A stretch of DNA of 29,088 bases from a virus, in IMG/VR virus record IMGVR_UViG_3300048596_000027, positions 1-29,088 of that record; one strand, given 5' to 3'. Under the pieces are notes generated by a model. The model ran no database searches. It saw nothing but the letters and a program-made list of their open reading frames with translations, and had not been told where the DNA came from. Made by a program: the position numbers and the translations under genes. Positions 1 to 29,088 of the stretch are shown in pieces; position 1 is the first letter of the stretch, and every line of letters starts with the position of its first letter.

Positions 1-1
1 G

Positions 2-931
2 GCCGCCCTCGCGGTCCTCGTCCTCGTCGCCGCGCGGAAGGCGTGGGCGAAGGTCCCGGTCGCCGACCTCGCCGCATGGGAGGCGCTCGCCGCCCCCCTC
101 GCGTCCACGATCTCGGCGGCGCAGTACTCGGCGGTGACCGACGCCGCGGCGTACATCCCGGCCGCGCTGGCCGAGCAGGGCGCCGAGGAGGCCGCGGTCG
201 CCGAGCTCGTCCCCGCCTCGTTCGCGGGGGTCGCGTCCGACGGCCGGCCCCTGGCGACGCTGCTCGACGAGCCGAGGATCCGGGTCCTGACCCGCATCGG
301 GGAGGGGATGATCCCGCAGCAGGCGATGGCTGCCGGGCTGGCGCAGCTGGAGATGATCGCGGTCACCCAGGTCCAGGACGCCGGTCGCGCCGGCGCCGGG
401 GCCGCGATCGTGACCCGGCCCCACGTCATCGGGTACGTGCGGCACCTCAACCCACCGTCGTGCTCGAGGTGCGCGGTCCTCGCCGGGCAGTTCTACCGGT
501 GGAACAAGGGCTTCAAGCGGCACCCGCGCTGCGACTGCAGGCACGTCCCGATCGTCACCGAGGACGCGTACCGCGATCAGCGGACCTCCCCGACCGAGTA
601 CTTCAAGTCGCTGTCGGAGACCGAGCAGAACAAGGTGTTCACCAACGCCGGCGCCCGGGCGATCCGGGACGGCGCGGACCTGACCTCGGTGGTCAACGCC
701 CGGCGCGGGATGGCCACGGCGACCGCGTTCGGCCGCGAGCTGCAGGTGACCACCGAGGGGACGACCCGGCGCGGCGTCGCGGGCAAGGCCCTCGGCGACT
801 TCGAACGGCGACCCGGTGAGCGGTACCGCCGGTCGAAGGCACCGCGGCTGATGCCTGAACAGATCTACGCCGACGCAGTCGACCGTGAGGACGCGATCCG
901 CCTCCTCGCCAAGTTCGGCTACGTCCGCTGA
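2..931 (+). CDS. MuF-like minor head protein, 5'-truncated
   Basis: The reading frame is open from the left window edge, so the true start lies upstream and 309 residues are visible. In visible numbering it carries C154-x2-C157, then H174, C177, C179 and H181 (SCSRC ... HPRCDCRH), the Cys/His cluster typical of SPP1 gp7/MuF-type minor capsid proteins of siphophages. In that family the protein sits inside the procapsid near the portal and helps assembly or DNA injection. It is followed directly by scaffold and capsid genes, which fits the usual portal-MuF-scaffold-capsid order. I see no separate maturation protease between here and the capsid gene. A fusion of MuF to a protease or toxin domain upstream of the window cannot be excluded. 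Confidence 0.75.
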   Translation, partial: AALAVLVLVAARKAWAKVPVADLAAWEALAAPLASTISAAQYSAVTDAAAYIPAALAEQGAEEAAVAELVPASFAGVASDGRPLATLLDEPRIRVLTRIGEGMIPQQAMAAGLAQLEMIAVTQVQDAGRAGAGAAIVTRPHVIGYVRHLNPPSCSRCAVLAGQFYRWNKGFKRHPRCDCRHVPIVTEDAYRDQRTSPTEYFKSLSETEQNKVFTNAGARAIRDGADLTSVVNARRGMATATAFGRELQVTTEGTTRRGVAGKALGDFERRPGERYRRSKAPRLMPEQIYADAVDREDAIRLLAKFGYVR

Positions 932-977
932 TTTCCCCCGCCGCGAGGGCGGGGCGAGCACGAAGGAGTCGACCGCG

Positions 978-1478
978 ATGGCCGACGACACGAGCACCAC
1001 CGGCGACAACGACACCGGCGACGACGGTGACGACAACGGGTCGAGCGACTCGACCACCACGACCACCAGCACGACCGACACCCTCGGCCCGGCCGGGGAG
1101 GCCGCGCTCAAGGCCGAACGTCAACGGGCCCGCCAGCTCGAGCGGGACCTCAAGGCCGCAGCGAACAAGCTGAAGGCGTTCGAGGACCGGGACAAGACCG
1201 CGGCCCAGCTCCTCGAGGAACGCGCGGCGAACGCAGAGAAGGCCGCGGCCGACGCCCAGACCCAGCTGGTGCGCTACCGGGTCGCCGCCGAGAAGGGCCT
1301 ACCCGCCGAGCTCGCCGGTCGGCTGCAGGGCGCCAACGAGAAGGAACTCGCCGCCGACGCGGACAAGCTCCTCGCCCTGATCGCAGGAAAGCCCGGCACC
1401 ACACAGTTCAACGGCGGACCCCGCAAGACCGCCGAAGGAAAGCCCGACATGAACGCGCTCATTCGTGGCCTTGGATAA
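978..1478 (+). CDS. Capsid scaffolding protein
   Basis: This 166-residue protein starts at ATG 978, which has AAGGAG nine bases upstream; the in-frame start further upstream at 885 would overlap the MuF gene and has no such site. The first 35 residues are an acidic Thr/Asp/Ser tract, followed by a charged Ala/Glu/Lys/Arg coiled coil (about residues 40-105). The C-terminal tail is basic and Gly-rich with a PRKTAEGKP-type segment ending in IRGLG. Acidic start, central coiled coil and small basic C-terminus, lying just before the capsid gene, are the hallmarks of siphophage scaffolds, which direct procapsid assembly and then leave. Assignment is by architecture and position, not by a catalytic motif. 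Confidence 0.75.
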   Translation: MADDTSTTGDNDTGDDGDDNGSSDSTTTTTSTTDTLGPAGEAALKAERQRARQLERDLKAAANKLKAFEDRDKTAAQLLEERAANAEKAAADAQTQLVRYRVAAEKGLPAELAGRLQGANEKELAADADKLLALIAGKPGTTQFNGGPRKTAEGKPDMNALIRGLG

Positions 1479-1483
1479 CCCGC

Positions 1484-1519
1484 ATTTGTAGGTCTCAGGA
1501 ATGGGACCTGCCGACAAAT
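1484..1519 (+). promoter_or_regulatory. RNA hairpin before the capsid gene
   Basis: ATTTGT (1484-1489) pairs with ACAAAT (1514-1519) and AGGTC (1490-1494) with GACCT (1505-1509), leaving a ten-base loop and a GCCG bulge on the 3' side. The patch is AT-rich in an otherwise very GC-rich genome. It lies between the scaffold stop and the capsid start, so it may set mRNA stability, processing or translation of the capsid gene. Function is inferred. Confidence 0.5.
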
Positions 1520-1526
1520 AGAGAAG

Positions 1527-2468
1527 GTGGTTCCCATTCCGTATAACAACATCACTTCGAGGACCGACGCCGCAGCGCTCATCCCCGAAGAGGTCTCCCG
1601 GGACATGCTGCAGCGGGCCACGGACGACTCCGCGGCACTGCAGCTGTTCCGCCGGGTCCCCGTGTCCCGGGCGCAGGTCCGGTTCCCCGTCCTGTCCGCC
1701 CTGCCCATCGGGTACTGGGTCAACGGTGACACCGGGCTGAAGCAGACGTCCGAGGTCAACTGGACGAACAAGTACCTGAACATCGAGGAGATCGCGACGA
1801 TCATCCCCGTCCCCGACAACGTCGTCGCCGACGTCGAGATCAACATCTGGGACGAGGTGATGCCGTACCTCGTCGAGGCGTTCTACCGCACCCTCGACTC
1901 CGCGATCTTCTTCGGCACCAACGCCCCGGCGTCGTTCCCCACGAACGTGTCCGCCGCCGCGGCCGCCGCCGGGAACAGCTTCGCGGAGGCCTCGACCGCC
2001 GCGCAGGGCGGCATGTTCGGCGACGTCGACGGCGCGATGGCGCTGATCGAGGCCGACGGGTTCGAGCCCACCGGGATCGTCGCCGCGACGTCGTTCAAGG
2101 GCCGCCTCCGCGCCGCCCGCAGCACCCAGGGCGACCGCGTCGACCAGATGCGCACCAACGGCCCACTCAACGAGCTCGACGGCATGCCGATCGTCTACCC
2201 GATGCGCGGCCTGTGGCCGGGCACCGTCCGGGCGTTCATCGGTGACTGGTCGCAGTTCGTCATCGGCGTCCGCCAGGACATCACCATGAAGATCCTCGAC
2301 CAGGCCGTCATCACCGACGCCGGCGGACTGATCGTTTACAACTTGCCCCAGCAAGACATGACGGCGATCCGGCTGACGTTCCGGGTCGGGTGGCAGGTGT
2401 CGAACCTGCTCAACTACGACCAGCCGACCGAGGGCAGCCGGTACCCCGTCGCCCGCATCACTTTTTAG
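1527..2468 (+). CDS. Major capsid protein (HK97 fold)
   Basis: This 313-residue protein forms the icosahedral shell. Its N-terminus (IPYNNITSR ... ALIPEEVSRDML) and the following stretches (F-P-V-L-S, VNWTNKYLNIEEIATIIPVPD, and the C-terminal DMTAIRLTFRVGWQV) match the organisation of HK97-type capsid proteins of actinophages: N-arm, E-loop strands, P-domain helix and A-domain. There is no long N-terminal delta domain, so a separate scaffold (the preceding gene) is expected to do that job. The start is unclear. GTG 1527 lies inside the best Shine-Dalgarno-like stretch (AAGGTGG, 1524-1530), which is better placed for an ATT codon at 1536; no ATG is available in frame. The stop is followed by a strong AGGAGGT site for the next gene. 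Confidence 0.9.
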   Translation: MVPIPYNNITSRTDAAALIPEEVSRDMLQRATDDSAALQLFRRVPVSRAQVRFPVLSALPIGYWVNGDTGLKQTSEVNWTNKYLNIEEIATIIPVPDNVVADVEINIWDEVMPYLVEAFYRTLDSAIFFGTNAPASFPTNVSAAAAAAGNSFAEASTAAQGGMFGDVDGAMALIEADGFEPTGIVAATSFKGRLRAARSTQGDRVDQMRTNGPLNELDGMPIVYPMRGLWPGTVRAFIGDWSQFVIGVRQDITMKILDQAVITDAGGLIVYNLPQQDMTAIRLTFRVGWQVSNLLNYDQPTEGSRYPVARITF

Positions 2469-2477
2469 GAGGTCGGC

Positions 2478-2858
2478 ATGGTTGCCGGACGAAGCAACGA
2501 GGCACGCACGCAGGTCATCGGCACGACGAACGCCTCCGCGGCGATCACCGGCGCGGCCGGGACCTTCAACGAGGAGGACGCCGGGCGGGCCATCACGGGC
2601 ACCGGGATCCCCGCTGCGGCGACGATCCTGTCCGTGACGTCGGACGTCGCGGCGACGCTGTCGGCGAACGCCACCGCGACCGGTTCGCCGACGGCGACGT
2701 TCGTCGCGGCCACGGGTACCGCGTACGGGTTCACCGGGTGGTCCCCGGAGACCGACGCGGAGTCCGAGACCTACACCATCGCCGGCGGGGCGTCCGCGTC
2801 GTCGCCGGACCGCATCACGAACGCCTACACGGGCGTCTCCCAGCGATCGAGGAGCTGA
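2478..2858 (+). CDS. Small Ala/Thr/Gly-rich capsid-associated protein
   Basis: This 126-residue protein starts at ATG 2478 behind an excellent site (AGGAGGT, 2468-2474), which suggests high expression. It is rich in Ala, Thr, Ser and Gly. Its middle part has a beta-type pattern in which residues of the form GTGIPAAATILSV are followed by a Thr/Val/Ala stretch ending ATATGS, similar to repeated beta modules in phage surface proteins. It sits directly after the capsid gene, where head decoration or head fibre proteins are usual. I do not recognise a specific family, so decoration is an inference from position, size and expression signal. It has no cysteines and no membrane segment. Confidence 0.6.
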   Translation: MVAGRSNEARTQVIGTTNASAAITGAAGTFNEEDAGRAITGTGIPAAATILSVTSDVAATLSANATATGSPTATFVAATGTAYGFTGWSPETDAESETYTIAGGASASSPDRITNAYTGVSQRSRS

Positions 2859-2860
2859 CC

Positions 2861-3175
2861 ATGGCGACACGCAAGACGCAGCCGGCCCCGGACGGCGATG
2901 CCGCCACGCAGGACGTCGACCCGGCCGCGAAGGCGAAGTCCGACGCGGAGGCGGCGGACTCCACCGCCGCCGAGGAGGTCCAGGCGGCGGTGAACGCGGA
3001 GACCGAGCAGGGTTTCCGCGGCCTCGAGGTCGACCCGACACCGAACGAGAACTACACGGTGGCCGGGCAGGCCGCGGGGGCGCCGACCCCCGAGACCGAC
3101 CCGGGCGCCGCGGAGGCCGCACGTAAGGCCGCCGTGGAGACGTCGGCCCGGGCGTCCGGGGTCACCGAGCTCTGA
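2861..3175 (+). CDS. Small acidic disordered protein of the head operon
   Basis: This 104-residue protein starts at ATG 2861 with GAGGAG about six bases upstream, two bases after the previous stop. Composition is dominated by Ala, Glu, Asp, Thr and Pro (repeated DAEAADSTAAEE-like runs), so it is probably largely disordered. A short patch at residues 50-70 (GFRGLEVDPTPNENYTVAG) is the only segment that looks foldable; phrases of this kind occur in small proteins found next to actinophage capsid genes. I do not recognise a function. Its place after capsid and before the connectors suggests a virion or assembly accessory role. It is followed by a strong hairpin. Confidence 0.6.
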   Translation: MATRKTQPAPDGDAATQDVDPAAKAKSDAEAADSTAAEEVQAAVNAETEQGFRGLEVDPTPNENYTVAGQAAGAPTPETDPGAAEAARKAAVETSARASGVTEL

Positions 3176-3181
3176 CCCTGC

Positions 3182-3230
3182 GGCACCCCCTCGACCCGTC
3201 CACCCAACATCGACCCGTCGAGGGGGTGCC
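3182..3230 (+). terminator. Strong hairpin between capsid block and connector genes
   Basis: GGCACCCCCTCGAC (3182-3195) is perfectly complementary to GTCGAGGGGGTGCC (3217-3230): 14 base pairs, mostly G-C, with a 21-base loop. No U-tract follows. The GAGGGGG in the 3' arm (3220-3226) is also the only good ribosome binding site for the ATG at 3236. The structure may therefore reduce read-through and also mask translation of the next gene. Either role is an inference. Confidence 0.6.
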
Positions 3231-3235
3231 CTGCC

Positions 3236-3820
3236 ATGGATCCACTTGCCGACGTGGCCGAGCTGCGTGCCTGGCTGCAGGACCCGAACTTCGACGGCGG
3301 GACCGCCGCGGTCGTCCTCGCCGCGGCCAGCGGGACGGTCCGCGGTCAGACCGGGCAGGACTTCAGCCTCGTCACCGGTGACACCGTCGTCCTCGACGGA
3401 AGCGAGGACGACTGGCTGTACCTGCCGCAGCGCCCGGTCACCGCCGTGTCGGCCGTCGACATCAACGGGGCCGCGCTGCCCGTCGGCGGGTGGACCCTGT
3501 CGGGGTCGCGGATCTACCGCTACAACGGCTGGAACCACGCCATGGTGCTCGCGTCGTCGAACTCCTACGGCCGGGCCCCGACCCTGATCACCATCACCTA
3601 CGACCACGGGTACGCGACCATCCCCGACGACGTGAAGGCCGCGACCCTCGCGGTCGCCGCGGACATCGCGGGCAACCCCGCCGGGCTGATCGCCGAGACG
3701 ATCGACGACTACACGTGGCGCCGCTCCGAGACCCCCGAGGGCACCGCGACGCAGATGCTCCTCGCGGCCGTGGTCCGCCGCTACGGCGTCGGGGCCCGCT
3801 CGGTGAGGCTCCACCGGTGA
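3236..3820 (+). CDS. Head-tail adaptor (connector) protein
   Basis: This 194-residue protein begins MDPLADVAELRAWL and contains VVLAAASGTVRGQTGQDFSLVTGD, then LPQRPVTAVSAVDING and ITITYDHGYATIPDDVKAATLAVAAD. This is the alpha-helical plus beta pattern of the HK97 gp6 / SPP1 gp15 adaptor family, whose ring docks under the portal. The phrase TYDHGYxxIPDDVKAA is especially typical of this family in actinophages. It is the first of four overlapping neck genes: its TGA overlaps the GTG of the next gene. Its ribosome binding site lies in the 3' arm of the 3182-3230 hairpin. Confidence 0.8.
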   Translation: MDPLADVAELRAWLQDPNFDGGTAAVVLAAASGTVRGQTGQDFSLVTGDTVVLDGSEDDWLYLPQRPVTAVSAVDINGAALPVGGWTLSGSRIYRYNGWNHAMVLASSNSYGRAPTLITITYDHGYATIPDDVKAATLAVAADIAGNPAGLIAETIDDYTWRRSETPEGTATQMLLAAVVRRYGVGARSVRLHR

Positions 3821-4221
3821 GCGCCACCGCCGCGGTCCGCCGCGGGCAGGTCGCCGCCGTCCGGCTGATGGTCGACACGTGCGTGATCCGCCGCCGCGGC
3901 CCGGAGGTCACCAACCCCGACACCGGGGTCGTCACCCCCACCTGGACGCAGATCTACAACGGGCCCTGCAAGTTGCAGGAGTCCGCCGGGTTCGGCGCCG
4001 CCGGGACGGAACCGCAGGCCGGGGAGCACAAGTTCGTGCTGCAGGGGTGGCGGCTGCACCTGCCCATCGCCGAGACCGGGCCGACCGACGGGGACGTCGC
4101 GGAGGTCACCACGGCCGGCGTCGACCCGGACCTCGTCGGGCGCAGGTACCGCCTCGGTGGGGACTTCGCGAAGACGTTCGCGACGGCCCGGCGGATCCAG
4201 GTCGAGGAGGTCGTGTCGTGA
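3817..4221 (+). CDS. Head-closure/stopper protein, DUF6093-like
   Basis: This 134-residue protein starts at GTG 3817, overlapping the previous TGA by four bases, with GGTGAGG upstream. An internal ATG at 3868 is an alternative. The region VDTCVIRRRGPEVTNPDTGVVTPTW followed by a short Tyr-Asn-Gly-Pro-Cys-Lys segment is the signature of small beta-barrel head-closure proteins (DUF6093 / gp16-like stoppers) found second in the connector cassette of actinophage siphoviruses. The C-terminal half (DVAEVTTAGVDPDLVGRRYRL ... ATARRIQVEEV) fits the same barrel. It should bind below the adaptor ring and close the DNA-filled head. Confidence 0.72.
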   Translation: MSATAAVRRGQVAAVRLMVDTCVIRRRGPEVTNPDTGVVTPTWTQIYNGPCKLQESAGFGAAGTEPQAGEHKFVLQGWRLHLPIAETGPTDGDVAEVTTAGVDPDLVGRRYRLGGDFAKTFATARRIQVEEVVS

Positions 4222-4598
4222 GCACCCTCGACGTCACCGACCTCCACGCCCTGACCCGCGACCTCGGCAACGCGGCGCAGCACATCGAACGCGACGTCAC
4301 CGCCGTGGTGTCCCGCGGGGCACTGAACATCAAGCGGGACGCGGTCCGCCTGATCAGCGGCCACCCCCGATCGAAGCACTACCCGCTGACCATCGGCTAC
4401 GACATCACCACCGACTCCGACGGGATCCTCGCGGAGATCGGCCCCGACAAGGACCGCCGCCAAGGCGGCCTCGGCAACATCCTCGAGTACGGCACGTCGA
4501 AGAACGCGCCGCTGCCGCACCTCGGGCCGGCGCTCCTCGCGGAGGAGCCGCGGTTCGCGGCCGCGATGGAGACCGTCGCCTCGGACGCGCTGCGGTGA
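4218..4598 (+). CDS. Tail component, HK97 gp10-like
   Basis: This 126-residue protein starts at GTG 4218, overlapping the previous stop by four bases. It has an N-terminal amphipathic region, a VVSRGALNIKRDAVRLISGHPRSKHYPLTI core and an EYGTSKNAPLPHLGPAL segment. The pattern in which a helix with KxxA is followed by a Gly-Thr-[ST]-[KR]-xAPxPhhxPAL motif is the recognised signature of the HK97 gp10 family, thought to sit at the head-tail junction during tail joining. Position third in the four-gene neck cassette supports the call. Confidence 0.8.
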   Translation: MSTLDVTDLHALTRDLGNAAQHIERDVTAVVSRGALNIKRDAVRLISGHPRSKHYPLTIGYDITTDSDGILAEIGPDKDRRQGGLGNILEYGTSKNAPLPHLGPALLAEEPRFAAAMETVASDALR

Positions 4599-5011
4599 GC
4601 GCCCTCCCGCTGATCGAGCACGCCGACGCGATCCTCACCCTGCTCCTCATCGCCGCCCCGGACCTGACCGTCCACGACGGGCACGTCCCCGCGCTGCCGA
4701 CCTACCCGTACGCGGTGCTGTACCTCGGCTGGGACGCCGAGCGGACGTCGCTGTGCCCCGCTGCGGACCTGTTCCACGGCCGGGCCCGGATCACCTGCGT
4801 GGGCGCGAACGCCGCCGCCGCGCGGATCGTGTCCAAGCGGGTCGCCGGTGCGCTGAAGGACGTGGTCCCCACCATCCCTGGGCGGACCTGCTGGCCCATC
4901 GAGCACGACTTCGGCCTGTCCCCGGTGGAGGACCGCGACGTCCACATCGACGGCACCGGCTTCGTCGTCTACTCCGTCGACGAGTACCGCATCTCCAGCG
5001 TCCCCGGCTGA
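4595..5011 (+). CDS. Tail terminator protein
   Basis: This 138-residue protein starts at GTG 4595, overlapping the previous stop. Its layout, an N-terminal helix (LIEHADAILTLLLIAAPDLTVHDG), a conserved PYAVLYLG segment, a Cys-containing ITCVGAN strand, an AAAARIVSKRVAGAL helix and a C-terminal VVYSVDEYRISS strand, matches lambda gpU/HK97-type tail terminators, which cap the tail tube and fix its length. It is the last of the four overlapping connector genes. An 80-base gap follows in which I see no further feature except the next ribosome binding site. Confidence 0.72.
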   Translation: MSALPLIEHADAILTLLLIAAPDLTVHDGHVPALPTYPYAVLYLGWDAERTSLCPAADLFHGRARITCVGANAAAARIVSKRVAGALKDVVPTIPGRTCWPIEHDFGLSPVEDRDVHIDGTGFVVYSVDEYRISSVPG

Positions 5012-5091
5012 ACCAGCCTGACCCACCGTCACCCGGTCGCGGCCCGCGCCCGGTAGTCCCGCACGTCCGTCCCCCCACCTGAGGAGACTCC

Positions 5092-5424
5092 ATGGCTCTA
5101 GGGGCCGTCCAGCAGATCACCGCAGCCGGAGTCGCGCAGACGTACGCGGCGCCGGCTGCGACCGAGAACATCCTTCCCAACAACGGGTTGTTCCTCCACG
5201 TCAAGAACGCCAACGCCGCGGCCTGCGTCGTCACCTTCACCGACCCCGGGCGGACCCCGGCCGGGTCGGTCGCGACGAACCCCAGCGTGTCCGTCCCCGC
5301 GACGACGGGGGACAAGATGATCGCCGTCCCCGCGCAGCTGGTGAACACCGCGACGGGCCTCATCACCGTCGCGTTCTCCGTGCAGACCTCCGTCCTCGCT
5401 GCGCTCCTGCGCATGGCCGGGTGA
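5092..5424 (+). CDS. Small beta-rich structural protein, unknown
   Basis: This 110-residue protein starts at ATG 5092 behind GAGGAGA (good site). It has strand-like segments separated by Asn/Ala/Thr/Gly turns: TENILPNNGLFLHVKNANA, CVVTFTDPGRTPAG, SVSVPATTGDKMIAVPAQLV and GLITVAFSVQT. Proteins of this type occur between tail terminator and major tail protein in several actinophages and look like one small beta-sandwich, possibly a virion decoration. I do not know the function. The stop overlaps the GTG start of the next gene, so the two are probably translated together. Confidence 0.55.
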   Translation: MALGAVQQITAAGVAQTYAAPAATENILPNNGLFLHVKNANAAACVVTFTDPGRTPAGSVATNPSVSVPATTGDKMIAVPAQLVNTATGLITVAFSVQTSVLAALLRMAG

Positions 5425-6002
5425 CCGCGATGACCGAGCAGCCCCAGGTCGTCACGGACGAGGACCTCGACGTCGTCGCCGCGTGGGCGTCCCCCGCGCA
5501 CCCCGACGGGTGGATCTACCTGACCCACCCCGACTCCGGTGGGGAGACCCGCATCCCCGACGACGAGTCCGTCCTGGTCGCGCAGACGGCCCGCGGGTGG
5601 GTCGTCGTCGAACCGCCCGAGGTCGTCACCGTGATCCCCGTCGTCCACACCGGTCCTCCACCGCCCCCGGCGGACCTGTGGATCGAGATGACCCACCCCG
5701 ACACCGGCGGCGTGCAGATGCTCCCCAACGACGCCGGCGCGATCGCCGGTGCCCGCGACGCCGGGTGGGTCACCACCGGCGAGGCCGAGGTCACCGCCGC
5801 GGCCGAGCTCGCCGCCGAGGTCGAGGGCCTCACCGTCGCCGAGGTGATCGACGCCGTCGGCGGCGACCCCACCAAAGCGGCCGCCGTGCTCGCCGCCGAG
5901 CAGGACTCCAAGAAGCCCCGCTCCTCCCTGATCGCGGCGCTCGAGCCGATCGCCGCCGCCACCCCCGAGTCCGACATCGACACCACCGAGCAGGAGAGCT
6001 GA
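5421..6002 (+). CDS. Virion-operon protein with two HPDTGG repeats
   Basis: This 193-residue protein starts at GTG 5421 (overlapping the previous TGA) or at ATG 5430 in the same frame. It carries two copies of a module of about 30 residues: W31-IYLTHPDSGGETRIPDD ... ARGW60 and W87-IEMTHPDTGGVQMLPND ... DAGW116. The form W-x3-[T]HPD[ST]GG ... P[DN]D ... GW is a common short module in actinophage structural proteins. A Pro-rich linker (PPPPPADL) joins the copies. The C-terminal part (LTVAEVIDAVGGDPTKAAAVLAAEQ ... KPRSSLIAAL) is another phrase seen in phage head/tail operons. Role is unknown; a structural or assembly role is inferred from position. Confidence 0.55.
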   Translation: MTAMTEQPQVVTDEDLDVVAAWASPAHPDGWIYLTHPDSGGETRIPDDESVLVAQTARGWVVVEPPEVVTVIPVVHTGPPPPPADLWIEMTHPDTGGVQMLPNDAGAIAGARDAGWVTTGEAEVTAAAELAAEVEGLTVAEVIDAVGGDPTKAAAVLAAEQDSKKPRSSLIAALEPIAAATPESDIDTTEQES

Positions 6003-6005
6003 ACC

Positions 6006-6488
6006 GTGACCGACTCCCCGAATGACGGCCGTACCAAGGTGTGGTCGGTGCCCTCGATCGCGAACATCGCCGCACCGACCGTCGCCGAACTCAACGCCGG
6101 CACGTCCCTGGAATGCATCATCACCGCGGACGGCCTCGTCGGATTCAACCCCTCCACCGCGGAGGTCGACACCGGCGCGCTGTGCTCCGAGTTCGACACG
6201 AAGGTCCCCGGCCGGGCCAGCTTCTCCGGCACGATGCTTCGGCTGAAGAAGCAGATCCCGCTGCCCGACACCCTCTACAACACGATGGTCAAGCTGTACT
6301 CGACGAACATCGTGATCCGCCGTGACGTCGCGTCAGGTACCGCGTGGACCGTCGGGGACAAGGTCGAGGTCTACCCGGTGCAGTGCGGTGAGGTGAACAA
6401 CCTGCAGCCCGAGGCGAACTCGGTGCACAAGTACGAGGTCCCCACCCTGATCACCGCGACCCCGAACCTGCGCGCCACCGTCGCCTAG
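6006..6488 (+). CDS. Major tail protein (tail tube)
   Basis: This 160-residue protein starts at GTG 6006, three bases after the previous stop, with GGAGAG upstream. It has the features of a siphophage tube protein: VWSVPSIANIAAPTVAELNAGTSLEC, an IITADGLVGF strand, LCSEFDTKVPGRASFSGTML, a long hairpin segment, IVIRRDVASGTAWTVGDKVEVYPVQCGEV and a final strand YEVPTLITATPNLRATV. The phrase APTVAELNAGTxL is characteristic of actinophage tube proteins. It polymerises into hexameric rings around the tape measure. Three hairpins follow in the next 70 bases. Confidence 0.85.
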   Translation: MTDSPNDGRTKVWSVPSIANIAAPTVAELNAGTSLECIITADGLVGFNPSTAEVDTGALCSEFDTKVPGRASFSGTMLRLKKQIPLPDTLYNTMVKLYSTNIVIRRDVASGTAWTVGDKVEVYPVQCGEVNNLQPEANSVHKYEVPTLITATPNLRATVA

Positions 6489-6496
6489 GCACCGTC

Positions 6497-6555
6497 CCCC
6501 GTCGCGGGGCGGTCGCTGCCGGGCGACCGTCCCGCTTCTCCACCGGCAGGAGAAG
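6497..6555 (+). promoter_or_regulatory. Three consecutive hairpins after the major tail gene
   Basis: The first stem is CCCCG (6497-6501) with CGGGG (6505-6509). The second is CGGTCGC (6510-6516) with GCGACCG (6523-6529). The third is CTTCTC (6535-6540) with GAGAAG (6550-6555). The third contains most of the AGGAGAAG ribosome binding site for the chaperone gene at 6559. There is no U-tract. The arrangement could limit read-through or translation after the abundant tube protein. The function is inferred. Confidence 0.5.
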
Positions 6556-6558
6556 CCA

Positions 6559-7116
6559 ATGTCGAACACCCGAAAGACCAAGCCCGCCGCGGACGTCACC
6601 AAGCTCCTCGCCGCGGCCCGACTCCCCGAACGCACCGTCGAGCTGTGCCTGCGCGGGGACCTCCAGGCCCAGCGGGAGGTCCTGCAGCAGGACATCACCG
6701 AGGCGAAAGCGGCCGCGAAGTCCGCCGGCTCCCTCGGCGGCACCCCCGAGGTCGGCGAACTCGAAGCGGCCCTGGACGCCCTCGAGGTCGAGATGCGCGA
6801 CGCGGTCCTGACCATCACCCTGCGCGCCCTCAACCCCGCCGAGGTCACCCTCCTGCAGGTCGAGCATCCACCGTCGGATGAGGACAAGACCAAGGGCCTC
6901 GCCGTGAACTGGGAGACCTACCGGGTCGCCCGCATCCGCGCCTCCATCGTCGACCCGGCACTGACCGACGCCCAGTGGGAACGGCTCCTCGAGGTCATCA
7001 CCCTCGGCCAGCGGACCCTGCTCGAGGACACCGTCGAGGTGCTGAACCACTCGGTCGTCGACGTCCCTTTCTCGTCCGCCGCCTCCAGGAGAATCCAGCC
7101 CTCCGACGGGAGCTAG
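6559..7116 (+). CDS. Tail assembly chaperone, short form (G-type)
   Basis: This 185-residue protein starts at ATG 6559 with AGGAGAAG upstream. It is helical and Glu/Ala/Leu-rich. A central VEMRDAVLTITLRALNPAEVTLLQVEHPPSDED part is followed by NWETYRVARIRASIVDPALTDAQWERLLEVITLGQRTLLEDTVEVLNHSVVDVPF. This matches the upstream member of the lambda gpG/gpGT-like pair, which coats the tape measure during tail assembly. It lies between the tube and tape-measure genes. The last 15 codons, after the slippery site at 7065-7071, are translated only when no frameshift happens and end at TAG 7114-7116. Confidence 0.85.
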   Translation: MSNTRKTKPAADVTKLLAAARLPERTVELCLRGDLQAQREVLQQDITEAKAAAKSAGSLGGTPEVGELEAALDALEVEMRDAVLTITLRALNPAEVTLLQVEHPPSDEDKTKGLAVNWETYRVARIRASIVDPALTDAQWERLLEVITLGQRTLLEDTVEVLNHSVVDVPFSSAASRRIQPSDGS

Positions 7117-7520
7117 AGGCGGCCCGCGCTTGGGGGGTGTCCTGGCGCCGGTGGGCCGGGTGGGAACCCACCAAGGTCACCACCTACGACTACGACGCCG
7201 ACGGCCGCGTCGACGTCGCGGTGAGCACCCTCGAGCCCGAGTGGGACGACCAGTCCCGCGGGTTCGCCCTCGCCCTCGACGAGTACGAGGCGGGGCTGTG
7301 CCCCTCCTGCAAGCACCCCCTCGAAGAGACCTCGGCGGCGCACCACGAGGACCGGTACACCGCCGAGCCCGCCGTTCGGTGCCACCGGTGCACCGCGAGC
7401 GAGCAGGCCGCGAAGTCCTACCAGGACTCCCCGACCCCCGGTGCGTTGCTCGTCCCCGTGCGGTTCCACCCGCTCACCCCCGAGCAGATGAGGGAGGTCC
7501 GCGCGAATGGCCACTCGTGA
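6559..7520 (+). CDS. Tail assembly chaperone, frameshifted long form (GT-type)
   Basis: The product is 6559-7071 joined to 7071-7520 by a -1 frameshift, giving 320 residues. The extension begins LVRRLQENPALRRELEAARAWGVSWRRW, then WEPTKVTTYDYDADGRVDVAV. It holds a zinc-ribbon-like pair CPSCKHP ... CHRC (two CxxC, about 25 residues apart) and ends QMREVRANGHS. A downstream extension with a Trp/Arg-rich start and a CxxC pair is usual for actinophage chaperones. The second frame has no good independent start, so expression depends on frameshifting. Its last 14 bases overlap the tape-measure start at 7507. Confidence 0.85.
7065..7123 (+). promoter_or_regulatory. -1 programmed frameshift site with stem
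   Basis: The heptamer CCCTTTC (7065-7071) is read C CCT TTC in the zero frame and so has the canonical X XXY YYZ form; slipping back one base re-pairs on CCC TTT. Six bases later GCCGCCTC (7078-7085) pairs perfectly with GAGGCGGC (7116-7123), enclosing the zero-frame stop. A smaller hairpin CTCC (7101-7104) / GGAG (7109-7112) can form inside. Heptamer, spacer and stem are all visible directly. Confidence 0.88.
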
Positions 7521-10500
7521 GACCAAGGTCGTCCTGCGGGCGGACGTAGCCGGTTACATCTCGGCGATGCGTGCGGCGGAGGCCGCGTCGCGGCAGTTCG
7601 CCGACCGGGCCATCGCGGACGCGGCGCGGGTCGCGCAGGCGCAGCGGACCTCCGCGGCCCCGACGCCAGGCGCCGGTGGCACCCCGTCGACACCGGGAGC
7701 ACCGCGGGTCAACGCGTCCGGGCGCACCGCGGCGCAGGAGGCCGAGGCGCGGCGTCTCGTCACGGAGGAACGCCGCCGCCAGGCCGAGGTCGCGAACGCC
7801 GCCCGGGCCGCCGCAGCGGAGCAGGAACGCCTCGCCCGGGACGCGCAGCGCCGCGCCCAGGAGGTCGCCCGCGCCGAGGAGGAGGCCGCCCGGCGCCGCA
7901 AGGCCGCCATGCAGGACGTCGGCACCGCCGCGGCCGCGTCCGGTGCCCTCGTCGCCGCAGGGTTCCTGATGTCGGCGAAGGCCGCGATCCAGTGGGAATC
8001 CGCCTGGGCCGGGGTCACCAAGACCGTGAACGGCACCAACGCGGAGATGGCCGACCTCGAGGACCAACTCCGCGGGATGGCCAAGACCCTCCCGGTGTCC
8101 TCCACCGAGATCGCGAAGGTCGCGGAGAACGCCGGGCAGCTCGGTATCCAGCGGGAGAACATCGCCGGGTTCACGAAGGTGATGATCGACCTCGGGGTGT
8201 CGACGAACCTGTCCGCCGACGAGGCGTCCACCTCGATCGCGCAGATGATGAACGTGATGCGAACCGCCCCGGCGCACGTCGACCGCCTCGGCGCGACCCT
8301 CGTCGCGCTCGGCAACGCGGGGGCCTCCACCGAGGCCGAGATCATGCATATGGCGCAGCGGCTCAGCGGCGCCGGCGCGCTGATCAACGCCTCCGAGTCC
8401 GACGTCCTCGCGATGGCCAACGCGATGGCGTCGGTGGGTATCGAGGCGGAGCTCGGCGGCGGGTCGATGTCGCGGACCATGACGAAGATCTACAGCGCCG
8501 TGCAGCAGGGCGGCGCCGCCCTGACCGGGTTCTCGAAGGTCGCCGGGATGACGGCGAACGAATTCGCCACCGCGTTCGAGTCGGACCCGATCCGCGCCGT
8601 CGACGCGTTCGTCGGCGGGTTGGGCCGGATCAAGGACTCCGGCGGGAACGTCGTCGCGGCCCTCGCCGACGTGAAGATCAAGGGCACCCAGGACCTGCAG
8701 GTGCTGCTGCGCCTCGCGGGCGCGGGGGACCTGCTGACCCAGTCCCTCGACCTCGGCGCGAAGGCGTGGCAGGACAACACGGCGCTGCTGAACGAGGCGA
8801 ACAAGCGGTACGACACCGTTGCGTCGAAGCTGCAGATCGCGAAGAACAACCTGAACGACCTCGCGATCCAGATCGGTGACGTCCTCCTGCCGATCATCGC
8901 GAAGTTCGCCGACGGTGCCTCGGGGATCATCGACTTCTTCGAGCGGCTCCCCGGCCCGGCCCGCGAGGTCGCCGTCGTCCTCGGGGCCATCGCCGGCGGG
9001 GTAGGACTTCTCGGTGGGGCGCTGCTGCTGACCCTCCCGCGGATCGCCGCGACCCGGGCCGCCCTCGCGACCCTCGGCGCGACCGCGATGTGGACCTCCA
9101 TCCGCATCAACTTCCGCCTCGCGACCAACCTCATCGGCGGGCCGTGGGTCGCCGCCCTCGGCATCGCCGCCCTCGCCGTCGGTGCCCTGTTCCTCGCCCA
9201 CCGCAAGGGCAAGCCCGACATCTCCGACCTCACCCAGGCGATCCAGGCCGACACCGGCGCGCTCGGGGACAACACCAAGGCCACCATGGCGAACCGGCTG
9301 GAGAAGTCCGGGATCCTCCTCACCGCGGAACGCCTCAAGGTCGGCCTCGCCGACGTCACCCAGGCCGCCATGGGCAACGCCGACGCCCTGGATCGGGTGA
9401 ACGCCGCGACGGCGGCTGCGGAGGCGCCTGCCAGGGCGCAGATCGCAGCACTCCGCGAGACCATGGCGCACACCACCGATCTCGGCACCCAGCGGCGCCA
9501 GCAGTTCGACCTGCAGCATCTCCTCACCACCGGCGCCATCGCCGACACCCAGGAGCTGTCGAAGGCGATCGGGTCGCAGGCCGGGATGTCCGCCGACGCG
9601 GTCGACGCCGCGAAACGCGTCGCGGACGCCACCGCGAACCAAGGCCTCAGCGCGGCCGAGGCCGCCGCGAAGGCCGAGCGGCTCAACCAGGCCATGGGCG
9701 GGGTCCCCGGCACCGCCGGGCCCGCCACGGACGGCGCGAAGAAGCTCGGCGGAACCCTCAAGGAAACCGCCGCGCAGGCCGGGCTGACGACCGAGCAGCT
9801 CGACAAGCTCGTGTCCGCCGTCGACGCCCTCGTCTCCTCCGAGTTCGAGGGCGACCGCGCCACCATCGACTACAAGGACAAGCTCGCCGCCCTCGCGACC
9901 CAGGTCAAGGAGGGCACCACCTCACTGGACCTGAACCGCAAGTCCGGCCGGGAGAACGCCTCAGCCGTGATGGACCTCGTCCAGGCCACCGGCAAGCAGA
10001 TCGACGCGGTCATCCGCAACGGTGGCGCCCAGTCCGACGTCGAGGCCAAGACGAAGGCCGCGAAGAAGTCACTCGAGGACCAGCTCACCACGCTCGGATT
10101 CAGCAAGGACGCCGTCAAGCGGTACACAGACGCGCTCGACGACATCCCCGCGCGGACGACGACCGAGCTCACCGTCACCGACGCGACCGCGCTTAAGGAA
10201 GCCGGGTTCTTCGGGCAGACCCTGGCGGCGATGAAGCGGGCCATCGAACGCGACCCCGTGAAGTTCGCCGTCGACTCCGCCGCGGCCCGCGCGGACACGA
10301 AGTCGTTCCTCGCGTTCATGCGCCAAGGCCTCGCCGACATCCCCGACGAGTCCGTGAAGGTCGGCATCGGGGTGTTCACCTCCGTGGACACCGCGAAGAA
10401 GCAGACCGGGTTCTCCATCGCGCTGAACAAGGCCGCGGGCGGCCCGATCTCCGGGCCCGGTGGGCCGCGCGACGACGCGATCCCGGCGTGGCTCTCCGAC

Positions 10501-11328
10501 GGCGAGTACGTCATCAACGCCTCCGCGACGTCCCGGCACCGGGACCTCCTCGACGCGATCAACGCCGACGGGTACGCCGACGGTGGGCCCGTGACGATCC
10601 GCGGCGACGCCGCGTTCGACAAGCCGTCGGCGCGGGCAGCGCTGAACCAGGCACGCGGTGAGGTCGACTCCTACGCGGAGGCCCTCGGCAGGGCCGGGTC
10701 CGCGGCCGTCGCGGCGTACCAGAGAGCCCACCCCGACGTGCCCGCCGGTGGGTCGTCGAGCCCCAGCCTCGCCGGTGGGCTGTCCTTCGCCCGCTCCCAG
10801 CAGGGCAAGCCCTACGTGTGGGGCGCCGTCGGGCCCGGCGGGTACGACTGCTCCGGGTTCCAGTCCGCGATCGAGAACGTCATCCAAGGCCGCCCGGTGC
10901 ACCAGCGCCGCTTCGCGACCGCGTCGTTCGGCTACGGCAAGGGCGCCGCGGGGTTCGTCCCCGGCGGCGGTGGGGCGTACTCCCTTGGGGTCATCCAGGC
11001 CATGGGCGGGATCCCCGGGCACATGGCCGGGACGATCAACGGCGTCAACGTTGAGTCCCGCGGCGGCGCCGGTGTCGTCATCGGCTCCGGGGCGCGCGGC
11101 GCGAACCACTCCCTGTTCCGCAACCACTACCACCTCGCCGGGTACGCCGGCGGCGGCCCGATCGGCCGGTCCCTCACCCCGATCCGCGGCGGCGGGTCCC
11201 GCGGCGCGATCCCCGTGCGGCTCACCCTCGACATCACCGGCACCGACCAGGAGATGAAGACGATGATGCGCCGCATCGTGCGCGAGAACGGGCGCGGCGA
11301 CGTGCAACTGACCTTCGGCACCAGCTGA
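7507..11328 (+). CDS. Tape measure protein with C-terminal NlpC/P60-like domain
   Basis: This 1273-residue protein sets tail length. ATG 7507 has GGGAGG upstream. It opens with ETKVVLRADVAGYISAMRAAE and a long Ala/Arg/Glu coiled coil. A TP901-type core follows (residues about 160-470, including FESDPIRAVDAFVGGLG and ANKRYDTVASKLQIAKNNLNDLAIQIGD). Two hydrophobic stretches come next (about 485-520 and 545-565), then more coiled coil. The motif GPRDDAIPAWLSDGEYVINA (about 985-1005) is typical of tape-measure C-termini. From about residue 1095 a peptidase-like domain has PYVWGAVGPGGYDCSGF with Cys1115 as likely nucleophile and a later GHMAGTINGVNVESRGG carrying a candidate His. That domain probably opens peptidoglycan during DNA entry. 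Confidence 0.92.
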   Translation: MATRETKVVLRADVAGYISAMRAAEAASRQFADRAIADAARVAQAQRTSAAPTPGAGGTPSTPGAPRVNASGRTAAQEAEARRLVTEERRRQAEVANAARAAAAEQERLARDAQRRAQEVARAEEEAARRRKAAMQDVGTAAAASGALVAAGFLMSAKAAIQWESAWAGVTKTVNGTNAEMADLEDQLRGMAKTLPVSSTEIAKVAENAGQLGIQRENIAGFTKVMIDLGVSTNLSADEASTSIAQMMNVMRTAPAHVDRLGATLVALGNAGASTEAEIMHMAQRLSGAGALINASESDVLAMANAMASVGIEAELGGGSMSRTMTKIYSAVQQGGAALTGFSKVAGMTANEFATAFESDPIRAVDAFVGGLGRIKDSGGNVVAALADVKIKGTQDLQVLLRLAGAGDLLTQSLDLGAKAWQDNTALLNEANKRYDTVASKLQIAKNNLNDLAIQIGDVLLPIIAKFADGASGIIDFFERLPGPAREVAVVLGAIAGGVGLLGGALLLTLPRIAATRAALATLGATAMWTSIRINFRLATNLIGGPWVAALGIAALAVGALFLAHRKGKPDISDLTQAIQADTGALGDNTKATMANRLEKSGILLTAERLKVGLADVTQAAMGNADALDRVNAATAAAEAPARAQIAALRETMAHTTDLGTQRRQQFDLQHLLTTGAIADTQELSKAIGSQAGMSADAVDAAKRVADATANQGLSAAEAAAKAERLNQAMGGVPGTAGPATDGAKKLGGTLKETAAQAGLTTEQLDKLVSAVDALVSSEFEGDRATIDYKDKLAALATQVKEGTTSLDLNRKSGRENASAVMDLVQATGKQIDAVIRNGGAQSDVEAKTKAAKKSLEDQLTTLGFSKDAVKRYTDALDDIPARTTTELTVTDATALKEAGFFGQTLAAMKRAIERDPVKFAVDSAAARADTKSFLAFMRQGLADIPDESVKVGIGVFTSVDTAKKQTGFSIALNKAAGGPISGPGGPRDDAIPAWLSDGEYVINASATSRHRDLLDAINADGYADGGPVTIRGDAAFDKPSARAALNQARGEVDSYAEALGRAGSAAVAAYQRAHPDVPAGGSSSPSLAGGLSFARSQQGKPYVWGAVGPGGYDCSGFQSAIENVIQGRPVHQRRFATASFGYGKGAAGFVPGGGGAYSLGVIQAMGGIPGHMAGTINGVNVESRGGAGVVIGSGARGANHSLFRNHYHLAGYAGGGPIGRSLTPIRGGGSRGAIPVRLTLDITGTDQEMKTMMRRIVRENGRGDVQLTFGTS

Positions 11329-14066
11329 TGCCCACCGCGCTGCCGAAGGCCCGCGTCGATATGAAGATCGGGGGCGCGTGGGTCGACATCACCTGCGACG
11401 TCCGCGGCACGGACCGGGTCGTGATCAACCGGGGCCGCGCGAACGAGGCATCCCACGCGGACCCGTCGACGTGCAACCTGACGCTGCTGAACCCGGCAGG
11501 GAAGTACACCCCACGCAACCCCCGCTCCGCCTACTACGGGCTCATCGGAAGGAACACCGGGCTGCGAGCGGGGCTCGGCACACCCCCGCTCGGCGCCGGC
11601 TCCACCGGGCTCACCGGAACCGCGCTCGCCGCACCGTCCGTCACCGCAGAGACGGCCGGGTGGCTTTTCAGCTCGTGGCTCGCCGCGCCGGTCGGGAACC
11701 TCACCGTCCCCGGCGGGTTCACCGCGGCCACCGAGCGAGACGGCCTGTACTCCACGATCCGTACCGGGTACAAGTCCGTCGCCGCCGGCGCGACAGGCAC
11801 CTCGACGGCGACGTTCTCCACCGCGGCCACTGCCGCAGCCGCGATGTCGGTGGTGGTCCCGGGACCGATCACGGCCGCGGTGGACGCGGGCGTCGACACC
11901 AACACGGGCGACATTCCGATCTCCGCGATCCCCGCGACCGCCGGGCAGTACCTCCTCGCCATCTACGGGTGGTCGGCCGACCCCGATGACCGGATGTCCA
12001 CCGTCGGGGACGCCGACGGCGGCTGCGAGTGGATGCTCATCGCGGACACCGGGCCCAGCACCGGCCCACGGCTGAAGGCGCTCATCCGCCGGGTCACCGC
12101 CACCGGCAACCAGAACCTCATGTTCTACGGCGACACCCGCGCGAGCTTCACCGACACCTTCGGGCAGGTCTTCGTCCTGACCGGGGCGAGCGACTACTAC
12201 CCGCGGTTCACCGGTGAGGTGCCGTCGTGGTCACCGAAGTGGGACGACCCGACCGGCCGAGGCGCGTACACCCCCATCCAAGCCACCGGGATCACCCGCA
12301 GGCTCGGGCACAACGCCCCACCGCTGCGGTCCCCGATCTTCCGCGAGCTGCTCCTCGCGGGGTCCGTCACCGCGTACTGGCCACTCGAGGACGCCGCCGG
12401 GGCGACCAGCTTCGGGTCCGCGATCGGCGGCCCACCGATGCTGTTCGCCGGTGTCCCGCAGCCCGCGGCCGACTCCGGGTTCGCGGGATCCGACCCGATC
12501 CCCACGTTCACCGCCGCCGGCGCGACAGGTGCGGTCCCCGCGCACACCGCCACGAACCAGTTCACCGTCGGCGCCCTCATCCACGTCCCCGCGACCGGGA
12601 TGCTCGACGAGTCCCTCCTACTCGCCGTCACCACCAGCGGGACCGCCCGCACCTGGACGATCAAGTACGACGACGGCAGCCAAGGGTTCCGCATCGAGGT
12701 GTACAACGCCGCCGCCGTGAAGGTGAAGGAGGTCGCGATCGGGCCATGGGACCCGGTGGTCCCCGGCGCCCGGTTCTTCCTGTACCTCACCGCCGCCGTG
12801 TCCGGCGCGAACATCGCGTGGACGCTCACCTACGTGTGGATCGGTACGGACTCGACCGACGCGCCGTTCTACTCCGACACCGTGACCGCGCAGACCGTCG
12901 GCGCGGTCACCTCGGTCGCGGTCGGAGGGAACCTCGACCTCGCCGGTGAACCGTCGATCGGGCACGTGGTGGCCACCTCGAGCAGCACGACGCTCTGGGC
13001 CGCGGGGTCCGTGTACAAGTCCCTCGTGGCGTGGAACGGGGAGACCGCCGTCGAACGGATCCTGCGGCTCTGCCAGGAGGAGAGCATCCCCGTCTATCTC
13101 CAGTACGGCGCGGTCTCTGAACTGATGGGCCCTCAGCGGTCCGCGACCCTGCCGACCCTCCTCGGTGACTGCGAGACAGCCGACGGTGGGGTCCTGTACG
13201 AACCGAAGGGCTTCCTCGGCCTCGCGTACCGGACCCGGGCGAGCAAGTACAACCAGACCCCCGAGCTGACCCTGTCCTACTCCGCCGAGCAGGTCGCCGC
13301 ACCATTCGGACCGGTCGACGACGACCTGGCCCTCACCAACGACGTCACCGTCACCCGCAGGAACGGGTCCACCGCCAGGTCGACACTCACCACCGGGGCC
13401 CTTTCCACACGCGAGCCACCGAACGGCGTCGGGCTCTACGACAGCACCACCGACCTCAACGTCCACGACGACGCGCAACTCCCCGACCAGGCCTCGTGGC
13501 GGCTGCACCTCGGCACTTGGGACGAGGCCCGATACCCCACCACCACCGTGAACCTCGCGAACCTCGCGAAGACCCCCACCCTCGTCGGCGCGGTCACCGC
13601 ACTCGACGTCGGCGACCTCGCGTCGGTGACGAACCTCCCCACGTTCCTCCCCCCCGGGCCCGCGGACCTCATCGTCGAGGGCTACCAGGAGACCATCGGG
13701 AACCCCAACGACTGGGTCCTCACCGCGAACTGCTCCCCAGCCGGCCCGTACCGGGTCGGGGTCTTCGACTCGACCGCGGCCCGGTACTCCTCCGACGGGT
13801 CGACCCTGGCCGCCGGGGTCACCTCGGCCGCGACGACCCTGTCGGTGGCGACCCCGGCCGGCCCGTTGTGGATCCGCACCGCCACCCACCCGGCGGAGTT
13901 CCCCTTCGACATCGTCGCCGCCGGCGAACAGGTCACGGTCACGGCGATCACCGGCACGACGTCCCCGCAGACCTTCACCGTCACCCGCGCCGTCAACGGG
14001 GTCGCCAAGGCCCAGGTCGCCGGCGCGACGGTCGAGCTGTACCGGCCCGCGGTCTACGCGCTCTAA
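11328..14066 (+). CDS. Large minor tail protein with LamG-like insertion
   Basis: This 912-residue protein starts at ATG 11328, sharing one base with the tape-measure stop. The N-terminus (VDMKIGGAWVDITCDVRGTDRVVINRGRANEASHADPSTCNLTLLNP) is the typical start of actinophage distal-tail/baseplate proteins. From about residue 340, AYWPLEDAAGATSF begins a concanavalin/LamG-like jelly roll running to about 560, a likely carbohydrate-binding module. The tail-hub fold then resumes with WNGETAVERILRLCQEESIPV and PKGFLGLAYRTR, and later LDVGDLASVTNLP and DLIVEGYQETIGNPNDWVL. The C-terminal 100 residues are Thr/Ala-rich. It follows the tape measure directly, as baseplate proteins do. Confidence 0.82.
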   Translation: MPTALPKARVDMKIGGAWVDITCDVRGTDRVVINRGRANEASHADPSTCNLTLLNPAGKYTPRNPRSAYYGLIGRNTGLRAGLGTPPLGAGSTGLTGTALAAPSVTAETAGWLFSSWLAAPVGNLTVPGGFTAATERDGLYSTIRTGYKSVAAGATGTSTATFSTAATAAAAMSVVVPGPITAAVDAGVDTNTGDIPISAIPATAGQYLLAIYGWSADPDDRMSTVGDADGGCEWMLIADTGPSTGPRLKALIRRVTATGNQNLMFYGDTRASFTDTFGQVFVLTGASDYYPRFTGEVPSWSPKWDDPTGRGAYTPIQATGITRRLGHNAPPLRSPIFRELLLAGSVTAYWPLEDAAGATSFGSAIGGPPMLFAGVPQPAADSGFAGSDPIPTFTAAGATGAVPAHTATNQFTVGALIHVPATGMLDESLLLAVTTSGTARTWTIKYDDGSQGFRIEVYNAAAVKVKEVAIGPWDPVVPGARFFLYLTAAVSGANIAWTLTYVWIGTDSTDAPFYSDTVTAQTVGAVTSVAVGGNLDLAGEPSIGHVVATSSSTTLWAAGSVYKSLVAWNGETAVERILRLCQEESIPVYLQYGAVSELMGPQRSATLPTLLGDCETADGGVLYEPKGFLGLAYRTRASKYNQTPELTLSYSAEQVAAPFGPVDDDLALTNDVTVTRRNGSTARSTLTTGALSTREPPNGVGLYDSTTDLNVHDDAQLPDQASWRLHLGTWDEARYPTTTVNLANLAKTPTLVGAVTALDVGDLASVTNLPTFLPPGPADLIVEGYQETIGNPNDWVLTANCSPAGPYRVGVFDSTAARYSSDGSTLAAGVTSAATTLSVATPAGPLWIRTATHPAEFPFDIVAAGEQVTVTAITGTTSPQTFTVTRAVNGVAKAQVAGATVELYRPAVYAL

Positions 14067-14081
14067 CGGAAGGACCCACGC

Positions 14082-14795
14082 ATGCCTCTGGCCGGCGAGA
14101 TCATCCACGCCTCCGATGTCCCCCCGGACTGGTGGGCGGCGCCGATGGTCGTCTTCACCGCGTCGGGTTCGCTGACGGCGGCGGACGTCGCCGGCGCCCG
14201 GGGGATCAGAGTGCGTGTCTGGGGTGCCGGAGGCGGTGGAGGTGGCTGCGCTGCCACAGCTGCCGGTAACACGTCGGCTGGTCCTGGCGGGGGCGGTGGC
14301 GGCTACGCCGAAAGCGTCCTGTCCGTGGCATCCCTGGTGCTACCCGTGACCGTGACCGTGGGCGCGGGCGGCTTAGGCGGTGCGGCCGGCGGTGTCGGCG
14401 GTGCTGGCGGCACGTCGAGCTTCGGCGGCCTGGTCGTCGCTACAGGTGGCGGTGCGGCTCAGGCGGGTCCCACGGGAACCGCGGTCGGAGTTGCCGCATT
14501 GGGTGGTCCCGGCGGGCAGGGCACGGTCGGGCAGTTGGTGCTCACCGGAGGTGGTGGTCGGTCCAGTGTCCGGTTCGCCGTGACCAACCACCCTCCGGGC
14601 GAGGGTGGCATGGCGGCTGCAGGCAGCGGCAACGTGAACACGCCCTACCCGGGCGGAGCGGCCACGGCTCCCGGCACTACTGGGCATCCAGGTGGCGCCG
14701 GCGGCGGTGGTGGCTACAACGGCGCCGGGCAGGCCGCGCAAATCGGCGGTGCCGGCGGGAGCGGCCTCGTCGTGGTGGAGCTCATCTTCGCCTGA
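14082..14795 (+). CDS. Glycine-rich tail fibre / receptor-binding protein
   Basis: This 237-residue protein starts at ATG 14082 with GGAAGGA upstream. About 45 residues of ordinary sequence (IRVRVWGAGGGGGG is the turning point) lead into Gly/Ala-rich repeats, and the last strand is SGLVVVELIFA. The pattern VxVWGAGGGGG ... GGGGGGYAE ... VTVGAGG is the recognised glycine-rich domain of phage tips, in which polyglycine II helices form receptor-binding surfaces. Codon use is less GC-rich at third positions than the neighbours (many GGT, GCT, GGA), which suggests recent exchange. Receptor binding is inferred from the family. Confidence 0.72.
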   Translation: MPLAGEIIHASDVPPDWWAAPMVVFTASGSLTAADVAGARGIRVRVWGAGGGGGGCAATAAGNTSAGPGGGGGGYAESVLSVASLVLPVTVTVGAGGLGGAAGGVGGAGGTSSFGGLVVATGGGAAQAGPTGTAVGVAALGGPGGQGTVGQLVLTGGGGRSSVRFAVTNHPPGEGGMAAAGSGNVNTPYPGGAATAPGTTGHPGGAGGGGGYNGAGQAAQIGGAGGSGLVVVELIFA

Positions 14796-14850
14796 CCCAT
14801 CGTCACGCCCGCCACTTTGCGGGACCCCGGAGGAGGCGAGGTGTATCCGC

Positions 14851-15111
14851 ATGGACCCGACGACCCTGCCGTCCGTCCTCGGCGGCGGCAGCCTCGTCGC
14901 CGTGATCGTGTACCTGCTGCGGTTCATCTCCCAACTGCAACGCCAACTCGGCCACGCCCAGGAGACCGCGGCGACCCGAGCGGACGAACGGACGAAGGTC
15001 GCAGAGGCCAAGGTCGCCGAACTCGAGGAGCGGCTGCGGCGGATCGCGAACCCCGGCGACACCCGCTACCGCGAGCAGCAGCTCGAGCGGGAGGCCCGCG
15101 GTGACCGATGA
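14851..15111 (+). CDS. Small membrane protein with coiled coil
   Basis: This 86-residue protein starts at ATG 14851. A strong GGAGGAGG stretch lies at 14829-14836 and GAGGTG nearer at 14838-14843. Residues about 10-24 ([15 protein letters not shown]) form one membrane segment. The rest is a charged coiled coil with many Arg, Glu and Ala ([17 protein letters not shown]). One membrane helix plus a coiled coil suits a holin accessory, spanin-like or assembly protein, but I recognise no family. It overlaps the next gene by 11 bases, so the two membrane proteins are probably made together just before the lysis genes. Confidence 0.6.
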
Positions 15112-15685
15112 ACCCCGCGGCCCCCGCTGGCGGGTCCTCCTCGCCGTCGTCCTCGGCGGCCTGGCCGTCGGCGTCGCCGCGTTCGTGTGGGCCGCGACCG
15201 GGCAGTCCCGCCTCGCGGACCGCGCCGACCGTTCCGACGCGCGGGTCTCGCAACTGGAGGGCGCCCTCGCCCAGCAGGGCACCTACGTCGACCGGCTCCA
15301 GGCGCAGCTGCAACGCAACGGCATCACCCCCGCGAAGGCCCCCGTCATCACCGTCACCCCCGGCGAACGGGGCCCGGCCGGGCAGCAGGGCGTTGTGGGG
15401 CCAGCCGGGCCGCAGGGGGCGCCCGGCGCCGATGGGGCACCGGGCCCGCCCGGTCCCCAGGGTGACCCCGGGCAGCCCGGTGCGCCTGGCCAGCAGGGCG
15501 ACCCAGGTCCCGCGGGGCGCGACGGTGACGCGGGCCCGGCGGGCGGGGACGGGAAACCGGGCGCGGACGGGAAGGACGGCCGCGACGGGACCACCCCGAC
15601 CGTCGTGTACTGCTCGCCCCCGACGGTGCCCACCGAGCCCTGGGCGTGCACGACGGCACCCGCCCCACCACCTCCGACGCCTTGA
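15101..15685 (+). CDS. Membrane-anchored collagen-like protein
   Basis: This 194-residue protein starts at GTG 15101, overlapping the previous stop by 11 bases. Residues 11-32 form a membrane segment ([21 protein letters not shown]). Residues 36-73 form a coiled coil that could trimerise ([26 protein letters not shown]). Residues 88-163 are about 25 uninterrupted Gly-X-Y collagen triplets. The tail has two Cys (VVYCSPP and PWACTT) and ends in a Pro-rich stretch. The order membrane anchor, coiled coil, collagen rod fits an exported surface protein better than a tail fibre. Its position, just before the endolysin, is unusual for a fibre. Function is unknown. Confidence 0.68.
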
Positions 15686-15734
15686 GTTCGTCGGGAGTTT
15701 GGTACTGCCCTGCACCTGTAGGGCCCTAGAAACG

Positions 15735-15770
15735 TCCGCCGGTCGGCACCGCCTCCGACCGGCGGATTTC
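15735..15770 (+). terminator. Putative rho-independent terminator
   Basis: TCCGCCGGTCGG (15735-15746) pairs perfectly with CCGACCGGCGGA (15755-15766) around an eight-base loop, and TTTC follows. The stem is strong but the U-run is only three bases. It lies in the gap between the collagen-like protein and the lysis genes and could separate the tail and lysis transcripts. Confidence 0.6.
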
Positions 15771-15794
15771 ACCAGCCGAGATGAGGAGCCCACC

Positions 15795-15983
15795 GTGACC
15801 GAGCAGCCCGAGACCCCGGCCGCCGACCAGCAGCCGGCCGCCGACGTCGTCCCCGTCGACGCGCCGCCCGACGAGGTCGAGGACACCGAGGACGAGAACC
15901 CGGGCCCTCCCGAGGACGACGCCGACGGGCCCCAGGACGACGAGGCCACCGACCCGGGAGACGACGCCCCCGATGGTGAGTAA
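15795..15983 (+). CDS. Small very acidic protein, unknown
   Basis: This 62-residue protein starts at GTG 15795 with GATGAGGAG about seven bases upstream. About half of the residues are Asp, Glu or Pro (VDAPPDEVEDTEDENPGPPEDDADGP), so it should be disordered and strongly negative. It has no Cys and no membrane segment. Its last 11 bases overlap the endolysin start. I recognise no family. It could be a small charge-rich partner or inhibitor of the lysin, but that is only inferred from the overlap. Confidence 0.5.
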   Translation: MTEQPETPAADQQPAADVVPVDAPPDEVEDTEDENPGPPEDDADGPQDDEATDPGDDAPDGE

Positions 15984-16554
15984 CGCCTGGCGGTCCGCCG
16001 CGGTGAAGGACGTCAAGGCGGGCGACCCGGCATGGAGGGGTCTGTGCCTCAAACGGGCCCGCACGCTCCTCGGCGTCCCCGCGAAGTACCCGTCCGCGAT
16101 CGTCGCCTGGCGCCACGTCAAGAAGGCGGACCGGCACACCTCGAGCACCCCGCCACCGGGGGTGCCGGTGTTCTGGTCGATCGGGAAGTACGGGCACGTC
16201 GCCGTGTCCGACGGCGACGGGAAGTGCTTCTCCACCGACATCAAGCGCCGCGGCCGCCTCGACCTCGTCCCGATCTCCCTGATCGGGGCGCGGTGGGGCG
16301 CGACGTACCTGGGGTGGGCGGAGACCCTCAACGGGGTCCGCGTCTACGACCCGCCCCCGCCGGCCCCCGAACCGCACCGCGGGAACGTCGTGAAGGTCCA
16401 CCCCGGGGACACGGTCCTCGGGATCGTCGCCGCGCACGCGAAGCCCGGGACCGACTGGGCCGACGTGTGGGCGCACCCACGCAACAAGGACCTCCGGGCG
16501 CTCCGCGGGAAGCCCGAGATGATCCGCCCTGGTGACCAGGTGTGGGTCCCGTGA
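15973..16554 (+). CDS. Endolysin, CHAP-like plus LysM
   Basis: This 193-residue lysin starts at ATG 15973, or at GTG 15976 one codon later. The N-terminal domain has C25 in RGLCLKRARTLLGV, an aromatic core PSAIVAWRHVKKADRHT, PPPGVPVFWSIGKYGHVAVSD with H75, and TYLGWAETLNGVRVY, the Cys...His layout of CHAP-type peptidoglycan amidases or peptidases. A Pro-rich linker (DPPPPAPEP) leads to a LysM-like domain at about residues 138-193 (VVKVHPGDTVLGIVAAHA ... RPGDQVWVP), which should bind the wall. It overlaps the holin start by four bases (GTGA), a standard lysis pair. Confidence 0.82.
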   Translation: MVSNAWRSAAVKDVKAGDPAWRGLCLKRARTLLGVPAKYPSAIVAWRHVKKADRHTSSTPPPGVPVFWSIGKYGHVAVSDGDGKCFSTDIKRRGRLDLVPISLIGARWGATYLGWAETLNGVRVYDPPPPAPEPHRGNVVKVHPGDTVLGIVAAHAKPGTDWADVWAHPRNKDLRALRGKPEMIRPGDQVWVP

Positions 16555-16919
16555 ACCCGCCGAGCACGACCACGAAGGCGTACGTCGGCGCCGCCATCGC
16601 GGTCTGCGCCGCGATCGCGGGGATGTTCGCCGAGTCCACGATCGGGAAGCTCGCGGCGATCCTCGCGGCCGGGCTCACCGCCTACCTCGGGGTGTTCAAG
16701 GCCAAGAACACCGAGACCGTGGAGACCGGCCCGGGCGAGGGATCGGTGAAGGTCGGGACCGTCGTGTCGAAGACCGGGCAGGTCGTCGGTGAGGTCGTCG
16801 CCGACACCGGGACCGCGACCGGCGGGGTCATCGCCGGGACCACCGGGCTCGTCGGCCAGGTCCTCAACGCCACCGTCGGGAAGGTCCTCCCCACGAGCGG
16901 CACCGGGCGGCACGGGTGA
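16551..16919 (+). CDS. Holin
   Basis: This 122-residue protein starts at GTG 16551, overlapping the endolysin TGA; an in-frame GTG at 16542 is less likely. It has two predicted membrane helices, residues about 8-27 (AYVGAAIAVCAAIAGMFAES) and about 32-50 (KLAAILAAGLTAYLGVF), then a Lys-containing loop. A Gly/Val/Thr-rich C-terminal half follows (GEVVADTGTATGGVIAGTTGLV) that may form a weak third segment. Size, topology and position next to the endolysin fit a holin that makes the membrane lesion releasing the lysin. The lesion class cannot be determined from sequence. Confidence 0.72.
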   Translation: MNPPSTTTKAYVGAAIAVCAAIAGMFAESTIGKLAAILAAGLTAYLGVFKAKNTETVETGPGEGSVKVGTVVSKTGQVVGEVVADTGTATGGVIAGTTGLVGQVLNATVGKVLPTSGTGRHG

Positions 16920-16984
16920 GCCGCGACCTGCTCCTCGGTGTCCTCCCCGCCTGCGTCGTGATCCTCCTGATCGCCGTCTTCTGA
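16916..16984 (+). CDS. 22-residue single-helix membrane microprotein
   Basis: GTG 16916 overlaps the holin TGA in the same GTGA manner as its neighbours and opens a 22-residue frame: [22 protein letters not shown]. Almost the whole peptide is one membrane helix with a short charged N-terminus. Such tiny membrane peptides in lysis cassettes can act as holin partners or antiholins. The coupling and composition support a real gene, but nothing in the sequence proves function. Confidence 0.5.
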
Positions 16985-17000
16985 TGGAAGGACCCACCCC

Positions 17001-19283
17001 ATGAGCGACACGACGGTGACCGTGCGAGGCCGCTACACCGACACCCGAGGCCGCCCCGTCCGCGGGATGGTGAAGTTCACCGCCCGCCCCGCCGTCATCT
17101 ACGACGGGGTCGACGTGGAGTTCATCGTCGGGCACACCCGCTCGATCGCCCTCGACGCCACGGGTGCGTTCACCGTCGCACTGCAGCCCACCGACGACCC
17201 GGACGCGGCCCCCCTGGACTGGACGTATCAGGTCGAGGAGTGGATCGAGGGGGCCCGGCTGAGGGCGGCGTTCGACATCGATGCCCCCATCGCCGCGGCC
17301 GGGGCGGGGATCGACCTGGGGGACGTCGCCCCGGTCACCCCGTCCTCGGGGGACCCGACGGCGTTCGTCACGTTGACGGCGTTCACGGAGGTCTCCGTCC
17401 CGCTGATGGGCGGCACGACCGGGCAGGTCCTCGCCAAGGCCTCGGGGACCGATTACGACTTCGACTGGGTCACCGGGGGCGACGGCGCACCCGGCCCGCC
17501 CGGCCCGGAAGGACCAGCCGGCCCAACGGGTCCCACGGGCGCGACGGGACCTGGCGGGCCGACCGGGGCGAAGGGCGACACAGGCGACCCGGGCTCGACC
17601 GGCGCGACGGGACCAGCCGGACCGACCGGCCCGACCGGTGCAACGGGGCCGACGGGACCCACCGGGCCGACCGGCGCCACCGGCCCCGCAGGGGACCCCG
17701 CCACCAACCTCGTCACCTCCGTCGCCGGCCGCCAAGGCGTCGTCGTCCTCACCAAGACCGACGTCGGCCTCGCCAACGTCGACAACACCACCGACGCCGC
17801 CAAGCCCGTCTCCACGGCGCAGCAGGCCGCCCTCGACCTCAAGGCCCCCCTCACCTCGCCCGCCCTCACCGGCACCCCCACCACGCCGACCGCGGCCGGT
17901 GGGACGAACACCACGCAGGTCGCGTCGACCGCGTTCGTCTCCGCCGCCGTCGCGGTCGCCGTGTCGGGGCTCCTCGAGCTGCAGGGCAACCTCGACGCAT
18001 CCGCGAACCCGAACTACCCGCCCGCGTCGAAGGGCGACCTGTACTACGTGTCGGTGGCGGGGAAGGTCGGCGGCGCGTCAGGGGTCAGCGTCGACGTCGG
18101 TGACGCGGTCGTCGCGAAGGCCGACAACGCCGGCGGCACCCAGGCCGCCGTCGGGGGCTCCTGGTTCACCCTGGAGCACAACCTCGTCGGTGCGCTCCTG
18201 TCCGCGAACAACCTCTCCGACCTGACCAACGCGGGGACGGCCAGGGCGAACCTGGGGCTCGGGACCGCCGCGACGCAGGCGTCCACCGCGTTCGAGGCCG
18301 CCGGCCAGGTCGCCGCGCACACGTTCTCCGACGTCGCCGCGGTCGTGTCCGCGAACGGTGCCCTCGTCATCGGCAAGCACAACCCCGTCGACGCCACGGG
18401 CGGCGCCAGGACCATGACCCTCGCCGACGCCGCGAGCGCGGGGCAGTTGGTGTCGTTCGAGAAGACCGACGCGACCGCGAACACGGTCACCGCGACGATG
18501 AACCTGCGGGGGACCCCCGCGTCGGCGTTCCCGTTGACGTTGCAGCGCGAGTCGATGGTGTTCGTGGGGAAGGCGGACGGGTCGTGGTGGCCGGTCGCGG
18601 GGCACAAGACGAAGAGCAGCCTGGACGCGCTGTACGCCCCCATCAGCGTGAGCACCGTGCTCGGGACCACCCCGCAGGGTTCGTTCGCGGACGTGGCGAC
18701 CCGGTTGGCGGCGCAACGCCAGACCGTCATCAACCCGGCCGCCGTCTCGCTCGTGACTATCCCCGGGGTAGCCACCGCCGCCACCGCGACCCAGGCGATC
18801 TCACCCAACCTCGACACCTACTTCCCTATCTGGTGCGCCAGCTACCTGACCTTCGACCGCCTGATATTGGAGGTCACGACGGCCAACGCCACCGTTGGCG
18901 CGATCGGACGGGTCGGGCTCTACGCCGCCGATTCGTCATGGCAACCGGGGGCGCTGATCGAGGACTTCGGGTCGGTGGCCATCGACTCCATCGGAGTGAA
19001 GACACTGACCCCCGCGTCGGGGTCGCGGACCCTGCCCGGCGGGCGCTACGTCCTCGCCTTGAACAACAACGGCGGCGCCACGACCTTCCGCATCATGCGA
19101 GGCGCCCCCGCGGCGTCGGCTCTAATACTGGCGACGTTCGGGACGTCCCCGGCCCCCGCCTTCATGCAGGCATCGCGGACCAACGCCGCGTTCCCGACCC
19201 CGGGCGCGGCATGGACGACGGCTCCGTCGAGCACGAGTGGTGTTTACCCGATCCTCCTTCGGGTCACAGCAGAGGCGGCGTGA
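17001..19283 (+). CDS. Tail fibre with collagen-like rod
   Basis: This 760-residue protein starts at ATG 17001 with GGAAGGA upstream. The N-terminal 155 residues form a beta-rich attachment domain ([25 protein letters not shown]). A rod of about 24 Gly-X-Y triplets covers residues about 162-233, with GPTGPTGAT repeats. Next come [23 protein letters not shown] and a segment with [24 protein letters not shown]; phrases of this kind are the usual trimer-forming part of phage fibres. Short alternations of [22 protein letters not shown] follow. The C-terminal 150 residues ([24 protein letters not shown] and [10 protein letters not shown]) look like a beta-sandwich tip likely to touch the host. Confidence 0.85.
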
Positions 19284-19633
19284 TGAAAGACCAGACCAGC
19301 CAGGGCGGTGTCCTCCGCGAGGAATGGGACACCGACACCCGCACCTACACCGCGTGGTCGGCGACCGGCGTGCAGACGGTGCAGCGCCCCTTCACCGCAG
19401 CGGAGAACACCAGGGCCGACACCCGGATCGCAGCGGGCGCCACGGAGGCCAACGAGGCCACCCTGCAGGGCTCCCTCGGCGGGGGGCAGGTCTTCGACAA
19501 CCTCCGCACCATCGCCACCGGCACCGGGCTGTTCGCCACAGCCGCCACCCGGGACGCCGCGATCCGCACCTGCGCCAGGGCCCTCGTCATCCTCATCCGC
19601 CTCCAACTCCGCAGGCTCGACGCGACCGACTGA
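19283..19633 (+). CDS. Small protein coupled to the tail fibre
   Basis: This 116-residue protein starts at ATG 19283, sharing a base with the fibre's TGA; GTG 19280 is an in-frame alternative. It contains LREEWDTDTRTYTAWSATGVQTVQRPFTAAENTRADTRIA and a C-terminal helical part (ATRDAAIRTCARALVILIRLQLRRL). A segment of the form RPFTxxENxxAD is common in small proteins encoded after actinophage fibres and may be a fibre partner, tip part or chaperone. It is the last gene of the rightward late block and is followed by a strong terminator. Confidence 0.62.
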   Translation: MKDQTSQGGVLREEWDTDTRTYTAWSATGVQTVQRPFTAAENTRADTRIAAGATEANEATLQGSLGGGQVFDNLRTIATGTGLFATAATRDAAIRTCARALVILIRLQLRRLDATD

Positions 19634-19655
19634 CCCCGCAGGTAGCGGGTACAAC

Positions 19656-19705
19656 GCGAAGCGCCCCACCCCTCCGCCCGGCTCACAAAAGCGAAGCGCC
19701 TCACC
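19656..19705 (+). repeat. Direct repeat GCGAAGCGCCYCACC
   Basis: Two 15-base copies, at 19656-19670 and 19691-19705, differ at one base. The second copy is the 5' arm of the terminator; the first can pair less well with the same 3' arm. The short word GGCTCACAA also recurs at 19680 and 19727. The region looks like a partly duplicated terminator. Confidence 0.65.
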
Positions 19706-19755
19706 TTGGCGTGGGTCCCGAACGGGGCTCACAATCGGGGTGAGGCGCTTTTCGC
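19691..19755. terminator. Compound bidirectional terminator
   Basis: GCGCCTCACC (19696-19705) pairs with GGTGAGGCGC (19739-19748). An inner stem GTGGGTCCCG (19711-19720) pairs with CGGGGCTCAC (19723-19732), with two G-U pairs. TTTT (19749-19752) follows on the + strand and AAAA (19687-19690) precedes, giving a U-run on the minus transcript as well. GCGAA/TTCGC extends the outer stem past a two-base bulge. It ends the late operon and could also stop minus-strand transcription. Confidence 0.78.
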
Positions 19756-19819
19756 ATGCGCAGACCCCGGCGACCGCGCTAACGGTCCCGGGGCGTGACC
19801 GACACCGCGAGGGGTGCCG

Positions 19820-20332
19820 ATGGCAGGCCAAGCTAGCTGCTCCGTCCGCGGATGCAACCGCCCCCACATGGCTCGCGGGTTGTGCTGCACCCACTATGGG
19901 CGACTGCACCGGGCGGGACTACTCCCTGCCGAGCAGCTCACCTTCCCCCAAGGGCACACCCTCGTGGAGAAAGATCCCGCCACGATGACCGGCACGTGCG
20001 CGACCTGCGGGCCGGGCACCCGGATGCGCCGCCGAGCGCGAGGTGATCGGTCATGGTTCGAGTGCGCCACGCCCAGTGCACGCGGTGGAGCCCGGCGCGA
20101 CCGGCTCCGCGCGTACGGGATCACCGAGGCTGATCGCGCCCGGATGCTCGACGAGCAGGGTGGGGTCTGCGCGCTGTGCCGAGACCCGGCCAAGGAGAGT
20201 CTCGTGATCGACCACTGCCACACGACAGGATCGGTACGCGGCCTGCTTTGCCACCACTGCAACGTCGGCCTCGGGTTCCTCCGCGATGACCCCGACGTGA
20301 TGGCTGCCGCGATCGAGTACCTCCGCCGCTGA
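19820..20332 (+). CDS. HNH endonuclease, endonuclease VII-like
   Basis: This 170-residue protein starts at ATG 19820 with GAGGGG five bases upstream; GTG 19814 is an in-frame alternative. The N-terminal part has a Cys/His cluster (CSVRGCNRPHMARGLCCTHYGRLHRAG) and a further CATC pair, then LRAYGITEADRARMLDEQGGVCALC. The C-terminal core, CALC ... VIDHCHTTGSVRGLLCHHCNVGLGFL, is the signature of the recombination endonuclease VII group of HNH nucleases (treble-clef zinc plus catalytic DH). It stands alone between the late terminator and the minus-strand block. It may act on branched DNA at packaging or as a free-standing homing nuclease. Confidence 0.78.
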   Translation: MAGQASCSVRGCNRPHMARGLCCTHYGRLHRAGLLPAEQLTFPQGHTLVEKDPATMTGTCATCGPGTRMRRRARGDRSWFECATPSARGGARRDRLRAYGITEADRARMLDEQGGVCALCRDPAKESLVIDHCHTTGSVRGLLCHHCNVGLGFLRDDPDVMAAAIEYLRR

Positions 20333-20370
20333 GATTCGCCGGGGGTGGGGCGCCATTCGTGCGTCCAGGG

Positions 20371-20973
20371 TCAGGACTTCGGCGGGGACTCCACAACCGC
20401 AGGCTGCACGGGCGCCGGTTTCTGCGGCGGAGTCGCGATCCTGCGGTCCGTCTCCACCCACTTACCGTTCACGCACCCGTACGTGATCTGGTACTCACCC
20501 GCCCGTGCGGGCACACCCCTCGTCTGCCCCGGCTGACACTCGGGGGCCGGCGCTGGGGGTGTCGTGGGCTTGGCCACAGGCTCCTCCTCCACGGCGACGA
20601 CCGGGGCCACGACTGGCGCCGGCTTCGGCGCGGTCGTGTTCTCCGCGCGGTCCGCGGCGGTCTCCGCCCGGTCGGCCTCGGTGGCCGCACGGTCCGCGGC
20701 CTCGGACGCAGTCTCCCCGGAACCGCCGCCCGATGTCACGACCGGCGCAGGGTGGACGACCTCGACGGTCGGAGCCGGATCCTCGTCCACCACGACGGGC
20801 GGCGTGCTCGGTTCCGACGTGGCCTCGTCGGCGACCTGATGCAACGTCACCGGGCTCGGCGCGACCGGAGCCGCCTGGCCGCTCATCACCAACGCACCAC
20901 CGACGGCGCCGCCCATGATGGCGACGACGAGGACACCCGCGGCGGTGAACCCACCCACGCTCGGGCGCCGCAT
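20371..20973 (-). CDS. Exported, membrane-anchored Ala/Pro-rich protein
   Basis: This 200-residue minus-strand protein starts at 20973, sharing a base with the upstream gene's stop (TGATG). Residues about 8-30 (GGFTAAGVLVVAIMGGAVGGALVM) form an anchor or signal. A long low-complexity stretch follows, rich in Ala, Pro, Glu, Thr and Val, with repeated AADRAATEADRAETAADRAE. A small conserved-looking end has two Cys (ECQPGQTRGVPARAGEYQITYGCVNGKWVETD), likely disulfide-bonded outside the membrane. It is co-transcribed with the next minus-strand membrane protein. A role in lysogenic conversion or superinfection exclusion is inferred from position and topology. Confidence 0.62.
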   Translation of the reverse strand: MRRPSVGGFTAAGVLVVAIMGGAVGGALVMSGQAAPVAPSPVTLHQVADEATSEPSTPPVVVDEDPAPTVEVVHPAPVVTSGGGSGETASEAADRAATEADRAETAADRAENTTAPKPAPVVAPVVAVEEEPVAKPTTPPAPAPECQPGQTRGVPARAGEYQITYGCVNGKWVETDRRIATPPQKPAPVQPAVVESPPKS

Positions 20974-21386
20974 CACAGCACCTCGAGGTTCTGCAGGTGC
21001 CAACCGGCGGAGCCCTGGTCCACGACGGTGCACGTGTAGGTGGATCGCAGCGATGCCCCGAAGGAGTTGTCGCTGTCGACCACGCCGGTCACGGTGACCG
21101 TGCCGGTCCCGGCGCTCGATGTGGCGGAGAAGTCCGCCGAGCTCGGCGACTTGAGGCGGTCCTTCACGAAGTCCTTGCACGCACGCTCCGCCATCACCGC
21201 ACCACCGGAGCCGGTCTCGGTGCCGCTGCTGGTGAGCGCGACCGCGCCCGCGCCGAGGAGCGCGCAGATGACCAGGAACGCCCCGGTGAACCACCACCGG
21301 CTGACGAAGCCGCCCGGGTCCACCGGCTCGTAGTGCACTGTGCCGTCGGCCGCGGTACGGAACGCGTACGCGGGTTCGTTCTTCAT
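20973..21386 (-). CDS. Exported membrane-anchored protein
   Basis: This 137-residue minus-strand protein starts at 21386, with an AGGGGGG site five bases upstream. A cytoplasmic N-terminus with FRTAADGTVHYEPVDP precedes a membrane segment at about residues 28-50 (RWWFTGAFLVICALLGAGAVAL). The exported domain contains AERACKDFVKDRLKSPSSADFS, VVDSDNSFGASLRSTYTCTV and a final GWHLQNLEVL. The phrase CKDFVKxxLKSPxSADF ... VDSxNSFGA ... YTC is a recurrent small exported domain in actinobacterial and phage proteins whose function I do not know. The two Cys should form a disulfide. Confidence 0.68.
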   Translation of the reverse strand: MKNEPAYAFRTAADGTVHYEPVDPGGFVSRWWFTGAFLVICALLGAGAVALTSSGTETGSGGAVMAERACKDFVKDRLKSPSSADFSATSSAGTGTVTVTGVVDSDNSFGASLRSTYTCTVVDQGSAGWHLQNLEVL

Positions 21387-21463
21387 GGTGTCCCCCCCTG
21401 GGATCTGATCACTAGGACGACCGCGGTGAACCACTGGTTGCACCCCGACCGGACGTGCCCGAC
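21387..21463 (-). promoter_or_regulatory. Intergenic dyad upstream of exported proteins
   Basis: Between the 73-residue gene and the two exported-protein genes is a near-dyad GGTGAACCAC-TGGTTGCACC (21425-21444): GGTG/CACC and AACCA/TGGTT with one extra base. It also holds TGATCA. This is where a promoter for the exported-protein pair would lie. An operator is possible but not demonstrated. Confidence 0.3.
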
Positions 21464-21685
21464 TCAACCGTTCGGCCGGTGAGCCGCCTCGTACGCGGCT
21501 CGCAGCGGTGCGCGCCGAGCCTCCGATGCCCGGTACTCCCGGAAGCACGCGAGCGCCTCCTCCGGGTCCGCGGACACCATCCACCCCGCGATGAACGAGT
21601 ACAGGCCCCCGAGGTGCTCGGCCTCGTCCGCCAGGCGGTCCAGCTCGGCGAGCGCAGCGGCCTTCACCGCCGGGTCCGGTGTCAC
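21464..21685 (-). CDS. 73-residue helical protein coupled to integrase
   Basis: Minus-strand GTG at 21685 overlaps the integrase stop (GTGA), so translation is probably coupled. The 73-residue product is mostly helical: TPDPAVKAAALAELDRLADEAEHLGG, then FIAGWMVSADPEEALACFREYRASEARR and AYEAAHR. There is no HTH that I can see, so it is not an obvious excisionase, though small excisionases vary widely. It might be a recombination directionality factor, an integrase partner or an unrelated small protein. I do not recognise the family. Confidence 0.6.
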   Translation of the reverse strand: MTPDPAVKAAALAELDRLADEAEHLGGLYSFIAGWMVSADPEEALACFREYRASEARRAPLRAAYEAAHRPNG

Positions 21686-22635
21686 CGCGCACCGCCGTCG
21701 AGGCCGGGCAGGCGCAGCACCGCGGCGCGCAACGCGTCCGGGCACACCATCGTGTAGATCTGCGTCGTCGACACGCTCGCGTGCCGCATCAGGTCCTGGA
21801 CCTCGCGGAGGTTCGCCCCACCGGAGAGCAGGAACGTCGCGAACCAGTGCCTCAAGCTGTGCGCCCCGCCCCGCACGCGGGCACGCTTCATCGCCGCCCC
21901 GATCGTGTTCGTCACCGTGTTCGGCCACACCGGGCGGCCCGCGTTCGTCGGCGACTCGAACCACAACCCGGCCGCCGGCATGAACCCCGCGAGCGCGAGG
22001 ACCTCCGGGTGCGCCGGGAGGACCGCCTCGTGGCCGCCCTTCCCGAGGACCCGCAGCGTCCCCGCACCGACGTCGAGGTCCTCCGCGTGGAACTTCGCGA
22101 TCTCGTGCGCCCGCAACCCCGCGAACGCCGCGAGGACCACCATCGCGCGGGTCCGCGGCGCGAGCTGCAGCGCCAGGACCTGCTGCAGCCCGAGGGTCGA
22201 GCACGGCCGTGGGAGACCATGAGGGCGCCGCGGGCGCCGGATAACCGCGGTCGGGTCCGTCGCGGTGAGGCCCTCGACGAGGAGCCACGCCTGCCACGCG
22301 ACGATGCTGCGGTAGTACGTCGAGCGGGTGTTCGCGTTCGTGTGCCCCGCGAGCCAGTACCGCAGCCCGTCCGGGGTGAACCGCAGCGCCGACTCCCCGG
22401 TGGCGAGGGCGGCGCGGCGGACGGCACCGGTCCGCATCTTCACCGTCGCCGGGGACAGGCCCTCGGCGAGCATCGCCATGCGCCACCGGTCGAGCAGGAC
22501 GGTGGGATCCGGGTCGGGCGCGTCTGTGACAACGACGTGATCGTTCATCGCGGCAGGATGCCGACGAAACGGGCCCCCGCTGCGCGGATCGGGCGATCTT
22601 GTGGAGACAGAACGCTTACCACATGTGGCGATCAT
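21682..22635 (-). CDS. int: Tyrosine recombinase integrase
   Basis: This 317-residue protein carries all catalytic residues of phage tyrosine recombinases: R175 (FAGLRAHEIA), K199 (VLGKGG), H259-x2-R262 (HSLRHWFA), H285 (LMRHASVST) and Y294 (TQIYT). The N-terminal SAM-like core-binding domain covers about residues 44-125. I chose the start at 22635 because GAGGA lies four bases upstream, overlapping the repressor's stop (TGAGGACCCCATG). The ATG at 22548 would give 288 residues but lacks a visible site. Integrase and repressor thus form one operon. It should integrate the phage at attP, which I could not locate with certainty. Confidence 0.9.
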   Translation of the reverse strand: MIATCGKRSVSTRSPDPRSGGPFRRHPAAMNDHVVVTDAPDPDPTVLLDRWRMAMLAEGLSPATVKMRTGAVRRAALATGESALRFTPDGLRYWLAGHTNANTRSTYYRSIVAWQAWLLVEGLTATDPTAVIRRPRRPHGLPRPCSTLGLQQVLALQLAPRTRAMVVLAAFAGLRAHEIAKFHAEDLDVGAGTLRVLGKGGHEAVLPAHPEVLALAGFMPAAGLWFESPTNAGRPVWPNTVTNTIGAAMKRARVRGGAHSLRHWFATFLLSGGANLREVQDLMRHASVSTTQIYTMVCPDALRAAVLRLPGLDGGAR

Positions 22636-22639
22636 GGGG
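22592..22639. repeat. 13-bp direct repeat near the repressor/integrase junction
   Basis: GGCGATCTTGTGG (22592-22604) and GGCGATCATGGGG (22627-22639) match at 11 of 13 positions and start 35 bases apart. Between and overlapping them is the 10-bp palindrome CCACATGTGG (22619-22628). Repeats near int can be integrase arm-type sites, but these also overlap the chosen integrase start, so the role is uncertain. Confidence 0.4.
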
Positions 22640-22642
22640 TCC

Positions 22643-23002
22643 TCACGCGGCGGCGCTCAGAGCCTCGGGCAAGGCGACCGGCCAGTAGTACCGCGGAGTA
22701 CCCTCCGCGTCTAGCAGCTCGTCGACGGGGTGCGGATTCGACACCGGGCCGGGCATGGACCCGCAGCATTCGCAGGTCGGTCCGTAGATCAGCCAGGTCT
22801 CATCCACGCCACAGGCCTTCGCCCACTGCTTGAGGTACGCCGAGCGGACCGGAACGGAGTCGCTCGCCAGCCAGCGGGACACGGTCGCGCGGCTGACCCC
22901 CAGCTCGGCCGCCATGTCGGAAGACGTGAACCGGGCGTCCTCCATCGCAATCTTCAACCGCCACCGTCGCCTCAGCGACGGGATCACTGCCGTGGTCACC
23001 AT
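22643..23002 (-). CDS. HTH immunity repressor with ssrA-like C-terminus
   Basis: This 119-residue protein starts at 23002 (minus); a farther ATG at 23065 would add 21 residues. Residues about 26-47 form a helix-turn-helix (SSDMAAELGVSRATVSRWLAS), followed by SAYLKQWAKACGVDETWLIYG, typical of XRE-type phage repressors. A Cys cluster (C77, C79, C80) and a Pro-rich stretch lead to the end ...LPEALSAAA. The run of terminal alanines resembles an ssrA-type degradation tag. It faces a divergent HTH gene at 23102 and is followed, seven bases on, by the integrase. No strong ribosome binding site is seen, so the message may be leaderless. Confidence 0.78.
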   Translation of the reverse strand: MVTTAVIPSLRRRWRLKIAMEDARFTSSDMAAELGVSRATVSRWLASDSVPVRSAYLKQWAKACGVDETWLIYGPTCECCGSMPGPVSNPHPVDELLDAEGTPRYYWPVALPEALSAAA

Positions 23003-23101
23003 GCGCCGATGATGCCACGACGTGACGCACGTGCGCCATGCTTCGCGGACACGCTGACGTCGCATTGCGCGTCATGAGGCAATTGTGTCAAGGTGCGGCT
23101 C
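23003..23101. promoter_or_regulatory. Divergent control region with candidate operators
   Basis: This gap lies between the minus-strand repressor and the plus-strand HTH gene. It has TGACGCA-CG-TGCGCCA (23023-23038, one mismatch between arms), containing the perfect CGCACGTGCG (23026-23035). A second inverted pair is TGACG (23055-23059) and CGTCA (23070-23074). Both sites share the order TGACG ... TGCGC ... ATG. They are candidate operators for repressor and Cro-like protein. No clear -35/-10 was found. Confidence 0.5.
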
Positions 23102-23314
23102 ATGCTCATTACGTCGCCTCAGGTGGCCCAGCATCTCGGGGTCAGCTTGCGCACCGTCCACCGACTCGTCGCAGACGGCAAGTTGACGCCGGCCCAGCAG
23201 TTACCCGGGCCGAACGGCGCGTTCCTGTTCGACCAGGCGGCGGTCGAGGTACTACGCGCGGCCCGCCAGGCCGCGGCCACGCCTAGCGACGAGACGAACG
23301 GCGCGGTCGCATGA
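23102..23314 (+). CDS. HTH protein, Cro- or excisionase-like
   Basis: This 70-residue protein starts at ATG 23102 with AAGG eight bases upstream; GTG 23093 is an in-frame alternative. Residues 4-30 (TSPQVAQHLGVSLRTVHRLVADGKL) form the winged HTH of the MerR/excisionase (HTH_17) type, followed by FLFDQAAVEVLRAAR. It is the first gene of the rightward early operon and faces the repressor across 99 bases, the place of cro in many temperate phages. The fold suits an excisionase equally well. The sequence does not decide between Cro and Xis. Confidence 0.72.
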   Translation: MLITSPQVAQHLGVSLRTVHRLVADGKLTPAQQLPGPNGAFLFDQAAVEVLRAARQAAATPSDETNGAVA

Positions 23315-23952
23315 AGGTCACCCAGTACATGCGGGCCGAGCGGGACGTCCTCGCCGCGGACGGCGGCGGGATCCGCGCGCGGTGGCTCTACGGCCTGCGC
23401 CTGCTCGCCGACCGCGAGCTGATCGCCGACGGTGGCGGCCTCAAGCACGGCGTCGCAGCGAAGCTCGTCGCCGAGGCGAAGTCCCGCGGGATGGCCCTGT
23501 CCGAGCGCGAGATCCGGTACCGGATGCAGGCCGCCAGGACGTACCCGTGCGAGTCCCAAATCGGCAACGCCGTTGCCGATTTCAGGGCCTGGCGTGAGCT
23601 GATCAGCGCCGGGTTCCCGGCCTACGAGCCGCTGCCCGGCGAGGCCCCTGCGGACTACCGGACATCCGAGGAGCGCCGGCATGAAGCCGCCCGCCGACTC
23701 GCCGATCTCGTCGGCGCCCAGGGAGCGCTGTTCCCGCTGGACGAGTACGAGCCGGCCGCCGCGACGCTGAAGGACCTCCACGAGTACGCCGACCGGCAGG
23801 ACCGGATCACGGCCGGGTTCGTCGCGACCGGCGAACGCCGCCGCGAGTACCTGTCCGCCCTCGTCGTCGCCGTGGATGACGACCTCTCGGTGACCTGGGC
23901 CGAGGCGCACCGCCTGGCCTTCGGCGACACCGCACCCGAGCACGGCCCGTAG
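23311..23952 (+). CDS. Conserved early phage protein, unknown
   Basis: This 213-residue protein starts at ATG 23311, overlapping the previous stop by four bases. It is charged and helical: YMRAERDVLAADGGGIRARWLYGLRLLADRELIA, then GLKHGVAAKLVAEAKSRGMALSEREIRYRMQAARTYP, and later ERRHEAARRLADLVG. Segments of the kind RARWLYGLRLL ... SEREIxYRMQ occur in early proteins of temperate actinophages, but I know no function. The alternation of helices with an HTH-like ALSEREIRYRMQAA stretch (about residues 71-84) could bind DNA. It ends in front of a 126-base gap. Confidence 0.6.
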   Translation: MKVTQYMRAERDVLAADGGGIRARWLYGLRLLADRELIADGGGLKHGVAAKLVAEAKSRGMALSEREIRYRMQAARTYPCESQIGNAVADFRAWRELISAGFPAYEPLPGEAPADYRTSEERRHEAARRLADLVGAQGALFPLDEYEPAAATLKDLHEYADRQDRITAGFVATGERRREYLSALVVAVDDDLSVTWAEAHRLAFGDTAPEHGP

Positions 23953-23960
23953 CAGCGAGA

Positions 23961-23991
23961 AGCCGGGCCACGCGTCGAACGCGGCCCGGCT
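23961..23991 (+). promoter_or_regulatory. GC-rich hairpin after the first early genes
   Basis: AGCCGGGCC (23961-23969) pairs perfectly with GGCCCGGCT (23983-23991), and inside it GCG/CGC (23972-23974 / 23980-23982) closes a TCGAA loop. No U-run follows, only CGGGGGG. It may be an attenuator or mRNA-stabilising stem between the switch genes and the replication genes. Confidence 0.5.
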
Positions 23992-24052
23992 CGGGGGGAC
24001 TTCCAGTGTGCACCCCCGGTCCGACATTCCGCATCAAACAGACGGGGGCACC

Positions 24053-24082
24053 ATGACCAACCCGCACCGGTGGGCGCCATGA
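24053..24082 (+). CDS. Possible nine-residue leader peptide
   Basis: ATG 24053 has GGGGG four bases upstream and opens a nine-residue frame (MTNPHRWAP) whose TGA overlaps the next ATG at 24079. The ribosome binding site overlaps the 3' arm of a possible stem (GTGC 24008-24011 with GCAC 24048-24051, and CCCCG 24014-24018 with CGGGG 24043-24047). It may serve only to couple translation of the next gene. It could be chance. Confidence 0.3.
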   Translation: MTNPHRWAP

Positions 24083-24246
24083 CCGGCGGTGTCGCGCAGC
24101 TCCTCGCCGCGGAGCTGATCGTCGCCGCGCTGATCGCACTGATGGTCGCCGCGATGCTCGTCCGGGCGTCGTCGCGGGAGATGTACGTCGCCCGCGCGTT
24201 GCGTGATGAGGCTCGGGCGCTGCTCGCCGGGCGGGACGAGTCGTGA
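24079..24246 (+). CDS. 55-residue single-pass membrane protein
   Basis: ATG 24079 opens a 55-residue frame with one membrane helix at about residues 8-28 (LLAAELIVAALIALMVAAMLV), followed by a charged Arg/Ala/Glu/Asp tail (SSREMYVARALRDEARALLAGRDES). Its TGA overlaps the GTG of the next gene, as throughout this operon, which supports a real gene. Small membrane proteins in early operons of temperate phages can act in exclusion or host takeover; nothing specific is visible here. Confidence 0.6.
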   Translation: MTGGVAQLLAAELIVAALIALMVAAMLVRASSREMYVARALRDEARALLAGRDES

Positions 24247-24446
24247 CCGCGGAGTGTTTCGCCTGCGGGCATGAACCGCACGTCCCGGAGCCGTGCCTGG
24301 TCGCGATGTCCGACCCGCCGGGGCCGTGTGGCTGTGGCCGGTCGCAGCGCTGGTCGCCTCCGTTCGGTGAGGACCTCGAGGCGGACCTGCGTGCCGAGTA
24401 CGCCGAGGACGCGCGCCGTGACGCGGTGGCCGAGGAGCGCGGGTGA
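24243..24446 (+). CDS. Small Cys-rich protein
   Basis: This 67-residue protein starts at GTG 24243, overlapping the previous stop. The N-terminal half has C5 and C8 (ECFACGHEPHVPEPC), then PGPCGCG, so five Cys and two His could bind one zinc. The second half is acidic and helical (EDLEADLRAEYAEDARRDAVAEE). Such small zinc-ribbon-like proteins are common in actinophage early operons. I do not know the function. Confidence 0.6.
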   Translation: MTAECFACGHEPHVPEPCLVAMSDPPGPCGCGRSQRWSPPFGEDLEADLRAEYAEDARRDAVAEERG

Positions 24447-24709
24447 ACGGCCCGGAGCATTACCTCGAGGCGGAGCGGCTCCTAGGGATCGCCCGTGAAT
24501 GGCTGCGTCTGGCAGCGACCGGGGACTTCGCAGCGGCGCCTCCGCCGGCGTCCGTGGAGATCACCGTCAACCTGGCGCGAACGCATGCGGCGCTCGCGCT
24601 CGCCGCCGCGCAGATCGACACCGCGTACGAGCTCGGTGAGCCGGCGTCGGGTGATTGGCATCGCGCGATGTACGGCGACCACCGGCCGCCGGCAGGGGAC
24701 CAGCCGTGA
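24443..24709 (+). CDS. Small helical early protein, actinophage type
   Basis: This 88-residue protein starts at GTG 24443 (GTGA overlap). It contains GPEHYLEAERLLGIAREWLRLA and NLARTHAALALAAAQIDTAYE. The order PEHYxEAERLL followed by a variable linker and AxxHAxLALAAAxA is recurrent in actinophage and actinobacterial prophage proteins of this size. It probably forms a two-helix hairpin. The function is not known to me. Confidence 0.66.
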   Translation: MNGPEHYLEAERLLGIAREWLRLAATGDFAAAPPPASVEITVNLARTHAALALAAAQIDTAYELGEPASGDWHRAMYGDHRPPAGDQP

Positions 24710-24903
24710 CCGCCGACCGGGACCGCGACCCCTGGTGGGCGGCGGATCACGTGAACGACGGCCTCGGCCCGTACGACTCCGATGTGCCGTCCGGGACCGC
24801 TGAGGAGGACGCGCGCCCGAGCCGCGCGGAACTCGCGGAGCAGCTGCGGTTGGACCGCGCCGAGTGGGCCCGCGCCGAGGCCCGACGGGCGGCCGGCGCA
24901 TGA
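24706..24903 (+). CDS. Small charged early protein
   Basis: This 65-residue protein starts at GTG 24706, overlapping the previous stop. It begins TADRDRDPWWAADHVNDGLGPYDSD and ends in an Arg/Ala/Glu helix (RAELAEQLRLDRAEWARAEARRA). It has no Cys and no membrane segment. I do not recognise it. Overlaps on both sides and phage-like third-position GC support its being real. Confidence 0.52.
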   Translation: MTADRDRDPWWAADHVNDGLGPYDSDVPSGTAEEDARPSRAELAEQLRLDRAEWARAEARRAAGA

Positions 24904-25106
24904 GCCCCGTTACCCGCCACGGATGGATGGGCGTCGAGGTCGTCGTCGTCCCCGACCCCGAAGGTCGCCCGGGCATCCTGCTGCAGTTGCCCGACGGGTT
25001 CGTGCTCATCAAGCGCTCCGTCCACGCCCGCGAGGTGGCGCACGCGCTTATGCAGGCCGCCGATGACCTCGACGCCGCGGCGACGCCGCCGGAGGCGCGG
25101 CCATGA
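24900..25106 (+). CDS. Small early protein, unknown
   Basis: This 68-residue protein starts at ATG 24900 (ATGA overlap with the gene before). It contains GWMGVEVVVVPDPEGRPGILLQLPDGFVLIKRSVHAREVAHALMQAADDL: two or three strands followed by one helix, probably a compact alpha/beta domain. I recognise no family. It overlaps the exonuclease start by four bases, so it is likely co-translated with it. Confidence 0.52.
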   Translation: MSPVTRHGWMGVEVVVVPDPEGRPGILLQLPDGFVLIKRSVHAREVAHALMQAADDLDAAATPPEARP

Positions 25107-25780
25107 CCCTGCGCGAGTACCCCGGCATCACCCAGCGGTCCGAGGAATGGTGGGCCGTTCGCCGCGGCATAGTGACCGCCAGCGTCGTCGGCCGGCTCAT
25201 CACCCCGGCCAATCTCGCCGTCGCGAAGAACGAGGCCGCCCGCAACGCCGGCGCCGCGATCGTCGCTGAACGGATCACCGGCCGGACCGACGACGGCGGC
25301 GGTGTGTCCTGGGACATGCTCCGCGGCATCGAGCACGAGCTGTACGCCCGTGAGGCCTACTCGGCGAACTACGGTGCCGTCCGCGAGATGGGCTTCATGG
25401 CCCGCGACGACTGGGGCTTCACCATCGGCTGGTCCCCGGACGGACTGGTCGGCGACGAGGGCTGCCTTGAGATCAAGTGCCCCCGCGCGAAGGGGCACCT
25501 CGCGACGATCGTCGCGGACGAGGTACCGGCCGAGCACACGGCGCAGATCCAGACGGCGCTGCTGGTGTCAGGCCGCGCGTGGTGCGACTTCGTCAGCTTC
25601 TACGGCGGCATGCCGCTGTACCGCAAGCGGGTCCTCCCGGACCCGAGGTGGCGGGACGCGATCGTCGCGGCCGTCACCGCGTTCGAGGCCCAGGCCGAGG
25701 AGATGGCCGCCGCGTACCGGACGGCCGTGCAAGGCCTGCCCGCCACCGAGGCAATCCCCGACCTCGAGGTAGTGATCTGA
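25103..25780 (+). CDS. YqaJ/lambda-type exonuclease
   Basis: This 225-residue protein starts at ATG 25103. It shows the YqaJ viral recombinase layout: RSEEWWAVRRGIVTASVVGRLI, then SWDMLRGIEHELYAREAY (E77), GWSPDGLVGDEGCLEIKCPRAKGH (D113, E123-x-K125) and EHTAQIQTALLVSG (Q148 or Q150). D ... ExK with a following Gln is the PD-(D/E)xK active site of lambda exonuclease relatives, which chew 5' ends to give single strands for annealing. It heads a small DNA-recombination cluster with its downstream partner and a RusA-like resolvase. Confidence 0.88.
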   Translation: MTLREYPGITQRSEEWWAVRRGIVTASVVGRLITPANLAVAKNEAARNAGAAIVAERITGRTDDGGGVSWDMLRGIEHELYAREAYSANYGAVREMGFMARDDWGFTIGWSPDGLVGDEGCLEIKCPRAKGHLATIVADEVPAEHTAQIQTALLVSGRAWCDFVSFYGGMPLYRKRVLPDPRWRDAIVAAVTAFEAQAEEMAAAYRTAVQGLPATEAIPDLEVVI

Positions 25781-25781
25781 A

Positions 25782-26483
25782 TTGGACATCACCGAGACCC
25801 TCGCCCCGAAGTCCGACCAGCTCGACGCCGTGGATCTGCTGGGCGGGCCGCGGACGTTCACCGTCGAGCGGGTCACCAAGGGCAGTAGCGACGAGCAGCC
25901 CGTCCAGGTCCACCTGGCCGAGTTCCCGCGGGTGTGGCGCCCCAGCAAGGGCATGCGCCGTGTCCTCGCCGCGTGTTGGACCCCGCACGCGAACGAGTGG
26001 GCGGGGCGGCGCCTCACCTTGTTCTGCGACCTGACCGTGAAGTTCGGTGGCATCGAGGTCGGCGGTATCCGCATCAGCCACTTGTCGGACCTCGCGGGGC
26101 CGAAGAAGGTCCCGCTCCTGGTGACCAAGGGCAAGTCGGCGTTGTACACCGTGCAGCCGTTGAAGGAGGAGACCCCGCGCGCGCTGTCGCAGTCCCAGTC
26201 CCAGCGGATCGGTGCGCTGCTGAAGCGGAACGACCTCACGGACAAGGGCCTGGTGCTGGCCCTCTACGCCGATGAGGTCGGCCGTGAGGTCGCAGCGACG
26301 AAGGATCTGACGGTGAGTGAGGCTGACAAGGTCATCGCGGCGCTCGAGCGGATGGCCACGGAGCCGTCCGTCGAGCAGCCACCCGAGCAGGCGGCCGGGT
26401 CCTCAACCCCAGGCCCGGCCGCCGAGCAAGCCGACCCCGACCCCGAGGTCAACGCCCACTGGGCGCCGCAGGAGACGCCATGA
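25782..26483 (+). CDS. Conserved partner of the exonuclease
   Basis: This 233-residue protein probably starts at TTG 25782, right after the exonuclease stop; GAGGT lies about a dozen bases upstream and no better start is near. Conserved-looking parts are DLLGGPRTFTVERVTKG, VHLAEFPRVWRPSKGMRRVLAACW, AGRRLTLFCDLTVKFGGIEVGGIRISHLSDL and KKVPLLVTKGKSALYTVQPL. The C-terminal third is Pro/Ala/Glu-rich. The VWRPSKGMRRVL ... GGIRISHLS layout recurs next to YqaJ genes in actinophages. A role as DNA-binding or annealing partner is inferred only from this pairing. Confidence 0.68.
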   Translation: MDITETLAPKSDQLDAVDLLGGPRTFTVERVTKGSSDEQPVQVHLAEFPRVWRPSKGMRRVLAACWTPHANEWAGRRLTLFCDLTVKFGGIEVGGIRISHLSDLAGPKKVPLLVTKGKSALYTVQPLKEETPRALSQSQSQRIGALLKRNDLTDKGLVLALYADEVGREVAATKDLTVSEADKVIAALERMATEPSVEQPPEQAAGSSTPGPAAEQADPDPEVNAHWAPQETP

Positions 26484-26674
26484 CGGGCCCCCAGAACACC
26501 GACGCGCCGCCGGTCGCGGAGTGGATCCGCGGGAAGGCCATCGAGCACCGCCGCGCGGGGAAAACGTGCCTACGCACGGGGCACCCCGAGCAGGCGGAGG
26601 CGTACCGCCTCGCCGCGATCGCGCTCACCGACGTCGCACGGGCGACGGACGAGTACCTGGCGGACCGGTCATGA
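26480..26674 (+). CDS. Small helical early protein
   Basis: This 64-residue protein starts at ATG 26480, overlapping the previous stop. Two helices are visible: VAEWIRGKAIEHRRAGK and HPEQAEAYRLAAIALTDVARATDEYLAD. It has one Cys and no membrane segment. The layout resembles small helical-hairpin proteins of unknown function in phage recombination clusters. It overlaps the RusA-like gene by four bases. Confidence 0.55.
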   Translation: MTGPQNTDAPPVAEWIRGKAIEHRRAGKTCLRTGHPEQAEAYRLAAIALTDVARATDEYLADRS

Positions 26675-27165
26675 CGGCCGGCCGCGCGGACCTCGTCGTC
26701 GTCGTGCACCACGACAAGCCCGTGGGGCAGGGGAACCTGTCGAAGGGGCTGCACGGGAAGAGCTACCACTCCAACGGGAAGGCGCTGCGCCCGTGGCGCG
26801 CCGCGGTCAAGGTCGCCGCGACTCGCGCGATGTGCGGGCGGCCGCCGATGACCGGCCCGGTGGTCCTCGAAGTCACGGTCACCGTCCCGAAGCCGAAGTC
26901 GGCACCACGGTCGAGGATGTCGTGGCCCATCACGCGCTACTTCGGGGACTGGGACCACCTCGGCCGCGCGGTGTCCGACGCCTTGACCGAGGCGGGGGTC
27001 TGGCTCGACGACTCGCAGGTCGTCGACGGCCGGGTCCGCAAGGTGTTCCCGGGTGAGGGCGAGCACGCGCTCGCGCGGCCGGGCGCCTACGTCGAGGTCT
27101 GGGCGGTGCGCCCCCCGGCGACCGCGCAAGACGCCCTCGACTTCGACTCGGCGGCCGCGTCATGA
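26671..27165 (+). CDS. RusA-type Holliday junction resolvase
   Basis: This 164-residue protein starts at ATG 26671. Its core has VLEVTVTVPKPKSA, then RYFGDWDHLGRAVSDALTEAGVWLDDSQVVDGRVRKVF. D93, D95, D103, D113 and D114 fall where RusA proteins carry their metal-binding acidic residues, in the family pattern DxDN/DxDH-L-x-KAxxDAL ... DDxQV. The usual Asn after the second Asp is His here and the usual Lys is Arg, mild departures. RusA dimers cut four-way junctions, fitting the nearby exonuclease. Confidence 0.87.
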   Translation: MTAGRADLVVVVHHDKPVGQGNLSKGLHGKSYHSNGKALRPWRAAVKVAATRAMCGRPPMTGPVVLEVTVTVPKPKSAPRSRMSWPITRYFGDWDHLGRAVSDALTEAGVWLDDSQVVDGRVRKVFPGEGEHALARPGAYVEVWAVRPPATAQDALDFDSAAAS

Positions 27166-27323
27166 CGGACGAGCAGCTCGCGCTCGCGCTCTACGCCGAG
27201 CTGTACGGCGGCGGGACCGAGCTCCACCTCGACCGGCTGTGGGGGTTCGGGGTCGCGTCGGTCCGCCGGTCCTGCCTCGAACGCCCGGTGGAGACCGTGC
27301 TCCTCGCCGGGGGTGCGTTGTGA
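27162..27323 (+). CDS. 53-residue early protein
   Basis: ATG 27162 overlaps the RusA-like stop (ATGA) and opens 53 residues: MTDEQLALALYAELYGGGTE, then LHLDRLWGFGVASVRRSCLERPVETVLLAGGAL. Its TGA overlaps the GTG of the next gene. The helical start and Arg-containing middle give no clear function. Coupling on both sides supports expression. Confidence 0.55.
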   Translation: MTDEQLALALYAELYGGGTELHLDRLWGFGVASVRRSCLERPVETVLLAGGAL

Positions 27324-28417
27324 CGCCGCGCCAGCCGCGGGACACCTCCCTCGGCTGCGCCGAATGCGGGTGGCGGGGGAAGACCACGACCGCCCGCCTC
27401 GCCGCGAAGGCCCTAGCGGGCCACTCCTGCGAGAAGGCCCGCCGCGACACCGCCGCAACGGGCCGCGGCCGCACCCGGGACGCCGCGATCGACCGCACCC
27501 CCAAGCCGTGCGCGCACCCGAGGGCCCGCCACGAGCACGGGCACCGCAACACCTACACCCTCGACCACTGCCGGTGCCTGCCCTGCTGCGCCGCGATGTC
27601 CGAATACAACGAATGGTTGGCCCGGCAGGTCGCGTACGGGCGGGATCGCCTCGTCGACGCCGAACCGGTCCGCGCGCACGTCCGAGAGCTCGCGACCTCC
27701 GGGATGGGATGGCGCCAGATCGCCCGGGAGGCCGGGGTCGCCCCGCAGACCGTGTCGCGGCTCCTCTTCGGCGGCGGCGGTCAGGGCGGCCGGGCGGTGC
27801 ACCGCGAACGGCTCCGCCCGCACCACGCGCAGGCGATCCTGGCCGTCCGCCCCGGCCGGCACGCACCGTCCGCGGTCGTGGACCAGACGGGCACGACCCG
27901 CCGGTTGCAGGCCCTCGTCGCCGCGGGGTGGCCGGCGGCACGGCTCGCGACGGAGCTGGGCATGACCGCGCAGAACTTCTCCCCGCTCGTCCACGGTGCA
28001 CGCGGGGTGAAGGCCTCCACCTGGGTCGCGGTGAAGGAGCTGTACGACCGGCTGTGGGACGAATCCCCGGCGGTCGACACCCCCGCGCGGATGGGCGGCG
28101 TCGCGCGGGCCCGCCGGTACGCCGCGGACCGCGGGTGGGCACCCCCGCAGGCGTGGGACGACGACACCATCGACAACCCCGCCGCGCGGCCGAACCGTGC
28201 CGGGGGGCACGACGAGGCAACGGTCCTCGCGTGGCTCGCCGACAACGCGGAGCCCCTGGCGGCGACCCGCGCGGACCGCGTCGAGGTGGTGCGCCGGCTG
28301 ATGGACGACGGGTTCGTGACGATGCGCCAGCTGCAGGCGCTCACCGGCCTTGACGAGGTCGCGTTGCTGTCCCTGCGGATCTCCGTGTACCGCGCCCGTG
28401 AGGGGGCGGTCGCGTGA
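27320..28417 (+). CDS. Zinc and multi-HTH DNA-binding protein
   Basis: This 365-residue protein starts at GTG 27320 (GTGA overlap). A first zinc motif is C13-x2-C16 ... H35-x-C37 (CAECGWRG ... GHSC). A second has HEHGHRNTYTLDHCRCLPCCAAMSEY (C84, C86, C89, C90), a form known from actinophage DNA-binding proteins. HTH-like units lie at about residues 118-150 (GMGWRQIAREAGVAPQTVSRLL), about 190-222 (WPAARLATELGMTAQNFSPLVHG) and about 320-357 (FVTMRQLQALTGLDEVALLSLR). Two tandem HTH units plus zinc suit a regulator, perhaps of late genes, or a site-specific DNA binder. Confidence 0.68.
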   Translation: MTPRQPRDTSLGCAECGWRGKTTTARLAAKALAGHSCEKARRDTAATGRGRTRDAAIDRTPKPCAHPRARHEHGHRNTYTLDHCRCLPCCAAMSEYNEWLARQVAYGRDRLVDAEPVRAHVRELATSGMGWRQIAREAGVAPQTVSRLLFGGGGQGGRAVHRERLRPHHAQAILAVRPGRHAPSAVVDQTGTTRRLQALVAAGWPAARLATELGMTAQNFSPLVHGARGVKASTWVAVKELYDRLWDESPAVDTPARMGGVARARRYAADRGWAPPQAWDDDTIDNPAARPNRAGGHDEATVLAWLADNAEPLAATRADRVEVVRRLMDDGFVTMRQLQALTGLDEVALLSLRISVYRAREGAVA

Positions 28418-29088
28418 GCGTCGACTACGCCGCGTTCCTGGCGGGGAAGCGCCGGCCCGCGCCGTCGTCCGGGATCGCCTGCACCGCCGAGGAGATCAAC
28501 CCGTCGCTGTTCGACTTCCAGCGGCACATCACCGCGTGGGCGGTCCGCCGCGGCCGCGCCGCCGTGTGGACCGCGACCGGGACCGGGAAGACCCGCATGC
28601 AGGTCGCGTGGGCCGACCGGATCCACCGCGAGGTCGGCGGCCAGGTCCTCATCCTCGCGCCGCTGTCCGTCGCGGAGCAGACGATCCGGGAGGCCGCGGC
28701 GATCGGTGTCGAGGTGGCCTACACCGCCGACGAGGCCGACGCCCGCGGTCCGATCAGCATCACGAACTACGAGCGGCTGCACCGGTTCCCCACCCGCCGA
28801 TTCCGCGCTGTCGTCCTCGACGAGTCCTCGATCCTCAAGGCGTTCTCCGGGGTCACAAAGCGTGCCCTCGTCGCCCGGTTCGCGGACACCCCGTACCGCC
28901 TCGCCCTGTCCGCGACCCCGGCGCCGAACGACATCGAGGAGCTGTGCAACCACGCCGACTTCCTCGGCGTGATGGCGCCGGCAGAGATGCGGTCGACGTT
29001 CTTCATCGCCGACTCCCGCGGGCAGTTCATGAAGTACCGGCTCAAGGGCCACGCCGAGGGCGCGTTCTACGACTGGCTCGCCTCGTGG
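28414..29088 (+). CDS. SF2 (DEAD/DEAH-type) helicase, 3'-truncated
   Basis: GTG 28414 overlaps the previous stop; 225 residues are visible and the frame is still open at the right edge. It has Walker A WTATGTGKT (52-60), strand LILAPLSVAEQTIREAAAIG (motif Ia region), SITNYERLHRF, Walker B VVLDESSILKAFSG (D136-E137-S138-S139) and motif III SATPAPNDIEEL (S166-A167-T168). DESS in place of DEAH is common in phage SF2 helicases. An N-terminal FDFQRHITAWAVRRGRAAVW is the Q-motif-like region. It probably works in replication or recombination. Confidence 0.87.
   Translation, partial: MSVDYAAFLAGKRRPAPSSGIACTAEEINPSLFDFQRHITAWAVRRGRAAVWTATGTGKTRMQVAWADRIHREVGGQVLILAPLSVAEQTIREAAAIGVEVAYTADEADARGPISITNYERLHRFPTRRFRAVVLDESSILKAFSGVTKRALVARFADTPYRLALSATPAPNDIEELCNHADFLGVMAPAEMRSTFFIADSRGQFMKYRLKGHAEGAFYDWLASW

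Follow-up and report, generated by a model that had tools for sequence, protein, structure and literature searches.

Siphovirus virions generally contain about a dozen copies of the connector or adaptor protein against hundreds of capsid proteins, and tailed phages make both, at these very different levels, from one late mRNA in a way that is for the most part unexplained. The locus described here raises the question of whether a hairpin standing between the two sets of genes contributes to this ratio. The window, that is, the whole stretch of 29,088 nucleotides that was analysed (positions 1 to 29,088 of IMG/VR virus record IMGVR_UViG_3300048596_000027; 72% G+C), comes from the structural region of a soil siphovirus of the actinobacterial type. 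Its genes are arranged in the order protease, scaffold, major capsid, a small probable decoration gene, ORF5, head–tail adaptor, and further connector and tail genes. The genes on the two sides of the boundary are as follows.

1527–2468, + strand: major capsid protein (MCP) gene, of the abundant block (phrog_10, E 1.5e-46)
2478–2858, + strand: small gene 3′ of the major capsid gene, probably encoding a capsid decoration protein (position as gp7, DNA similarity)
2861–3175, + strand: ORF5, the gene that ends the capsid-side block (TGA stop at 3173–3175; 60 homologous loci in viral contigs)
3236–3820, + strand: head–tail adaptor, first connector gene (phrog_442, E 1.3e-30; tblastn to annotated adaptors)

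The small gene corresponds in place, and is similar in DNA, to gp7, the ‘capsid decoration protein’ of Arthrobacter phages Karkharias and ChuckDuck. The adaptor, whose start at ATG 3236 agrees with the starts of its homologues, is 30–40% identical to its relatives, none of which is close. The gap of 60 nt separating it from ORF5 is nearly filled by a single hairpin, made up of the following parts.

3182–3195, + strand: 5′ arm, GGCACCCCCTCGAC
3196–3216, + strand: loop of 21 nt, containing a weak inner 3-bp stem (fold)
3217–3230, + strand: 3′ arm, GTCGAGGGGGTGCC, which includes the Shine–Dalgarno (SD) sequence
3222–3228, + strand: SD core GGGGGTG, paired to CACCCCC of the 5′ arm (anti-SD duplex, P(unpaired))

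The stem (3182–3195/3217–3230) is a perfect 14-bp helix with a predicted hairpin energy of −33.1 kcal/mol, its foot lying 6 nt from the ORF5 stop at 3175. The first-pass annotation had placed such a stem between the capsid block and the connector genes, and the interval from this stop to ATG 3236 is where it was found. No other perfect inverted repeat of the window (loop ≤40) is as long. A non-functional inverted repeat arising by chance in GC-rich DNA is a very improbable explanation: the G+C content of 72% would favour it, and a perfect 14-bp stem was reached in 1 of 60 Markov-1 simulated 29-kb windows, but the chance of such a stem in a given 60-nt stretch is about 5 in 100,000 (P ~5e-5), and this one occupies a gap in which relatives too have strong structures. 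An Rfam covariance-model search of positions 2800–3700 returned no match up to E=1. Another hairpin, AGGTCTCAGGAATGGGACCT, is present at 1487–1511, between the scaffold gene and the start of the capsid gene.

On balance, the hairpin is probably a cis-acting translational brake on the head–tail adaptor gene, tying the adaptor to ribosomes that arrive from the capsid block. The 3′ arm holds the only good ribosome-binding site (RBS) for ATG 3236, as had been claimed from the letters alone: the best anti-SD match upstream of this start is GAGGGGGTG (duplex −14.4 kcal/mol), the core of which, at 3222–3228, pairs with CACCUCC through one G·U and is 7 nt from the ATG. This SD is wholly within the 3′ arm, with a P(unpaired) of ~0 in free mRNA according to the computed fold, and thus lies inside a stable helix, the feature that defines RBS-sequestering hairpins. 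Opening the adaptor start site costs 28.9 kcal/mol (window sequence, ±60-nt context), against about 5–19 kcal/mol for the other gene starts of the window that were examined, gene 4218 excepted. The start of this gene (4218–4598, the third connector gene) is also strongly occluded, at 28.2 kcal/mol (relatives’ median, 10.1), and occlusion is therefore not unique to the adaptor in the window, which counts against a brake. The GGAGGTCG of gene 4218 appears to complement a GACCTCC near the beginning of the coding sequence of the same gene.

A brake of this kind would work as follows. The 14-bp stem would hide the only SD of the adaptor in the polycistronic late mRNA, and free 30S subunits would rarely initiate there; ribosomes finishing ORF5 at 3175 would reach the foot of the stem and weaken it, and adaptor initiation would amount to a small fraction of capsid-block translation. 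We infer that the stem forms in vivo, lowers adaptor synthesis and is opened by upstream ribosomes. Such an arrangement fits a protein needed in about a dozen copies when capsid proteins number in the hundreds. When a terminating ribosome was modelled with a footprint extending 12 nt beyond the ORF5 stop, the opening cost of the adaptor start fell from 28.9 to 14.7 kcal/mol; the cost left with this ribosome in place, about 13–15 kcal/mol, is still high and counts against the proposed mechanism.

That ORF5 ends (3175) near the occluding structure (stem from 3182) is the arrangement expected for translational coupling. In rpmI–rplT a sequestered RBS is coupled across +52 nt, and MS2 coat–lysis is another sequestered, coupled RBS (PMC12548453). 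The present locus resembles both in that the downstream RBS is structured and near the upstream stop (60 nt here), and differs from them in having a single perfect 14-bp local stem and in that its coupling is proposed. RBS-sequestering helices are also found in phage T4, in genes e, soc, 49 and I-TevI (PMC3014915), where, as here, the SD and/or the start is held in an intramolecular helix that blocks the 30S subunit. In T4, however, transcription from a late promoter relieves the block by leaving out the 5′ arm, whereas a scan for the sigma-70 consensus saw no such promoter here, and the gene affected here encodes a structural connector and comes straight after the capsid block. A temporal switch of this classic T4 design (PMC3014915), with a second promoter between the arms and the adaptor translated only from late transcripts without the 5′ arm, is very improbable: the region contains no promoter-like match, the search covering the sigma-70 consensus, and in an RNA beginning at 3210 the SD remains paired to the coding sequence (CDS; P unpaired ~0.15). 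The earlier claim that no example of the design had been described holds for its exact form in the literature searched, which was open-access and is thus weak evidence, but not for its kind, since RBS-sequestering hairpins are well known in phages (PMC3014915).

The main rival to a translational brake is an attenuator or terminator acting on the transcript, either U-poor or helped by Rho/NusG, which would end or thin the mRNA after the capsid block and leave fewer connector transcripts, the overlap with the SD being a by-product of the crowded 60-nt gap. Strong U-poor hairpins are indeed common at the capsid/connector boundary of actinophages, occurring in Bridgettevirus (after gp7), in Kostyavirus, phiSASD1, Kromp, CliffHanger, SunnyD and Stromboli (after the MCP gene), and directly 5′ of the first connector gene in Juanyo, Pajaza and Schubert. 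Similar hairpins also follow the major tail protein gene in several relatives and stand between convergent operons in complete genomes (SunnyD 9529–9570, Schubert 20894–20929, Judy 28135–28177), which makes it plausible that hairpins of this class act in a terminator-like way. The hairpin of the window shares with those of Schubert, Juanyo, Pajaza, Bridgettevirus and Kostyavirus the place in the operon, the stem length and the absence of a U-tract. Attenuation at this site is nevertheless unlikely, if the strongest of the alternatives. No T-run follows the stem, the sequence 3′ of it being CTGCCATG / CTGCCATGG, so the U-tract that follows the GC stem of an intrinsic terminator is missing, and the hairpin is absent among the terminator-like sites of the window. 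To go by the title of a 2014 study by Czyz et al. (cited in PMC4351075), a U-tract is reportedly required by the mycobacterial polymerase. An essential adaptor gene lies directly downstream, and members of the boundary class keep the SD outside the stem: in the cultured phages examined it follows the stem on the 3′ side, whereas here it is in the 3′ arm. Attenuation and masking could also act together. In cultured relatives with boundary hairpins the adaptor sites are mostly accessible, which counts against a brake, and three other loci (L038, L096 and L210) likewise have upstream hairpins and a free SD. In AbbeyMikolon (L255), four dispersed intergenic hairpins, at 8743, 12847, 29499 and 36283, have a common stem, CACCACCTC, and resemble a repeated terminator cassette.

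The exact upstream stem appears so far, from the sequences compared, to be unique to IMGVR_UViG_3300048596_000027. An exact-hairpin search in viral contigs found no other contig with it; direct homology searches gave one relative for the adaptor of the window and zero for gene 3817, and a genome-contig search gave one distant, irrelevant match. The collections searched thus contain no homologue of the stem in which a compensatory change could be demonstrated, and this counts against a brake.

Occlusion of the same start was found in a different form in relatives, a set made up of uncultured sequences related to the capsid gene (MCP 52–78% identity) and of further adaptor relatives. In most of the uncultured relatives the adaptor SD is complementary to adaptor codons about 9–14, forming an SD–CDS hairpin in L024 (5674–5731), L105 (2488–2538), L014 (5645–5700), L028, L035, L095 and others, with perfect pairing over 17 bp in L024, 13 bp in L105 and L137, and 12 bp in L014. 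These hairpins occlude the SD of the same gene as in the window, but hold it in the 5′ arm, whereas in the window the SD pairs with sequence that precedes it. The two arms change together: GACCTC in the CDS is accompanied mostly by GAGGTC in the leader, GATCTC by GAGATC or GGATC, and GAGCTC usually by GAGC or GGGCTC, and in many uncultured actinophage contigs the leader has changed to match most of the D-to-E amino-acid substitutions encoded by the CDS arm.

Pairing of each SD with its own CDS was better than with swapped partners in 100,000 of 100,000 permutations (n=26), and a second clade gave p ~0.008 in the same comparison. In most loci it was also better than the pairing obtained when the CDS was redrawn with synonymous codons (mean z −1.6 and −1.9). 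Among 12 sequences sharing one register, to which the pair count was limited because MAFFT misaligned UTR arms with differing spacers, 86% of SD–CDS cells are paired, against 38–56% in slid registers, a percentage favoured by the choice of sequences by register, so that the comparison with swapped partners is fairer; the same 12 sequences have 7 cells with compensating changes, against 2.7 when shuffled. No own-versus-swapped signal was found at the scaffold, MCP or stopper starts, and that at ORF5 was marginal (p 0.04 and 0.13). GC-rich DNA alone as the cause of the pairing was rejected on the strength of the controls with swapped partners, synonymous redraws and other genes. The adaptor SD–CDS pairing predicted from these sequences thus covaries in relatives.

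The start of the adaptor also stands out from other genes of the relatives in the predicted cost of opening, the median being 18.6 kcal/mol (n=34), against 10.1 for scaffold, 12.2 for MCP, 10.7 for ORF5 and 12.1 kcal/mol for stopper (paired Wilcoxon, 2e-6, 1e-4, 0.002 and 0.024, respectively). It did not differ significantly from the tail terminator in a small sample (n=6), which counts against a brake particular to the adaptor, and the comparison with the neck gene is also small (n=7).

With the upstream stem of the window and the SD–CDS hairpins of relatives taken together, the adaptor start site is predicted to be occluded repeatedly within the group, in at least two unrelated geometries, and a lower adaptor dose would be expected to result from this. 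The window itself is without the relatives’ hairpin, its SD–CDS pairing being no better than in synonymous redraws (z +0.8), a result that counts against a brake; a functional tie between the two geometries would therefore be one of analogy. Of the two routes by which the first-pass annotation had suggested that adaptor synthesis might be lowered, masking gains from the 28.9 kcal/mol opening cost and from the covarying SD–CDS hairpin of relatives, and attenuation loses ground in part, given the missing U-tract and the free SD at cultured boundary hairpins; regulation of the amount of adaptor would follow from the former. The relatives bear as well on a further reading, in which the hairpin blocks 3′–5′ exonuclease or is an RNase III site, so that the capsid mRNA has a longer half-life and is split from the connector mRNA. 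Its position right after the capsid block and the similar hairpins that relatives have after other abundant genes (MCP, MTP) agree with such a processing or stability element, which is still improbable, as it leaves unexplained both the placement of the SD in the arm and the SD–CDS hairpins.

Returning to translational control, it is possible, although we put this forward only tentatively, that a large group of actinobacterial siphoviruses has a conserved control point in the first head–tail connector gene. Selection may be maintaining the occlusion of the RBS of this gene by means of hairpins that are unrelated in structure and interchangeable, SD–CDS in most lineages and an SD–upstream boundary stem here, which would set the dose of connector relative to capsid. 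A conserved, covarying hairpin at the adaptor start, with a different hairpin in its place in this phage, would provide a concrete and testable mechanism. The hairpin signal is strongest in uncultured viruses, and the cultured Streptomyces phage Dubu has a similar SD–CDS stem, of 11 bp, which makes a laboratory test possible.

Six of the relatives (L028, L029, L030, L032, L035 and L041) have a predicted strong structure ~12–15 nt past the end of the MCP gene (about −29 to −33 kcal/mol per 60-nt stretch, with an 11-bp helix) and combine it with an SD–CDS adaptor hairpin. The idea that boundary and SD–CDS hairpins are mutually exclusive was rejected, several contigs of the GTG-start clade scoring for both a post-MCP hairpin and an occluded adaptor SD. 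In two further loci, L212 (2169 onward) and L234 (2178 onward), the gene 3′ of ORF5 looks unlike the phrog_442 adaptor, and its SD or start again pairs with its own coding sequence, over 10 and 11 bp.
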